Assembly (NCBI RefSeq): GCF_021513195.1
Contig: NZ_CP090974.1
Coordinates: 2,802,001 to 2,866,000, forward strand
DNA: 64,000 bases
Direction of reading: 5' to 3'
DNA from: Shewanella sp. OMA3-2
Lineage (GTDB): Bacteria > Pseudomonadota > Gammaproteobacteria > Enterobacterales > Shewanellaceae
Both the position numbers and the translations under genes were made by a program. Positions 1-64,000 of the stretch are shown one piece after another. The notes under the pieces are model-generated. The model searched no databases. It had not been told where the DNA came from and worked only from the letters and a program-made list of their open reading frames with translations. Each line of letters starts with the position of its first letter. Positions within the stretch are counted from its first letter, which is position 1.

Positions 1-551
1 GTAATCATGACACTAATCGTTTATACAGCTTGTTAAATGAAGACATGGCATTATACAAAATGGCCATGGCATACGTGCTCACCAGTAACCGTATTCCACA
101 AATTTTTTATGGTACTGAAATCGCGATGACCAGCCCAACAAAAGACCGAAATGATGGCGCGGTTAGAGCTGACTTTCCAGGTGGTTGGCAAAGCGATAGC
201 AGCAGCGTGTTAGATAATACCAATCTCAGCGCCAGCCAATTAGATGCGCTTAATTTTAATAAAACACTATTAAATTATCGTAAAAAGTCTGTCGCCATCG
301 CGTCGGGCACATTGCAGCACTTCGCACCTAAAAATGGGGTTTACGTGCAATTTAGACAAGCCGATGGTGAAACCTTGATGATCATTTATAACAAAAATGA
401 ACAGCCCGTTGAGTTAGATTTACAGCGTTTTAATCAAATTATTCAGCAATCGAAGCAGGCGAAAGATATCCTAACATCTAAAACTTACTCATTGGATTCA
501 GCGCTTAAATTGACACAAAAAGGTGTCACTATTTTGTCAATCACTCAATAA
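1..551 (+). CDS. GH13 cyclomaltodextrinase/neopullulanase-type enzyme, C-terminal part
   Basis: The reading frame is open from the window edge, so this is the 3' end of a longer gene. The first readable residues (from base 3) are NHDTNRFYSLL, the GH13 conserved region IV with the transition-state-stabilising Asp. They are followed by the end of the catalytic barrel (RIPQIFYGTEIAM), a DGAVRADFPGGW stretch typical of SusA/cyclomaltodextrinase-like enzymes, and a C-terminal beta domain of about 80 residues. The family hydrolyses cyclic or linear alpha-1,4-glucans. The next gene begins 16 bp downstream on the same strand, so the two are probably one operon for starch use. The localisation signal and the nucleophile and acid residues lie outside the window, so the subfamily is inferred from the C-terminus only. 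Confidence 0.85.
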   Translation, partial: NHDTNRLYSLLNEDMALYKMAMAYVLTSNRIPQIFYGTEIAMTSPTKDRNDGAVRADFPGGWQSDSSSVLDNTNLSASQLDALNFNKTLLNYRKKSVAIASGTLQHFAPKNGVYVQFRQADGETLMIIYNKNEQPVELDLQRFNQIIQQSKQAKDILTSKTYSLDSALKLTQKGVTILSITQ

Positions 552-567
552 AGAATACAAGACTTAT

Positions 568-2565
568 ATGATGAAACAATATCAACATAACCGTTATGCG
601 CTATCAATCATCACCGCAACGGCTCTACTAACACTGTCGGCTTGCTCAGACACTGCGCCTAACACTGCCGATTCAGCTAAGCAGATAATAGAGGCTAAAC
701 AAGGCGTTGCTAAACAAGATGCTGTTAAAGAAAACGGGCCGAGTAAAGAGTCAGCAAACAAATTTAGCCCTGAGTTGCCCCATAAAGCCGTGGTTTATCA
801 AGTATTCACTCGACTTTATGGCAACACCAACACAAGCAATAAACCTTGGGGCACCATTGATGAAAACGGCATTGGTAAATTCAGCGACTTTACCGACACC
901 GCATTGCAAGATATTAAATCATTAGGCACCACCCATATTTGGTATACCGGAGTCCCCCACCACGGGGTCATTAATGACTACAGTGCAATAGGTATTAGCA
1001 ATGACGACCCTGATGTGGTCAAAGGCCGTGCGGGTTCACCTTATGCGGTAAAAGACTATTACAATGTTAACCCTGACTTAGCAGATAATCCTGCTAACCG
1101 CTTAGCCGAGTTTGAATCGTTAATTGCCCGAACCCATCAACAAGGCATGAAGGTGATTATCGATATCGTACCTAACCATGTGGCGCGTAATTATCAATCT
1201 TTATCCTCGCCCGCAGGTGTAGAAGATTTTGGCGCTAAAGATGATAAAACCCAAACCTACAGTAAAAATAACAACTTCTATTATGTGATCGGCGAAAACT
1301 TTCAAGTCCCTGAGGCAAGTAATGGTTATCAACCACTTGGCGGCGATACTAATCCACTCAGTGACGGTTTGTTTACTGAGTCACCAGCTAAATGGACGGG
1401 CAATGGCTCACGTTTAGCCAAACCGGACGCTAATGACTGGTATGAAACAGTTAAAATTAATTATGGTGTTAAGCCCGATGGCAGCCATGATTTTCCTGCC
1501 TTGCCCAGTGGCTTTGACACAAAATCTGCCGCTGAACATTATCAATTTTGGCAATCGCAACCAAATGAGAAGATTCCTGATTCATGGCGTAAATTTGAAA
1601 ACATCACCCAATACTGGTTAGCCAAAGGTGTTGATGGGTTTCGTTACGACATGGCCGAAATGGTGCCCGTTGAATTTTGGAGCTATCTCAACAGCCACAT
1701 TAAACACACCAAACCCGATGCGTTCTTACTTGCAGAGGTATATAACCCAAGTCTTTATCGCGCCTACATTCAGCAAGGTAAAATGGATTACTTGTACGAT
1801 AAAGTCGACTTATACGACACCCTAAAGAACATCATTCAAAACAAAGCCAGTACCGCTCAAATTGCAACCGATCAGGCAAAAGTTGCTGATATTGAAGCGC
1901 ATATGCTGCACTTTTTAGAAAACCACGATGAACAGCGAATTAATACCGCAGACTTTGCTGGCAGCCCTGAAGCCGCCTTACCTGCTATGGTTATATCAAC
2001 CACATTAAGTCGCTCGCCGACACTAGTGTATTTTGGTCAGGATGTGGGCGAGCAAGGTGCAGAAAATGCCGGTTTTGGTCAGCCTACTCGCACCAGTATT
2101 TTTGATTATATCGGCGTACCAGCACATCAACGTTGGATGAATAACGGCAAGTTTGATGGTGGACAATCAACAGACCAAGAAAAAGCCCTGCGTCAATACT
2201 ATCAACGCCTGTTAAATTTAAGCCACAGCGCACCGGCATTACAGGGCGAATATCAGGAATTAGATACCACTCAGCGTCAACTTAACGTGGTCGGATATGA
2301 TGATAAAGTGTTTGCCTTTAGCCGTTATAATCAGCAGCAACAATTAATTATTGCCAGTAACTTTAGCCAGCATGAAGCCAAGCAATTTAACCTTGTATTA
2401 CCGCAAACATTAATCAAAACATGGCAAGTCAGTGAAAATAGATCATTAACCGACTTACTCACATCGCCACAAACGCCCTATTCATTAGCAATACAAGCTG
2501 ACGGCAGCGCAATAGTTGATATTAGCCTACAACCGCTACAATCTGTGATACTTGATCTTAAGTAA
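568..2565 (+). CDS. GH13 alpha-amylase, lipoprotein
   Basis: A 665-residue GH13 enzyme that should cut internal alpha-1,4 links of starch or maltodextrins outside the cytoplasm. The ATG at 568 is preferred over an upstream in-frame GTG at 523 because it gives a clean lipoprotein signal (hydrophobic stretch ending TLSAC, Cys26). All four GH13 motifs are visible: DIVPNHV (region I, about residue 199), GFRYDMAEM with nucleophile Asp361, LLAEVYNP with acid Glu390, and FLENHDEQR with Asp454. A C-terminal beta-sandwich follows. It lies 16 bp behind another GH13 gene, and a hairpin follows its stop. Anchoring to the inner face of the outer membrane or to the surface cannot be decided from sequence. 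Alternatives are other GH13 specificities such as maltogenic amylase. Confidence 0.9.
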   Translation: MMKQYQHNRYALSIITATALLTLSACSDTAPNTADSAKQIIEAKQGVAKQDAVKENGPSKESANKFSPELPHKAVVYQVFTRLYGNTNTSNKPWGTIDENGIGKFSDFTDTALQDIKSLGTTHIWYTGVPHHGVINDYSAIGISNDDPDVVKGRAGSPYAVKDYYNVNPDLADNPANRLAEFESLIARTHQQGMKVIIDIVPNHVARNYQSLSSPAGVEDFGAKDDKTQTYSKNNNFYYVIGENFQVPEASNGYQPLGGDTNPLSDGLFTESPAKWTGNGSRLAKPDANDWYETVKINYGVKPDGSHDFPALPSGFDTKSAAEHYQFWQSQPNEKIPDSWRKFENITQYWLAKGVDGFRYDMAEMVPVEFWSYLNSHIKHTKPDAFLLAEVYNPSLYRAYIQQGKMDYLYDKVDLYDTLKNIIQNKASTAQIATDQAKVADIEAHMLHFLENHDEQRINTADFAGSPEAALPAMVISTTLSRSPTLVYFGQDVGEQGAENAGFGQPTRTSIFDYIGVPAHQRWMNNGKFDGGQSTDQEKALRQYYQRLLNLSHSAPALQGEYQELDTTQRQLNVVGYDDKVFAFSRYNQQQQLIIASNFSQHEAKQFNLVLPQTLIKTWQVSENRSLTDLLTSPQTPYSLAIQADGSAIVDISLQPLQSVILDLK

Positions 2566-2593
2566 CAATAAAGTAAAGACCATAACTTCCGAC

Positions 2594-2630
2594 TCCCACC
2601 CTTAGAAACATTCGAGGGTGGGCTTTGTAC
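2594..2630 (+). terminator. Probable terminator after amylase operon
   Basis: An 8-bp GC-rich stem (CCCACCCT at 2595-2602, AGGGTGGG at 2615-2622) with a 12-nt loop is followed by a short T-containing run (CTTTGT). It lies 29 bp after the amylase stop. The U-tract is weak, so termination strength is uncertain. Confidence 0.5.
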
Positions 2631-2943
2631 GTTGATATTAAAGCTTGATAAATCATAATAAAGTCTGTTATGAATCCCTAAAGGTGTAACACCCATTATA
2701 ATGGTTAATATCTAAGATTATGTGGGTGAACTGAAAGAAAGCATGGTTCTTATAGGAACTGTGTTTTCATTGCTGATTAGGATCGGATAGGGGCGATATT
2801 GGCAAACTCATTTCTGCCCCAAAGTTACTTAGAATCAAAACTCTATTTAACAATGCTTGCCTTCGTTTTCCATACAAAATTTAATTGATACTGCTCTTTT
2901 ACAGAGACCATTTTTTACTGCCTAGATTGCATAATCTAATGAG

Positions 2944-2959
2944 CTGATTTTATATACAG
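2944..2959 (+). promoter_or_regulatory. LexA-type box with adjacent -10 (left integron-like copy)
   Basis: CTGATTTTATATACAG fits the CTG-N10-CAG LexA operator and is directly followed by TATAAT (2961-2966). The segment 2941-3020 resembles 19388-19480, where a better LexA box is again followed by TATAAT. The surrounding 2631-3024 stretch holds no gene I can support. In integrons a LexA box sits at the intI promoter next to attI; here IS21 separates this box from the attI-like site at 5772-5851. Confidence 0.5.
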
Positions 2960-3098
2960 TTATAATGCATTTTGGTTTAATTTATATAAAACAAGATAAT
3001 AAGTAAATCCAAGTGCGTAATACCATGATGCCGATCGGTCAATACCATTCAAGCCGATCACTTTTTTGTTCGCCAGTAGACCTCCGTAAAATCTAGCT

Positions 3099-3857
3099 TC
3101 AGTGATCGGCTTCAGTCAAGGTATTTAGTTTTTTTCGCATCGATTCGCCTTTTAATTCCAACTTTATTGCTCCGTGAACAAGTCGATCTAGAATCGCATC
3201 AGCATGTGTCGATTCTCCTATCATTTCATACCAATTTTCGATCGGTAATTGACTGGCAATTAATGTCGATTTTGTATCATATCTTGCATCAATTAATTCC
3301 AATAAATCACTACGTTGTTGAGCCGTTAATGGCTCTAATCCCCAATCATCTAAGATCAGTAAATTAGCAGAGCTAAGCTTGTTGATCAGTTTTCGATAAC
3401 TACCATCGGCTTGCGCTAAGAACATCTTTTCTAATAGCTCCTTGAGCCTAAAATAATAAACGCTACTCCCTTGTTGGCAGTGGTTTTGACCAAGAGCGCA
3501 AGCGAGGTAAGTTTTGCCACACCCCGTTGCTCCCGTAATCAAAATATTTTGGTGAAGGCGAAGCCATTCACCTTGTGCTAATGAACGGATCTGAGTTTTA
3601 TCGAGTTGTCGTGCTGCGCCATAGTTGAGTTGAGCAAGCGTGCCGCCAACTCTGAACTTTGCTTGTCGAGTTAGGCGGTCAATTTTACGCTGGTCACGCT
3701 GCGTTATTTCATGCTCAAGCAATAAACTTAGCCGCTCTTCGAAGCTTTGTTCTACGTATAGATTAGGTTGTTCAAGTTGCTGTAATAGCGCATCACGTAT
3801 GCCGCTTAGCTTTAAGTTACTTAACTGGTTATTGACTTGTTGATTGATATTTTTCAT
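3099..3857 (-). CDS. istB: IS21 helper ATPase IstB
   Basis: A 252-residue AAA+ ATPase of the IstB/DnaC type that loads or remodels the IstA transposase on target DNA. The Walker A motif is GATGCGKTYLA (about residues 108-118) and Walker B is LLILDDWG (about 170). An N-terminal helical segment (about 1-60) is typical of IstB and length is normal. It starts 28 bp downstream of istA on the same strand, as in all IS21 elements. The frame is intact, so the element could be active. Confidence 0.95.
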   Translation of the reverse strand: MKNINQQVNNQLSNLKLSGIRDALLQQLEQPNLYVEQSFEERLSLLLEHEITQRDQRKIDRLTRQAKFRVGGTLAQLNYGAARQLDKTQIRSLAQGEWLRLHQNILITGATGCGKTYLACALGQNHCQQGSSVYYFRLKELLEKMFLAQADGSYRKLINKLSSANLLILDDWGLEPLTAQQRSDLLELIDARYDTKSTLIASQLPIENWYEMIGESTHADAILDRLVHGAIKLELKGESMRKKLNTLTEADH

Positions 3858-3885
3858 AAGATTTCCTTTGATTGGTTAGTTTTTA

Positions 3886-5448
3886 TTAATGGTAATAGTT
3901 ATTGCCGCGGATATTTTTATGATCAATATCTTGTAGCGAATCACCCTGAGCTTGTGGCAAGGGTTGCTTATCCAAGCCTTTTTCTAAGATGGTTTTCACT
4001 TGTTTTACGCGAGTAACACCTGTGGCTAATGCGCGATGACAGGCGGCTTCAAGACGTTGGTCTGTAAACTTCTTGCCTAGGCTTAATAACCCCATACAAG
4101 CACGGTAGCTTTGCTCTGGATGCTTTTTAGCTTGCATCAATTGCATAACAAACTGCTCGGTTGATTTACCAAACTGACTTGCCCAGCGCTCAAATCGCTG
4201 CGGTGTCCATTGCTGTTGTTTTTGGTGAGCGATAGGCATATGTAGCTCAAGTGTTGTATGCGCACCTTCTCGGTATGATCTGGGGTGAACAGCGACTCGT
4301 ATGCCTTGATGGTAGAGTGTCACCAATTTTCCTGAGGCATGTGCTTCAAGTTTTTGCTTGATCAAGGTATGTGGCACTGAGTAATAGTGCTTTTCAATCT
4401 CAATATGATAATCAATATGTACTCTCACTTGTTTCACTAAGGTGTAGCTGTAAGGCTGCAAGGGCAATGGTTTTAACGCTGGTTTATCAATGGCTTCAAA
4501 TTGACTTAATCGTGAGCCAGGATGTTTTTTCATTTGTCGCTGATTTAAATCGATGAGTAATTCTTGAATCTTTAGATTTAATTGACGCAAGCTAAAAAAG
4601 GTTTCATTACGAAGACGTGCCATGATCCAACGTTCAACAATTTGTACACCCACTTCAGCCTTGGCTTTATCCTTTGGTTTATAGGGTCTTGCAGGCACAA
4701 TGACGGTATCGTAATGCGTCGCTAGTTGTTGGTAGGTTGGGTTTAAGTCAGGCTCATATCGGCAGGGTTTGGTGACGGCACTTTTAAGGTTGTCAGGAAT
4801 GATCTGCTCAGGAACACCACCAAGAAACTCAAAACAACGGGCATGACTCATCACCCAATCTTCAAGTTTCTGGCTGTAAGTCGCTTCGGCATAGGTATAA
4901 TTTGATGCCCCCATGACCGCGACGAATACTTGTGCAGTACGGCATTCGCCTGTACTTCTATCAACAATACTCATGGTTGGGCCACAGTAATCCACAAACA
5001 GTTTTTCACCAGCTTTATGGTTTTGTCGCATCGAGGGTTTTTGGCATTTAAGCCATGCCTTGTACTGACGGCAGAAGTGAGTGTAACTGTAAAAACCTTC
5101 CGCGTGCCGCTCTTTGTATTCTTCCCAAAGCAGCAACAACGTCATGGTTTTAGGCCGAAGCTCTTGTTGAACTAACGACCAGTCAGGAATGGTAAAGCCT
5201 TTTAAACGAGGCTTTGTTTTGAAAAACGCTTGTTGTAGAGAGTTATCATCCCACTTCTCATCAAGCGGCCAGCAAGTAATGTCTAGCTCTGCTGATTTAC
5301 AGGCATATTTAGACACGATTGAGGGTGAAACAGATAAGCTTTTTGCTATCTGACGATGACTGAGTTTACAGCCGTATTTTAGTCTTAAAATTTCTTTGAG
5401 TTTACGCATTGAAATAGGTGCCGTTGGCATGGTCATTCTCATCATCAA
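3886..5448 (-). CDS. istA: IS21 transposase IstA
   Basis: A 520-residue DDE transposase. The N-terminus has a helix-turn-helix (LSHRQIAKSLSVSPSIVSKY, about 30-50). The catalytic triad appears as Asp in LFVDYCGP, Asp in IIPDNLKSA and Glu in KAKAEVGVQIVERW. A C-terminal beta domain with the SVPHTLI strand follows, as is usual for IstA. Several Met codons crowd the start (MMMRMTM), so the exact initiator is uncertain by a few residues. No disruption is seen and the length is normal for the family. Confidence 0.95.
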   Translation of the reverse strand: MMMRMTMPTAPISMRKLKEILRLKYGCKLSHRQIAKSLSVSPSIVSKYACKSAELDITCWPLDEKWDDNSLQQAFFKTKPRLKGFTIPDWSLVQQELRPKTMTLLLLWEEYKERHAEGFYSYTHFCRQYKAWLKCQKPSMRQNHKAGEKLFVDYCGPTMSIVDRSTGECRTAQVFVAVMGASNYTYAEATYSQKLEDWVMSHARCFEFLGGVPEQIIPDNLKSAVTKPCRYEPDLNPTYQQLATHYDTVIVPARPYKPKDKAKAEVGVQIVERWIMARLRNETFFSLRQLNLKIQELLIDLNQRQMKKHPGSRLSQFEAIDKPALKPLPLQPYSYTLVKQVRVHIDYHIEIEKHYYSVPHTLIKQKLEAHASGKLVTLYHQGIRVAVHPRSYREGAHTTLELHMPIAHQKQQQWTPQRFERWASQFGKSTEQFVMQLMQAKKHPEQSYRACMGLLSLGKKFTDQRLEAACHRALATGVTRVKQVKTILEKGLDKQPLPQAQGDSLQDIDHKNIRGNNYYH

Positions 5449-5494
5449 AAATGAAAAGAATAACGGTTAAAAACACCTACGGGCAGACAAAAAA

Positions 5495-5635
5495 GTACAA
5501 AAAACGAACGGTACTATTCAAGCCGATCACTCAATACTATTTTGACCGAAAAGTGATCGGCATCGATGGTATTGAGTGATCGCGATGAATGGTATTAGGT
5601 GATCGGCTTAGATGGTATTAGGTGATCGCGATGCA
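5495..5635. repeat. Multiple IS21 end repeats (transposase binding sites)
   Basis: Repeats built on GGTATT(G/A)(A/G)GTGATCG and its inverse ATTCAAGCCGATCAC occur about five times here. The left IS end carries one similar repeat (3029-3062). IS21 elements carry several such repeats per end as IstA binding sites. The unequal number at the two ends is normal. Confidence 0.7.
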
Positions 5636-5771
5636 TGAGAATATGCATCAAGGTAGTAAGTATCAATTATGCGATTAAACTTAACTGATTGATATTGTAG
5701 TAAATAAATTTTATGAACACTTTATTTAGGCTACATCAGTTTGTTCTTGGGTTTTGCGAATATCTTATTGC

Positions 5772-5851
5772 TTTACATCAACGATATTGCAAATGTAGGA
5801 TGATATTGATCAATAACTTTATTTGGCGAGCCGTTCAATAAGCTATTAAAC
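5772..5851 (+). other. attI-like sequence, left copy (probably inactive)
   Basis: TTTACATCAA, AAATGTAGGATGATATT, ATCAATAACTT and CCGTTCAATAAGCT occur here in the same order as at 19593-19680, where they run into the integron core GTTATATGC. Here the core position reads ATTAAAC, with A instead of the G next to the crossover point, so the site is probably dead. I infer a diverged attI copy. The rest of 5640-6158 holds no confident gene. Confidence 0.45.
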
Positions 5852-5937
5852 TAAGCCGCTGCGCGGAGCCAAATCAAGCTTCAATTGACTGTATTACTCA
5901 TATTGAAGCAGCACACAGCAATGACAAGGGAATTTCA

Positions 5938-6042
5938 ATGAAATACGTAAAAACCAAGCTATATGATCAGTTCGAAACTACTCTACAGCCCAGAGTTAGC
6001 ATCAAAAAAGGAAAACCCTATAGTATAAAGCGTACCAATTAA
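5938..6042 (+). CDS. Possible small ORF, 34 residues
   Basis: ATG at 5938 follows an AAGGGA ribosome-binding-like stretch and opens a 34-residue lysine-rich frame (MKYVKTKLYDQF...YSIKRTN). No family is recognised. It sits between the attI-like site and terC, where a first cassette gene would lie, but no convincing attC follows it. It may be a real microprotein, the stump of a longer gene, or chance. Confidence 0.25.
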   Translation: MKYVKTKLYDQFETTLQPRVSIKKGKPYSIKRTN

Positions 6043-6158
6043 CCTGGACTAGGCATCGACCAAGTCAAACAAGAGATTTATGCGCAGCAAACAGCGCAAC
6101 GCATAAGTACTAAAACGTTAGCCAATCGTAACTTCACACAAATGTAGAGTAAAAAAGA

Positions 6159-6908
6159 ATGTTTGAATGGATCGCAAGTCCAGAGGCGTGGGTAGCATTA
6201 GCAACCCTGATAGCCTTGGAGATTGTTCTTGGAATAGACAACATAATATTTATATCAATACTTGTTGGCAGATTGCCAGAAAAACAGCGGGCTAAAGCTC
6301 GACAGATTGGTCTATCTTTAGCTATGGGCACTCGGTTACTACTGCTTTTCAGCTTGGCTTGGGTTATGGGCTTAGTTGAGCCTTTGTTTATTGTCTTCGG
6401 AAATGAAATATCTGGTAGAGACATCATACTAGTTATAGGTGGGCTTTTTCTTCTCGCAAAATCCACACACGAAATACACGGTAGCTTTGAAATACAAGAA
6501 GCATCTCAGGCACAGGTTGCAGCCTCCGGGTTTATTTCGATCCTCATTCAAATTGCTATCCTTGATGTTGTGTTTTCACTTGATTCGGTAATAACTGCTG
6601 TAGGGTTAGTTGATCATCTAAGCATTATGGTGATAGCAATAGTTGCATCGGTTGGCGTTATGCTTGTAGCTGCAAAACCAATAGGTGATTTTGTAGATGC
6701 GAATCCTACAATCAAAATGTTGGCATTGTCTTTCTTGATATTAATAGGATTCACTCTTATAGCAGAGGGGTTCGATGTTCATATACCAAAAGGTTACGTT
6801 TACTTTGCTATGGCTTTTTCCTTCTTCGTGGAGATGCTCAACATAAAAATAAGAGATCGCAGGGCAAAAGCTATTGAGACAATCCATCTAGCAAAAAAAA
6901 ATCACTGA
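6159..6908 (+). CDS. TerC-family integral membrane protein
   Basis: A 249-residue membrane protein with about seven hydrophobic segments. The two internally related motifs of the family are present: LEIVLGIDNIIFISIL near residue 22 and LDVVFSLDSVITAVG near residue 138, each with the conserved acidic residue in the membrane. TerC relatives such as Alx export Mn2+ or support metal loading of secreted proteins, and others are linked to tellurite resistance. The gene stands alone on its strand, 310 bp past the attI-like site, and is followed by an attC-like sequence, so it may be cassette cargo. No riboswitch is seen in front of it, unlike the nearby uppP operon. The exact substrate is unknown. 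Confidence 0.9.
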   Translation: MFEWIASPEAWVALATLIALEIVLGIDNIIFISILVGRLPEKQRAKARQIGLSLAMGTRLLLLFSLAWVMGLVEPLFIVFGNEISGRDIILVIGGLFLLAKSTHEIHGSFEIQEASQAQVAASGFISILIQIAILDVVFSLDSVITAVGLVDHLSIMVIAIVASVGVMLVAAKPIGDFVDANPTIKMLALSFLILIGFTLIAEGFDVHIPKGYVYFAMAFSFFVEMLNIKIRDRRAKAIETIHLAKKNH

Positions 6909-6918
6909 AGATGAAAAT

Positions 6919-7023
6919 ACCTAACAAGTACATCATGCAAGGACTGGAATAGACTGTCACCTTTTTCGCGCTGCGCGGCAAAAAAGCCGCCAGCTTACCA
7001 GGCTGAAAACGCAGGCATTAACG
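6919..7023 (+). other. attC-like sequence / strong hairpin after terC
   Basis: CCTAACAAGTA (R''-like) begins 12 bp after the terC stop, and GCAGGCATTAACG (R'-like, with A for G in the core) ends the stretch. Between them is a strong hairpin, CTTTTTCGCGC against GCGCGGCAAAAAAG (6961-6986). The TAACAAGTA...TCATGCAA start is also found at 12838-12860. The two cores do not pair well, so this may be a decayed attC or merely a two-way terminator between terC and mscS. Nothing else is seen up to 7276. Confidence 0.35.
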
Positions 7024-7276
7024 GCTCTCATAGTCATACTTTTCCTAATGGTAATAGGCTAACACTCTAAAACGTTTATTATCCAAAAGTTTGTTAGATA
7101 GAACACAAGCCATTTTGTTTTTCGTAAAAAAATATCATTCTCCCATAAATATCTATTTTTTATATGTTTCGATTTGTCAGACTATGGGTTTATTTTATAT
7201 GCGGTCATGTCAGTGATTAGGTTCGGCGACAGAACTGCAACTAAACCCATTGTTAGGGTAAATAAAAGGAAAGTAA

Positions 7277-8128
7277 TTAATCTTTTCGTGCATTTTTCTG
7301 TATTGCTTGGGCGTTTTGTTCACCGACAATATGCAATGTTCGCTGAGGGAATGGGATGGTTAGCCCTGCGACTTCTATTGCTTCTTTCACTCGCTTATTT
7401 AAATCCCAGTACGCTGACCAGTAATCTTCATTTTTTGCCCATACTCTTAGCTGAATGTTCACTGCACTATCGATCATTGATGCAACCATCACTTGAGGCG
7501 CAGGTTCAGCTAACAATCTTGATTCACTCTCAGCAATTTTCTTTAATACAGCAAACCCTTCATTAATAGAGTCTGAATATGAAATACCCACAATAATATC
7601 CATACGTCGTTTACCATTACGAGTGAAGTTTTTAATATTATTACCCCATAGCATGTTATTAGGTGAGGCAATATATAATCCATCAGTGGTTTCAAGAATG
7701 GTTGTAAATAAATTTATTTCTCTAACGGTACCTTGCGTTCCACCAAACTCAATAAAATCGTCGGCGCGAAATGGGCGTACTATTAGTAACATAATACCTG
7801 CGGCGATATTGCTTAACGTGTCTTTCAGAGCCAGTCCAATCGCTAAGCCCGCAGCACCAACCAGCGCGATTAAGCTCGCTGTATTGACGCCAAAAATATC
7901 CAGAATAAATACACCACCAATGACATAAACCGCGTAACTGGCTATTGTTGAAAATAACGGGATTAATGTTTTATCAAGCCTGGTTCTCGTATTCGCGATT
8001 GCTTTACGAACCGTTTTGGCTATTAATGAGCTAGCGATCAGTATGGCAACTGCCAATAACAAATTATACCCGAGTGTTATAATTGTTTGTGAGTGATCAG
8101 ACCAAAACTGCATGAGTGATTCTTTCAT
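7277..8128 (-). CDS. mscS: Small-conductance mechanosensitive channel (MscS family)
   Basis: A 283-residue MscS-type channel that opens on membrane tension to release solutes during osmotic downshock. Three N-terminal membrane segments (about 15-35, 55-80, 85-110) are followed by the pore helix with its Gly/Ala pattern (ALVGAAGLAIGLALKDTLSNIAAG) and the beta domain motif RPFRADDFIEFGG. Length matches E. coli MscS (286). It is the last gene of a three-gene operon with cax and uppP, 65 bp behind cax. Being under a putative Mn riboswitch together with a cation exchanger suggests a role in envelope or ion stress. Confidence 0.93.
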   Translation of the reverse strand: MKESLMQFWSDHSQTIITLGYNLLLAVAILIASSLIAKTVRKAIANTRTRLDKTLIPLFSTIASYAVYVIGGVFILDIFGVNTASLIALVGAAGLAIGLALKDTLSNIAAGIMLLIVRPFRADDFIEFGGTQGTVREINLFTTILETTDGLYIASPNNMLWGNNIKNFTRNGKRRMDIIVGISYSDSINEGFAVLKKIAESESRLLAEPAPQVMVASMIDSAVNIQLRVWAKNEDYWSAYWDLNKRVKEAIEVAGLTIPFPQRTLHIVGEQNAQAIQKNARKD

Positions 8129-8193
8129 ATCATTTATTCCTGTTTTTTGTTAAATAAAGCTAAATGTTAAGGCGTACTTAAAAAGGAGTAAAG

Positions 8194-9165
8194 CTAAGCA
8201 ATTACTGATGACACCAACCAGACATTGTAGGCACAAAACGCGATTAATAAACCAACACCTTCATATCGGTTAATACGGCCCGCTCGACGAAAACCATAAG
8301 CAATAATCAATAAGGCTACCGTCATGCTCATCATCACTAACCAGTCGCGTGATAGTACTTGTTCAGGTAAGCTGGACATTGGCGAAATAACACCCGCAAT
8401 ACCAACAACAGCAAGTAAGTTAAACATGTTCGAACCAACAACGTTGCCTATCGCAATATCGTGCTCGCCTTTTCTAACGGCTATAACCGAAGCGGCAAGC
8501 TCTGGGAGTGAAGTACCCAATGCGACGATGGTGAGTCCAATAATCAAGTCACTTACACCAAATGCATGTGCAATGTTTACAGCTCCCCATACCAAAACAC
8601 GCGAACTTACGATTAACAGCACAAGACCCAGCACTAACCAAAAAATGGCTTTTTTGAGCGGCATAGCATGATCAACTAATTCCTGATCCATCTCCGTTTC
8701 TAATTTGTCACCTTTACTTTTAATGGCAGAAAAAATACTCCAACCAATCAAAGTAAAGAACCCAACCAATAGCAGCACCGCTTCAACACGCGTCAATGCG
8801 CCATCCAAGAGAAAATAGCCCAACAGTAAGCCTATTAACAACAACAAGGGGATTTCTTTTCGGACAATTTTAGACTGCACCATAATCGGTGTAATAACGG
8901 CTGTTACGCCAAGAATTAAGCCAGTATTAACAATATTCGAGCCTAAGGCATTCCCCAGCGCTAAATCAGGATTACCATCTATTGCCGCCATGGCGGAAAC
9001 CACCATTTCAGGTGCAGACGTACCAAAACCAACGATCACCATACCAATAAGCAGCGAGGGCATTCCAGCATGCTTAGCGGTTACCGCAGCGCCTTCAACA
9101 AAGCGATCAGCGCTCCACACTAATAAAATAAAACCACCTAATATAGCCAATATAGCAAGTGTCAT
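8194..9165 (-). CDS. Calcium/sodium antiporter (CaCA family, YrbG-like)
   Basis: A 323-residue inner-membrane exchanger with ten or so hydrophobic segments. The two alpha-repeat signatures are visible: GFGTSAPEMVVSAMAA near residue 46 and ALGTSLPELAASVIAV near residue 215, each with the ion-binding acidic residue. A short cytoplasmic loop (KSKGDKLETEMDQE) divides the halves. The family exchanges Ca2+ (sometimes Mn2+) for Na+ or H+. The start codon lies 9 bp after the uppP stop, so the two are co-transcribed. The manganese-type riboswitch in front of the operon makes Mn2+ export a reasonable inference. Confidence 0.92.
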   Translation of the reverse strand: MTLAILAILGGFILLVWSADRFVEGAAVTAKHAGMPSLLIGMVIVGFGTSAPEMVVSAMAAIDGNPDLALGNALGSNIVNTGLILGVTAVITPIMVQSKIVRKEIPLLLLIGLLLGYFLLDGALTRVEAVLLLVGFFTLIGWSIFSAIKSKGDKLETEMDQELVDHAMPLKKAIFWLVLGLVLLIVSSRVLVWGAVNIAHAFGVSDLIIGLTIVALGTSLPELAASVIAVRKGEHDIAIGNVVGSNMFNLLAVVGIAGVISPMSSLPEQVLSRDWLVMMSMTVALLIIAYGFRRAGRINRYEGVGLLIAFCAYNVWLVSSVIA

Positions 9166-9174
9166 AACGTTACC

Positions 9175-9975
9175 TTAAGTTAAAAAAATGAAATAAATTA
9201 ATGCAGCCAAGACGATTCTATAAATCACATAAGGCCACATACCAAATCGATCCAGCCACTTTAAGAAAAAGTGGATAGCAGTCAAAGCCATGACGAAAGA
9301 AGTTAATCCGCCTACCAAAAAAGCAAGCAAATCGATATGTATGTCACTTGATGCCACTTCCAATATTTTTGCGCTCGCGGCCAATGCTGTAATGGGAATG
9401 GCAAGTAAAAATGAAAAGCGCGAAGCGGCTTCTCTGCTTAAACCTAGCAGCAAGCTTGCGGTGATGGTTGCACCTGAACGAGAGGTGCCAGGAATAAGAG
9501 CAAATGCTTGTGCGATACCGATGAGTAAAGCGTCTTTTAAGCGCAATGAAGATAAGTCGCATTGCTGGTTAGGCCGCCAATCAGCCCAGCCTAATAACAA
9601 ACCAAACCCCAATGTGGTGAAAAAGACGACTTCAACGGATCGTAACTGCTCGTCAATGAGATCCATTAACAACAAACCAACCAAAGCCGCCGGCACTGTC
9701 GCAATGATTAACAACAGCAGGATTTTCCCTTGACCAACGAATTGACGATGTTGAAATGAACACAAACCATCGTAAATTAGGTTTGTTACATCATTTTTAA
9801 AGTAGAGTAAAACAGCAAGCAAGGTGCCTATATGGACAGCTAGGTCGAATGCCACCCCTTGGTCCTTCCAGCCAGCAACCAGAGGAGCGAGAATAAGGTG
9901 AGCAGAACTTGAAATCGGTAGGAATTCTGTAATACCTTGTATAATCCCTAGTATTACAGCATTAATTAAATCCAT
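9175..9975 (-). CDS. uppP: Undecaprenyl-diphosphatase
   Basis: A 266-residue membrane phosphatase that recycles undecaprenyl pyrophosphate for peptidoglycan and other surface polymers and confers bacitracin tolerance. Signature motifs are ITEFLPISSSAHL near residue 17 and PGTSRSGATITASLLLG near residue 160, together with at least six membrane segments. ATG at 9975 is chosen; a GTG two codons upstream is also possible. It is the first gene of the operon uppP-cax-mscS. The leader (9976 to about 10196) contains a yybP-ykoY riboswitch, an unexpected partner for a cell-wall lipid gene. Confidence 0.95.
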   Translation of the reverse strand: MDLINAVILGIIQGITEFLPISSSAHLILAPLVAGWKDQGVAFDLAVHIGTLLAVLLYFKNDVTNLIYDGLCSFQHRQFVGQGKILLLLIIATVPAALVGLLLMDLIDEQLRSVEVVFFTTLGFGLLLGWADWRPNQQCDLSSLRLKDALLIGIAQAFALIPGTSRSGATITASLLLGLSREAASRFSFLLAIPITALAASAKILEVASSDIHIDLLAFLVGGLTSFVMALTAIHFFLKWLDRFGMWPYVIYRIVLAALIYFIFLT

Positions 9976-10052
9976 GTACACTCACTGAATACAAGAATGT
10001 ACAAAAATAAAAATCAGACAAAATATTTATATCCTTGGGGTGGTTTGGACAC

Positions 10053-10196
10053 AGGCAAACGTGGCTCTCCACCCCGAGAGCCGCATTTGCCTTAAGTCTT
10101 GTCAATCCAAATAGGACATAACCGCCACGAACTGCTGTTCGGGATATGTTGACTGCTATCTCAGACGGTACTGAGAGACTACTCCCCTAAGGTTAT
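10053..10196 (-). promoter_or_regulatory. yybP-ykoY (manganese) riboswitch in uppP leader
   Basis: Read on the minus strand, the stretch contains the hallmark blocks of this riboswitch in order: CTTAGGGGAGTAG, GTCAACATATCCCG, GTGGCGGTTATGTCC and TTGACAAGACTTAAGGC. It closes with a long hairpin (AGGCAAATGCGGCTCTC pairing with GAGAGCCACGTTTGCC-type sequence). It starts about 220 nt and ends about 77 nt before the uppP start. GGGGTGG inside the element (complement of 10069-10075) can pair with CCACCCC just downstream (complement of 10037-10043), a possible expression-platform switch. The family senses Mn2+ and usually turns on Mn exporters. Confidence 0.85.
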
Positions 10197-10478
10197 AATC
10201 ATTATTTTAATTTTTTATATTCAACAGGTCAATAGAGTACTTTTGTATCCCTATTGAAGTGAAAATACTTTAACTGTGGATATACACTTAATGATAACTA
10301 TGTCGTGAATTAGCTAATTTTCTCTGCAACATAGAGGTTATCCGTCAATCAAAACTTGCGTTAATGGGTAAGTTTGGCTAACTCATTTATCACTAAATTA
10401 GTGGGCGGCCTGACTCATTTCTGTCCTAATTCCACTAACTATAATCGTGATGACCAAGCAACCAAAAAGGAGGTCATC

Positions 10479-11075
10479 ATGGTCATATTAAACCGTGGGC
10501 AACGAAGTGGTGTCAAAAAGCCTTTTCGTCTTGAAGAAATTTGGCGAATTCGTACCAGACTTGAGATTGAGAGCAACTTGATGCAGTTAGCACTGCTCAA
10601 TTTGGCAATTGATAGCAAACTTAGGGCGAGCGACTTATTACCTTTGAAAGTATGCGATATTTCTTCTCAAGACCGGATATTTAATCGAGTTAAGCATATC
10701 CAACATAAGACTGACATTGAAGTTCAGTTTGAAATCACGTCAAGAACCCAACAAAGTCTGATTAAATGGATTTTGCTTGCATCGTTAAGCGCAAGCGATT
10801 TTGTTTTCCCCAGTCCTAGATTAAAGCAACAGTCGATTAGCTACTCATACTATAGATACATTGTTAGGAAATGGGCATCCGATCTGGGATTAGATCCGAA
10901 CCTATATGGAACCCACTCTATGAGGCGAACCAAGGTGACTCTTGTCTATGCCAAAACAAAGAATATTCGAGCAGTTCAACTTTTACTAGGTCATACAAAG
11001 GTAGATAATACGATAAGATATCTTGGTGTTGAATTAGAAGATGCTCTCTTACTTTCAGAAAGTACAGATTGCTAA
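10479..11075 (+). CDS. Minimal tyrosine recombinase (198 aa)
   Basis: The ATG at 10479 has an exact AAGGAGG ribosome site 5 bp upstream, so the longer open frame to 10374 is not used. The protein has the full catalytic set: Arg49 (SKLRASDLL), His146 and Arg149 (HSMRRTK), His172 (GHTK) and Tyr181 (IRYLGV). It is only a catalytic domain: the N-terminal core-binding domain of phage and integron integrases is absent, as is the extra segment typical of IntI. Such small recombinases occur next to mobile DNA in marine and enteric bacteria; the substrate is unknown. A weak hairpin (GCCCTA/TAGGGC, 11085-11101) follows. Confidence 0.85.
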   Translation: MVILNRGQRSGVKKPFRLEEIWRIRTRLEIESNLMQLALLNLAIDSKLRASDLLPLKVCDISSQDRIFNRVKHIQHKTDIEVQFEITSRTQQSLIKWILLASLSASDFVFPSPRLKQQSISYSYYRYIVRKWASDLGLDPNLYGTHSMRRTKVTLVYAKTKNIRAVQLLLGHTKVDNTIRYLGVELEDALLLSESTDC

Positions 11076-11302
11076 TATTAAATGGCCCTACAACCTAGGG
11101 CTACTTTATCATCTAAAGGAAACGGGTTTATTACTGGCAAATTGTTGCCCCCATTATCATTTAGAGCATATGCTCAGCGGCATTCTAGCGAGCTAGGTTA
11201 AGCCCTACCCCAGCTAATGTTCATCGCCATATCTAGAGGCCACTTTACTCACATCTATAATCGGTAATCTCCCCATTTTTAACTGAGATCAAAAGTAGAT
11301 AT

Positions 11303-12130
11303 TTAGGCCACTAGTGCCAGTTTTTGCTTTGGTGGGACACCACCAATTGCTGTATTGGGTCTTTCATTGTTATAAAACCATAGCCATTGTGTCGCATGTT
11401 CCTGTACCTCGGCAATACTATTCCAAAGATATTGGCTCAGCCATTCGTATCGCACAGTCCGATTATAGCGTTCTACATAAGCATTCTGCTGTGGATTGCC
11501 AGGCTGAATAAATTTCAGTTCTACATCGTGTTTTTCAGCCCATGCAGCCAGCACCGCACTGATGTACTCTGGACCGTTATCACTGCGTATTTGTTTCGGT
11601 TTTCCACGCCATTCGATGATTTGCTCCAAGGTTCTGACCACACGCTCTGCTGGTAAGGAGAAGTCGACCTCTATCGCCAAGCCTTCACGGTTGTAATCAT
11701 CAATCACGTTCAATAACCTAATGCTGCGACCATCTTCAAGTTGGTCATGCATAAAGTCCATAGACCAACATTCATTGATTGCCTCAGGCACCGCCAATGC
11801 GTCCGGTTTATCACGCTTCAAGCGTTTCTTCGGCTTAATCCGTAGGTTTAGCTCCAATTCACGGTAAATTCTATACACTCGCTTATGGTTCCATCGGTAG
11901 CGTTTCACGTTACGTAAAAAGTAATAACACAGCCCAAATCCCCAACTTCTATGGGTCGATGTTAGTCGCTGTAACCAATCAGCAATCACAGCGTTTTCAC
12001 CGCTGAGTTTTGCCTGATAGCGATAACAGCTCTCACTGAGTCCAAACAAGGCACAGGCAAATGCGATTGGAATGGCTTTATCATGCACCGCCTTTTGCGC
12101 CAGCTCCCGCCGCCGCGACGGCTTTACCAC
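11303..12130 (-). CDS. IS3-family transposase OrfB (DDE domain)
   Basis: A 275-residue integrase-core protein with an HTH_21-like N-terminus and rve domain. Catalytic residues appear as Asp in [10 protein letters not shown], Asp in IRSDNGPEY and Glu in [17 protein letters not shown]. It overlaps orfA by 7 bp. A run of seven A (AAAAAAAG on the coding strand) at the overlap fits the -1 programmed frameshift that makes the OrfAB transposase in this family; a GTG start for OrfB alone is also possible. It is full length. Confidence 0.93.
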
Positions 12131-12390
12131 TTTTTTTCGATGGCCTCTTTGAGTATTTCGGCTTTTAGACGCTCTTCGGCATACATTTTTTTGAGTCGTG
12201 AATTTTCAGCCTCTAACTCTTTCAATCGCGCCATCATAGAGGCGTCCATGCCGCCAAATTTGGCCCGCCACTTGTAGAAGGTAGCCGAGCTCATGCCGTG
12301 CTCACGGCACAGCCCCGGAACTGGGGTGCCAGCTTCGGCTTGCTTGAGGATAGCCAAGATTTGGCTGTCGCTAAATTTTGATGTTTTCAT
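12124..12390 (-). CDS. IS3-family OrfA (HTH protein)
   Basis: An 88-residue transposase_8 protein with an N-terminal helix-turn-helix ([21 protein letters not shown]) and a C-terminal leucine-zipper coiled coil ([21 protein letters not shown]), which binds IS ends and mediates multimerisation. It ends in IEKKW at the A7 slippery run where frameshifting into orfB would occur. It is intact. Confidence 0.93.
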
Positions 12391-12462
12391 GCAGAATCTC
12401 CCTGCGTATATAGTACGAGAAAATTCTACTTTTGAAATCAGCTTTTTTTAGGGGGGATTACC

Positions 12463-12819
12463 ATTGATATACACGCAGGAGATTTTAAAAAAGGAAATGA
12501 AAGCCAGTACGTGCATGGTAAATTCTCAATGAAAAATGAAGGTGAATTTTTTCGTGAAAAGATAAATCCTTCGGAAATAGAAAGGTTAGAAGAGGCATCT
12601 GAGGAGTCAGTTATAAGTATCGGTGGTGCAGCAGGCTGGGGCGTTGCAGGTAGTGTTCTACTTGGTCCTGTAGGGTTGTTAGCGGGATTAATATTGGGTG
12701 GAAAAAGCAAAGATACTACTTTTATTTGTGAGTTCAAAGATGGTAGGAAATTCTTAGGTACTGCATCCTTTAAAGTATTTAATGAGCTTAAAAAAGGCAT
12801 TATGGCTTCATCATTTTAG
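12463..12819 (+). pseudogene. 5'-truncated small glycine-zipper membrane protein gene
   Basis: The frame is open from the IS end at 12463 (ITIDIHAGDFKKGNESQYVHG...). The natural start has been lost, and a GTG at 12511 could only give a shortened 102-residue product. The central part, GGAAGWGVAGSVLLGPVGLLAGLILGGKSK, is a glycine-zipper-like hydrophobic hairpin, followed by FICEFKDGRKFLG. The HAGDF start and glycine-rich hairpin recall small hypothetical proteins common in integron cassettes and marine genomes; the function is unknown. An attC-like stretch follows 16 bp after the stop. I infer former cassette cargo damaged by the IS3 insertion. Confidence 0.6.
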
Positions 12820-12835
12820 TGTTGCATAGAGAACG

Positions 12836-12885
12836 ACATAACAAGTAATACTTCATGCAATAACAGATGAGTAGCACCGTTAAAG
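12836..12885 (+). other. Possible degenerate attC site
   Basis: ACATAACAAGTA...TCATGCAA (R''/L''-like) starts here and CCGTTAAAG (R'-like, last base off consensus) ends it, exactly between two small genes. It is shorter than usual (about 50 nt) and the internal arms pair poorly. It shares TAACAAGTA and TCATGCAA with the sequence after terC. Treat as tentative. Confidence 0.3.
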
Positions 12886-12894
12886 GGAAATAAT

Positions 12895-13727
12895 ATGTCC
12901 GTAGAAAAGAAACCTCGTAGTTTTTACAAGTATTGTCCCGTTTATAATTCGCCAGAAAAGATTCTTCAGTGTGATAGCCTGGATAAATTAGAAGAACTAG
13001 AGGAATACTCCTTACTAAATCTCTTTAAGCATCAAGCTAAATTTTCATCTCGTACTGATTTTAACGACCTATTTGATACCATCATTGATCTTATACCTCC
13101 AGACATAAGAGAAGTGGAAAGTTTTTTACAACAGCTATCGGCGAAAGAAAGAAGGGTCGCAAAGCCGTTATTGGGCAAAAAAATGGTCAGACCAACTTTA
13201 GAAAGTATCGAGATGAAATAAACAAGCTTTTTGACAGTTATAAAATGTTCTGCGTGACCATCAAAGACAACAATGATCTCATGTGGTCACATTACACGAA
13301 CAATCATAAGGGTTTTTGTATTGAATTGGATGCAAGTAAGTTAGATGCTGAAAAAGTTAGCTATAAGTCTGAATTAGCCAAATTCAAACTTCTTGATATC
13401 TTCAAAAATGAATACGGCTTGATCACCACAGAAAATTTAAGTCATCTAATCAAAGAGGCTATGCTAACCAAGCTAGAAAAGTGGCGCTATGAAGAAGAGT
13501 ACCGAATTACAGCTAGTCACAAAATGCATGAGCTCCATCAGCTTCAAGATAATACTAAATTTACTATATATAGAAGTAACCAGGAGTGGGTAAAGGCAAT
13601 AATTTTTGGGCATAGAATGGATGATAAAGTTCGGCAATATATTATCGATACTTACGGGGAAAGTGTTAAATATAAGGTGGCAGTCCCTGACATGCGTGTA
13701 GGTACAATAAATATAATTGATTATTGA
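12895..13727 (+). pseudogene. DUF2971 protein gene, frameshifted
   Basis: Two frames together make a DUF2971 protein of about 277 residues. The first (12895-13221) begins MSVEKKPRSFYKYCPVYNSP and includes KFSSRTDFNDLFD. The second (in frame from about 13184 to 13727) contains the family hallmark DLMWSHYTNNHKGFCIELD and ends in a YIIDTYGESVKYKVAVPD-type tail. The break lies at a run of seven A at 13177-13183, so a one-base slip would restore the frame. It could be a true mutation, phase variation or a sequencing error. DUF2971 has no firm function, though it recurs near defence and mobile genes. A CTCTAACAAG stretch at 13819 may be the remnant of its attC. Confidence 0.75.
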
Positions 13728-13942
13728 TACCGGCGGGGTGGGATTTTATGGATGTTGAACACTACCGAAATTTTTTCCATACATCAATTAATCCGAACTC
13801 AGCTCAATAGACTTGGAACTCTAACAAGCTTTTGTCCAGAAATGTGTTACATGCCCATGTGCGCATAAAAATTACTCTATGTTATAGCAAAGCATAGTCT
13901 AAATGCTTATGCTGTGTTTACATACAGTTCTTTGGGGTAATT

Positions 13943-15076
13943 ATGCTTTGCATCAAATCTACATCTGACTTTGAAATTGAAAGTGTAAAGTACCCTAACT
14001 TTCCCCTCTTAACGTGGGAAGTTGATAATACAAAGCTAGGGATTGAATCTGGAATGCTTTGTGTTGAAGCAATGCAATTCCTTATTTATGAGTGCTTGAA
14101 ACGTGGGCGAGTAGACAGTGAAAATACTTGGTGGACTTATGCCCGCCACTTAAATCAATTCCTGACATTCTGTGAATATAACGGTTTAGATTGGCGAAAT
14201 ATTTCTGAAAGTAGTGAAGATGAAATGTTAGTCAGCGCCTATCGTGACCTTTGCGTTGGTGAGTTTGGCATGTCGGTCAATTCAACCAACCAACACCTAA
14301 GAACGATCGTGCGGTTTTACAGTTATGGTGTTGGCAAGTGGTTTGACTCATTGCCTTACTCACTAGAGTCGGTTTCGGTGCGAAAGGGTCAGCAGTTTTT
14401 GGCTCATACCGAGAGAAATGGTGGCAAAAAATACAGCTCGGACTTGATGATGAAAACTTTTGAAAAGAAAGCAGAGTTTTTATCTGCCTATGAAGTTCAA
14501 GAATTGTTATCTTCGATTGAAAACCCAACGCTCAAACTGATGGTTCGTTTATGTCTACAGACAGGAATTAGGCGTAAGGAGCTACTGCTTTTCCCCCTAC
14601 ACGTAATACGAAAACCTTCTGGAAACCAAACTTACTACGAAGTAAATATCTCACGGACTAAGGGTGAGAAAGAGCGCAAAATACACATTCCATCAAGGCT
14701 AATGGAAGATTTGTGGCGTTATGTAAATGAAGCTCGTTTTCAGAAGCAACAAGAATCAGGAGTGAACTCAGATTGCCTTTTCTTAACCTCTGATGGTCAA
14801 GAATGGGCTTCGCAAGGCTCTGCCTTTGGAAAGGCGCTCAAATCTCTGAATCTGCCCTTTCATGTGGCTCCGCACATGTTAAGACACTCCTATGCAACTC
14901 ACATGCTCAAAGGGCTCTTAGAGCGCAAAAGCAGTAAGTTTGAGCCATTGATGTATCTACAAAGCCGTCTTGGACATTCCAGTATTACCACCACAATGAA
15001 ATATTTACATCTGGTTAATGATTTGGTGGACGACCTGTCGATTGAGTATCAACAACAAATTGATGCAATTGTGTAG
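13943..15076 (+). CDS. Tyrosine recombinase (IntA-like, first of module)
   Basis: A 377-residue site-specific recombinase with an N-terminal SAM-like DNA-binding domain (about 45-150) and a complete catalytic domain: Arg210 (TGIRRKE), His311 and Arg314 (HMLRHSY), His345 (LGHSS) and Tyr354 (MKYLH). The ATG at 13943 follows TTTGGGGTAATT, which gives a reasonable ribosome site. The next gene begins 8 bp after the stop. Upstream (13728-13942) an AGCATA...TATGCT inverted repeat (13891-13913) could be an operator or recombination arm site. The protein is inferred to cut and rejoin the element ends together with the third gene. Confidence 0.9.
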   Translation: MLCIKSTSDFEIESVKYPNFPLLTWEVDNTKLGIESGMLCVEAMQFLIYECLKRGRVDSENTWWTYARHLNQFLTFCEYNGLDWRNISESSEDEMLVSAYRDLCVGEFGMSVNSTNQHLRTIVRFYSYGVGKWFDSLPYSLESVSVRKGQQFLAHTERNGGKKYSSDLMMKTFEKKAEFLSAYEVQELLSSIENPTLKLMVRLCLQTGIRRKELLLFPLHVIRKPSGNQTYYEVNISRTKGEKERKIHIPSRLMEDLWRYVNEARFQKQQESGVNSDCLFLTSDGQEWASQGSAFGKALKSLNLPFHVAPHMLRHSYATHMLKGLLERKSSKFEPLMYLQSRLGHSSITTTMKYLHLVNDLVDDLSIEYQQQIDAIV

Positions 15077-15084
15077 GCAGTAGC

Positions 15085-16722
15085 ATGGCAAGACAACGAA
15101 AATACCTCACCATCAACAAAGATAAGATCAGGAAAACTTCGGCAGTAGAGCTAACCGTTGACGCCCTCCAAAGCCAAGGCTTAGTGCGAGCAATACACCC
15201 AGTTGTTACCTACCCAAATCTGGGTTCTAAAGGTGGCAATGGCGTAAACTTCGACTTTACCTCTTATTACGGCAAAGGCTACGACGACATCACGAATCGA
15301 GTTTACTACACTGCAAAGGCGTTACTGAGAAACACTAATGCTTTTACTGAAGAAACTCAGCACACGTATTTAAAGAATGGCTTTCGCTATTTTGCACAAT
15401 ATCTTGAGTTATTCAGGCACTCAGTCAGGGGAGATTTAACGCAAGATGACATTACGCCTAGACTGATTGAACAATATTTGCTGCACCTCAAAGGTAGTGA
15501 GTTTAAACCTAGCTTTCAAAAAGCTCTCTACACGCACCTCAAGTCATTGTTAGTCCGTATGAAAGAAAAAGGCTACTGGCCACTTGTCGATGACATCAAC
15601 CTTAATAGTGATTTTTTCCCCAAGAATCCTTTTCCAAACTCCGGTAAACATGCAAAAAGTGAAAGATCACTCTCTCCCTATGAGAAAAGACAGGTTGTTG
15701 TTGCGTTAAAGCAAGCGGTTAAACCTATTTATCAAAAGAGAGAGTCATTGTCGGGTTACGAATTAACGTTGTGCCTACTTGCTGTGGCAATTCAAACGGG
15801 TATCAATACTTCACCACTGCTTAACATGACAACGGATGCTTTAACTGATCATCCACTTAAAGATAATCGAAAGCTTTTAACTGTGTTTAAAAAGCGGGGT
15901 AATGCAAAACAATTACATAACTTGCGCAAATCAGAAAACGTTGAGGTAGTACAAGGGGTAAAACTAGATGTGGCTTACCTGATCGATACCATTATTCAGT
16001 TAAGCTCGTCATTGAGGCAAGTGAGTGGTAGCAATTTAGTATTCTTATATGTCGCTAGCAACAGTAAAAGCGCTATTACCTCTCTGTCAGACTTATCGCT
16101 GCACTTCAACATAAAAAAATTCATCAAAGAAAACGACCTAAAGGATGAAGATGGACGCACAATTAAGCTTAATATCAGTCGTATTCGCAAAACTTTCATC
16201 AATAGCATGTACGAACTGAGTGGTGAAAGTTTGTTGATTGCAGCACAGCAAGCTAAACATAGTGGAACAAGTTCACTTGACTACTATTTGCAAGCCCCTG
16301 AGCAATCAAAACGTAACCTAGGTTTGATGGGTGAAATACGAGTCAAAGAGCTAACTTGCGATGCTCCAAGCGTTCCTGTCGGCCATTGTAAAGACCCGAA
16401 AAATGGGGATAAAGCACCGAAAGATGGAACGTTCTGTAATGACTTCTTAGGGTGTTTCCGTTGTAAGAGCTTCGTTATTACAGGCAATGATTTGTATAAG
16501 CTCTTTAGCTTCTATTGGGCAATAATTCGTAACCGTGATGAATTTGGTCGTAAAGACTGGAAGCGGCACCTAAAGAACGTGCTCAGAATTGTGGATGAAG
16601 AGGTTGTGCCTGAGTTTGCCAAGCTTGGTCAATTGCAGCATGTCAATGCTGAAAAGGAACGAGCAAGAACCAATCCACATCCATACTGGCAAAATCTCGA
16701 TATGTTAAAGGTGACACAATGA
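15085..16722 (+). CDS. Tyrosine-recombinase-fold protein lacking catalytic residues (Tfp-like)
   Basis: A 545-residue protein between two recombinases. The catalytic-domain outline is recognisable, but the first Arg motif reads AIQTGINTSPLLNM, with Asn where Arg is expected, and the HxxR box reads SRIRKTF without the His. The C-terminal LDYYLQ could still hold a Tyr. A cysteine cluster follows (VGHCKDP...GTFCNDFLGCFRCKSF, about residues 432-468), probably a zinc-binding site, which is common in the long members of such trios. It is therefore probably a structural or architectural subunit rather than an active recombinase. Its stop overlaps the start of the next gene (ATGA). Confidence 0.7.
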   Translation: MARQRKYLTINKDKIRKTSAVELTVDALQSQGLVRAIHPVVTYPNLGSKGGNGVNFDFTSYYGKGYDDITNRVYYTAKALLRNTNAFTEETQHTYLKNGFRYFAQYLELFRHSVRGDLTQDDITPRLIEQYLLHLKGSEFKPSFQKALYTHLKSLLVRMKEKGYWPLVDDINLNSDFFPKNPFPNSGKHAKSERSLSPYEKRQVVVALKQAVKPIYQKRESLSGYELTLCLLAVAIQTGINTSPLLNMTTDALTDHPLKDNRKLLTVFKKRGNAKQLHNLRKSENVEVVQGVKLDVAYLIDTIIQLSSSLRQVSGSNLVFLYVASNSKSAITSLSDLSLHFNIKKFIKENDLKDEDGRTIKLNISRIRKTFINSMYELSGESLLIAAQQAKHSGTSSLDYYLQAPEQSKRNLGLMGEIRVKELTCDAPSVPVGHCKDPKNGDKAPKDGTFCNDFLGCFRCKSFVITGNDLYKLFSFYWAIIRNRDEFGRKDWKRHLKNVLRIVDEEVVPEFAKLGQLQHVNAEKERARTNPHPYWQNLDMLKVTQ

Positions 16723-18521
16723 GTTTGATTGAGTTGATACTAACGGACGTTGAGTTTGCGGAGCAGCAATGTTCAAAGCCTAATCAAAGCACACTAGAGC
16801 GAGCGATTGATGGCACCCTGACGGGCATTGTAACCTATGTAAAGTTAGCCAACGGTCACTATCAAGTTTACTCTCGATATGAAGAAGAACTATGGAAATT
16901 TCCTGCTGCTAAAGGGACTAAAGGCACCACCAAAAGTAACCTTACACTTAATTTTGGCACAATAAATAACCCTGAAATGAAACAAATGGCAAAATGGGTC
17001 ATATGGAATAAATTAAAAGAAGGATTAGCGGTCAACTCTTTACTACATTCTTTAAGTTCTCTTAAAGGCTACTTTAAATGGGCCTTGAGTTCAGACACAA
17101 CTGCAACGCATGGCTTGACTGCTTTTACCTCTAGTGCTTATGTTAAGTATGTGAATAGACTAAGCGCAAAGCGGAATGGCGAAATAAAGCCTCTTTCGTT
17201 AACAACAAAAACGCTTAAGTTCCTCGCAGTGGAAAACCTTTATCAGTGTTGCAAAGCATTTTATTTTGTTAAAGAGCATCCTTGGCCTGGTTCTGGTGCC
17301 AATATGCAGGCAGGACTGATTGGAGAGGCCGCTCAAAAAGCGAAAACCAAACCCAAAACCCCTATCATCCCTAACGAAGTGCTAATTCCACTCTGTAAGT
17401 TTACAAAGTCATGTTTAGACAGGGCTGATGAAATTTTGGCATCAAAAGGTAAGCGTGAATCATTACTGCTGCGAGACAGTTGCATCTTCTGGTTGCTACT
17501 CACAACAGGTATGCGTATCCATGAGGTTTTAGGTATTAAACGCGGAGCGTATCGCAGTGAGACAAGAGATGAGGTGACGTATTACTACATTGAAACCGCG
17601 TCAGAGAAGACCCATACGGGATTAGCTGAATGGATTGCGCCAGAGATTGCAACTCAAGCTATCGACATTCTTGGTCGTTATAGTGCGCCATTGCAAAAGC
17701 AGCTTGAAAATGACTTATCAAAAGCAAGGGATAGTCAAGACCATGTGGAAGTTCATAGGCTAGAAGAAATCTCAGACCATATTTGTTTGTCGGTATCTAA
17801 AAAAAGTAACGCTATTAGCCTGTTGTCTGGATGTACAATTACTGTTCATAGGTTGCCTAATTTATGTCAACAGATAGATTGCAACTGGAATTTGTCAGCG
17901 CACCAGTTTCGCCGCACCTTTGCCAACTATGCAGTGCATTCTGAATTGGGTGATTTAAGGGCACTAAAAGACCATTTTAAACACTGGTCAATCACCATGA
18001 CGGCTCTGTATGCCTTTAACGAAGATTTAGACGCAGAATTATTCGAAGAACTGCTCCGAGAAAAGTATTTGATCGAAGAAGAAATCAAGCAAGACTGGTT
18101 TGAACTAGACACACCGATTACGGGTGGCGATATGGCTAAAAACATCAAGAAAGTCCGTGCAGATGGAGAGCTAATTAAAACTTTCGGCTCTCTCAGTGAT
18201 ATGGCTAAAGCCTACTCTAGCTCTATTCCTATCCGTTCAACAGGTATTGGATGGTGTACCAATGATGATGAATGTAAGTGCGGTAAGCCCGATAGCTGCG
18301 AGAGCGGAATTGTAGATAAACGGCATCTTCCCTACTGGGAGGGGATGCTTGTTCAGCAAATAAAACTTATGCAGTTGGATGATATAGGGGAAGCAGGTAG
18401 AGATGCAGCTAGGAAAGGTATGGAACGCTGTGAAAAGGTATTGAGTGCTTTAGGTATCGATGTTGAAGCCATGAAGCAGAAGTTTAGCCAAAGAGATCTA
18501 ATCGAGGTAGAGAATGTCTAA
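16719..18521 (+). CDS. Large tyrosine recombinase (IntB-like, third of module)
   Basis: A 600-residue recombinase with an N-terminal DNA-binding region (to about residue 210) and the full catalytic set: Arg266 (TGMRIHEV), His395 and Arg398 (AHQFRRTF), His422 (KHWS) and Tyr431 (TALYAF). A C-terminal cysteine cluster (WCTNDDECKCGKPDSCESG, about 508-526) suggests a zinc knuckle. It overlaps the upstream gene by 4 bp and the downstream gene by 8 bp, so the four genes are translationally coupled. Length is close to Tn554 TnpB and other long members. Intact. Confidence 0.88.
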   Translation: MSLIELILTDVEFAEQQCSKPNQSTLERAIDGTLTGIVTYVKLANGHYQVYSRYEEELWKFPAAKGTKGTTKSNLTLNFGTINNPEMKQMAKWVIWNKLKEGLAVNSLLHSLSSLKGYFKWALSSDTTATHGLTAFTSSAYVKYVNRLSAKRNGEIKPLSLTTKTLKFLAVENLYQCCKAFYFVKEHPWPGSGANMQAGLIGEAAQKAKTKPKTPIIPNEVLIPLCKFTKSCLDRADEILASKGKRESLLLRDSCIFWLLLTTGMRIHEVLGIKRGAYRSETRDEVTYYYIETASEKTHTGLAEWIAPEIATQAIDILGRYSAPLQKQLENDLSKARDSQDHVEVHRLEEISDHICLSVSKKSNAISLLSGCTITVHRLPNLCQQIDCNWNLSAHQFRRTFANYAVHSELGDLRALKDHFKHWSITMTALYAFNEDLDAELFEELLREKYLIEEEIKQDWFELDTPITGGDMAKNIKKVRADGELIKTFGSLSDMAKAYSSSIPIRSTGIGWCTNDDECKCGKPDSCESGIVDKRHLPYWEGMLVQQIKLMQLDDIGEAGRDAARKGMERCEKVLSALGIDVEAMKQKFSQRDLIEVENV

Positions 18522-18921
18522 CCAGAAAGAAAAGTCGACACATAAAGCGGTAAGACTTGCCATTATTCGCATAGAAAAAGCTCGGCCTAATGTTGTCTCT
18601 GATAAGCGTAAAATGAGTGTTGCTGCCGTTGCCGAAGAAGCTGGCGTAAGCCGAGCGTTGATTCATCGCGATTGCCCTGACCTGTTAGAGCGTATTAAAG
18701 GTGGTGTGAATAAAGCTATTCGACAGCAGCGTGATGCCAAGCAAATTGAGCTGAATGAATACAAAGAGCGCAATCGAGAACTTCGAACTGAGGTCGAGGA
18801 GTTAAAAGCCATGTTATCTAAGGTTCAATCGCAAAACGCTACGTTAATACGGAAAAATATGGTGTTAAGTGGTGTTAGTGCTAAAAACAGCAATGTTACA
18901 CAGTTATATTGTAGTAAGTAA
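18514..18921 (+). CDS. Small HTH/coiled-coil protein (Srap/TnpC-like)
   Basis: A 135-residue protein overlapping the end of the third recombinase gene by 8 bp. Residues 28-50 (KMSVAAVAEEAGVSRALIHRDC) form a helix-turn-helix, and residues 75-115 (NEYKERNRELRTEVEELKAML) are a strong coiled coil. The same layout is seen in TnpC of Tn554 and in the small auxiliary gene of strand-biased integrative elements, where such proteins orient or stimulate recombination. The DNA-binding role is inferred. Confidence 0.7.
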   Translation: MSNQKEKSTHKAVRLAIIRIEKARPNVVSDKRKMSVAAVAEEAGVSRALIHRDCPDLLERIKGGVNKAIRQQRDAKQIELNEYKERNRELRTEVEELKAMLSKVQSQNATLIRKNMVLSGVSAKNSNVTQLYCSK

Positions 18922-19390
18922 TTGTATTAAAAGCTAAAATCAATAGATTTACTGAGATTACTTGATGGTTTAATTTCAATAAAATCGCAACAACAAACAA
19001 ATCCATATAAAACAATTGCATATAGTTAGTTACATGTAACGTGGTATTTATAAAGTTTGACCATTTATATTATGGTTTGATAATTTTTGGCATTGCTTAC
19101 AGGCAGAAACGGGTTAGGAGTAACACATTTTTGCCTCGTTATTTGTTTGCCATTTTTAACAAAATCAGCGTCATGGTGCTTCGCCCACACCAGACCAAAG
19201 GGGCAAAACGCACGCTTTTTTTTACAAAAGAAGCCCTTTAGAAACACTCAGTGCTCCAGACGAAAAATGCTGAAAAGCGCATAATTTTCGATGTGGTTCG
19301 ATCCAGCTTTAAACCTCATTTATAACCGGCTTACAAATTGCTGCTAAATATCTAGTGTCAGCTATATCTCCCACCTTTATGTAGCATACA
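18922..19390. other. Gene-free stretch downstream of recombination module
   Basis: No convincing gene is seen on either strand; short frames at 19041-19284 overlap one another on both strands and lack ribosome sites and family features. Notable are the perfect 12-bp palindrome GTTACATGTAAC (19029-19040) and a T-rich run at 19214-19221. No intI remnant could be read leftward from the LexA box at 19391, where an integron integrase gene would be expected. Confidence 0.5.
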
Positions 19391-19413
19391 CTGTATATAA
19401 AAACAGTTATAAT
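19391..19413 (+). promoter_or_regulatory. LexA box overlapping promoter next to attI
   Basis: CTGTATATAAAAACAG (19391-19406) is a near-consensus LexA operator, followed by a TATAAT -10 (19408-19413). The -35 (CATACA, 19385-19390) is weak, so LexA would cover the promoter. SOS control next to attI is the established arrangement for integron integrase promoters in Vibrio and Shewanella. Here no integrase gene remains, and the visible -10 points toward the cassettes. A diverged copy lies at 2944-2966. Confidence 0.65.
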
Positions 19414-19592
19414 GGTTGTTGGCATGTTTTAAGTTGAATCGGCTAATAAGTAAACTAAAGTAGTACTTGTAATAAGTAGATACTTCTGTAATCAATTGAA
19501 ATTGATGCATTTTTTTATTTTTTGTCGAATGTTTAGTCCACTTTTAACGCGCAAGCTCGCTTCTATTTGTCAGTGGAGTTAAATAAAACCGC

Positions 19593-19690
19593 TTTACATC
19601 AATAAGATACTAAATGTAGGATGATATTAATCAATAACTTAAACGACCGACTTTAAATTTAATTGGCCGTTCAATAAGCTGTTATATGCT
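19593..19690 (+). other. Integron attI-like recombination site
   Basis: The stretch ends in AAGCTGTTATATGC, with the crossover expected between G19681 and T19682. Support comes from the first cassette: its 3' R'' core, GCATATAAC once the intron is removed, is the exact complement of GTTATATGC here. The upstream sequence is repeated in diverged form at 5772-5851. It lacks the folded arms of an attC, so attI is the better call, but no intI gene lies beside it. Confidence 0.6.
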
Positions 19691-19861
19691 CTTTGACTTC
19701 ATCGTTATCGAAATATTTAATTGGATAATAAAGAGTAAGTTTAGACCTACGGTAATATTCTCTGTACTGCCCCAAATGGCAAAGTAAATTAAGGTGCTGT
19801 AAATCGATATTGGTATAAGTAGCGATATTATTCTGTGATATTTATTTTGGTTTAAGTTCAT
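19682..19861 (-). CDS. Small membrane protein in reverse-oriented cassette
   Basis: A 59-residue protein, MNLNQNKYHRIISLLIP..., with two hydrophobic segments (about 11-30 and 36-52) and a KSKSI tail. The ATG on the minus strand at 19861 is preceded by a GAGGT ribosome site 5 bp away. Its TAA stop uses exactly the first three bases of the cassette (TTA on the plus strand at 19682-19684). The gene runs against the usual cassette direction, so it needs its own promoter. A perfect 16-bp palindrome GTTTCACGCGTGAAAC (19939-19954) about 80 nt upstream of the start is a candidate operator. Function is unknown; size and orientation recall toxin-like or stress microproteins. Confidence 0.55.
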   Translation of the reverse strand: MNLNQNKYHRIISLLIPISIYSTLIYFAIWGSTENITVGLNLLFIIQLNISITMKSKSI

Positions 19862-19938
19862 GTGTACCTCGTTAGATTATTGTTATCTAATGGGTAGGTT
19901 AATAGTTATTCAGTTTTAGTTGGTCATTACATAAGCAT

Positions 19939-19958
19939 GTTTCACGCGTGAAACTCAA
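19939..19958 (-). promoter_or_regulatory. 16-bp palindrome, candidate operator/promoter of the small membrane protein
   Basis: GTTTCACGCGTGAAAC is a perfect palindrome lying next to TTGAGT (minus strand, 19958-19953), a possible -35. The possible -10 elements (TTATGT or TGTAAT, 19926-19934) are weak or badly spaced. The position upstream of the reverse cassette gene suggests autoregulation. Confidence 0.4.
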
Positions 19959-19987
19959 GTTAATATGTACTGTAAATAGAGCATATA

Positions 19988-21936
19988 ATCGGGTAGCCGG
20001 AGGTATCTAGCCTCCAGCCCCCACACCACCCTGCATGCGGCTCCGCACAGGGCGGTTCATTTAGAACTCCTAACTCACTTTTGGGTTAGGATAATGAACT
20101 GCGATCCATCCATCTCTTAGTGAATATAATCCTGCTTTCTTCAGGTACTCATTACTCAGCGCTTGCTGTATCCCTGGTGTTTTCGAACTTCGCCATGGAC
20201 CTTTGCTTGTGATCCCACAACCAACAGCCACTTGGATCCTGACGCCACGCTTAAGTAAGTTTTGTACCTTAGTCCGTGGTTTTCGCCACTGACGCCAGTA
20301 ACACATACGAACACGACGTCGGATCCAATGGTCTAAATCGACACACCCTTGATAAGCGTTAGCGATGCCAAAATAATTGATCCAGCCTTGCATGTATTGA
20401 CGCACTTTAAATAGCTGATAACTCATACTCACGCCCCAATTTCGGTTCGTTAGTCGTCTCATCTTTTGTTTGAAAATGTGTAATGTTTTAGCATGCCACT
20501 GGATCTTGCCTCGGTTAAATGTAAACCCAAGAAACTTGCTTTGAGCGACCTTAACCACTTGGCTTTTCTGTTCATTTACAACCAGTTTTAACTTAGTGGC
20601 AAGGTATTGAGTAATACTCTTGAGTACCCGTTCGCCAGCGCGTTGAGATTTTACCAATATGATAAAATCGTCCGCGTAGCGGGCGAATTTGTGCTCTCGG
20701 CTTTCCAGCTCTTTATCCAGACTATCCAACATAATGTTAGAGAGTAATGGCGAGAGTGGACCGCCTTGAGGCACACCTTCAAAGCTTGCTTCAAATTGGT
20801 CATTGACCATCACCCCTGCTCGTAGGTACTTACCGATAAGCGCCAACAGACGCTTATCCTGTACCTTGCTCCTCAGCTGAGTCATCAAGAGATCATGATT
20901 AACTCGGTCAAAGAACTTAGACAGATCAACATCAACGGCAAATTTGCGTTTCTGTTTGATGATATCCCTGACTTGCAGTACCGCTTGTTTAGCATTTCTG
21001 TTCGGCCTAAAGCCAAAGCTATTAGTCGAGAAGAATGGGTCAAACAGTGGCGTGAGTATTTGTGCAATAGCTTGCTGTATCACACGGTCAATGACGTTAG
21101 GGATCCCCAATTTGCGTTTACCGCCATCGGGTTTGTCGATCTCTACGCGCCTGACCGCTGAGGGTTGGTATTCACCTCGCTCTAATTGAGATTTACACTG
21201 TTGCCAGCCGCCTTGTTGCATCCAGAGCGGGAAGGCTTCGATGGTCATGCCATCGATGCCCGCTGCACCTTTATTGGCTTTAACTTGACGCCAAGCTCGG
21301 TGTAGATTTTCAGGTTCGAGCAGTTGTTGAAATAGATCGCGGTTGAAGGCCGGTTGCATATCAATACGCTGCCGATAGTAATCGTCTGGCGACGTAGTGG
21401 GTATCGACAAGTTTGACAAGACTCCTCCTTCTTCTAAATGTTCAGGCCTTCACCATGTCCCAACCATTACGATGGGCGTTGGGCTACTATGCCGTCTGCT
21501 GACTTCTGCTTAATCACATGTCAAGTTACCTCGTCATGCGCTATCGGTTTCCATCTGATTCGCTCTTTTCAGTCGATGAAATTGAAAAGCCAAGGCACTT
21601 AATAAACCAGAGCCTTACTGGTTAATGACCAATCGCGTGTTAAGCAGATCTCCCCAGATAAGAACATGAACTTTCTTTGCACTGCTGCATCATTTACGGT
21701 GGCCATTAGATCACGTGGTTTCGTCGTCTTGTGCCAACTCACCTCTAGCCTACGCCTCATATGATGTTCTTGTTCATCAGCTCGCAAATTTGCTAGCGGC
21801 TTCCTCCGGACCTAACCTCGCGATTAAGCCCTTGCCATTCGCTAGTAGTTAACGTTTAATAACAGTATGTTATTTAAACGGTGACCTTCCTACAGAGGAC
21901 TTTCACCTCATTAGTTCATGCCCATGCTGGGCGTAC
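19988..21936 (-). mobile_element. Group IIC-attC intron, copy 1
   Basis: On the minus strand the 5' end reads GTACGCCCAGCATGGGCATG and continues AATGAGGTGAAAGTCCTCT, typical of a group II intron start. The 3' end shows a domain V/VI-like region (GAGCCGCATGCAGGGTGG then CTGGAGGCTAGATACCTCC) and ends in ACCCGAT. Length is 1949 nt; the boundary could shift 2 nt if GTGTACG is taken as the start. It encodes one intact reverse transcriptase. It interrupts the R'' end of the cassette A attC, in antisense orientation. Confidence 0.9.
20070..21419 (-). CDS. ltrA: Group II intron reverse transcriptase/maturase (copy 1)
   Basis: A 449-residue protein with reverse transcriptase blocks (KANKGAAGIDGMTIEAF near 48, VDVDLSKFFDRVNHD near 157, GVPQGGPLSPLLSNIMLD near 215, catalytic RYADDFIILV near 243), followed by the maturase X domain (NRNWGVSMSYQLFKVRQYMQGWINYFG, about 324-350). 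There is no HNH endonuclease domain, as expected for class IIC, which targets folded DNA. It promotes splicing and reverse splicing of the host intron. The frame is intact and the translated protein is identical to that of copy 2. Confidence 0.97.
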   Translation of the reverse strand: MSNLSIPTTSPDDYYRQRIDMQPAFNRDLFQQLLEPENLHRAWRQVKANKGAAGIDGMTIEAFPLWMQQGGWQQCKSQLERGEYQPSAVRRVEIDKPDGGKRKLGIPNVIDRVIQQAIAQILTPLFDPFFSTNSFGFRPNRNAKQAVLQVRDIIKQKRKFAVDVDLSKFFDRVNHDLLMTQLRSKVQDKRLLALIGKYLRAGVMVNDQFEASFEGVPQGGPLSPLLSNIMLDSLDKELESREHKFARYADDFIILVKSQRAGERVLKSITQYLATKLKLVVNEQKSQVVKVAQSKFLGFTFNRGKIQWHAKTLHIFKQKMRRLTNRNWGVSMSYQLFKVRQYMQGWINYFGIANAYQGCVDLDHWIRRRVRMCYWRQWRKPRTKVQNLLKRGVRIQVAVGCGITSKGPWRSSKTPGIQQALSNEYLKKAGLYSLRDGWIAVHYPNPKVS

Positions 21937-21998
21937 ACAAGGCGTTCAAAAGGACTAAAAACAGTTGGCCACTGCTCGTGCCTCGCTGATTTTAGCCA
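21937..21998 (+). other. 62-nt attC fragment between the two introns
   Basis: The bases ACAAGGCGTTC...GATTTTAGCCA between the intron copies form the left arm and apical part of the cassette A attC. CAGTTGGC and TTTTAGCCA align with CAGTTGG and TTTTAACCA of the next attC at 24611-24710. The fragment cannot fold into a full attC unless the introns are removed. Confidence 0.75.
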
Positions 21999-23947
21999 AT
22001 CGGGTAGCCGGAGGTATCTAGCCTCCAGCCCCCACACCACCCTGCATGCGGCTCCGCACAGGGCGGTTCATTTAGAACTCCTAACTCACTTTTGGGTTAG
22101 GATAATGAACTGCGATCCATCCATCTCTTAGTGAATATAATCCTGCTTTCTTCAGGTACTCATTACTCAGCGCTTGCTGTATCCCTGGTGTTTTCGAACT
22201 TCGCCATGGACCTTTGCTTGTGATCCCACAACCAACAGCCACTTGGATCCTGACGCCACGCTTAAGTAAGTTTTGTACCTTAGTCCGTGGTTTTCGCCAC
22301 TGACGCCAGTAACACATACGAACACGACGTCGGATCCAATGGTCTAAATCGACACACCCTTGATAAGCGTTAGCGATGCCAAAATAATTGATCCAGCCTT
22401 GCATGTATTGACGCACTTTAAATAGCTGATAACTCATACTCACGCCCCAATTTCGGTTCGTTAGTCGTCTCATCTTTTGTTTGAAAATGTGTAATGTTTT
22501 AGCATGCCACTGGATCTTGCCTCGGTTAAATGTAAACCCAAGAAACTTGCTTTGAGCGACCTTAACCACTTGGCTTTTCTGTTCATTTACAACCAGTTTT
22601 AACTTAGTGGCAAGGTATTGAGTAATACTCTTGAGTACCCGTTCGCCAGCGCGTTGAGATTTTACCAATATGATAAAATCGTCCGCGTAGCGGGCGAATT
22701 TGTGCTCTCGGCTTTCCAGCTCTTTATCCAGACTATCCAACATAATGTTAGAGAGTAATGGCGAGAGTGGACCGCCTTGAGGCACACCTTCAAAGCTTGC
22801 TTCAAATTGGTCATTGACCATCACCCCTGCTCGTAGGTACTTACCGATAAGCGCCAACAGACGCTTATCCTGTACCTTGCTCCTCAGCTGAGTCATCAAG
22901 AGATCATGATTAACTCGGTCAAAGAACTTAGACAGATCAACATCAACGGCAAATTTGCGTTTCTGTTTGATGATATCCCTGACTTGCAGTACCGCTTGTT
23001 TAGCATTTCTGTTCGGCCTAAAGCCAAAGCTATTAGTCGAGAAGAATGGGTCAAACAGTGGCGTGAGTATTTGTGCAATAGCTTGCTGTATCACACGGTC
23101 AATGACGTTAGGGATCCCCAATTTGCGTTTACCGCCATCGGGTTTGTCGATCTCTACGCGCCTGACCGCTGAGGGTTGGTATTCACCTCGCTCTAATTGA
23201 GATTTACACTGTTGCCAGCCGCCTTGTTGCATCCAGAGCGGGAAGGCTTCGATGGTCATGCCATCGATGCCCGCTGCACCTTTATTGGCTTTAACTTGAC
23301 GCCAAGCTCGGTGTAGATTTTCAGGTTCGAGCAGTTGTTGAAATAGATCGCGGTTGAAGGCCGGTTGCATATCAATACGCTGCCGATAGTAATCGTCTGG
23401 CGACGTAGTGGGTATCGACAAGTTTGACAAGACTCCTCCTTCTTCTAAATGTTCAGGCCTTCACCATGTCCCAACCATTACGATGGGCGTTGGGCTACTA
23501 TGCCGTCTGCTGACTTCTGCTTAATCACATGTCAAGTTACCTCGTCATGCGCTATCGGTTTCCATCTGATTCGCTCTTTTCAGTCGATGAAATTGAAAAG
23601 CCAAGGCACTTAATAAACCAGAGCCTTACTGGTTAATGACCAATCGCGTGTTAAGCAGATCTCCCCAGATAAGAACATGAACTTTCTTTGCACTGCTGCA
23701 TCATTTACGGTGGCCATTAGATCACGTGGTTTCGTCGTCTTGTGCCAACTCACCTCTAGCCTACGCCTCATATGATGTTCTTGTTCATCAGCTCGCAAAT
23801 TTGCTAGCGGCTTCCTCCGGACCTAACCTCGCGATTAAGCCCTTGCCATTCGCTAGTAGTTAACGTTTAATAACAGTATGTTATTTAAACGGTGACCTTC
23901 CTACAGAGGACTTTCACCTCATTAGTTCATGCCCATGCTGGGCGTAC
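21999..23947 (-). mobile_element. Group IIC-attC intron, copy 2
   Basis: Same 1949-nt intron as copy 1, shifted by 2011 bp; no difference was noticed by eye. It interrupts the same attC at a second TTGT/T position, on the 3' side of the apical arm. Removing it restores AGCCAACAATTTTTAGCC, which aligns with ACCAACTGATATTTGCCC in the attC of cassette B. Near-perfect identity means recent duplication or two recent insertions. Confidence 0.9.
22081..23430 (-). CDS. ltrA: Group II intron reverse transcriptase/maturase (copy 2)
   Basis: A 449-residue protein identical in translation to the copy 1 product, with YADD catalytic motif, GVPQGGPLSPLLSN and maturase X domain all present, and no endonuclease domain. 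The start context matches copy 1 (ACTTGTCAAACTTGTCGATA reading through the start, complement at about 23430). Two intact copies 2 kb apart in direct orientation form a substrate for homologous recombination that would delete one intron plus the 62-nt attC fragment. Confidence 0.97.
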   Translation of the reverse strand: MSNLSIPTTSPDDYYRQRIDMQPAFNRDLFQQLLEPENLHRAWRQVKANKGAAGIDGMTIEAFPLWMQQGGWQQCKSQLERGEYQPSAVRRVEIDKPDGGKRKLGIPNVIDRVIQQAIAQILTPLFDPFFSTNSFGFRPNRNAKQAVLQVRDIIKQKRKFAVDVDLSKFFDRVNHDLLMTQLRSKVQDKRLLALIGKYLRAGVMVNDQFEASFEGVPQGGPLSPLLSNIMLDSLDKELESREHKFARYADDFIILVKSQRAGERVLKSITQYLATKLKLVVNEQKSQVVKVAQSKFLGFTFNRGKIQWHAKTLHIFKQKMRRLTNRNWGVSMSYQLFKVRQYMQGWINYFGIANAYQGCVDLDHWIRRRVRMCYWRQWRKPRTKVQNLLKRGVRIQVAVGCGITSKGPWRSSKTPGIQQALSNEYLKKAGLYSLRDGWIAVHYPNPKVS

Positions 23948-23999
23948 ACAATTTTTAGCCTCTTAACAGGGGCGTTAGTTTACAAAAAGGATTTTGGTA

Positions 24000-24605
24000 G
24001 TGTTTGAAAGTATTGCGATCTATTCAGGGTTAATTGCAACAATCTGGATCTTCATCGGTGTTTATGTAGCAAGTAGGTTTTATGCTGGTTACAGCCATTC
24101 TAAGCAATTTTGTAGTGAGTTAGGTGCAACTGGTAGCCCAACTGAAAAATTGTCTCCTTTAATTAATAATTATCCACTTGGTTTTCTATTTTGCTTCTTC
24201 GGTTGGTATTTGGCACAACTCTCAAATGTTTCAGCTTTAGTGAATGTTGCGGGTTGGTTAGTTATAGCTCATGGTGTTGGTACTTGGGTCGCAGGCTATT
24301 TCCCTATGGACGCCGATCCATTTACTAAGAATCCAACTTTTAATTGTAAGGTACATTCTTGGGCTGGTTTTATCATGTTGCTTTCGTTAGTTGTTGCACC
24401 AATATTAATTGCTATAAGTCCAACAACTGAGATTATCCCATTATATTTCCGTATTTTTTCACTGGTTTCTGTTATGGCTGCTGTTTATTATCTTTTTGCT
24501 ATGGCTAAAGCCGTAAAATCCCAAAGCAATCCTGGCATCCATCAGCGTATTTCATATGGTTTTCAGCTAATTTGGCTAAGTGCTTTTTCACTAGTATTGG
24601 TGTAA
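24000..24605 (+). CDS. DUF998 membrane protein (integron cassette B)
   Basis: A 201-residue membrane protein with six hydrophobic segments. The pattern GWLVIAHGVGTWVAGYFPMDADPF...KVHSWAGFIMLL matches the DUF998 family, whose function is unknown. GTG at 24000 is preferred: AAGGA at 23987-23991 sits at good distance, whereas the TTG at 23994 is too close. The cassette runs from 23975 to G24704. Its own R'' core AACTAAC (24611-24617) is the exact complement of its 5' end GTTAGTT, proof of cassette structure. No own promoter was found; expression may come from the attI side, but about 4 kb of introns lie between. Confidence 0.8.
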   Translation: MFESIAIYSGLIATIWIFIGVYVASRFYAGYSHSKQFCSELGATGSPTEKLSPLINNYPLGFLFCFFGWYLAQLSNVSALVNVAGWLVIAHGVGTWVAGYFPMDADPFTKNPTFNCKVHSWAGFIMLLSLVVAPILIAISPTTEIIPLYFRIFSLVSVMAAVYYLFAMAKAVKSQSNPGIHQRISYGFQLIWLSAFSLVLV

Positions 24606-24610
24606 TTGTA

Positions 24611-24710
24611 AACTAACAAGCAAATTAATCAGGACAAATAACAGTTGGTTTTTGCTCCTGCGTCGCTTATTTTAACCAACTGATATTTGCCCATTATTTG
24701 GGCGTTAGGG
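24611..24710 (+). other. attC site of cassette B
   Basis: R'' AACTAAC at 24611-24617; R' GGGCGTTAGGG with core GTTAGGG at 24704-24710. The central arms CAGTTGG (from 24642) and CCAACTG (about 24676) pair perfectly over a T-rich loop, as in Vibrio-type repeats. Length is 100 nt. The complementarity of R'' to the cassette's own start identifies it as a functional-looking site. Confidence 0.85.
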
Positions 24711-24752
24711 CTATTTTGCTAGTTTAGTCGTACATAAAAGGATTTTAGAAAA

Positions 24753-26519
24753 ATGATTAGTGACTTAAGTCTAAGTAAGAATGTTCAGTTTTATGAACTA
24801 AATAAAGCACTCACCAAAAAATCTATTGAAGATACATTCAAAGAGATCTCTAAAGAGCGTGTAGGAAATTACCTTTTAAACGAGCCTAAAATAAACCATA
24901 CAACGGCCTCGGGTAATCAAGTCATATACTCTATTGTTTCATATAAAATAGAAGCAGAGCCTTCATTTTTAGCCGGTACTTCGGTTAAAGAACAAAAGTA
25001 CGCCTATCTGCTATTAATAGAATGTGATGATGCTTTAGCTATTTTGAAAAAATATGTTGATTCACCTGATAAACACTTTTCTTCTTTTATAGACGAGTTT
25101 GATTATGAAAAATTCTGTCATTTTCATGGTGATAAAAAACCAGAGTATGAAAGAGTTACCATGAAAAACATGAGTATATCAAATGCTGTCATTAGATCCC
25201 GTTCATTAGAAGCTAAAAGCTTGAATGGTATTATCTCATCTAATTCGTCTAGCCGATCAATCCCAAGCAACTTCAGAATGAAAGTCGGAGAAGACTCATA
25301 CACTCTAACACCAAGTACTTCTAGAGTTAGTCATAGGGATAAAAAATCAGCATTTGATGGACTAATCGACTGGGTTATTGAAATTAAAGAGGAAATAAAA
25401 ATAACCACTAATCAAAGTGAGTTTCTTAGTAATTTTGCTTCCCCTATTTGTTTGAAGGATATTATAGATTTAGGTCATCAAGTCGTGGCTATTCTCATAG
25501 ATTTGACTGAAATAGAAACTAAGGTTTTAAATGGTGTAGCTGTTTTAAGTAAAGCTGATGGTATTCAATTGAATAGCCTGGAAATTAATAGGCTTTTTAA
25601 TCAATTAAAATCTCCGATTTTAGTTGATGGTAATTTAATGAAGGTGAAAGGTTCCACTTTAGCGGGCAAAGTATCATACTCAAAAAACTTAATTACAATT
25701 AGAAATAAACTTCTTGATAGTATTTCAGTGACTGAGAATGGCTCTGATAGCTATTCTATAGGTGGGTATATAAATAAAGAAAAGCCATTTTCTGCTGTAT
25801 TCGACTCACCAAATTATTCATATTATTCAAAGTCATGCTTTGAAGATAAACACTTAGTAAATAACATTCAGTCAATACTCAATATTTTTGATGATAGTTA
25901 TAACTTTAATGGCATCGGTAGTGAGAAAGAAAAACCGCATGCAGCCAATTTAACTAGGTTTCCTGCTAACTCTCTATTTAGGAAAGTAGAAGATCAATAT
26001 TGTGTACCTCATAATATTGTTATCTGTGATGATATGAATGACGAATGGTCTGATCATATTGCTATAGATAGTAATAGCGCTATTCCATCTATCTCTTTTA
26101 TCCATTCTAAATTTACTAAGAAAGATACATATGGTGCTAGTGCTTTTCATGATGTAGTAGCTCAAGCACTAAAAAACATTGGCCGAACTCAAGCAGAAAA
26201 ACAACTATTTAAGAATAAATATGATAATGAGTGGCACAAGAATTATGAAAGCACCAATATTAGTAGGGTTACAGGTGCCCAGAATTGGCAAGATTTAGAA
26301 GTAGCTCTCGACGCTGTAAATCAAAACCCTAACTCTATAAAGAAAATTGTACTTGCAACCCCTTTTCTAAGTAAGGCTAAATTGATAAGAGAATTAAACA
26401 AATTGGCTTTGGGTCAAAAATGTAAGCCACACTATGTGCAGTTAATCTGGCTTATAAATACGTTTATAAGTTCATGCAAAGATTTTGGAGTTCAAGCTCA
26501 TATACTGTGTAAACCATAG
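24753..26519 (+). CDS. Unknown 588-residue protein (integron cassette C)
   Basis: A large soluble protein with no signal peptide or membrane segment and no confident family. The ATG at 24753 follows AAAAGGATTTTAGAAAA, similar to the leader of cassette B. The N-terminal half is rich in charged helices. Residues 430-480 (DDMNDEWSDHIAIDSN...ISFIHSKFTKKDTYGASAFHDVVAQALKNIG) recall the IHxK...G pattern seen in some sporadically distributed defence-related proteins such as the TIGR04141/DUF6119 group; this is a weak resemblance only. The stop lies directly against R'' CCCTAAC (26520-26526), the complement of its 5' end GTTAGGG. Its size is unusual for a cassette gene, most of which are under 250 codons. 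Defence or toxin function is a guess from context. Confidence 0.7.
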   Translation: MISDLSLSKNVQFYELNKALTKKSIEDTFKEISKERVGNYLLNEPKINHTTASGNQVIYSIVSYKIEAEPSFLAGTSVKEQKYAYLLLIECDDALAILKKYVDSPDKHFSSFIDEFDYEKFCHFHGDKKPEYERVTMKNMSISNAVIRSRSLEAKSLNGIISSNSSSRSIPSNFRMKVGEDSYTLTPSTSRVSHRDKKSAFDGLIDWVIEIKEEIKITTNQSEFLSNFASPICLKDIIDLGHQVVAILIDLTEIETKVLNGVAVLSKADGIQLNSLEINRLFNQLKSPILVDGNLMKVKGSTLAGKVSYSKNLITIRNKLLDSISVTENGSDSYSIGGYINKEKPFSAVFDSPNYSYYSKSCFEDKHLVNNIQSILNIFDDSYNFNGIGSEKEKPHAANLTRFPANSLFRKVEDQYCVPHNIVICDDMNDEWSDHIAIDSNSAIPSISFIHSKFTKKDTYGASAFHDVVAQALKNIGRTQAEKQLFKNKYDNEWHKNYESTNISRVTGAQNWQDLEVALDAVNQNPNSIKKIVLATPFLSKAKLIRELNKLALGQKCKPHYVQLIWLINTFISSCKDFGVQAHILCKP

Positions 26520-26585
26520 CCCTAACTAATAAGGATAGGCCGCGCGAAGCCGCGTCCTTATCCCAAGTGTTGAACAAGCCCGACA
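26520..26585 (+). other. attC site of cassette C
   Basis: R'' CCCTAAC (26520-26526) and a candidate R' core GTTGAAC (26579-26585, fits GTTRRRY) enclose the arms TAAGGA and TCCTTA with a GC-rich tip (CCGCGCGAAGCCGCG). Length is 66 nt. The next cassette (from 26580) is cut off by the IS3 element at 26696. R' is less certain than R''. Confidence 0.55.
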
Positions 26586-26722
26586 CGTGGGATGCGACTC
26601 TTTATTATGTAAATATCAGCTCGAGAAAACGCGCTGTTTGATGTGATGGTTATCGTGCTAGTTTTTTGTAGTCAGCAAGTACTGACCTGGTCAACTGAAT
26701 TCGGTCACCCTAGTTAAGTTCG

Positions 26723-27601
26723 TTACGCCACTTCTGTTAACGGCTTATCCGTACGCTCAAATTCATTGGGACTTTGGTAATTAAGGTATGAATGCATCCG
26801 TTGGCTGTTGTACCACATAGTGATGTAATTCAAGACATCTTGTTGAGCTGCGTAGCGTGTTCGATAATTGCGCCAATGAACTCGTTCCTGCTTCAAGCTT
26901 CCGAAAAAGCTTTCAGCTACTGCATTATCCCAACAACATCCTTTTTTACTCATACTGCCGACAAACTTATGCAGCCTCAGTATTCGTCTATATTGATGGC
27001 TCGCATATTGAACACCTTGATCTGAGTGTATTATCAATCCAGCTTTAGGTTTTCGTTGCCATATAGCCATTGTGAGCGCATCACAAACGAGTAGTGCCTT
27101 CATTCTGCTGCCCATACTCCAACCAACAACTTTACGGGAATAGAGATCGATTACGACGGCTAAATACAGCCATCCTTCGGCAGTCCATATGTACGTAATA
27201 TCTTGAACCCACGCTTGATTGGCGCATTGAACATCAAAATCCTGTTCAAGCTCATTTTCATATATAGGCTTCTTGTGGCCGCTGTTGGTTGTTGCTTTGT
27301 ACTTCTTTTTATAGCGCACCCAAACGTTTGCTTCTTTCATCAGTTGCGATGTTTTCCTACGCCCAACAGGGTAATCAAGGGAATTCAATGCCTTTTGAAT
27401 GCGTCTTTGTCCGTAGGTGTTATCGCTAAACTCGGCAATATCCTTAACCCACTGCAACATCTCTTGATGCTCTGTATCAACAGGTGACTGAGACTTCCGC
27501 TTTTGATAGCTGTAGTAATTATTGTTTTTCACACCCAACACGTGACACATTAATATCACAGGCCAGATCTTCTTATTTTGGGTAATAAACGCGTATTTCA
27601 C
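26723..27601 (-). CDS. IS3-family transposase OrfB
   Basis: A 292-residue DDE integrase with an HTH_21 region and rve core. Catalytic Asp in AWVQDITYIWT, Asp in IIHSDQGVQYASH and Glu in AVAESFFGSLKQERV are present. The C-terminal signature YNSQRMHSYLNYQSPNEFE is typical of the IS3/IS150 groups. It overlaps orfA by 4 bp, consistent with translational frameshifting or coupling. It is not the same IS as the one at 11.3 kb. Confidence 0.95.
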   Translation of the reverse strand: MKYAFITQNKKIWPVILMCHVLGVKNNNYYSYQKRKSQSPVDTEHQEMLQWVKDIAEFSDNTYGQRRIQKALNSLDYPVGRRKTSQLMKEANVWVRYKKKYKATTNSGHKKPIYENELEQDFDVQCANQAWVQDITYIWTAEGWLYLAVVIDLYSRKVVGWSMGSRMKALLVCDALTMAIWQRKPKAGLIIHSDQGVQYASHQYRRILRLHKFVGSMSKKGCCWDNAVAESFFGSLKQERVHWRNYRTRYAAQQDVLNYITMWYNSQRMHSYLNYQSPNEFERTDKPLTEVA

Positions 27602-27891
27602 TTCGTTTCTTTGGCAAAGAAGACCGTCGCTTTTTTTAATATTTCACGCTCTATTTCTAAGCGCTTTACTTGTGCCTTTAGCTTGCGGATCTCTTCCTGC
27701 TCAGGTGTCAGCTTGCCGTTGCCTCTAAATGCATGACCATCATCATTTTCTGCTTCTTTTATCCAGCGGCCGAGCAGTTGAGGAGTCACCTCTAAATTTC
27801 TAGCGGCTTCAGCAATACTGTAATTTTGCTCTCTTACCAGTGTAATGGCATCAAGCTTGAATTCTTTTGAATAGGATTTACGTGTTTTCAT
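27598..27891 (-). CDS. IS3-family OrfA
   Basis: A 97-residue HTH protein (KEFKLDAITLVREQNYSIAEAARNLEVTPQLLGRWIKE) with a C-terminal coiled coil (IRKLKAQVKRLEIEREILKKATVFFAKE). It binds IS ends and supplies the N-terminus of the fused transposase. Intact and of normal length. Confidence 0.95.
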   Translation of the reverse strand: MKTRKSYSKEFKLDAITLVREQNYSIAEAARNLEVTPQLLGRWIKEAENDDGHAFRGNGKLTPEQEEIRKLKAQVKRLEIEREILKKATVFFAKETK

Positions 27892-27941
27892 TTGAATCTC
27901 CAGTTAAATCAATTATGTCTTAACTGGGTTAGTCGTATCAA

Positions 27942-28658
27942 TTAAACCACGTCAGCTTGTCCTGCGCCAATGGAAGCGGCGAATGCTGAAGCGATAATCG
28001 GGCCAACACCTGGAATACTCAATAGGATTTTACCATTAGGGTCTTGCTCGACCAGCTGCTTTAATAGTGAATTAATTCGTTCAAGACGTTTAGTGAGTGC
28101 TTGATATTCTTCCCAAAAATCATTGGCCATTAATTTGATAAGTGGTCGTTGCGCTTCATCACAGATGATGCCCCACATCGCTCGCTCAAACGCACTGTGA
28201 CCTTGCGGAAAACAAATACCAAAATCGACTAACACGCCACGAATTTGATTGGTACAGGCAGTTCTTTGTTTTACTAAGCGCTCTCTAACGCGGTGTAACA
28301 TCAGAATTTCTTGCTGCGCTTCGGTTTTAATCGGTACAAAGCGAATGTTAGGCCTAAAACTGGCTTCATAAATCGCCATGGCATCATTCTTATCATTCTT
28401 GCTACCACGCACAAACGGGGTGACATGTTGGGCCGGAATGAGCTTAACGTTATGCCCCATAGCGAGAAACTTACGTCCCCAGTAATGGGATGAATAACAG
28501 GCTTCAAAGACCACATTGCAAACAGATTGCTGGGACATAAACTCAGTCAGCTGAGCGCGATTTAAACGCTTATTGAACATTTGCTTTGCCTGACTATTCA
28601 TCCCCAGGACTTGAAATACATTCTTTGCCAAATCAATCGCAATAGTGCTAACTTTCAT
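27942..28658 (-). pseudogene. IS110/IS1111-type transposase, C-terminally truncated
   Basis: The first 238 residues of a DEDD transposase: AIDLAKNVFQVLG with the first catalytic Asp, FEACYSSHYWGR, and SKNDKNDAMAIYEA with further acidic residues. The transposase_20 domain begins (LLSIPGVGPIIASAFAASIG), but the last 100 or so residues, including the conserved Ser, are missing at the junction with the IS3 element. The product should be inactive. The missing 3' part was not found left of the IS3 copy. Confidence 0.9.
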
Positions 28659-28660
28659 AG

Positions 28661-28731
28661 TGGACGCTCCTTAAGTAACTGTATGGTTCAACATCAGTTT
28701 GGCGCATTGACGCCGTATTAGGGAGCGTCCA
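28661..28731. repeat. Subterminal inverted repeat of IS110/IS1111-type element
   Basis: TGGACGCTCC (28661-28670) and GGAGCGTCCA (28722-28731) are exact inverted copies just upstream of the transposase start. IS1111-group elements carry such subterminal repeats, so the old IS end lies near 28735. Confidence 0.6.
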
Positions 28732-28906
28732 TCTCATCACCCACTCTAATTGGCTAAATATCAACACTGAACTAGGCTTTATTACCCTTCCAAAATGGTA
28801 ATTGAGGTATGTGGAGGTATGTGGGGTCAGGGTAAACTTTATTTTATTACCATATTTTTTCTAATCCCACGACCTAACTTTAGACTCCTTGCTCTAACGC
28901 ATTTAT

Positions 28907-29322
28907 GTCCAAAAGTGAGTTAACTATTGTGTTTATCTAGTGTTGCCACAGTCATCAATAAACCTAAATCGAAGAAACAAAAATTCAGGTGCAGATGAGC
29001 CAGCGAGTATCCAAAACATGGATGTTTTGGTTAAGCCCACATGGACGCTGATTTTAAAACCAAGAGTCGGCGTCTCGCGGGATCATTTGCACTTGAAGAT
29101 CACCTTTCTACCAAATATTCTCCAAAAATCAGTTAACTCTTGTTCTGATTTAGCTTTTGCCACTGCCATCAATGAAGCTAAATCGAAGAGACAACATTTC
29201 CGGTGCAGATGAGCCAGCGAGCATCCAAAACATGGATGTTTTGGTTAAGCCCGCATGGACGCTGATTTTAAAACCAAGAGCCGGTGTCTTACTGGCTCAT
29301 TTACACATGGAGTCACCCTTTT
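28907..29322. repeat. Two tandem 214-bp repeat units with palindromes
   Basis: Two diverged copies (about 28907-29119 and 29120-29322) share blocks such as CCAAAA(A/G)T(G/C)AGTTAACT, CCTAAATCGAAG-like and GGTGCAGATGAGCCAGCGAG sequences. They also share a perfect 20-bp palindrome CCAAAACATGGATGTTTTGG at 29011-29030 and 29225-29244, and the block CATGGACGCTGATTTTAAAA. No gene is supported in 28740-29723; a 90-codon frame across the repeat looks accidental. A dispersed Shewanella repeat family is likely, which is inference. Confidence 0.75.
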
Positions 29323-29413
29323 AAACCCATGAAAATTTAAATAGGCTCAGGTAAAGTTTTTATAAAATGAAACCTTTCAACCCGTTTTTCCAAAAACGAG
29401 TTGAAAAATGATC

Positions 29414-29430
29414 GGTAATCTCCCCTAAAA
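29414..29430. repeat. Orphan IS3-type end sequence
   Basis: GGTAATCTCCCCTAAAA, preceded by ATC, is nearly identical to the outer end of the IS3 element at 11263 (ATCGGTAATCTCCCC is shared, 15 nt). No transposase accompanies it, so it is a solo end or deletion scar. The remainder up to trmY (29431-29723) shows no gene. Confidence 0.5.
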
Positions 29431-29723
29431 AGCAATGATGTTTTTTTTCGTCTCGCTTTAATGTAAACACTTGGCACCCGTAAACCAAACCAGCCGTTGG
29501 TTACACAGCTCAAATAAATCGGTTAATGACATTGGGTTATGTTGATTATTAGCGTTACAGCTTCATGTAAAGCTGAGATAATAGTTAAACACGCATTCGT
29601 TGATTGATTATCTTTCAGTGGCACACATTTACCACGTATCCGGCTGTTGCTTAACTAAAGTCATTTTTAGTGACGTTATCTTAAATTAAACAGGGTTACG
29701 TTTTTATTTCAACAGGACTTTTC

Positions 29724-30320
29724 ATGCGCGCCTTTGTATTACGAGCCAGAGCAGCACCCGTCGACAGTAAACTTTTTCTAGCAGGTATTGGCCAAGAAGC
29801 CCATACCGAAATTTTAGCCCATGTGCTAATGAACACTATTTTTGTAGCGCAATCATATCGTGACGATGTAATTGTGCATTTGGTACTTGAAAGTACCAAT
29901 GACTTCTCCCGCACCATTAGCTTCACGTCTAATGAGCTACGTAATATTGGCGGATTTCACGAACAAAATCTCACCGCAAAAATAGCCAAAGCGTTAGATG
30001 TATCCAAAGGGATGAGCAAAGAACAAACCCGTGAGGTTGAATCTGGCATTACCGTGCGCACAGTCAGTTTTGAAAAATTAATCCAAGAGTTAGCAGAGGA
30101 TTATCAGTTATACATGTTAGAGAAAAAAGGCACTCCAGTACGTGAAGTCGAGTTTGCTCACAATGCGTGCTTTTTGTTAACCGACCATATTCCTATGCCA
30201 AAAAAGAGTTTTAACAGCCTGAAACGTCTTGGTACCCAGCACATAAACTTAGGCCCTAAAATGCTGTTTGCATCACAATGCGTGCTGTTAATTCACAATG
30301 AGTTAGACATGAGATTGTAG
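29724..30320 (+). CDS. trmY: tRNA (pseudouridine(54)-N1)-methyltransferase family protein
   Basis: A 198-residue SPOUT-class methyltransferase (DUF358). The sequence from MRAFVLRARAAP to the C-terminal knot (FLLTDHIPMPKKS...LGPKMLFASQCVLLIHNELD) matches TrmY, which methylates pseudouridine 54 in the T-loop of archaeal tRNAs. Bacterial homologues are common in Vibrio and Shewanella, but their tRNA target is less certain. ATG at 29724 follows CAACAGGACTTTTC, a fair ribosome site. It marks the right edge of the accessory region. Confidence 0.85.
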   Translation: MRAFVLRARAAPVDSKLFLAGIGQEAHTEILAHVLMNTIFVAQSYRDDVIVHLVLESTNDFSRTISFTSNELRNIGGFHEQNLTAKIAKALDVSKGMSKEQTREVESGITVRTVSFEKLIQELAEDYQLYMLEKKGTPVREVEFAHNACFLLTDHIPMPKKSFNSLKRLGTQHINLGPKMLFASQCVLLIHNELDMRL

Positions 30321-30403
30321 ATACAAGATGCGGCGTTTCAGCTTAGAACGCTCTCAAACTCGCACGCCACTAACAACCAAAACCTTCTGAAAGGAAAAAG
30401 TCA

Positions 30404-30434
30404 CAGTGCCTTTTAGGCATTGATTTTTTTATTC
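30404..30434 (+). terminator. Probable terminator after trmY
   Basis: A short stem (GTGCC/GGCAT type, TGCC 30407-30410 and GGCA 30416-30419) is followed by TTGATTTTTTT. The stem is short. Nothing else is supported between here and mscL. Confidence 0.5.
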
Positions 30435-30880
30435 GAAATATTAAAAGGGCTGATTACTGCCTATCAAATAATTCGTGATTAGAATAGCCGAACTTAACAC
30501 GTCGTTGATGCTGTTAGAATAAATGTATAAAAGTGATCGATATGCATGATGATCGGCATCTTGTATTAATGCTAAATTAACCAAAAAATATGCTAAACCA
30601 TCACACAGACAAGTAGTATTGAAATACTCCCGCAGAATATAAAGTAAGATAAAACACCTCATAAACTGCCTTTAAGGCCGCAAGAACAGCTGCTTAAGTA
30701 TGATTACTAAAAAAACAACTACCGTAAAAAATCAAATTCCTATAATCTTTTAAATGGTCCCTACACTACAAGTTAAGTGGGCATGAAATTGACGAAGCTC
30801 AATTAGCAATCTGTATGTTACCCACAATACTAAACATAATTAAGCACACCATCTATTTTCAGATAAAAAGGAATAAGACT

Positions 30881-31285
30881 ATGAGCATGATGAAAGAATT
30901 TAAAGATTTTGCCGTAAAAGGCAATGTAGTCGATATGGCTGTCGGTATCGTCATAGGCGCGGCATTTGGCAAAATTGTCAGCGCATTAGTAGCAGGGGTT
31001 ATTATGCCTCCAATAGGCGTATTATTGGGAGGTGTGAATTTTTCTGATTTAGCCATTGTGGTACAAGAAGCCGTTGGTGATACACCTGCAGTAGTGATAA
31101 GTTATGGCGCTTTTATTCAAACTGTTATTGATTTTACTATCATTGCATTCGCAATATTTATGGTGGTAAAAGGTATTAACAAATTAAAGAAAAAAGAACA
31201 GGCGGCACCAAAGGCACCACCAGCGCCCTCTTCTCAAGAAGTTTTGCTTACTGAAATACGTGATTTATTAAAAGCAAAATCATAA
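30881..31285 (+). CDS. mscL: Large-conductance mechanosensitive channel
   Basis: A 134-residue MscL that forms a homopentameric inner-membrane emergency valve. The start [37 protein letters not shown] aligns with E. coli MscL, followed by the periplasmic loop and TM2 (about 75-97), then the cytoplasmic helix [18 protein letters not shown] tail. ATG at 30881 is chosen over an upstream frame extension because AAAAGGAATAAGACT supplies the ribosome site and the protein start matches the family. A strong terminator follows. Confidence 0.97.
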
Positions 31286-31379
31286 CGATACAGTTTAACT
31301 AAACAATTTATCGCAATGGGTCGCACATCTTCGATTCGCACACTGTTGCGTATTCAAAATAGTGCCCCACCCTATTTCG

Positions 31380-31417
31380 GATAAAATGTGGCCAATCCTG
31401 GTTGGCCACATTTTATC
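31380..31417. terminator. Strong hairpin terminator after mscL
   Basis: A 16-bp perfect stem (GATAAAATGTGGCCAA at 31380-31395, TTGGCCACATTTTATC at 31402-31417) with a 6-nt loop. The AT-rich stem base gives T-rich 3' sides in both directions. The rest of 31286-31615 holds only the porin promoter region. Confidence 0.8.
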
Positions 31418-31615
31418 GAATTAAGTTAATGTTTTTCTGTAAAGCAAATTACAGTTAAATTGCCATCCAAAACCTACATTTTTCAGAATGTTAATATTAA
31501 ACTCTTTAAAGTTATGTGATCTTTAATACAAATTCTAAATACGAATAGTTTGCATTATTCATATCAATTGATAGAATCCGTGTAATTTCCACCTTTACTA
31601 TTAATTGAGATAAAC

Positions 31616-32794
31616 ATGATCAAGAAAACATTACTTGCTACAGCATTGTTAAGCGTATTTGCAAGCTACTCTGCCGTTGCGTCAGAAGAGACTCAAGAAC
31701 TACGTAAAATTATTGAACAGCAGCAGAAAGTATTAAAAGATTTAGAAAAACGCCTTGAACAGACAGAGCAACGTGTAGAAAAAACGGCTGACGTTGTTGA
31801 ATCTACAGCATCAAGCAAGTCTGCTACAACTATTGGTGGTTACGGTGAACTTCACTATAACAATATTTCTAATAATCTGAATAACACAGATAAGAAAGAA
31901 TTCGATTTCCACCGTTTTGTATTATTTGTAGGTCATGAATTTAACAGCACAACACGCTTCTTCTCTGAATTAGAAGTTGAGCACTCAATTGCTGGTGAAG
32001 GCAAAAAAGGCGAAGTGGAATTAGAGCAAGCTTATATCGAGCATGACTTTAATAACATGTTCACCGGTAAAGCGGGTCTATTCCTGATGCCAGTGGGTAT
32101 TATCAACGAAACTCACGAACCAACCACATTTTATGGCGTTGAGCGTAATCCTGTTGAAAAAGACATCATCCCAGCAACATGGTGGGAAGGTGGTTTAAAC
32201 CTAAATATTAAAGCAGCCCCTGGCGTTGCGTTTGATACCGCGGTGACATCTGGTCTTTATCTAAGCCAAGATTCAGGTTATAAAATCCGTAACGGTCGTC
32301 AGAAAGTATCGGAAGCCAAAGGCGAAGATTTAGCCTATACCGGCCGTGTTAAGTACACAGCAGTTCCAGGTCTTGAGCTTGCTGCGACGGTACAATACCA
32401 GTCAGATTTAACTCAGGGTGAAGCAGGTGTTGATACCGCATCAGCAACATTAATGACAGCTCACGCTATCTACAACATCGAAAACTTCTCTGTTAAAGCG
32501 CTTTACGCTCAGTGGAATATCGATGGTAAAGAGGCTGAAACGTTAGGCCGTGATAAGCAAAACGGTTTCTATATTGAGCCTTCTTATCGCATCAACGACC
32601 AGTTTGGCGTATTCGCTCGTTACAACGAGTGGGACAACAATGCGGGCGATAATGCAGACACTAAGAAAAAGCAAACCAACGTAGGTGTTAACTACTGGTT
32701 GCACGAAAACGTAGTCTTTAAAGCTGACTATGAAAACATCGGCGGCGCCGCTGATTCAGACGGCTTTAACTTAGGCGTTGGCTATCAATTCTAA
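31616..32794 (+). CDS. Outer-membrane porin with N-terminal coiled coil
   Basis: A 392-residue precursor with signal peptide MIKKTLLATALLSVFASYSAVA-S, then a coiled coil (ETQELRKIIEQQQKVLKDLEKRLEQTEQRVEK, about 25-58) as in trimeric phosphate-selective-type porins. An amphipathic beta barrel ends in the outer-membrane signature YQF (GFNLGVGYQF). Substrate is unknown; members are often called O/P-type porins. The FMN-binding and PepSY genes follow on the same strand after a terminator. Translation of the ATG at 31616 is supported by the signal peptide. Confidence 0.85.
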   Translation: MIKKTLLATALLSVFASYSAVASEETQELRKIIEQQQKVLKDLEKRLEQTEQRVEKTADVVESTASSKSATTIGGYGELHYNNISNNLNNTDKKEFDFHRFVLFVGHEFNSTTRFFSELEVEHSIAGEGKKGEVELEQAYIEHDFNNMFTGKAGLFLMPVGIINETHEPTTFYGVERNPVEKDIIPATWWEGGLNLNIKAAPGVAFDTAVTSGLYLSQDSGYKIRNGRQKVSEAKGEDLAYTGRVKYTAVPGLELAATVQYQSDLTQGEAGVDTASATLMTAHAIYNIENFSVKALYAQWNIDGKEAETLGRDKQNGFYIEPSYRINDQFGVFARYNEWDNNAGDNADTKKKQTNVGVNYWLHENVVFKADYENIGGAADSDGFNLGVGYQF

Positions 32795-32847
32795 GTAATT
32801 GAGTCTGTGGATATAAGTCTTTGGGCTTAATCACATAAAACACTTGG

Positions 32848-32900
32848 GGTGGCTATCATTTTTTCAGTATGATAGGCACCTTTGTTTTATGTGCCTTTTT
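32848..32900 (+). terminator. Terminator after porin gene
   Basis: GGTGGCTATCA (32848-32858) pairs with TGATAGGCACC (32870-32880), one mismatch, followed by TTTGTTTT. A second stem, GGCAC with GTGCC, then TTTTT, overlaps its 3' side. Confidence 0.7.
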
Positions 32901-32961
32901 CAATAGTGCCTAATTAAGCCATTTCTAATTAGTCGACCCTAACTAAGAGCTCCCCTGATTT

Positions 32962-33534
32962 ATGAGATTACTTTGCTGCATCATACTTGGTATCAGTTTA
33001 TTAATACCTCAGGCTCAGGCCGAAACCACTCAATATTTATCTTCTCAGGATTTTATCAAACAGGCTTTTGCTGGCGACTTACCTAAAGCTAAAGTGTTTT
33101 GGCTTGATGATGAAGCCAAGGCGGCCATTGAAGATATTTTATCCCATAGCTTTAATAAAATGCGGGTGCGTTATTGGCAAAAAGATGACGCCAGTGTGTG
33201 GATTTTAGATGAAATTGGTAAAGAAGCCCTGATAACAGTAGGCATTCATGTTAAGGCTGCGGAGATCGTACAAACAAAAGTGCTAGTATACCGTGAAAGC
33301 CGCGGCGATGAAGTACGCCATGACTTTTTCACCGACCAATTTAAAGCAGCAAAATTAAATGCTGATAACAAACTGAATAAACACATTGACGGTATCACTG
33401 GGGCGACCTTATCTGTGCGCGCATTAACTAAATTATCTCGAATTGCACTGTGGCTCGATGCCCATGTTAATAAAGCTGAAAATCAGTCAACGGCTATGAC
33501 AGGTATGATGAGCAACAACAATGACAAAAAGTAG
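32962..33534 (+). CDS. Periplasmic FMN-binding domain protein
   Basis: A 190-residue protein with a signal peptide (MRLLCCIILGISLLIPQAQA) and one FMN_bind domain. The motif DGITGATLS (Asp143 to about Ser151) contains the flavinylation consensus in which a Thr is covalently linked to FMN by ApbE. Such proteins carry electrons in the periplasm and pair with PepSY membrane proteins. The next gene overlaps its end by 14 bp, so the two are co-translated. A role in extracytoplasmic flavin-based electron transfer or metal reduction is inferred. Confidence 0.88.
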   Translation: MRLLCCIILGISLLIPQAQAETTQYLSSQDFIKQAFAGDLPKAKVFWLDDEAKAAIEDILSHSFNKMRVRYWQKDDASVWILDEIGKEALITVGIHVKAAEIVQTKVLVYRESRGDEVRHDFFTDQFKAAKLNADNKLNKHIDGITGATLSVRALTKLSRIALWLDAHVNKAENQSTAMTGMMSNNNDKK

Positions 33535-34343
33535 ACGCCCAAATCAACAACTGAGACGCCAAGGGGTTAAATATAAAATCCTCAGAGCACTGCGTCCTTG
33601 GCATCGACGTCTGGGTATATTAAGTAGCTTTTTTATTCTTTTATTAGCAGTTACTGGTGTGGCCATAAATCATAGCCAAGACTTCAATTTAGATATTGCT
33701 CAGGTAAAACAAGCTTGGTTGCTAGACTATTACGGCATCAATGCACCGCAAAAAATAACGGTATTTTGCATAGCCTCCACTACTGGCCTCAATGCAGAGT
33801 CGCCTTCCCAATGTAAAACACAGGTGGCAGCAACAGACAGTCAATTGTGGCTGAAAGACAAACTTATTCTTGAGAGTCAGTTACCTATACTTGCGGTAAC
33901 AAGGGTTGGAGACTCACTAGTCGCCATTGATACTAGGCATGTGTATTTGTTTTCTGCAGCAGGCGAACTCTATGAAACCCAAGGGCCAAGTACGGGCTCC
34001 CCAGGACATATTGGCCTTAGCTAATAATGATCAAGGTGTGTGGCTCAACACTGCCAATGGGATATTTTTAAGTGATACAGATTTACTGGAATGGTCATCA
34101 CAACCGGAAAAGACCACTATTAACTGGTTAACTCCAATGACTAAAAATGAATTAACGCCATCACAGTGGCAAGCTATCGAATTAAATGCCCGCAGTAACC
34201 ACTTAAGCTGGGAACGAGTCATACTGGACTTACACAGCGGTCGTGTATTTGGCCCCTTAGCAATCTGGTTGTGGGACATATTCGCCCTCGCCTTGTTACT
34301 AGTTGCCTGCAGCGGAGTATGGATTTGGCTAAAGCAGCGCTAA
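33521..34343 (+). pseudogene. PepSY-associated membrane protein, frameshifted
   Basis: The first frame (33521-34024) has a TM helix with LRPWHRRLGILSSFFILLLAVTGVAINHS, typical of PepSY-TM electron-transfer partners, and a periplasmic part. At about 33985-34000 the frame changes: after GELYETQG the expected continuation (ILALANNDQGVWLNTANGIF) is in the other frame up to 34343, ending in a second TM helix (IWLWDIFALALLLVACSGVWIWLKQR). A single extra or missing base near GGGCTCCCC explains it. If real, the partner of the FMN protein is lost; a sequencing error is possible. Confidence 0.75.
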
Positions 34344-34541
34344 AATTATCAATTATTATATTAATATGACCCTGAGATTAAGAAACAAGCAGATTCAAAT
34401 TAATTAGATTAAAAATCTATTAGATTAAAAACAATTAGAGTCAAGCATAATTGCAGTCTGTGTCTTAGCCAGAGTTATTTGATTAAAAGCTTGATAATAA
34501 CTGCCCTGTCTCATATTTAGGCCATTTAGGAGCACATCAAA

Positions 34542-34739
34542 TTGAACCAATTAACAGAGCAACTTATAGACTGCCCCTACTGTGGTGAAGCGATTGACAT
34601 TCTCATTGATTCATCCGACATGGGACAAGAGTATATTGAAGATTGCCAAGTATGTTGTAAGCCAATCAATTTCTTGATTTCTGAACGTGAAAATGGCGAG
34701 CTTACTGTTAATGTTTATGGTGAAGATGAAGCCTACTAA
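34542..34739 (+). CDS. CPXCG-motif cysteine-rich protein
   Basis: A 65-residue protein with CPYCG near residue 11 and CQVCCKP near residue 36, the probable zinc-binding pairs of the CPXCG family, and an acidic tail (YGEDEAY). The start is TTG at 34542, with AGGAG 9 bp upstream. Function is unknown. It stands alone. No other gene is seen in 34344-34541. Confidence 0.85.
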   Translation: MNQLTEQLIDCPYCGEAIDILIDSSDMGQEYIEDCQVCCKPINFLISERENGELTVNVYGEDEAY

Positions 34740-35064
34740 TCATCAAATATATTTCACAGCCCAATTCAGTATGAAAGAATACTAGATGTAAAAATTATCT
34801 CTAAGTACACAGACCTAAACTTCACGTGAACAAGACAAATATTTTATGACTTTGTTTATAAACGATAGACTATTCTAAATTGAAACAGTAAAGTAAAATT
34901 AATTGTTAGGGATGATAATGTTGTTGAAGGGAATCAAATGGTCTTTCGCCGTATGCGCATTACAATAGAACGCCAGTCAAGCGTTAATCATAAGCTAATT
35001 AGCCCCTTCTCAATTACATTTCTTTTATATACTTCTTTGTACTTTTAATACAGGTTATATCGCT
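34740..35064. other. Intergenic stretch without recognised features
   Basis: AT-rich sequence between the CPXCG gene and the DUF6795 gene. I see no gene, strong hairpin or operator; it presumably contains the promoter of the DUF6795-lipase pair. Confidence 0.5.
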
Positions 35065-35535
35065 ATGTTTGGCTTTTTTAAAAAATATGATGCTCACTTA
35101 TGCTCAGCTGTATCAGGAAGAATACTGGATAACGGTAAGCCATTAGTAGGTGTTAAAATTGAACGGGAACTCAGATACATTGATAATAAAAAAAGAATCG
35201 ATAGCACCTTAACTGATAAAAATGGCTGTTTTACCATGCCTGTTGTTAATATTCGTTCAAAAGCACCAGGGTGGTTATTTTGCGAACAAATGACAGGGCA
35301 AACAATTGGTTTCTTTTATAAAAGTGAATTTTATAAACTATGGGGTACATTTTTATCTGGCACAGAGTCAATCGCTGCATATGATGAAAAGTTATCTCAA
35401 TTAAATGCAGATATAGTAAATCCTAACGTTTTCTTTACATTTGAAAATAAAGAGGTATCTCATGTTCCATATGGTGCCTCTAGTATTTGCCGTTGGGATA
35501 CGGATTTTGAAATACAACAGATCATTGAAGATTAA
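35065..35535 (+). CDS. DUF6795-type protein next to lipase
   Basis: A 156-residue protein. Residues 10-75 (CSAVSGRILDNGKPLVGVKIERELRYIDNKKRIDSTLTDKNGCFTMP) form a carboxypeptidase-regulatory/prealbumin-like beta sandwich, matching DUF6795. There is no signal peptide. It ends 21 bp before a class 3 lipase gene on the same strand. In gammaproteobacteria such pairs occur near type VI secretion effectors, so it could be an adaptor or immunity partner; this is inference, as no VgrG or Hcp is in the window. Confidence 0.65.
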   Translation: MFGFFKKYDAHLCSAVSGRILDNGKPLVGVKIERELRYIDNKKRIDSTLTDKNGCFTMPVVNIRSKAPGWLFCEQMTGQTIGFFYKSEFYKLWGTFLSGTESIAAYDEKLSQLNADIVNPNVFFTFENKEVSHVPYGASSICRWDTDFEIQQIIED

Positions 35536-35556
35536 ATTAACATAAGGGAATATAAT

Positions 35557-36711
35557 ATGCGTGATTTAACGCCTGCAATAGCGGTAAAACTTGCCGAGGG
35601 TGCATATCAAATAAAAGAGACAACTCTAGGTGGAGGGTATGAGACACCTGCACTTCAATTTTTATCCAATGACTTCAACTTTAACCTCTCAAAAAATGTG
35701 CTTCAGGGCACTAGTGGCTCTTTTATTGAGCATATTTTTAAACATAAAACTGGTTTTGCTGTTATTGGCACGGGTAAAAAAAGCGGTAGTTATGATGGTC
35801 ATACTGTAATTGCGCTGCGTGGTACTGCAAATAAACGCGACGCAATAACCGACATGCATTGCGGGTTAAGTACCAGTGCAAATAACTTACCAGCCCATGC
35901 AGGCTTCAACAAAACCTTTAACTCTATTCAGCCTGCATTAAATACTTATTTTACAAAAAATAATACAGGTCCAGTACATTGTGTTGGACATAGCCTAGGC
36001 GGAGCACTGGCACATTTAACAGCAAATTGGTTACATGAAAAACAAAATGGTAGACCTATTAGCTTATATACCTTTGGCGCACCTCGTGTAGGTTATGCGG
36101 GATTTGCCGACAAAACTAGCAATAGCTTACATAGAGTTTTTCGTTGCTTGCATTCAGCTGATCCAGTGCCATTACTACCTTTTTGGCCTTTTGTTCATAC
36201 CGAAGGTGAATATACACTTAATGCCGCCCCTACCATTAGTGCAGGTGCACACAAAATGGCTGGTAATAGTCCTGGATATATTAACACTGCGAGTGCTTTT
36301 AAAAGTTTTGCTGCGGTAAATAAGCGAAGTGCTCATTGGCATAAAGAGCAAGTAAGACTCGATTATGAAAAACGCCATCAAGCAAGCTTCACCTCAAAAT
36401 GGGCTCATAGGTTAGGGGCGGCTTTAATCACCCTATTGAAAGATACCGGCCACTTGTATGAAATTCAACACATGATCACTACTGGTTTAACCTTTTACGA
36501 TAAAGTAGCTATGTTACTCACAAAAATTGCTAACATGCCTGGTAAGTTTGCCGAACAACAAAAAGGTATGTTAGGCCATATGCTAGTATTTGCGGGTAAA
36601 ACAGGTGTCGTAATAACTGAGATGCCTTATAAGTTTATTCGTTGGGTTTTATCAGTGACACTTGAGAAAGTCGCTCTGGTTGCAGGAAATGCATTGAGTA
36701 TGATCAAGTAA
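35557..36711 (+). CDS. Class 3 lipase
   Basis: A 384-residue alpha/beta hydrolase with a lipase_3 domain (about 75-235). The nucleophile elbow is VGHSLGGAL with Ser146; Asp202 (HSADPVPLLPF) and His232 (GAHKMAG) complete a plausible triad. The remaining 130 residues hold amphipathic or hydrophobic helices (VAMLLTKIANM, MPYKFIRWVLSVTLEKVALVAG) that may contact membranes. No signal peptide is visible, so export would need a specialised system. Its pairing with DUF6795 suggests a secreted antibacterial lipase; an intracellular lipase remains possible. AAGGGA precedes the ATG. Confidence 0.85.
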   Translation: MRDLTPAIAVKLAEGAYQIKETTLGGGYETPALQFLSNDFNFNLSKNVLQGTSGSFIEHIFKHKTGFAVIGTGKKSGSYDGHTVIALRGTANKRDAITDMHCGLSTSANNLPAHAGFNKTFNSIQPALNTYFTKNNTGPVHCVGHSLGGALAHLTANWLHEKQNGRPISLYTFGAPRVGYAGFADKTSNSLHRVFRCLHSADPVPLLPFWPFVHTEGEYTLNAAPTISAGAHKMAGNSPGYINTASAFKSFAAVNKRSAHWHKEQVRLDYEKRHQASFTSKWAHRLGAALITLLKDTGHLYEIQHMITTGLTFYDKVAMLLTKIANMPGKFAEQQKGMLGHMLVFAGKTGVVITEMPYKFIRWVLSVTLEKVALVAGNALSMIK

Positions 36712-36879
36712 ATATACAAAGTGATTTGTGGGATGGAATTGCCTTTCCCACAAATAGTATCATTTGGGTTTTGACACTAGACTTAAGTCACTTCCAGATT
36801 TAGTCACATATATATAACGACTGATCTCGTAATCTAAATTAATACACCATTGATAGTTTATAATCCTAGGTTGCTTTGA

Positions 36880-36985
36880 TTAACTAACCGTCTCATTTTT
36901 GAAAATACCTAATGTTCTAGCATGCTACTGGATCTTGTCCCACATAAAGGTAAAATTTACAACTTGCTTTGATTAAACTTAACAG
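36880..36985 (-). pseudogene. Decayed fragment of group II intron reverse transcriptase
   Basis: On the minus strand the bases encode, with two stops, an S-K-L...IFSKMRRLVNQ-like peptide that aligns with SKFLGFTFNRGKIQWHAK...IFKQKMRRLTNR of the intact reverse transcriptases here (equivalent DNA about 20440-20550). Identity is high in blocks (TCTCAT, GAAAAT, AATGTT, AGCATGC, ACTGGATCTTG). It is a fossil of a former intron. The rest of 36712-37074 shows no gene. Confidence 0.7.
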
Positions 36986-37074
36986 TTTGCTGTTATGGGC
37001 ATTAAGTGTAATCGTCAATGCGAATAATACCCCAGGGGGAAACAACCCTTCCTCTTCATTATTAAGGTCCCCCT

Positions 37075-38856
37075 ATGATAAATAAACTGTCCCAGAATAC
37101 TTCTACTGCTGTCGACACTATCAAGACTATCGACGACCTTGCTAAGTTCGTTAACTATTCATTTATGAACACGCTTAATTGCGATCCTGACGCGACAGAA
37201 CATGGCATCGACTATGCGCCGCGACAAGTATTCTCAGGCCACTACGTCACCGTAAAACCAACACCTATCGAAGCCCCTGAGTACGTAGTACATAGCAACA
37301 GTTTGTTTCACGAATTGGGTTTTGCTGACAGCATGGCGCAGTCAGCCGATTTCATGAGCATGTTTTCCGGTGATATGTCCAACCTGCCTGCACCTATGAG
37401 TAAAGTCGGTTGGGCATGTGGCTATGCGCTGTCCATCTTTGGTACTGAATACATCCAACAGTGTCCATTTAAAACCGGTAACGGCTACGGTGACGGCCGT
37501 GCTATGTCAGTACTTGAAGCTGTCATTAAAGATCAACGTTGGGAAATGCAGTTAAAAGGTGGCGGTCGCACGCCATATTGCCGCGGTGCAGACGGTCGTG
37601 CAGTTCTGCGCTCCAGTGTCCGTGAGTTTTTAGCGCAAGAGCACATGCACGCGCTTGGCGTGCCAACGTCTCGTTCGCTGAGTTTATATGTGTCGAAAAC
37701 CGAAACAGTCAAGCGGCCGTGGTATTCCGAGGGTTCTCGCTCGCAAGATCCCGACAGAATGATTACTGAGCCGGTTGCTATTTCTACGCGTGTGGCCTCT
37801 TCTTTTATTCGGGTCGGACAACTCGAACTTTTCGGTCGCCGCGCTCGCAAAGCGGAACATCCACATGCGATGGCAGAGCTTGCACAACTGGTATTGCACT
37901 TAATCGATCGTGAATATGCGAATGTTATTGACCCACAACTGAGCATTAACGATAAAGTACTATTGCTGGCTCGCGAGTTCCGTCAGCGCCTAACGTCATT
38001 AGTGGCCAACTGGATCCGCGTGGGTTATTGTCAGGGTAACTTTAATAGCGACAACTGTGCTGCCGGTGGTTTTACCCTCGACTACGGCCCCTTCGGATTT
38101 TGCGATGTATTTACTCCACAATATCAACCCTGGACTGGTGGCGGGCAGCACTTTGCATTTTTGAACCAAGGTGTGGCTGCTGAGCATAATTTTCTAATGT
38201 TTTGCACTGCATTAAGTCCATTATTAACAAGTTCACCCGATGACTTAACGCAACTCCAGCAGTTGGTTAATGACTTTTCGACTGAGATGCAAACAAAAAT
38301 GGAGCAAATGTGGGCAGCCAAACTAGGGCTTAACACATTTAATGCGGCGCTATTTACTGAGCTTGAATCGCTAATGATACAAACGCCTGTGGATTACACT
38401 CTATTCTTCCGCGAACTCTCAGCACTACCCGTTGATATCACTCCATTGAAAAAAAGCTTTTATCAGGAATTACAGTCTGCTCCCTCAGGGTTTGAGGCGC
38501 GCTGGTCAGCTTGGTTAACCCAATGGCAATCATTGCTTGGCGACACTGCGGATTCAGATGGTGCGGCAAGTGTTGATGCCAAAAACCAGGCAGCAAAGGG
38601 TAAGCCGCGCACTCGTGAGGAAATATCTAAGCAGATGAAGCTCGTTAATCCCAAATACACTTTACGTGAATGGTTACTAGTGCCTGCGTACAGCAAAGCA
38701 AGTGAAGGTGATTACTCGTTGGTTAAAGCGTTGCAGACTGTGATGACACAACCTTACTTAGAACAGTCACAAGAAGTCGAAGATAAATTTTATCGTCTTA
38801 AGGCAGCTGAATTTTTTGCGGTTGGCGGCTTGTCACATTTGAGCTGCTCGTCGTAA
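37075..38856 (+). CDS. selO: Protein adenylyltransferase SelO family
   Basis: A 593-residue pseudokinase that transfers AMP to protein hydroxyls (known for E. coli YdiU/SelO). Family blocks include [88 protein letters not shown] and the active-site-like [24 protein letters not shown]. It is about 110 residues longer than E. coli SelO, mainly at the N-terminus and near residues 485-520 ([22 protein letters not shown], a flexible linker). It lacks the C-terminal selenocysteine/redox Cys of the eukaryotic form, though it ends in CSS. Stand-alone gene. Confidence 0.92.
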
Positions 38857-38889
38857 CGGCTTGTCTTTCATAGTGTGAAAAGCGAGTAA

Positions 38890-38918
38890 GCATACGTATT
38901 CGTGTTGAATACGTATGC
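38890..38918 (+). promoter_or_regulatory. Palindromic operator pair upstream of GH97 gene
   Basis: GCATACGTATTC (38890-38901) and GAATACGTATGC (38907-38918) are exact inverted copies around a 5-bp gap; each is itself a near palindrome centred on CG (ATACGTAT), typical for LacI-family operators. A third related site lies before the MFS gene at 41245. The LacI-type regulator at 48402-49433 is the likely binder. The perfect stem could also act as a terminator for selO, but there is no T-run. Confidence 0.65.
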
Positions 38919-38995
38919 AGATCTTTGCGGTCAAAACCCAAAGCGTCATATATTGCATGTTGAATAAATAAAATAATAAACAACAAGGACTTTGT

Positions 38996-41161
38996 ATGGC
39001 GCACGCTTACTCATCTGACTCTACAAAACCAACTCAAACCACCAATTTCACTCGCGTTAACGCCTCAACTGGCGTCATTCATTCAGCGATCTCAACGGCG
39101 TATTCACGCTTTACGCCTAATATTATTAGCTTGTCCTGTGCATTAGTACTAACCAGCTTGGCCATACCAAACATAGCACAGGCTAAAACGGTCAATGTCG
39201 CCTCCCCAGACAAACATATTTCAATCAGTTTAACGGATGATAATGGCCGCCCTGAATATCAGGTGCAATTTAACGGCAAAACCGTGGTTAATCCAAGTAA
39301 ACTTGGCTTGGTATTCCAGCAGCTAGGGGAATTTGGCGTCGATTTTAGTATTAAAGATGTTAAAAACAGTAATGTCGATCAAACCTGGCAGCTGCCTTGG
39401 GGTGAGCGTGAAAATGTGCGCGATCATTACAACCGCATTGTCGCTACACTCAGTAATGGCAAAGTCGATTTTGATATTGAATTTAAAGCGTTTAACGACG
39501 GTATTGGTTTTCGCTACCTAGTGCCAAAACAAGCTGGGCTAGCAAACACGCCAAAACTGGATATTACCGACGAGTTAACCGAGTTTGCTATACCCAATCC
39601 GCACACAGCTACCGCATGGTGGATCCCTGGGCGCGGTTGGAACCGTTACGAGTATTTATACCGCACTACCTCGCTTGATAAAATAGATAGAGCTCATACG
39701 CCAATGACGTTTAGAACGGCTGATGGAGTGCATTTAAGCATTCATGAAGCGGCCCTCACCGACTACGCTTCTATGGTACTTAATCAAGGTCGAGATGGTA
39801 TTCTACGCGCAGATTTAACCCCATGGTCAGACGGGATTCGGGTTAAAACTCAGCCTGGATTCTCAACACCTTGGCGCACCATTCAAATCGCTAAAGATGC
39901 CCCAGGGCTGCTTAACTCAGATATTATCCTTAATCTTAACGAGCCAAATAAACTCGGCGATGTGTCGTGGGTGCAACCAGGTAAATACGTTGGTATTTGG
40001 TGGGGAATGCACTTAAATGAAAACACCTGGGGAAGCGGGCCTAAACATGGCGCGACCACCAGCGAAACCAAACGTTATATGGACTTTGCTGCAAAGTATG
40101 GCTTTGATGGTGTGTTAGTTGAAGGTTGGAATGAAGGCTGGGACGGCAGTTGGTTTGATAACGGTGATGTGTTCAGTTTTACACAGCCTTACCCTGATTT
40201 TGACATCGATGCAATTAGCCAATATGGCAAAAGTAAAAATGTGCGCTTAATTGGTCACCATGAAACCTCTGGTTCAGTCACTAATTACCGTAAACAAATG
40301 AGTGATGCTTATGACTTATATAAAAAACATGGCGTGACTCAAATTAAGACCGGCTATGTGGCCGATGGTGGTGATATAAAACGGGTCGATGAACAAGGTA
40401 TCACTCGTCATGAGTGGCACGACGGCCAGTTTATGGTTAATGAGTACCTTCACAGCGTAACTGAAGCGGCTAAGCGTGGCATTAGCATTAATACCCATGA
40501 ACCGATTAAAGACACGGGTCTTCGCCGTACTTATCCTAACTGGATAGCCCGAGAAGGCGCTAGGGGCCAAGAGTTCAACGCCTGGGGATCACCGCCTAAT
40601 AACCCTGAACATACAGCCATTTTACCTTACACTCGCATGTTGTCTGGCCCGATGGATTTTACCCCAGGCATATTCAATCTTGCGCCTGAAGGCTTAGATG
40701 CTGTTAATCGGGTACAAACCACATTAATGAAGCAGCTTGCACTTTATGTAGTACTTTATAGCCCTATTCAAATGGCGGCCGACTTACCGCGTAATTATGT
40801 TGAGCGCTTAGATGCATTTCAATTTATTCTGGATGTGCCAACCGATTGGAGCGAATCAAAAGCACTTGCGGGTGAAGTGGGCGATTTTGTAGTGTTTGCG
40901 CGTAAATCACGTAAAAATGACGATTGGTTTATCGGTGGGCTCACCGATGAAAACCCACGCACTGTCGATATTGCTTTAGACTTTTTAACCCCAAATACAA
41001 CATATCAGGCACAAATTTACCGCGATGGTGCTAAAGCTAACTGGTTAACTAATCCGTATGATTATGTTATTGAGCAAAAAGTAGTGTCAGCTAAAGACAA
41101 ACTGACGTTAACAATGGCCGCCAGTGGCGGTACCGCCATTAGGTTTAAATTAATTAAGTAA
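38996..41161 (+). CDS. GH97 alpha-glucosidase (SusB-like)
   Basis: A 721-residue glycoside hydrolase of family 97, releasing glucose from the non-reducing end of maltodextrins. After an unusually long N-terminus, a signal peptide ends near residue 63 (SLSCALVLTSLAIPNIAQA-K), so it acts in the periplasm. An N-terminal beta domain (about 64-330), a barrel with WWGMHLNEN, GFDGVLVEGWNEGWDG and NTHEPIKDTGLRRTYPNWIAREGARGQEFNAW, and a small C-terminal beta domain are visible. The ATG at 38996 has AAGGA 8-10 bp upstream; a later Met without the extension is not available near the hydrophobic core. It is preceded by LacI-type operators. Confidence 0.92.
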   Translation: MAHAYSSDSTKPTQTTNFTRVNASTGVIHSAISTAYSRFTPNIISLSCALVLTSLAIPNIAQAKTVNVASPDKHISISLTDDNGRPEYQVQFNGKTVVNPSKLGLVFQQLGEFGVDFSIKDVKNSNVDQTWQLPWGERENVRDHYNRIVATLSNGKVDFDIEFKAFNDGIGFRYLVPKQAGLANTPKLDITDELTEFAIPNPHTATAWWIPGRGWNRYEYLYRTTSLDKIDRAHTPMTFRTADGVHLSIHEAALTDYASMVLNQGRDGILRADLTPWSDGIRVKTQPGFSTPWRTIQIAKDAPGLLNSDIILNLNEPNKLGDVSWVQPGKYVGIWWGMHLNENTWGSGPKHGATTSETKRYMDFAAKYGFDGVLVEGWNEGWDGSWFDNGDVFSFTQPYPDFDIDAISQYGKSKNVRLIGHHETSGSVTNYRKQMSDAYDLYKKHGVTQIKTGYVADGGDIKRVDEQGITRHEWHDGQFMVNEYLHSVTEAAKRGISINTHEPIKDTGLRRTYPNWIAREGARGQEFNAWGSPPNNPEHTAILPYTRMLSGPMDFTPGIFNLAPEGLDAVNRVQTTLMKQLALYVVLYSPIQMAADLPRNYVERLDAFQFILDVPTDWSESKALAGEVGDFVVFARKSRKNDDWFIGGLTDENPRTVDIALDFLTPNTTYQAQIYRDGAKANWLTNPYDYVIEQKVVSAKDKLTLTMAASGGTAIRFKLIK

Positions 41162-41244
41162 CATGTACTTACTAAAAAGTACTCGGTAAAATATCAAGCT
41201 CAAAAATGTAGCAAAAATGTGCAGCTTAAGTTGCCTATAATTGA

Positions 41245-41262
41245 TGAATACGTATGTATTCA
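41245..41262 (+). promoter_or_regulatory. LacI-type operator upstream of MFS transporter gene
   Basis: TGAATACGTATGTATTCA is an 18-bp perfect inverted repeat (TGAATAC, GTAT, GTATTCA) and shares GAATACGTATG with the operator at 38907. It lies 282 bp before the transporter start, so it probably controls a promoter for the transporter-glucoamylase unit. Confidence 0.65.
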
Positions 41263-41444
41263 GTTGTGTAAATCCAGACAGCGAGGCTACTATAAAACCT
41301 GCTAAATTCGCTCTCGCTTGTGGAGATGAAGAAGGCTAGGTCGTTTCTGATACTGACCATATTATGGACAATATCGGCTTTAGAGTACCTCGATTAACTT
41401 TATTTAGCGTTTTGTTTGCTGAATAAAGATATTAGGTCATTGGC

Positions 41445-41485
41445 GAATACCTGTCTTAGTGAGATGTGTATTCGCTTTTTTTTAT
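41445..41485 (+). terminator. Terminator or attenuator between GH97 and transporter genes
   Basis: GCGAATAC (41445-41452) and GTATTCGC (41470-41477) form an 8-bp stem followed by eight T. It lies 284 bp after the GH97 stop but downstream of the operator at 41245, hence possibly in the leader of the transporter mRNA. The arms also contain the operator half-site GAATAC. Confidence 0.7.
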
Positions 41486-41526
41486 CTATCGACTGAACAA
41501 CCGCCTACCTATAATAAGGATAAAAA

Positions 41527-43056
41527 ATGTCGGCAAATAACCAACAGATTCAGCCTCAACTCAATTTTTGGCAAATATTTAACATGTGCTTTGGATTCCT
41601 AGGCATTCAATTTGGCTTTGCGTTGCAAAATGCTAACGTTAGCCGAATATTTCAAACCCTAGGTGCAGACATAGATGAAATTCCTATTTTATGGATTGCA
41701 GCCCCGCTCACCGGATTAATCGTTCAGCCCATTATTGGTTACCTAAGTGATAACACTTGGAATTTCTTAGGCCGTCGCCGCCCTTATTTTTTAATCGGTG
41801 CTATTTTTACCACTCTGTCATTATTCATCATGCCCCATTCGCCTACTTTATGGGTCGCCGCGGGTATGTTATGGATTATGGACGCATCAATAAACATTGC
41901 CATGGAGCCATTTCGTGCTTTTGTCGGTGATAACTTGCCACAAAAGCAACGCACCCAAGGCTATGCAATGCAAAGCTTCTTTATTGGTGTCGGCGCGGTA
42001 ATCGCATCAGCACTGCCTTATATTTTAACCAACTACTTTGATGTGGCTAATACTGCCCCTGCAGGTGAAATTGCAGATTCAGTACGTTACGCCTTCTATT
42101 TTGGCGGCGCGGTACTTTTTCTTGCAGTCGGCTGGACTGTGGTATCCAGTAAAGAATACTCTCCGGAAGAATTAGCCAGTTTTCATCAGCAAGAAGCTGA
42201 CCAACAACCACAAATAGAAAACCAACGCAGTGTAAGCCAGTATCGTAATGGTGCAATGGTTTGGATGGCTATAGGGGCAATATTTACCGCGATAATTGTG
42301 GCGCAAGATCTCGATAAACAGCTTTATATCTTAAGCTTGGGCATTTTTGCCTTTGGCCCTTTACAGCTAATATGTTCAATAAAGCTGGCAAACAAAAACC
42401 AGCAAGCACGCAGTTCACTGGGGTTGATATTTAACGTAGTAGATGATTTATTTCATATGCCAAAGGCGATGCGCCAATTGGCTGTTGTACAGTTTTTTGC
42501 CTGGTTTGCCCTATTTGCCATGTGGATTTACACCACAGCCGCAGTTACCTCACACCACTACGGTTCTACCGATGTTGTCTCCCAGGCCTACAATGATGGC
42601 GCTGACTGGGTCGGTATGTTATTTGCCTCATACAATGGTTTTGCCGCTATCGCAGCAATCATTATTCCATTTTTAGCCAAAGCGGTTGGGATTAAGTTCA
42701 CCCACACCATCAACATGTTTTTAGGTGGCATGGGTTTAATCAGTTTTTACTTTATTACAGACCCAAGCCAACTGTGGATCCCTATGATAGGTGTTGGCTT
42801 TGCTTGGGCGTCTATTTTATCTGTGCCTTACGCCATGTTATCGGGTGTTATTCCACCGAAAAAAATGGGCGTATATATGGGGATTTTCAACTTCTTCATC
42901 GTGATCCCACAGCTATTAGCAGCGAGTATTTTGGGGCTATTACTGAAAGTGTTCTTTGATGGTCAGCCAATATATGCGGTAGTGCTAGGCGGAGTGTTTA
43001 TGATGATTTCAGGCATAGCAGTGTTATTTGTTGATCAAAACAAACACACTCAATAA
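41527..43056 (+). CDS. MFS sugar transporter (SLC45/maltodextrin-type)
   Basis: A 509-residue major facilitator protein with twelve predicted membrane segments in two halves joined by a loop (SPEELASFHQQEADQQPQIENQ). Signature loops are PIIGYLSDNTWNFLGRRRPYFLIG (between TM2 and TM3) and MEPFRAFVGDNLPQKQRTQGYAMQSFF. This subgroup (plant sucrose transporter/SLC45-like) imports alpha-glucosides such as maltose with protons in many marine gammaproteobacteria. It lies between GH97 and GH15 genes, which fits maltose or maltodextrin uptake; glucose or sucrose cannot be excluded. AATAAGGATAAAAA supplies the ribosome site. Confidence 0.9.
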   Translation: MSANNQQIQPQLNFWQIFNMCFGFLGIQFGFALQNANVSRIFQTLGADIDEIPILWIAAPLTGLIVQPIIGYLSDNTWNFLGRRRPYFLIGAIFTTLSLFIMPHSPTLWVAAGMLWIMDASINIAMEPFRAFVGDNLPQKQRTQGYAMQSFFIGVGAVIASALPYILTNYFDVANTAPAGEIADSVRYAFYFGGAVLFLAVGWTVVSSKEYSPEELASFHQQEADQQPQIENQRSVSQYRNGAMVWMAIGAIFTAIIVAQDLDKQLYILSLGIFAFGPLQLICSIKLANKNQQARSSLGLIFNVVDDLFHMPKAMRQLAVVQFFAWFALFAMWIYTTAAVTSHHYGSTDVVSQAYNDGADWVGMLFASYNGFAAIAAIIIPFLAKAVGIKFTHTINMFLGGMGLISFYFITDPSQLWIPMIGVGFAWASILSVPYAMLSGVIPPKKMGVYMGIFNFFIVIPQLLAASILGLLLKVFFDGQPIYAVVLGGVFMMISGIAVLFVDQNKHTQ

Positions 43057-43162
43057 GCATAAAGCATCAGCTGATCCCAAGTGGAAGAGTAAAAACTAAC
43101 ACCTAAATTCAATTCTAATAATAGATTCGATACATAATTAACAATAAAAATTGGGGAACTCA

Positions 43163-45625
43163 ATGTCAAAAATTGAATCACTTATCAAACAGTCAGCAAT
43201 AGCCAGCGCTATTAGCCTTGCTTTATTAACGTTAAGCGCCTGTTCAGATAACACAGTTGCATCAGCAACAGCCTCTTCATCTGCTAGCGAAGTCATTCAT
43301 ATTGCCCCTGGTGCACCTGGGCTTGACCCTGTTTGGGCCTTTTCAGGTAAAACTGGTATTGGCACATCCTATGAGCCTTACTCCAATGGCCAATATGTGG
43401 GTAACGAAGCCAATCCAGTGAGTAAAGTATGGTTCTCGGTTGCCCAGGGTATTTTAACTGAAACCATGTACGGCATGATCCACAATGCGCAGTTAAAAGA
43501 ATTACAGTTTGTGGTTGTGGGTAATGGTTTTGTTGACACTGAAAAAGATCATACCAATAGTACCATTGAGTATCTGCATACCGACAAGCAAGGTCGTCCA
43601 TTATCTTTAGCCTATAAAATTGTTAACACAGACAAAGAGGGCAAATACAAAATAGAGAAACATATTTTTACCGATCCAAACCGCGACAGCTTAATGATGA
43701 AAGTGGTCTTTACTGCGTTTGAAGATGGCATTACCCCTTACCTATATGCCAATCCACATGTAGACAATAGCGGCGCTAATGACATCGCCAGCATTGAAAA
43801 CGGTGCGTTGGTGGCTTATACCAATGCAGATAATTCATCTGTATTAACCATTAAGTCAGATATTGATTACGTTAATGCCAGTGTGGGGTTTGTCGGTACA
43901 TCTGACGGTTTAGTCGACTTAGCCGATAATGGCCAGCTCGATAAGCTGTATCAAAGCACCAGTAAAGACAATTCAACCGTCGGTAACGTCGCATTAACCG
44001 CGCAATACCCTACCCTCAATAGCAACAGCTATACGGTCAATTTTGCCATTGGTTTTGGTCACAGCAAAGAATCAAGCCTAAGCAATGCTAACACCACTCT
44101 TGAAACCGGTTATGACGCGGTGTTAAGCGCCTATCTTGGGGATGATAAACATATTGGTTGGAAAGACTATTTAGCCTCGCTAACGCCACTTAACAATATG
44201 TCGAGTAACACAGCTGATAATGGCAAGTTACTTTACACCAGCGCATTAGTGTTAAAAGCTCAGGAAGATAAAACCCATGCAGGCGCCTTAATTGCGTCAC
44301 TGTCTAACCCTTGGGGTGACACAGTTTCAGCTAAAGTGGGCAGTACGGGTTATAAAGCGGTATGGCCGCGTGATTTTTATCAATGTGCCATGGCATTTTT
44401 AGCCATGGGCGATACGCAAACGCCTAAAGTCGCGTTTGAATATTTGCAAAAAGTGCAGGTAACAGATCAAACACCAGGTTATGAAGGTACACCAGGCTGG
44501 TTTTTACAAAAAACCCATGTTGATGGCGAAATTGAATGGGTGGGTGTGCAGCTTGATCAAACCGCTATGCCTATTATGCTCGGCTGGAAACTCTGGCAAG
44601 CGGGTGTGTTGACCGATGCTGAAACGGTTAAGTGGTATCGTGATATGCTTAAACCCGCAGCGGACTTCTTGATCACAGGCGGCAAAGTTAAACTAGATTG
44701 GAATGAGACTCAAATTACTCCGCCAAGCACTCAGCAAGAGCGCTGGGAAGAACAAGCAGGTTACTCTCCATCTACCACTGCAGCTGTGATTGCAGGCTTA
44801 GTAGCCGCAAGCGAATTAGCCGTGTTAGCTGAAGATGAAAATAGCGCTAAGTATTTATTGGCAGCACGTCAATTAGCCGCAGAATTAGAAACCACTATGG
44901 TGGCCAACACCGGCGATTTTGCGACTAATCAACACGCCGAAGTTGCCCCTTACTATGTGCGTATTAGTCCTAATGGTACCCCAAATACTGCGGATAAATT
45001 ACTGGATAACAATGGTAAATCTGGTGTTGATCAACGCACCATTTTAGACGGTGGTTTTTTAGAACTGGTCCGTTATGGGGTTAAAAATGCCCAGGACCCC
45101 ATTATTAAAAACACCGTGGTGCTAATAGATAACACTAAGCTTGAAGATAACCTTAGAGTGAAATATGAATTTACCGCCAAAGACGGCAGCACAGTGCCAG
45201 GTTATCGCCGTTACGGTAACGACGGCTATGGTGAAGATATTGCCACCGGATTAAGTTATGCGGAAAAAGGCAACACCGAGCAGCAACGTGGACGCGTATG
45301 GCCATTCTTTACTGGTGAGCGAGGCCACTATGAATTAGCTCTGGCTAAGGCATCAGGCACGTTTAATTCAAAAACTAAATTACAGCTTATCCTAACTTAT
45401 GTACAAGGCATGGAAACGTTTGCCAATGAAGGGTTAATGTTGCCAGAACAAGCTTGGGATGGTGTCGGCAATGCCACTCGTTATAACTACAAAATGGGCC
45501 AAGGCACAAACTCAGCCACCCCACTTGCGTGGACACATGCTGAATACGTTAAATTGGTTCGCTCAATAACAGATGAAAGCGTATGGGATCACTACCCTAT
45601 TGTCACTGATAAGTTGAGCCAATAA
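43163..45625 (+). CDS. GH15 glucoamylase, lipoprotein
   Basis: An 820-residue exo-acting enzyme that releases glucose from starch chain ends. ATG at 43163 (GGGGAACTCA before it) is chosen; it gives a lipoprotein signal ending LLTLSAC. The N-terminal half (to about 310) is the beta-sandwich domain of prokaryotic glucoamylases. The alpha/alpha barrel starts near 340, with the substrate-binding block GYKAVWPRDFYQCAMAFLAMGD and WVGVQLDQTAMPIMLGWKLW. The catalytic acid region is QERWEEQAGYSPSTTAAVIAG, and a second Glu occurs in LMLPEQAWDG. It would act outside the cytoplasm alongside the amylase at 568. Probably co-transcribed with the transporter (106 bp apart). Confidence 0.92.
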   Translation: MSKIESLIKQSAIASAISLALLTLSACSDNTVASATASSSASEVIHIAPGAPGLDPVWAFSGKTGIGTSYEPYSNGQYVGNEANPVSKVWFSVAQGILTETMYGMIHNAQLKELQFVVVGNGFVDTEKDHTNSTIEYLHTDKQGRPLSLAYKIVNTDKEGKYKIEKHIFTDPNRDSLMMKVVFTAFEDGITPYLYANPHVDNSGANDIASIENGALVAYTNADNSSVLTIKSDIDYVNASVGFVGTSDGLVDLADNGQLDKLYQSTSKDNSTVGNVALTAQYPTLNSNSYTVNFAIGFGHSKESSLSNANTTLETGYDAVLSAYLGDDKHIGWKDYLASLTPLNNMSSNTADNGKLLYTSALVLKAQEDKTHAGALIASLSNPWGDTVSAKVGSTGYKAVWPRDFYQCAMAFLAMGDTQTPKVAFEYLQKVQVTDQTPGYEGTPGWFLQKTHVDGEIEWVGVQLDQTAMPIMLGWKLWQAGVLTDAETVKWYRDMLKPAADFLITGGKVKLDWNETQITPPSTQQERWEEQAGYSPSTTAAVIAGLVAASELAVLAEDENSAKYLLAARQLAAELETTMVANTGDFATNQHAEVAPYYVRISPNGTPNTADKLLDNNGKSGVDQRTILDGGFLELVRYGVKNAQDPIIKNTVVLIDNTKLEDNLRVKYEFTAKDGSTVPGYRRYGNDGYGEDIATGLSYAEKGNTEQQRGRVWPFFTGERGHYELALAKASGTFNSKTKLQLILTYVQGMETFANEGLMLPEQAWDGVGNATRYNYKMGQGTNSATPLAWTHAEYVKLVRSITDESVWDHYPIVTDKLSQ

Positions 45626-45679
45626 CCGTAAACTAAGCGAGTAAGATGCCTGTTAACCGCTATTGAATTTTATAGCTTC

Positions 45680-45716
45680 ATACCGTGGTATCGAAAGATA
45701 ACACGGTATTTTTTTA
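45680..45716 (+). terminator. Terminator after glucoamylase gene
   Basis: ATACCGTG (45680-45687) pairs with CACGGTAT (45702-45709), followed by a run of seven T. This ends the transporter-glucoamylase unit. Confidence 0.88.
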
Positions 45717-45802
45717 GGCTTTTTACTTGTTAACTGACTGTAAAATTGTTACAAATAGCCCTGCAGAGTTTGCATTATAAAAATTGGGATTAGGAAAAAA
45801 CA

Positions 45803-46198
45803 ATGGAATGGTATTTAACAGTTTTAAAAAAATATTTTGTCTTTAGTGGCCGTGCCCGCCGTAAAGAATACTGGATGTTTGCTTTATTCAACTTCATCGT
45901 TAGCTTTGTATTATCACTGGTTGACATGGGTATTGGTAGTTACAATGAAGTGATGGGATTTGGAACACTCAGCGGCATTTACACTTTGCTGGTGCTGATC
46001 CCAAGTATTGCCGTCTCTGTTAGACGACTACATGACACCAATCATTCTGGCTGGTGGTTACTCATTGCATTAATTCCACTACTAGGTGCATTGTTCTTGC
46101 TGGTTGTATTCTGTTTCGACAGCAAAGAAGACAATGAATATGGTCCAAACCCAAAAGCGTTAAATGACAGTAACAACAATGCTACCGTCGAAGCCTAA
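45803..46198 (+). CDS. DUF805 membrane protein
   Basis: A 131-residue inner-membrane protein of the DUF805 (YhaH/YhaI) family. The start (MEWYLTVLKKYFVFSGRARRKEYWMFALFNFI) and the block IPSIAVSVRRLHDTNHSGWWLLIALIP are characteristic, with four hydrophobic segments. Function is unknown. It is a single gene with its own terminator. Confidence 0.92.
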   Translation: MEWYLTVLKKYFVFSGRARRKEYWMFALFNFIVSFVLSLVDMGIGSYNEVMGFGTLSGIYTLLVLIPSIAVSVRRLHDTNHSGWWLLIALIPLLGALFLLVVFCFDSKEDNEYGPNPKALNDSNNNATVEA

Positions 46199-46262
46199 AA
46201 AGTAGATTGACTCAATAAGATTAATTTTAAATTGATTGAAAAGTGAGTTAACAATACATAGA

Positions 46263-46300
46263 CATAGCGTGGGACTTTATTGTACTCACGCTATGTTTTT
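46263..46300 (+). terminator. Terminator after DUF805 gene
   Basis: CATAGCGTG (46263-46271) pairs with CACGCTATG (46287-46295), followed by TTTTT. It separates this gene from the convergent yedI gene. Confidence 0.85.
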
Positions 46301-46355
46301 AGCGTTAACTAAATCAATACCATATAACTAAAACAACTCAATTTAGCTACATGCA

Positions 46356-47336
46356 TTACGCCCTCACCTTCTGCACCAACGTCATTACCGCTAAGGCCAT
46401 CGCGCCCGCAGCAATACCAAACAATGCATTTAGAATACTTGGAGTGAGTATTTGCAATAGGCCACCAGCATATTCTAATTGCCCAACCCAAGCTGCGGCA
46501 TGTTCAATAGATATACCTACAACATGAATACCGTGGGTTAGAATTCCGCCCCCCACCATAAACATTGCAACAGTACCCACCACGGTTAATGTTTTCATTA
46601 AATAAGGTGCTAGCGTGATTAATTTAAGCCCAATATATCGCGCTAGGCGAGGTAAAAATCCTTCGCCTTGACGTTTGTTCAAGTAAAAACCAAGATCGTC
46701 AATTTTGACAATGCCGGCCACTAACCCATACACGCCAACGGTCATCACAATAGCAATTACCGATAAAGTTAAAAATTGGCTCATTAGATCTGACTCAGCA
46801 ACCACACCTAAACTAATAGCAATAATTTCTGCTGACAGCACAAAGTCGGTGCGAATAGCCCCTTTCACTTTCTCTGTTTCAAATGCTTTTAAATCAGCAA
46901 CATCTCTGGCTAACTTTTGTTCTACTTCTGCTTCTACTTCTACTTCTACTTCTACTTCTACTTCAGCTGATTGTTGAGATTGCTTATGTTGTGACGGTTT
47001 GTGCTGATACGAATGATGTAATTTTTCAAAACCTTCGTAACATAAGAATAATCCACCAAACATTAGCAATGGTGTAATTGCCCACGGAATAAACGCACTA
47101 ATTAATAGCGCTGCGGGCACTAAAATAAGTTTATTGCGAAAAGAGCCTAATGCCACAGCCCAAACCACAGGCAGCTCACGTTCTGAGCTAACCCCTGAAA
47201 CCTGCTGCGCATTTAACGCTAAATCATCACCCAGCACGCCTGCGGTTTTACGCGCAGCAATTTTGCTCATTGCGGCTACGTCATCTAAAATTGTCGCAAT
47301 ATCATCCAGTAATGTCAGTAAGCTTGCACCAGCCAT
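46356..47336 (-). CDS. yedI: DUF808 membrane protein (YedI-like)
   Basis: A 326-residue inner-membrane protein of unknown function. The start MAGASLLTLLDDIATILDDVAAMSKIAARKTAGVLGDDLALNAQQVSG is diagnostic for YedI, and about seven membrane segments follow. In a cytoplasmic loop (about 122-137) a run of alternating Val-Glu (EVEVEVEVEVEAEVEQ) is encoded by a 6-bp tandem repeat at 46921-46964, absent from E. coli YedI as I recall it. Copy-number change of the repeat would keep the frame. Single gene, convergent with DUF805. Confidence 0.9.
   Translation of the reverse strand: MAGASLLTLLDDIATILDDVAAMSKIAARKTAGVLGDDLALNAQQVSGVSSERELPVVWAVALGSFRNKLILVPAALLISAFIPWAITPLLMFGGLFLCYEGFEKLHHSYQHKPSQHKQSQQSAEVEVEVEVEVEAEVEQKLARDVADLKAFETEKVKGAIRTDFVLSAEIIAISLGVVAESDLMSQFLTLSVIAIVMTVGVYGLVAGIVKIDDLGFYLNKRQGEGFLPRLARYIGLKLITLAPYLMKTLTVVGTVAMFMVGGGILTHGIHVVGISIEHAAAWVGQLEYAGGLLQILTPSILNALFGIAAGAMALAVMTLVQKVRA
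46921..46964 (-). repeat. Hexanucleotide microsatellite inside yedI
   Basis: About seven copies of TTCTAC/TTCTGC (plus strand), encoding Val-Glu and Ala-Glu dipeptides. Unit length 6 means slippage would lengthen or shorten the loop without breaking the frame. Confidence 0.9.
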
Positions 47337-47364
47337 AGCGAGTTAATGTCCTTGAAAAGTAAAG

Positions 47365-48287
47365 TTATAATGCGTACTGCCAAAGCACACCAAATGAGTC
47401 AAAGTCGGTGCCTATACGAGTGATAACGCCAGTATTGGCATAAAATTTTACACTGTGATGTTGATTTAACGCTAATGAATACGTTAGCCCCAAACGTGAG
47501 TTTTCTTGGTCATCATGCGCTTCAATACCATTTTTATGGGTTTCACCACCAATAAAATAATTGCTACTCAGTGATAGCCACTGACCTTTTGCCAAACTAT
47601 AAATCAAATGTCCTTGCAATGAATATTGCGGCGCTTTCTCTAAATATACGCCATTATAGAACTCATCATTGTCACTGTATAAACGCACTGTGGTATTGGC
47701 ACTGTAATACCAACGCCCCACTCGATAAGACACACCAAAACCGGCCTAAACACCCACTGATTTGCGCCAATATTCACGAGTTTACTGGCATCATATTGCC
47801 CAATAGGTGCGGTCACTTGCAAGCTCGCCCCCATGACAAACCCTTCTTGGTATTGACCAAAATCTTGTCGAGTTAACGCCGGTGCGCCATGAAAGTTCCA
47901 AGTTAATTTAAAGACAGGATCTGAGTAACCACAGCGCTCAGCTTCAACATATTCATCTTGGAACACCGCTGAACCGCTCATGCAAACACGACTTGCCACT
48001 ACATCAAATTTAGATGAACTGCCACCTAAATCAAATGTAGTGGCATAACCAATTATACCGGCATTCATTTCAATTTGTGATTGTTCAATAGGCACTTCAG
48101 GTGCAGGAGATAATCCCCCTTGTGAGCGACCATAACCCGCCACTAAGAAGTGCATATTAATAGGAATATTAGTATAACTGCGGGGCTCTAAATCCTGCGC
48201 TATGTTTTGAAAACTCATCACACTTGCTAGCACGGAAAAAAACCAAACGGTAGATCTAAACGTTAGACGATATGACTGCATTTGCAT
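47365..48287 (-). pseudogene. Outer-membrane transporter-like beta-barrel protein, frameshifted
   Basis: Read on the minus strand, the gene starts at 48287 with a signal peptide (FRSTVWFFSVLASVMSFQNIAQ) and a beta-rich body resembling MetA-pathway/transporter-type outer-membrane proteins. After NQWVFRPV the frame is lost at GGTTTTGG (about 47738-47745). One extra T would give VFRPVFGVSYRVGRWYYSANTT, which continues in the other frame to LWQYAL at 47365. The full protein would be about 306 residues. It is a pseudogene or carries a one-base sequencing error in a T run. It follows the lacI-type gene on the same strand. Confidence 0.75.
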
Positions 48288-48401
48288 TGAATCTATTTAT
48301 CCTTAAACGATATCGGATGCGAGGGCATTAAAAAATCAGCGAGAAAATCATCCTGAGGTCATAAAGGTCGAAGCCACTCCAACCTTAATTCAACTTCTCG
48401 A

Positions 48402-49433
48402 TTAATCTGTTGTTGCGCCACATGAGTGACGTACCACTAGATTAGTCGGAATTAACATAGGTGATACTTCTTGCCCACGAATAAGCTTAAGCACACTTTC
48501 CACTAAAATTTCCCCAGCCAATTGGGTATTTTGCTTAATGGTTGTCAGTGGCGGATTGGCAAAGCTTGCCACTGGAATATCATCGTAACCAATAATTGCG
48601 ACATCCTCGGGAACATTAACCCCTCGTTTTTTTAAGGCTCTCAGTGCGCCAATAGCAATTAAATCACTGGCGGCAAAAATAGCATCAAATTTAACGCCCT
48701 TATCCAACAAAGCGTTCGCGGCATCAAAACCTGAGCTTTCAGTGCTAATGGCATCAAACTGCAATTGCTTATCTAGGGTAATATGCTGGGCTTTTAAGGT
48801 TTCGCAGTGGCCTAAGTAACGGTCTCTAAATTCTGGGCTACGGCTAGATGAGTCTCCTAAGAATGCAATATGTTTACGACCTTGTTGCAGTATATGTTCA
48901 GTGGCTATCACTCCACCTTGATGATTGTCACAGCCAATAGATAACACCGACTTATTATTATGCTCAGCTCCCCATATTACAAAGTGGGTGTTTTGTTGTA
49001 GCAGTTTCTCAAGCTTATGGGCGTAGTCCATATAATCGCCATAACCCAGTAAGATAATACCATCGGCCTTATTACTGTCTTCATAGTCCGCATGCCAGTC
49101 ACTAGAAAGCTGTTGAAATGATACCAGTAAGTCATAACCCTGACGTGCTGTAGCACGGGTAATAGAGCCCAACATTGACAAAAAGAAAGGATTTATCAAT
49201 GAATCATCATTAGTGGGGTCTTCACAAATCAGTAATGCCAATGTATGACTATTTTGAGTGCGAAGATTGCTGGCGTTTTTATCCACTTTATAATTTAATT
49301 CTTTAGCAATCGCTTGTATGCGCTGCCAGGTGTCTAAATTAACTAAAGGACTATTTCGTAACGCGCGAGAAACCGTTGACTGGGATACCCCTGCGCGATA
49401 GGCAATGTCAATTGAGGTTGCTTTAGATGCCAT
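48402..49433 (-). CDS. LacI-family transcriptional regulator of alpha-glucan genes
   Basis: A 343-residue repressor: N-terminal LacI HTH (TSIDIAYRAGVSQSTVSRALRNSPLVNLDTWQRI, residues 6-40) and a periplasmic-binding-like sensor domain (about 63-340), including the hallmark DAIFAASDLIAIGALRALKKRGVNVPEDVAIIGYDDIP. It lies 2.8 kb from the glucoamylase gene. The CG-centred palindromes at 38890-38918 and 41245-41262 are typical LacI-family operators, so this is probably their regulator, responding to maltose or a derivative. No operator was found directly before its own start. Confidence 0.9.
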   Translation of the reverse strand: MASKATSIDIAYRAGVSQSTVSRALRNSPLVNLDTWQRIQAIAKELNYKVDKNASNLRTQNSHTLALLICEDPTNDDSLINPFFLSMLGSITRATARQGYDLLVSFQQLSSDWHADYEDSNKADGIILLGYGDYMDYAHKLEKLLQQNTHFVIWGAEHNNKSVLSIGCDNHQGGVIATEHILQQGRKHIAFLGDSSSRSPEFRDRYLGHCETLKAQHITLDKQLQFDAISTESSGFDAANALLDKGVKFDAIFAASDLIAIGALRALKKRGVNVPEDVAIIGYDDIPVASFANPPLTTIKQNTQLAGEILVESVLKLIRGQEVSPMLIPTNLVVRHSCGATTD

Positions 49434-49481
49434 TTTTACTGTTCTACCTTGTTAATTAAATGAGTGATAAATGATCTTTAC

Positions 49482-50192
49482 TTATATCCCTAACTCATCA
49501 AGTAAACTATCAGCTTCATCTGTCACTAAGTCTTTAACTGCATGTGAATTGGCTGATTTACTGGCAGTTTCATCGTGTTGTTTTCTATGGGTTTCAATTA
49601 ATGCATCAGGATCAAACTCTTCATCCATTTCAAAATCATGTGAACGAATAAACTCTGTTTTATCCATTGCAAATTCAAGATAAAATATATGGTTGTTCTG
49701 TGTTTTAAACGATACACGACGGGCGACAGCATTATCTAAATTAGTATCAACAGAAATAGTAAGTTCTTTATTAAGCGTCAGCATTTTAGGCTGGCTTTGG
49801 CTAATAGAGGTTTGTAACTCTTTCGACACTTTGCTAATAAAATCCCCCAGCATTTGGTTCATCAACTCCCCCATCACATTGGCAACGTCATCCGAGGTAT
49901 GAGAAAAAGCCAATTCATTTTCAGGCATCCCCATGCTGATCATATAACGACGATAAATCTCAATCGCTGCATCAGCTGAAAAATTGATAACCACTAAACC
50001 AGAAAAGCCACCGTCAAAAATAGAAAAGCAGCCTAAGTCAGGCTTTAAACGGGTACGAGAAATAGATTGCACCATTCCGGCATGGGTAACACTGCTTGCT
50101 GTGGTATTGGATAATACATGAGAAACTGAATGGCATAGTTTTAACAGAATATCGTCATTATTAACGGTTTGAGAAGCGTTCATCGCGGACAC
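49482..50192 (-). CDS. DUF3334 / CheX-like protein
   Basis: A 236-residue cytoplasmic protein. The middle part (LGCFSIFDGGFSGLVVINFSADAAIEIYRRYMISMG...TSDDVANVMGELMNQMLGDFISKV) has the CheX/CheC-like phosphatase fold with a DDVANVMGELMNQ helix. The family is DUF3334. The last 70 residues are acidic and disordered (DEEFDPDALIETHRKQHDE). It is divergent from a methyl-accepting chemotaxis protein gene, supporting a link to chemotaxis signalling, but phosphatase activity is inferred only. Conserved in Shewanella and Vibrio. Confidence 0.8.
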   Translation of the reverse strand: MSAMNASQTVNNDDILLKLCHSVSHVLSNTTASSVTHAGMVQSISRTRLKPDLGCFSIFDGGFSGLVVINFSADAAIEIYRRYMISMGMPENELAFSHTSDDVANVMGELMNQMLGDFISKVSKELQTSISQSQPKMLTLNKELTISVDTNLDNAVARRVSFKTQNNHIFYLEFAMDKTEFIRSHDFEMDEEFDPDALIETHRKQHDETASKSANSHAVKDLVTDEADSLLDELGI

Positions 50193-50454
50193 CTTATTTT
50201 TATAATTAAGCTAATCTTGCGGGTAAAATGATAAAAAATCAAAATTAAAACAACTCTTTAGCGCAATATGTGACCCAACATAACATTTAACAATTTAAAC
50301 TATTGATTTACAATAAATTAATAAATGATAGTTGTTATTTTAATTTTTAGTAGTAAATGTATGGTACCTCACATTTTTGCGACAATAATCTCCTGTAAAG
50401 TCGATTAATCCTTATAATCTCTCACTTCTCGGCTTGATAATTCTAAGGATAAAA

Positions 50455-52062
50455 ATGATTGCTTCATTACGCCAGTTAACCATATTAAAACGCCTATTTA
50501 TCATGCTAATTCTTGCGGCAATTGGTACTGTGTGTTTTGGCAGTTTTTCTGTTAAAGAACAATACAACAATCTGGTTAATGAGAAATATCATCAATTAGC
50601 CAGTAATATTGTCCTGTTCAATGCCACAGTCAATGAATTAACCGCTCAAAATACCGCTAGTTTAACCATTACCACCATACTTGATGGCATTAATCAGCAA
50701 GCTCAGAATCCTATTTACCTGTTAGATGACAACAAACAACTATTATCACCGTCTACTAGTGCTATTTTTGCTAATGCGGACATCAGCACGTTAACCGATA
50801 TTAACGGCCAGCGCAGTCTAAATGTGTTGCTTGATTTAGCTAAAAGTCAGGGATTATCAAACGGGTCGATTGAATTCAATATCAATGGCAATGCTCAAAC
50901 ACATTTTTTGTCAGTAAAATATGATAACCAACAGCAACATTATGTGCTTTCTTATGCTGATAACCACAATATCAATACAGCACTCAAAGATATCATGATT
51001 GATTATTTAATCATTATGATTATGATTTCTTTGCCTATTTTTCTATTCTTTTTATTACTTAATCATTCAATCACCCAACCTATCAATACAGCGATTAAAG
51101 CCATGCATGGCATTGCCGCAGGTGAAGGTGATTTACGTCAACGGCTTGATGAAAATGGTAAAGATGAAGTGTCTGAATTAGCTAAAGCCTTTAACTTATT
51201 TGTGATCAAAATTGCGAATGTGGTTGGCGAATTAAATCCAATAGGCAATCAGTTAACTATTAATGCCAATGAGTTATTAACAGCGGTTAACACCTCACAA
51301 CAGAGCAGTCAAAATGTTAATCAAGAAACTCAAAGTGTTGCTGCTGCAATTCATGAGATGTTAACAACAACCCAAGATATGGCGCGTAATACTCAGCAGG
51401 CAGCTGAAAATGCTCATAAAGTCACTATAGAGGCCAAGCATGGTCAGCAATTAATGTTATCGACAGTGGTTCAAAGCGAGGCGCTGGGCAGTGAGTTACA
51501 ACATAATGTGCAAGTCAGCGAAAGTTTATCCCAGGCATCTAATGAAATAAGCTCTATTTTAGATGTGATTAAAGCGATTGCAGACCAAACTAACTTACTG
51601 GCTTTAAATGCCGCCATTGAAGCCGCACGCGCAGGCAGTCATGGGCGTGGATTTGCAGTTGTGGCAGATGAAGTGAGGGCGCTAGCTAATCGAACCCAAC
51701 ACTCGACCAATGAAATTAATCAAATCGTGTCAAAAATTCATCAAGGTATTGAATCATTACGCCAAAGTAATAGCCAAACACTTAAACAGTCAGACGACTT
51801 ACAATTAAAAGCACGTCAATCAAGTGATTCGATGGCAAGCATTCTGACGTTAGTTGACAATATTAACGACATGACCAGTCAGCTTGCCAGTGCAACCGAG
51901 CAACAAGCTATGGTCACTGAAGAAGTTAATATTAATATCAATGCCATTTCAAGCCTAACTCATCAAGTAGTTGCGGCAAATGAATCTAATGAACATGAAG
52001 CTAATGAGTTAGAAAAGATAAGCCAAAAAATGGATAACACTCTCAAACAATTTAAGATTTAA
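50455..52062 (+). CDS. Methyl-accepting chemotaxis protein
   Basis: A 535-residue transmembrane receptor. ATG at 50455 is chosen (AAGGATAAAA before it) over an upstream TTG. TM1 is at about 11-30, a periplasmic sensing region of about 145 residues follows, TM2 is about 180-206, HAMP about 205-257 ([32 protein letters not shown]), and the signalling domain has the hairpin tip [36 protein letters not shown] (about 376-411). The ligand is unknown. No CheR-docking pentapeptide is obvious at the C-terminus (LKQFKI). Confidence 0.95.
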
Positions 52063-52163
52063 CCCATAAATTTATAATATCGAATTGCTTACTTTGATGC
52101 CCTGTCGCATTAAGGTATAGTGACTCGTTTTTCGTTTTCGTCATTAATAAGAGTTCAAGCAGT

Positions 52164-52421
52164 ATGTATCAAAAAACGGTGACCATTATAGCGCCACACG
52201 GGATCCACACCCGCCTGGCAGCATTATTGGTAAAAGAGGCAAAGAGTTTCGATTGCGATGTCATCGTAGAATGCAATGGTAAGCAAGCTAGTGCTAAAAG
52301 TTTATTTAAATTACAGACTCTCGGGTTATATCAAGGCGTTGAAGTCACGGTCATCGCCCAGGGCGAGCAAGCTCAACAAGCTGTTGAGAGAGTTTCAGAG
52401 CTACTTATCACCTTAAGTTAA
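52164..52421 (+). CDS. ptsH: PTS phosphocarrier HPr
   Basis: An 85-residue HPr with the phosphorylated His15 in APHGIHTRLAA and the conserved KSLFKLQTLGL segment containing the regulatory-type Ser. It relays phosphate from enzyme I to sugar-specific EII components. It lies 9 bp before ptsI. The partner EIIA-Glc gene follows further downstream. Confidence 0.96.
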   Translation: MYQKTVTIIAPHGIHTRLAALLVKEAKSFDCDVIVECNGKQASAKSLFKLQTLGLYQGVEVTVIAQGEQAQQAVERVSELLITLS

Positions 52422-52430
52422 GAGGTTATC

Positions 52431-54149
52431 ATGCAGGTTAATGGCATTGTGGTATCAACAGGTATTGCCTTTGGGCAAGCGCTTAATATTACCACCCAAC
52501 CACAACCACTTGATCTTCGCTTATTACCTCTTTCGAGTATAGAAACTGAAAAAAAGTCGCTAAGAAGCGCAATTAGCAAACTGATAAAATACTTACAAGA
52601 CTGCCAACAACGTGTTTGCCCAAGTTGCGATAATTTTCAACTTATCGATGCCGACATCTTGCTACTTGAAGATGATGAGTTATTAACTGACATGCTACAG
52701 CACATTGTGCAATATCGCGTCAGTGCAGCTGTCGCCATTGATAGGACCTTTAATGATCAGGCGCGAGTCATCGCAGAAATGTCTGACCCTTATCTTGCTA
52801 ATCGCAGCCAAGATATTTTATTACTCAGTCAGCGCCTAATCGCTACATTACAAGGTGCTAACCAACACGACTTATCCAAACTGAGCCAAGACACCATCTT
52901 GCTCGCAGATGATCTTACCCTGGCAGATTTTGCCATGCTGCCACTCGAGTTTATTAAAGGTATAGTGTTAGAGTCTGGCGGTTTAACAAGCCACACCGCC
53001 ATTCTTGCTCGGTCCGCCGGTATTCCTGCCTTGCTTAATTGTCCCTGGTCTAGTCAGGATGGCCATATTCAAGATGGATCGCCACTGATTTTAGATGGCA
53101 TTAATGGCGTTTTATGTGTCCACCCCACGCCAGCTGAATTAACCTCTTTACAGCTAAAACACGCTCATTACCTTGAACAACAACAAGCGCTAATGGCTTA
53201 CAAAGACATGCCAAGTCAAACCCGTGATGGCCACTCACTTATATTGCGCGCTAATGTAGGTAACCTAAATGATATAAGTTCATTAATGCAGGTAGGCGCT
53301 GAAGGTATTGGCCTGTTTAGAACCGAATTTTTATTGATGAACGCTAAAGCTTTGCCTGATGAAAATCAGCAGTACAAGTTATATTGCGAGGCTATGCATG
53401 CACTCAGTGGGCAAATGTTATCGATTAGAACATTTGATGTTGGTGCAGATAAAGAGATCCCTTGTTTACATCAGCTCACTGAAGACAACCCCGCTTTGGG
53501 TGTAAGAGGCATTCGCTATAGTTTGCAGCACCCAGACATGTTTATGGTGCAAATTAAGGCTATTTTGCGGGCGGCCAGTCACGGTCAAATTCGGTTAATG
53601 TTTCCGATGATAAGCCAGCTGGAAGAACTGCAACAAGCACTTGAACTCATTGAGCAAGCTAAACAACAGCTGCGCCAACAAGATATCCGCTTTGGCTCGG
53701 TTGAGTATGGCATAGTGGTTGAAACACCCGCAGCCGTATTAGCCTTAGCAAGTATGTTACCGTATTTAGATTTTGTCAGTATTGGCAGTAACGACTTAAC
53801 CCAATACACCCTTGCCGCTGACCGAACAAACCTGAAACTTGTTAGCCGTTACCCCACTTTATCACCTGCAGTACTCAGGCTTATCACCATGGCAATCAGT
53901 GACTGTCAAAATGCTAAGGTTAAGGTCTGTTTATGTGGGGAACTTGCAGGAAATGAGCACGTCTTACCTTTATTGATGGGCATGGGATTAAATGAGTTAA
54001 GTATTAATCCCAGTAATCTATTAGCGGTAAAATCGCGAGTGATTAATGGTAATTACCAAGCATTTTTTCAACATGCACAACTGGTTAAACAATTAAAAAC
54101 TAATGCAGCCATTGACGAAGCGATAAAAAAGTTTAACTTAGATAATTAA
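52431..54149 (+). CDS. ptsI: PTS enzyme I
   Basis: A 572-residue phosphoenolpyruvate-protein phosphotransferase. The active-site His188 lies in GGLTSHTAILARSAGIPAL; the PEP-binding barrel shows GIGLFRTEFLLM, GVRGIRYSL, IGSNDLTQYTLAADR and CGELAGNE. Length matches E. coli EI (575). It phosphorylates HPr. It is operonic with ptsH; crr follows after 266 bp with a probable own promoter. Confidence 0.97.
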   Translation: MQVNGIVVSTGIAFGQALNITTQPQPLDLRLLPLSSIETEKKSLRSAISKLIKYLQDCQQRVCPSCDNFQLIDADILLLEDDELLTDMLQHIVQYRVSAAVAIDRTFNDQARVIAEMSDPYLANRSQDILLLSQRLIATLQGANQHDLSKLSQDTILLADDLTLADFAMLPLEFIKGIVLESGGLTSHTAILARSAGIPALLNCPWSSQDGHIQDGSPLILDGINGVLCVHPTPAELTSLQLKHAHYLEQQQALMAYKDMPSQTRDGHSLILRANVGNLNDISSLMQVGAEGIGLFRTEFLLMNAKALPDENQQYKLYCEAMHALSGQMLSIRTFDVGADKEIPCLHQLTEDNPALGVRGIRYSLQHPDMFMVQIKAILRAASHGQIRLMFPMISQLEELQQALELIEQAKQQLRQQDIRFGSVEYGIVVETPAAVLALASMLPYLDFVSIGSNDLTQYTLAADRTNLKLVSRYPTLSPAVLRLITMAISDCQNAKVKVCLCGELAGNEHVLPLLMGMGLNELSINPSNLLAVKSRVINGNYQAFFQHAQLVKQLKTNAAIDEAIKKFNLDN

Positions 54150-54283
54150 TATTAAATTGGTTTAATAAGTGCCCTAGTTGAATGCGCTATGGACCAAAGA
54201 TTGATACTGTGCTGGATAAGAAACAGTAGTGAAATAATATAAAGCCCAACACTAAAAACAGTAAATAATATACATTCGCCAAC

Positions 54284-54326
54284 GCTTATGTGTTAGAGCA
54301 AAGCTTATGTATTAGAGCAAAGCTTA
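54284..54326. repeat. Short tandem duplication upstream of crr
   Basis: Two near-perfect copies of GCTTATGTGTTAGAGCAAA (one base different) lie head to tail at 54284-54302 and 54303-54321, followed by GCTTA. They sit about 90 bp before the crr start and may influence its promoter. Confidence 0.7.
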
Positions 54327-54415
54327 ACCCTTGGCACTTAACAGGTATAAAGTGATATGCAGTTCGCTGTGTACTATAACCATAAAGATAACGACATAAT
54401 AAGAGGCTTGTTCTA

Positions 54416-54931
54416 ATGGGATTTTTAAGCCGTATTCGACGACTAATATCAGGTCAAACTGAACTCACTGGCGGCATTGCTATTTTAGCGCCAGTATCAG
54501 GTCAAATTGTACCAATAGAGAAAGTACCCGACGTGGTATTTGCTGAAAAAATTGTAGGTGATGGTATTGCCATTAATCCTGAGGGTGAGTTTATTGTTGC
54601 GCCAATTGACGGCACGATTGGTAAAATCTTTGAAACTAACCACGCATTTAGCATTGAGTCAGCCCAAGGGTTAGAATTGTTTGTCCATTTTGGTGTAGGC
54701 ACAGTTGAACTTCGTGGTAACGGCTTTAAACGCCTTGCTGAAGAAGGGCAACAAGTTAAAGCCGGCGACCCCATATTATCTTTCGACTTAGCCTTTTTAC
54801 AAGGTCAAGTCGAAAGCTTATTAACACCTGTGGTACTGGCCAATATGGAAGACATTAAAGGCCTAGACAAATCTGTACAAGGTTATGTAACCGCAGGTAA
54901 AGATGTGATTTTTACCGTGCAGCTATCTTAA
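54416..54931 (+). CDS. crr: PTS EIIA-Glc
   Basis: A 171-residue EIIA of the glucose type, phosphorylated at His91 (LELFVHFGVGTVEL). Other conserved blocks are ILAPVSGQIVPIEKVPD and GKDVIFTVQLS. It transfers phosphate to EIIBC-Glc and controls adenylate cyclase and carbohydrate permeases (inducer exclusion). It ends the pts cluster with a terminator and could regulate the maltodextrin genes in this window. Confidence 0.97.
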   Translation: MGFLSRIRRLISGQTELTGGIAILAPVSGQIVPIEKVPDVVFAEKIVGDGIAINPEGEFIVAPIDGTIGKIFETNHAFSIESAQGLELFVHFGVGTVELRGNGFKRLAEEGQQVKAGDPILSFDLAFLQGQVESLLTPVVLANMEDIKGLDKSVQGYVTAGKDVIFTVQLS

Positions 54932-54965
54932 TACAAACGCCATAAAGCGTGACCTATGAGTGTTA

Positions 54966-54998
54966 AATGCAGAATGAGTATCTGCATTCTTTTCTTTT
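54966..54998 (+). terminator. Terminator after crr
   Basis: AATGCAGA (54966-54973) pairs with TCTGCATT (54981-54988), followed by CTTTTCTTTT. Confidence 0.82.
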
Positions 54999-55219
54999 AT
55001 GATTGGCTAAGTTAATAACAAATATTTGCATGATTGAATTTTATTCAAATGCACGCCTTTATCTTGTTCAAGCGTAATCACAATGCCACAATACTGACAA
55101 AGAGTCGTTTTATCGATTAATTTCAAAACATGAGTTAACAGGCATTCATTCAAACGCTTTCATTCACAGGATTAGCAGCGTAGCGAATAATAAACAATTT
55201 AGCTGAGGGAGTATTCAGG

Positions 55220-57404
<2,185 letters not shown>

Positions 57405-57493
57405 AGAACTTTAGGCTTTAGGCTTTAATCGTAAACTGTAAGCATGTGGCGAGCCATTGCACTTACACTACTGGCTAGCCCTAACTGACCCAA

Positions 57494-57518
57494 TACAAAT
57501 ACAAATACAAATACAAAC
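57494..57518 (+). repeat. ACAAAT microsatellite
   Basis: Four tandem copies of ACAAAT (TACAAATACAAATACAAA...) in the intergenic stretch between the M15 peptidase and the hydrolase gene, about 45 bp before the latter's start. Slippage could alter promoter spacing. Confidence 0.75.
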
Positions 57519-57560
57519 ACTACAGCAAAAATCACCCAATTTAATTTACTGAGTCCTATT

Positions 57561-58370
57561 ATGTTATCCAGTTCAAAGCATTGTTTAATTGACCAACAGC
57601 CACTGCATTACACTGACGTTGGCCAAGGTAAAGTCATCGTACTATTACATGGCTTATTTGCTAATCGACAAATCTGGCAGGCTCAACTACAAAGTTTAAG
57701 CCAATACTACCGTTGTATCGCCATTGATTTATGGGGCCATGGCGACAGTAAAAGCATTCCTGCCACTACCAAAAACTTACTTGATGTCGCACAGCATATT
57801 GAATTTGCTTTAGCAGAATTAAATATCGAGCAGTACCATATTATTGGCCACGGTTGTGGCGGTGCGATTGCAGCAGAAATGGTGTTAAGCGCTCCAGCAA
57901 AAGTACAGTCGCTGGTAATGATCAACGCATTTATAGGCTTCGAGCCAGAAGTGAATTGTGTTAAATATCAGCAATGGTTGAATATCATGAATGATACTAA
58001 AACAATCACCCGCGAATTAGCTGACACTATTAGCCGGTTAATGTTTGCTAAAACAAACCAAGATAGTGCTGCAGTTGAACTATTTAGCCAACAACTGCAA
58101 AATATTGATAGTCAGCAAGTGCCGGTATTAAGTCGCTTTGCCCACATGGCAATATTTAAGCGCGATACCATGGAATTAGTAGAACAATTTACCCTACCGA
58201 CATTGGTAATAGTTGGCGTAGAAAACCATCTACGTACTGTATTAGAAAGTTATCTGATGAGTGATGATATCAGCGGTGCAAAACTCCACCATGTGCAGCT
58301 TGCAGGCCATTTAGCTATGCAAGAAAAAGCGGATGAAGTAAATCAATTACTGATTAACTTTTATCAGTAA
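57561..58370 (+). CDS. Alpha/beta hydrolase-fold protein with altered nucleophile elbow
   Basis: A 269-residue alpha/beta hydrolase. The oxyanion loop VLLHGLFANRQIWQAQ and the DLWGHGDS block are present. The nucleophile elbow reads GHGCGG, with Gly98 where the family has Ser (GHSxGG); the neighbouring residue is Cys. His250 (LAGHLAMQE) is conserved. If the sequence is right, the protein is either inactive, uses an unusual nucleophile, or works as a binding protein. BioH/YbfF-like esterases are the nearest general type. Followed by a convergent gene 19 bp away. Confidence 0.85.
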   Translation: MLSSSKHCLIDQQPLHYTDVGQGKVIVLLHGLFANRQIWQAQLQSLSQYYRCIAIDLWGHGDSKSIPATTKNLLDVAQHIEFALAELNIEQYHIIGHGCGGAIAAEMVLSAPAKVQSLVMINAFIGFEPEVNCVKYQQWLNIMNDTKTITRELADTISRLMFAKTNQDSAAVELFSQQLQNIDSQQVPVLSRFAHMAIFKRDTMELVEQFTLPTLVIVGVENHLRTVLESYLMSDDISGAKLHHVQLAGHLAMQEKADEVNQLLINFYQ

Positions 58371-58389
58371 TTGATCCACGCCACTAACA

Positions 58390-59616
58390 TTAACCATAAA
58401 ACCAGTAACACACGCTAATGGCGGCAATTATGCCGCCCAAGTCTGCCGCGAGTCCACAGCCTAATGCATGACGGCCGTTTCGAATGCCCACCGAACCAAA
58501 ATAAACCGCTAATACATAAAAGGTCGTTTCTGTACTGCCTTGAAAAATCGCCGCTAAACGCCCAGCAAAAGAGTCAACTCCATGATGCTCCATGGTTTCT
58601 AACATCATAGCTCTGGCACCTGAGCCGCTAAATGGCTTCATAATAGCGGTGGGCATAGCATCAATAAATCGTGTGTCGTATCCCAGCATAGACACCACAC
58701 TTGCCAGCCCTTGTAATACATAATCTAATGCGCCCGATGCCCGTAATAATCCAATCGCCAATAACATTGCTAATAAGTAAGGAATTAACTGCACCGCTTG
58801 GTTAAACCCGCCTTTTGCACCTTCAATAAACTCATCATATATTTCGACTTTTTTAATACCCGCCACTATTACAAAACTCATGACCAGTAATAATAAAATG
58901 CCATTACCTAATACACTCGACACTTGACCAATGGCCTCAGCGCTTAAGCTTAATAAATAAAACATCGACGCCATAATCAGCGACAATAACAAAGCAGCAT
59001 AAGCTAAAATAACGCTGTTAAATAATGAAATGCGTTGCACTATGGCCACCACCAATAAGCCGACAATGGTTGAGGCACAAGTGGCTAATAAAATGGGTAA
59101 AAAAATCTCCGCAGGCGATGCTGCGCCCTGTTGTGCTCGATATAGAAATACCGTGACAGGCACTAATGTTACCGAAGAGGTATTCAGTACTAAAAAAAGA
59201 ATTTGAGCATTGGTCGCCACAGTTTTGTTAGGATTTAAGCTTTGTAAATCTTGCATCGCTTTCAAGCCAAGTGGCGTCGCAGCATTGTCTAATCCAAGCA
59301 TATTGGCGGTTAAATTCATGCTAATGCTACCATACGCTGGATGGCCACGCGGAACCTCAGGCATTAGCTTGCACAATAATGGCTCAAACAATTTAGCAAA
59401 TAACCCTACTACCCTGGCTTTTTCCCCCACCTGCATTAACCCCATCCACAGGGCTAATACACCAATTAATCCTATGGATATTTCAGCGGCGAGTTTAGCA
59501 CTAGAAAAAAGTGCGCTCACAGAATCACTCAATACCGCCACATTGCCAGATAATAACTGCAATACGATAGCAATGGCTGCAACAACGAAAAAACCTAACC
59601 ACACTCGATTTAGCAC
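58390..59616 (-). CDS. Nucleoside-recognition (SpmA-SpmB fused) membrane protein
   Basis: A 408-residue inner-membrane protein joining a SpmA-like half (ALWMGLMQVGEKARVVGLFAKLFEPLLCKLMPEVPRGHPAYGSISMNLTANMLGLDNAATPLGLKAM) and a SpmB-like half (ASGALDYVLQGL...MPTAIMKPFSGSGARAMMLETM...GSTETTFYVLAVYFG). In Bacillus the separate proteins are needed for spore maturation; in non-sporulating gammaproteobacteria the fusion is common and of unknown function. About ten membrane segments. Single gene. Confidence 0.9.
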   Translation of the reverse strand: MLNRVWLGFFVVAAIAIVLQLLSGNVAVLSDSVSALFSSAKLAAEISIGLIGVLALWMGLMQVGEKARVVGLFAKLFEPLLCKLMPEVPRGHPAYGSISMNLTANMLGLDNAATPLGLKAMQDLQSLNPNKTVATNAQILFLVLNTSSVTLVPVTVFLYRAQQGAASPAEIFLPILLATCASTIVGLLVVAIVQRISLFNSVILAYAALLLSLIMASMFYLLSLSAEAIGQVSSVLGNGILLLLVMSFVIVAGIKKVEIYDEFIEGAKGGFNQAVQLIPYLLAMLLAIGLLRASGALDYVLQGLASVVSMLGYDTRFIDAMPTAIMKPFSGSGARAMMLETMEHHGVDSFAGRLAAIFQGSTETTFYVLAVYFGSVGIRNGRHALGCGLAADLGGIIAAISVCYWFYG

Positions 59617-59759
59617 ATAGCCTCCCTTTGCTTGGCAAATTTACTTTGAAACGTTTAACGTATTTGTCGCGGTGAGTTTATATCGCTGAATAACCAAGCG
59701 GATACATTCCATGATATTATCTCGGTAATTATGCCACGTGAGTAAACAATGTCTGCATT

Positions 59760-61211
59760 ATGGTTCAATTAAATCCAAATTTTATCAAACACATCAGCGA
59801 TGAATTACCCAAACATCTTTCATTAGATGAGTTTATTGCTATCTGTGACAAGCCGCTGCGAAAATCAATTCGAGTCAATACATTAAAAATCAGTCGCGCT
59901 GAGTTTGTAATGTTAATGCAAAATAAAGGCTGGCAATTTGAGCCCATACCTTGGTGTGATGATGGTTTTTGGATTAATGTGGATGACGAGCAACAACTGG
60001 GTAATTTAGTTGAGCATATTCAAGGATTGTTTTACATTCAAGAAGCCAGCTCAATGCTTCCGCCAACCGCGTTATTTGACGGTATTTCAGCGCCTGAACT
60101 TATTTTAGATGTGGCCTCTGCTCCGGGTTCAAAAACAACCCAAATAGCGGCATTAATGCAAAATGGGGGTTTATTAGTCGCTAACGAATACTCTGCCAGC
60201 CGAGTAAAAGTGTTACACGCCAATGTATTGCGCATGGGCGCGAGTAATGTCGCCATAACCCATTTTGATGGTCGGGTATTTGGCGAATACCTGTATGACA
60301 CGTTTGATGCCATATTGTTAGATGCCCCCTGTGGTGGTGAAGGTACGGTACGTAAAGATCCTAATGCATTAAAAAATTGGGATATCAGCGATGTTACCGC
60401 AATAGCAGAAACCCAGAAAGACCTTATCGAAGCGGCTTTTCTAGCATTAAAAACTGGCGGCACTTTAGTGTATTCAACTTGTACCCTAAGCCAACTAGAA
60501 AACCAGCAGATTTGTTACCACCTGCAACAAACCTATCCAGATGCAGTTGAGTTTGTATCATTGAATGACTTATTCCCCAATGCGCAAGCTGCCTGCACGC
60601 CCGAAGGATTTTTGCATGTATGGCCACAAATATTTGATAGTGAAGGCTTCTTCGTTGCTAAAATTCGTAAAACAGCTCCAGTAGAGCGAATTAAAAAACA
60701 GCCAAAATTACAGAAAAACTTTCCCTTTAATATTGCAACCGATAAACATATTGAGGCACTAAAGGACTATTTATTGTCCTATTTTGATATCACCTTGCCA
60801 AGTGATGCCACCGTTATGCAAAGAGACCAGGAGTTTTGGCTATTTCCAAATCAGTTTATGCCCATGATAGGAAAAATGCGTTTTCAGCGTATTGGCCTTA
60901 AGCTTGCTGATGCAATGAAAAAAGGCTTTAAAGTAAGACATGAAGCCATTATCGCTTTAGTGGGTCCAACGCAACATAATCAGCACAGTATTGAGTTAAC
61001 ATCGCCACAAGCTCAGCAGTTTTTAATGGGGAGAGACATTGAGACGACAAGCTTTAGCCCAGAACTACAACAGTGGCTTAGTGAACATGCACAGGGGGAG
61101 ATGGTAGTGAGTCATCATCAATGCGCTTTAGGCGTGGTGAAGCACTTAGGCCATAGATTGAAGAACAACCTGCCACGTGAATTAGTGAGAGATAAAGTCG
61201 CTTACACATAA
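59760..61211 (+). CDS. rsmF: 16S rRNA (cytosine(1407)-C5)-methyltransferase
   Basis: A 483-residue RsmF/YebU-type enzyme. The SAM-binding motif I is LILDVASAPGSKTTQIAAL, motif IV is LLDAPCGGEGTVRKD with the release Cys, and motif VI YSTCTLS holds the catalytic Cys. An extended C-terminal region (about 300-483) with PUA-like features is typical of RsmF. ATG at 59760 gives the family-standard start. Terminator hairpin follows. Confidence 0.95.
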   Translation: MVQLNPNFIKHISDELPKHLSLDEFIAICDKPLRKSIRVNTLKISRAEFVMLMQNKGWQFEPIPWCDDGFWINVDDEQQLGNLVEHIQGLFYIQEASSMLPPTALFDGISAPELILDVASAPGSKTTQIAALMQNGGLLVANEYSASRVKVLHANVLRMGASNVAITHFDGRVFGEYLYDTFDAILLDAPCGGEGTVRKDPNALKNWDISDVTAIAETQKDLIEAAFLALKTGGTLVYSTCTLSQLENQQICYHLQQTYPDAVEFVSLNDLFPNAQAACTPEGFLHVWPQIFDSEGFFVAKIRKTAPVERIKKQPKLQKNFPFNIATDKHIEALKDYLLSYFDITLPSDATVMQRDQEFWLFPNQFMPMIGKMRFQRIGLKLADAMKKGFKVRHEAIIALVGPTQHNQHSIELTSPQAQQFLMGRDIETTSFSPELQQWLSEHAQGEMVVSHHQCALGVVKHLGHRLKNNLPRELVRDKVAYT

Positions 61212-61254
61212 TAACGCTTATATCCTCAACTAAAGCGCTACCGTTAAAACAAGA

Positions 61255-61283
61255 AGCCTGAAATCATTCAGGCTTTTTTACTT
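61255..61283 (+). terminator. Terminator after rsmF
   Basis: AGCCTGAA (61255-61262) pairs with TTCAGGCT (61267-61274), followed by TTTTTTACTTTTTT, a classic intrinsic terminator. Confidence 0.9.
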
Positions 61284-61426
61284 TTTTACTTTTTTACTTT
61301 TTTATAATAAATTAATTATTTGATAAATAATAAGTTTATTCGATAAGGCTAAAGCATTTAATATAAAAAAGTAAATAATTGATGTTTTTTTAGGCAAGAA
61401 TTAAAAGCGCTGACTATAATTTGTGC

Positions 61427-61516
61427 AGAGATTAACTCCTCAACTCTAGCGCACGGCTCTGCAAAGAGCCATTTCCCTAGACCCAAGACAATCGGATCGT
61501 TTTGGGTCTTTTTTTT
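61427..61516 (+). ncRNA. Probable small regulatory RNA
   Basis: A consensus -10 (TATAAT, 61415-61420) with a possible -35 (TAGGCA, 61391-61396) precedes about 90 nt without a frame. This contains a hairpin GGCTCT-GCAA-AGAGCC (61455-61470), a single-stranded-looking ATTTCCCT, and a strong terminator stem AGACCCAA/TTGGGTCT (61479-61486, 61502-61509) with eight T. This promoter-hairpin-terminator layout between convergent genes is typical of an Hfq-type sRNA. I do not recognise a named family. Part of the 362-bp gap 61212-61573. Confidence 0.55.
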
Positions 61517-61573
61517 GTCAAAAATTTATCATTTATAGATTAAAAAGTCTTATTTAACCTGAACTCGGGTTAT

Positions 61574-62362
61574 TTATCGACCGATTAATTTTCCAGCGTC
61601 TTTAAACAAATTAAAGAAGTTTTCTGAAGTATAATCAGCCAGGTCTTGATACTTTTCACCGCGAAGCTCTGCCACAAACTCAGCGACATCGCGAACATAA
61701 GCTGGTTGGTTTTCTTGACCACGATGTGGCACAGGCGCAAGATAGGGAGAGTCGGTTTCAACTAGCAGTCGATCTTTAGGGACTTTACGGATAACGCTAC
61801 GTAAATCACCGGCATTTTTAAAGGTCACAATACCTGATACTGAAATATAAAAACCCAAATCCATCGCAGCTTTAGCCATTTCCCATGTTTCAGTAAAACA
61901 ATGAAGCACCCCTGCCACTTTGTCTGCTTGACCATTTTTAAGCATGGCGATAGTGTCTTCCCTGGCATCTCGAGTATGGACAATAAGGGGTTTGTTCACT
62001 TCAACGGCTAAGGCAATTTGTTGCTCAAAACATTGCTGTTGCAGTATTTTAGTTTCATCAGCATAGAAATAATCTAAGCCGGTTTCACCAATCGCAATCA
62101 CTTTAGGATCGGTAGCAAAACGTCTAATTTGATCAACATCTAAGCCTTCTTTAACATCTAAAGGATGCACCCCTGATGATAAAAAAATATTATCAAACTG
62201 CGCAACTTTATCACGCATTTGTTCAAAGCCTTGCTGACGCACATTCACGCACAACAGATAATCAACACCCTGGGCTTTGGCATTATCCATAATAATTTGT
62301 AATGAGGCTTGATCAGGTGCCGCTTTTAAACGGTCAAGGTGACAATGTGAATCAATTAGCAT
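61574..62362 (-). CDS. tatD: TatD-family metal-dependent deoxyribonuclease
   Basis: A 262-residue YcfH/TatD hydrolase with a metal-binding barrel: DSHCHLD at the start, AIGETGLDYFYA, LIVHTRDA, VLHCFTETWE and LVETDSPYLAPVPHRG. ATG at 62362 fits the family start; the TTG at 62374 is rejected. It is the last gene of tmk-holB-pilZ-tatD on the minus strand, the usual gammaproteobacterial order (ycfH after holB in E. coli). Confidence 0.93.
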   Translation of the reverse strand: MLIDSHCHLDRLKAAPDQASLQIIMDNAKAQGVDYLLCVNVRQQGFEQMRDKVAQFDNIFLSSGVHPLDVKEGLDVDQIRRFATDPKVIAIGETGLDYFYADETKILQQQCFEQQIALAVEVNKPLIVHTRDAREDTIAMLKNGQADKVAGVLHCFTETWEMAKAAMDLGFYISVSGIVTFKNAGDLRSVIRKVPKDRLLVETDSPYLAPVPHRGQENQPAYVRDVAEFVAELRGEKYQDLADYTSENFFNLFKDAGKLIGR

Positions 62363-62407
62363 AATAACAGACAAGGATTAGATAAATGAGATGCAGAGGA
62401 TACCGAG

Positions 62408-62734
62408 CTACATGGTACAGGTCAAATCACCTGACGATAATTCTTGTGCTAATAACTTTTCAATATGGTGTTTATGGCTTTCAGGATCGGTTCTAATTTT
62501 AATACCAATACCTGCGGGTCTTCCACCTGAGGCACCAATAGGATTAATCCATACCACAGAGCCTTTAAATTCATTAATTTGGCTGGTGTTAGGTAAGCGA
62601 TAAGCAATGGTGAGCTCTTGACCTAAGAAATGGCTTTCTGTGGTTGCTACAAATAATCCCGCCGGTTTAATAAACGGCATATAGGCACGATATAGCTGAT
62701 GCAAAGTATCGTAATTAACCACCAAATCGACCAT
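62408..62734 (-). CDS. pilZ: PilZ domain protein
   Basis: A 108-residue single-domain PilZ protein of the type IV pilus type, encoded between holB and tatD as in Pseudomonas and Shewanella. The pattern GLFVATTESHFLGQELTIAYRLPN...GSVVWINPIGASGGRPAGIGIKI fits PilZ, but the N-terminal RxxxR c-di-GMP motif is not evident, in line with type IV pilus PilZ proteins that do not bind the nucleotide. It presumably acts on pilus assembly ATPase function. Confidence 0.85.
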   Translation of the reverse strand: MVDLVVNYDTLHQLYRAYMPFIKPAGLFVATTESHFLGQELTIAYRLPNTSQINEFKGSVVWINPIGASGGRPAGIGIKIRTDPESHKHHIEKLLAQELSSGDLTCTM

Positions 62735-62797
62735 ATTATCTCTTAATTCTCTTATAAAATGATGTGAATATTATGTTAAGCGGTTTCAAAATAGCAC

Positions 62798-63757
62798 TTA
62801 GCTTAATGCTAGCACGTGTCTGAATTTTAAAACATAATTTTGACATAAAGCTTGTGTGTTTACATTCGCCATTGTAGCCAATTTATGGGTCATGTGCATA
62901 ACATCACCGGCTAATTCAATCACTTTGGATTGAATTAATGGATTTAACTTATTACTTTTTAACACATATTGCCTTAAGTACAAATATAAAACCTTCAAAG
63001 CATCTATTATTTGCATATCAGTTAACTTTAACAAGCTGTTTTGTAAGTGACCCGACTGTAAACTTGCGGACCAATCTTGTCGATATTCTAACAATTGTGG
63101 GTAATGTTTTGACTGTAGACTCGCGGCTAACTTTAACGGGCCACCCACCACGCCTAAACACCAGGTCACGTCATGTCGTTGCCCTTGGGCATTGGCACTT
63201 GGTAATAAATCCTGCGCGTCAAGCCAATCTGTAATCTGTAATTTAGTCGGTTGAGTAAAAGCAATTTTTTGGCAACGACTTGTAATGGTTGGTAATAAGC
63301 TCGCTGGAGTATCTGTTTGTAATAATAATAGTGTATTAGCGCCTGGTTCCTCTAAGGTTTTAAGCAGGGCGTTGGCCGCGGCAATGTTCATTCGCTCACT
63401 TTGCTCTATTACAGCGACACGTGCCCCTGATTGCTGAGCGGTATGCAGTAATGATTGACATAACTCACGTACTTGATCGACTTTGATTTGATTACCATCA
63501 CTGCGAACCCAATGTAAATCAGGATGATTACCTGATTTACATAACAGACAGGTTTTACATCTGCCACAGGCACCCTCTGGGGTTTTGTCGATACATAAGG
63601 CCATCTGAGCCATTTCAGTAGCCAGCGCTATGCCGCCTAACGCCATATCGACAGGAATAAGTTGAGCATGACTATGTTGATTTTGGTAACACAACTTAGC
63701 GAACCGCTCAAATGGAGTGGCCAACCAGGGCAGTTGTTTCAAAGTATAGTCTGTCAT
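62798..63757 (-). CDS. holB: DNA polymerase III delta' subunit
   Basis: A 319-residue clamp-loader subunit. The zinc module CGRCKTCLLCKSGNHPDLH (about 61-79) and the SRC motif (LLPTITSRCQKI, about 165) are present; the P-loop is degenerate as in E. coli delta'. The C-terminal helical collar region is recognisable. It is 32 bp downstream of tmk on the same strand. Confidence 0.94.
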   Translation of the reverse strand: MTDYTLKQLPWLATPFERFAKLCYQNQHSHAQLIPVDMALGGIALATEMAQMALCIDKTPEGACGRCKTCLLCKSGNHPDLHWVRSDGNQIKVDQVRELCQSLLHTAQQSGARVAVIEQSERMNIAAANALLKTLEEPGANTLLLLQTDTPASLLPTITSRCQKIAFTQPTKLQITDWLDAQDLLPSANAQGQRHDVTWCLGVVGGPLKLAASLQSKHYPQLLEYRQDWSASLQSGHLQNSLLKLTDMQIIDALKVLYLYLRQYVLKSNKLNPLIQSKVIELAGDVMHMTHKLATMANVNTQALCQNYVLKFRHVLALS

Positions 63758-63789
63758 CTTGTTACCTGTATATCAGCGATGGCTTAAGG

Positions 63790-64000
63790 CTATTTTACCG
63801 CTAACAATCTATTAGTTAATTGACTGCGAATATCTTGATGTACTTTGTCGATAGACTGACTTGCATCAATAACAATAATTGACTCATCTTCGGCGGCAAA
63901 AGCTAAAAACGTTTCGCGGGCACGTTCAAAAAATGCAATATGTTGTAGCTCTATTCTATCAAGTGCACCACGGGCAGAGGCTCGCTGTAATCCTAAACTG
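63790..64000 (-). CDS. tmk: Thymidylate kinase, C-terminal part
   Basis: The frame is open from the right window edge and ends at 63790 (TAG). The last 70 residues, [46 protein letters not shown] followed by [21 protein letters not shown], match the C-terminus of thymidylate kinase, including the [12 protein letters not shown] lid segment. The first two thirds, with the P-loop, lie outside the window. Confidence 0.93.

Follow-up and report, generated by a model that had tools for sequence, protein, structure and literature searches.

The window, a 64,000-nt stretch of the Shewanella sp. OMA3-2 genome, contains a cassette array in which the attC site of the first cassette is interrupted by two copies of one intron, A and B (Table 1). 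The array begins with an attI-like leader, beside which no integron integrase gene scored over the cut-off. The longest ORF of the first cassette measures 59 aa and lies on the minus strand.

Table 1 Features of the doubly interrupted attC site and its surroundings (positions in the window)
Feature	Position	Strand	Remarks
attI-like leader	19235-19684	+	precedes the first cassette
First cassette of the array	19682-19980	+	boundary from the G/TT rule; its attC hosts both introns
attC left end (R'' side)	19979-19987		3' exon of intron A
Intron A, complete group IIC intron	19988-21936	-	1949 nt; at the canonical R'' site of the attC
Intron A reverse transcriptase/maturase	20070-21419	-	449 aa, RVT_1 + GIIM
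attC middle, 62 nt	21937-21998	-	part of L' arm, loop, L'' arm and site A TTGT; exon between the introns
Intron B, identical copy	21999-23947	-	1949 nt; inside the L' arm of the same attC
Intron B reverse transcriptase/maturase	22081-23430	-	translation identical to that of intron A
attC right end (L' and R' side)	23948-23983		5' exon of intron B; holds site B TTGT
Small imperfect hairpin (GCC.CT/AG.GGC)	23958-23973	-	weak; 10 nt between stem and site B
Second cassette	23975-24704	+	boundaries by eye; attC-like end, uninterrupted, at ~24704
DUF998 ORF of the second cassette	23994-24605		

Both introns run antisense to the cassettes, start 2011 nt apart and contain an intact ORF. Aligned base by base, they differ at none of the 1954 nt common to both (TTGT, the 1949-nt intron and T), and their identity ends exactly at both edges of this shared stretch. 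The first-pass annotation had described two 1949-nt introns at an offset of 2011, with identical reverse transcriptases (RTs) and antisense to the cassette; the alignment and the minus-strand position of both copies bear it out.

Each copy matches the Rfam ribozyme models group-II-D1D4-1, group-II-D1D4-3 and Intron_gpII (RF01998, RF02001 and RF00029). The intron ORF scores 409 bits against TIGR04416 (cut-off 300), and a domain search at E 0.001 finds RVT_1 and GIIM only, with no endonuclease domain; the closest solved relative is the GsI-IIC RT (E 3e-123). An RT/maturase of class C, assigned by this best relative and devoid of a detected endonuclease domain, together with the group II ribozyme domains, points to introns of group IIC.

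When the introns are removed, the outer flanks and the 62 nt between them join into one continuous stretch of 107 nt, of which R'' to R' spans about 102 nt. It aligns with six distinct uninterrupted sites from the fetched loci, gap-free at both insertion points; the alignment with one of them, L132, contains a gap of one base at a distance of three bases from point B. The best uninterrupted relative is 85.6% identical over 97 nt. Over 9 nt, R'' (GCATATAAC) and the start of the cassette at 19681 (GTTATATGC) are reverse complements, and the R boxes, inspected by eye, are one base off the consensus. In its circle form the rebuilt site folds at -18.6 kcal/mol. With complementary R'' and R', palindromic arms and a G/TT crossover beside the next cassette, it has the attributes of an attC. 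Both the 102-nt attC originally rebuilt from the 62 nt and its flanks, and the complementarity of its R'' core to the cassette start, are upheld by these comparisons.

On the bottom strand of this attC the motif TTGTT occurs exactly twice, on the top strand never, and both occurrences are occupied: at A as at B, TTGT stands before the intron and T after it, in agreement with the first reading of the junctions. Copy A is placed at R'', copy B inside the L' arm, with TTGGC as its 3' exon. The attC bottom strand, the antisense orientation and the TTGT/T target would assign both copies to the IIC-attC introns. They resemble the S.ma.I2 type, as portrayed in PMC7923331, in orientation, in target and in having no endonuclease domain that we could find; copy A additionally shares the R'' position and the hairpin 5' of the site given for these introns in that source. 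Unlike in those introns, a second identical copy is found here at an internal TTGT, in a stem arm of the same attC.

The genome holds six identical 1949-nt copies, namely A, B and four elsewhere, plus one at 93%; given the six identical copies, the element has likely been active recently. Three of the four further identical copies have attC-like flanks. The fourth, at locus L006, immediately follows a terminator-like stem, in the manner of group IIC introns at intrinsic terminators; this intron is thus not confined to attC sites. Sampled at 20 points, GC skew switches sign near 0.5 and 2.55 Mb, from which the minus strand of the window would be the lagging-strand template. Where a copy could be assigned to a template, it is the lagging one for A, B and L006 and the leading one for L001 and L002, which shows no clear strand bias.

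We propose that A and B are identical IIC-attC introns that came to fill the only bottom-strand TTGTT motifs of one attC, likely by two separate retrotranspositions, a reading to which we give a probability of about 0.8. Copy A would have entered the canonical R'' site, just beyond the attC stem, and copy B the second TTGTT, within the L' arm of that stem. A single real intron duplicated during assembly is very improbable: long identical repeats are known to mislead assembly, but such an error would not add 62 nt of unique sequence that fit as an attC middle between the two flanks. Moreover, the assembly consists of one 4.09-Mb contig with a completeness of 99.97%, so the pair does not lie at a contig break. 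Introns resident in different attC sites could recombine through RecA or undergo gene conversion, with ample substrate in the six identical copies; yet exchange within introns only swaps flanks and makes no new B junctions, so that a B-type insertion would still be required, and the uninterrupted relatives align to the three attC pieces as to a single site. We judge a tandem of this origin improbable. Folding was also used as a test for misjoined flanks, on 5' exons taken from five other copies; it does not tell them from true flanks, since the 62-nt piece folds by itself.

The two insertion points have very different predicted surroundings. Folding the intron-free attC, a check put forward with the first-pass annotation, gives site A a fair upstream hairpin, at -12.8 kcal/mol when the whole arm is present; the 36-nt exon upstream of site B, folded locally, reaches only -1.5 kcal/mol. 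In the array form, all four TTGT bases are predicted to be open with P 0.27 at A and 0.018 at B. The ranking is reversed in the cassette-circle form, in which R' and R'' are paired: there P open is 0.0016 at A and 0.0078 at B, and B is therefore the buried site only in the array form found here. The best fold that leaves site B open lies only 1.6 kcal/mol above the optimum and makes use of the duplicated GGCTAAAA.

We ranked the upstream hairpins of 85 sites among the matches listed, over 140 nt: B is the third-weakest, with L075 and L142 weaker still, and the best hairpins of L070, L085 and L100 reach -8.9 to -9.4 kcal/mol. The sites come from the best 80 of 161 relatives, the loci listed in the genus searches and the source genome; matches devoid of the intron 5' end were excluded, as were one match short of flank, seven with no TTGT end and nine duplicates. 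The ranking varies with the length folded (over 90 nt, L028, L070, L075 and L100 appear weak), hence the choice of 140 nt. Both this set and that of 86 exons used below contain A and B, the exon of A being preceded there by intron B and not by an intact attC.

The small hairpin before site B is not significant when compared with shuffles: 548 of 2000 are as stable, and 403 of those end 4-15 nt from the site. It also enters the idea that B is an insertion of the terminator type, for which the small R'/L' hairpin and the 10 nt ending in TTGT would have been read as an intrinsic terminator. IIC-attC introns are described, in PMC7923331, as retaining the ability to insert behind such terminators. 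By eye, TTTTTATTGT, 10 nt long, follows the G+C-rich stem at L006, and TAAAAATTGT likewise follows the hairpin at B. However, that hairpin amounts to only -1.5 kcal/mol, compared with -13.5 kcal/mol for the 64-nt exon of L006, where predicted A/T pairs extend the stem to 4 nt from the site while the stem at B stays at 10. Equally stable hairpins are common in shuffles, and site B, unlike terminator-borne group IIC introns, has neither a strong terminator hairpin nor a T run. We consider a terminator-type entry unlikely.

Under two separate retrotranspositions, these predicted folds suggest that recognition at B did not rely on the classical attC stem. Copy B would have entered while the strand was out of its classical fold, the target strand, presumably the template for lagging-strand synthesis, being either open and single-stranded or folded alternatively, with a second GGCTAAAA repeat in place of the first and TTGT set free. 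An alternative fold, an unfolded strand or double-stranded DNA would each fit entry at B. The view of A and B as a group IIC-attC type intron at two TTGT/T points of one attC is supported, but the accompanying claim that the pair can tell if attC folding is required at all overreaches: A has a fair hairpin in either order of insertion, B fits several states, and one natural case cannot decide.

As to the order, we lean slightly, at close to even odds, towards A before B, since A leaves the target of B unchanged whereas B leaves A with a weaker hairpin. The opposite order, with B entering the intact attC and A following through the remaining half, is a sub-case of two insertions and a serious contender, if somewhat short of even. 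The 62-nt remnant would then fold on its own at -9.1 kcal/mol, its own GGCTAAAA replacing the pairing of the lost arm, and would keep site A open: TTGT there has P open 0.21 with the end of intron B in front, against 0.27 in the intact attC. This nearly unchanged openness holds the lean near even and raised our odds for B first. Hairpins about as weak as that of this remnant occur at L070, L085 and L100; the drop from -12.8 kcal/mol is a small argument for A first.

Across the genus, 115 of the 118 3' junctions counted read TTGT/TA and B is among the three exceptions; the tally, of the base after TTGT/T, takes in the terminator copy and is therefore no test of the R'' position. Another TTGTT is present at most 100 nt upstream in 9 of 86 exons, and in four of these, L024, L068, L084 and L141, it is intact and 59-65 nt upstream. 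Among the 129 genus genomes, each from a different species, 18 contain the uncut right half of the attC type seen at the double insertion, with an intact B point, at 20 places in all. Such intact B-like points indicate that the use of B is rare and that sequence alone does not explain it.

A search for tandem pairs, defined by exact conserved ends and gaps of 15-75 nt, returned one of the 129 genus genomes and one of 394 order genomes (30 of the genus included), in both cases the source genome. An empty or single-intron allele, sought as the first-pass annotation had advised, was found neither in the 129 genus genomes nor in the plasmid collection. In the former, with at most five candidates scored per genome, the first cassette gave only matches of 22-30 nt, to the leader end.

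The intron type is already known; what is new, and rare, is the double occupancy of one attC. In the openly licensed literature we found no two introns in one attC, though the Shewanella arrays of Figure S2 in PMC9229058 may include such a case. The locus recalls the twintrons and repeated homing clusters of bacteria and archaea, such as Methanosarcina, where repeated insertion has stacked several introns at one locus (PMC4424553); unlike twintrons as presented there, the second intron adjoins the first across a 62-nt exon and is not nested in it. Another IIC intron also uses attC in an unusual way but on the other strand, and is described as not being of the IIC-attC kind.

The interrupted DNA should no longer serve the integrase as a recombination site; splicing of both introns, should it take place, would give back the attC sequence at the RNA level. 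It is a long shot that the pair acts as a two-intron, three-exon unit that reshapes attC, the internal TTGTT motifs present in this attC type being the points where introns trim such sites. If it did, double splicing would restore the full site, while skipping of the 62-nt exon in RNA, or recombination between A and B in DNA, would yield a shortened attC that has lost its central stem; a search for an attC shortened in this manner found none in the 129 genus genomes.

One filled site gave the same attC no protection from a second insertion. The pair offers a natural comparison of the same intron, strand and 5-nt target, with a strong hairpin before one site and none before the other, and makes the attC-fold requirement of IIC-attC introns testable with a few point mutants.

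Two direct repeats, offset by 2011 nt from start to start, carry introns A and B in the window, which spans 2802001-2866000 of a genome assembled as a single contig of 4,092,736 bases. It groups with Shewanella; in its genus mates G045 and G060, stretches are identical to records of Shewanella inventionis and S. metallivivens (L022 in L068, L021 in L104). Compared base by base, they show 0 mismatches across 1954 nt and identity ends abruptly on both sides, bearing out the first-pass annotation of two identical introns. On the minus strand, the shared segment consists of the 1949-nt intron (GTACGCCC...CTACCCGAT), preceded by TTGT and followed by T. Both copies match Rfam group II domains, and each holds a complete 449-aa ORF with reverse transcriptase and maturase domains; domain and profile searches found no endonuclease domain in it. 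The nearest solved relative of the protein is GsI-IIC RT.

Excision of both introns by script gives a continuous 107-nt attC stretch. That the flanks and the middle piece rebuild one attC, as the same annotation held, is confirmed by six distinct uninterrupted sites from the fetched loci, which align without gaps at either insertion point; one of them, L132, does have a gap of a single base, located three bases away from B. The top match reaches 85.6% over 97 nt, and the rest of the 40 hits either fail to cover both points or duplicate one of the six. R'' is, as claimed, the reverse complement of its own cassette's start at 19681, and both introns therefore lie in the attC of one cassette.

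This cassette is the first behind an attI-like leader, beside which there is no integron integrase over the cut-off; the sole such gene of the genome (3136115-3137050) is about 310 kb away. The leader is 69.8% identical over 361 nt to the stretch between the first cassette and intI of the real integron (L189). It is repeated in the chromosome at 3608.9 kb (87%) and near 2.607 Mb (78% over 152 nt): the chromosome has several attI-like leaders against one integrase gene over the cut-off.

Features of the intron-bearing attC and its surroundings (window coordinates)
Feature	Position	Strand	Remarks
Intron A	19988-21936	-	at R''
Exon between the introns	21937-21998		62 nt
Intron B	21999-23947	-	in the L' arm
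attI-like leader	19235-19684		directly ahead of the first cassette; also at 5770-5848 as two short pieces
Three large ORFs in a row and a small one	13943-18921		tyrosine recombinase matches in two large ORFs; directly upstream of the leader; resemble a Tn554-type tnpABC set
SdsR/RyeB and SraC/RyeA small RNA pair	61365-61519	opposite strands	ordinary

TTGTT occurs exactly twice on the bottom strand of the rebuilt attC and 0 times on the top strand. Site A falls at R'', the insertion site stated for this intron class in PMC7923331, and as an IIC-attC insertion copy A is ordinary. In copy B the 5-nt target, strand and orientation are those of IIC-attC introns, but the insertion lies outside R'': site B is in the L' arm and is paired in the predicted full fold.

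The fold predictions use DNA energy parameters and apply to naked DNA at 37 C. For the array form they leave all four TTGT bases open with a probability of 0.27 at A and of 0.018 at B. The top structure with B open comes close in energy (-11.6 against -13.2 kcal/mol overall), because GGCTAAAA is duplicated in the arm and its second copy can stand in for the first. For the site as part of a free cassette circle, with 9 bp formed between R' and R'', predicted openness is reversed (A 0.0016, B 0.0078). The exon preceding B is predicted to fold alone at -1.5 kcal/mol, and 548 of 2000 dinucleotide shuffles are equally stable. Ranked by hairpin, B is third weakest of 85 sites with 140-nt scoring and of 86 with 90-nt scoring. 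A hairpin at copy B is doubtful from these predictions. The earlier suggestion that the pair tests whether attC folding is needed at all goes too far: copy B is no proof that folding is unnecessary, because it may have entered through an alternative fold or into double-stranded DNA.

Recombination between the introns is ruled out as the source of B, being incapable of making its junctions, so an insertion at B must have occurred. Two retrotranspositions are the simplest account of the pair. Their order is not recorded in the DNA; we lean slightly towards A first, because B would weaken the hairpin of A (with B occupied, the leftover half attC is predicted to fold at -9.1 kcal/mol). Against this, the predicted openness of A is nearly equal in either order (0.21 with B occupied). 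That of B is 0.020 with A occupied.

Identical full copies also occur in this genome at 3604280, 3132773, 2511218 and 1020056, with a 93% copy at 2604234. By eye, all but the copy at 1020056 have flanks resembling an attC bottom strand; that one (L014 3001-4954) stands behind a terminator-like stem, then TTTTTATTGT. The stem follows a 689-aa ORF. At another locus (L013 2823-2911), an 89-nt piece of the intron 3' end, 99% identical, lies 1.09 kb ahead of a complete copy; it is a 5'-truncated insertion or a remnant.

Across 20 samples, each 20 kb long, the sign of the GC skew flips near 0.5 Mb and again near 2.55 Mb, so the minus strand at the window would serve as lagging-strand template, which is the one most often single-stranded. 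Excluding 2511218 and 2604234, too close to a sign change, the lagging template holds A, B and 1020056, and the leading one 3604280 and 3132773. With placeable copies on both, there is no clear strand bias.

The match list gives 78 intron 5' ends in 43 of the 129 genus genomes. Intron 3' ends matching CCGGCTACCCGATT are followed by A in 115 cases (53 genomes) and by another base in 3 (3 genomes), a tally that informs on the junction base only, since the 115 take in fragments and the terminator copy. The three are copy B and one each in G080 and G125, and neither of the latter could be placed in an attC arm by eye. No further tandem pair (exact ends, gaps of 15-75 nt) was found in the 129 genus genomes or in 394 genomes of the order. 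In one genome (G011, locus L031), same-orientation copies at 1501-3452 and from 3990 are about 0.5 kb apart, and thus occupy neighbouring sites, not one attC. B-type sequence without an intron is common (20 places in 18 of the 129).

No publication describing a pair of introns within a single attC came up in the literature searches, which covered the text of openly licensed papers, so priority is uncertain. Identical introns flanking a 62-nt exon could, speculatively, trim the attC via exon skipping or recombination; the predicted shortened attC was not found in the 129 genus genomes, and the idea therefore stays a speculation. Copy B fits the view that a short IBS1/IBS3 match can now and then suffice for insertion. 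The genome has the identical intron inserted both in attC sites and behind a terminator, and these are the two substrates required by the cassette-formation model of Leon and Roy, as described in PMC7923331 and PMC3053210.
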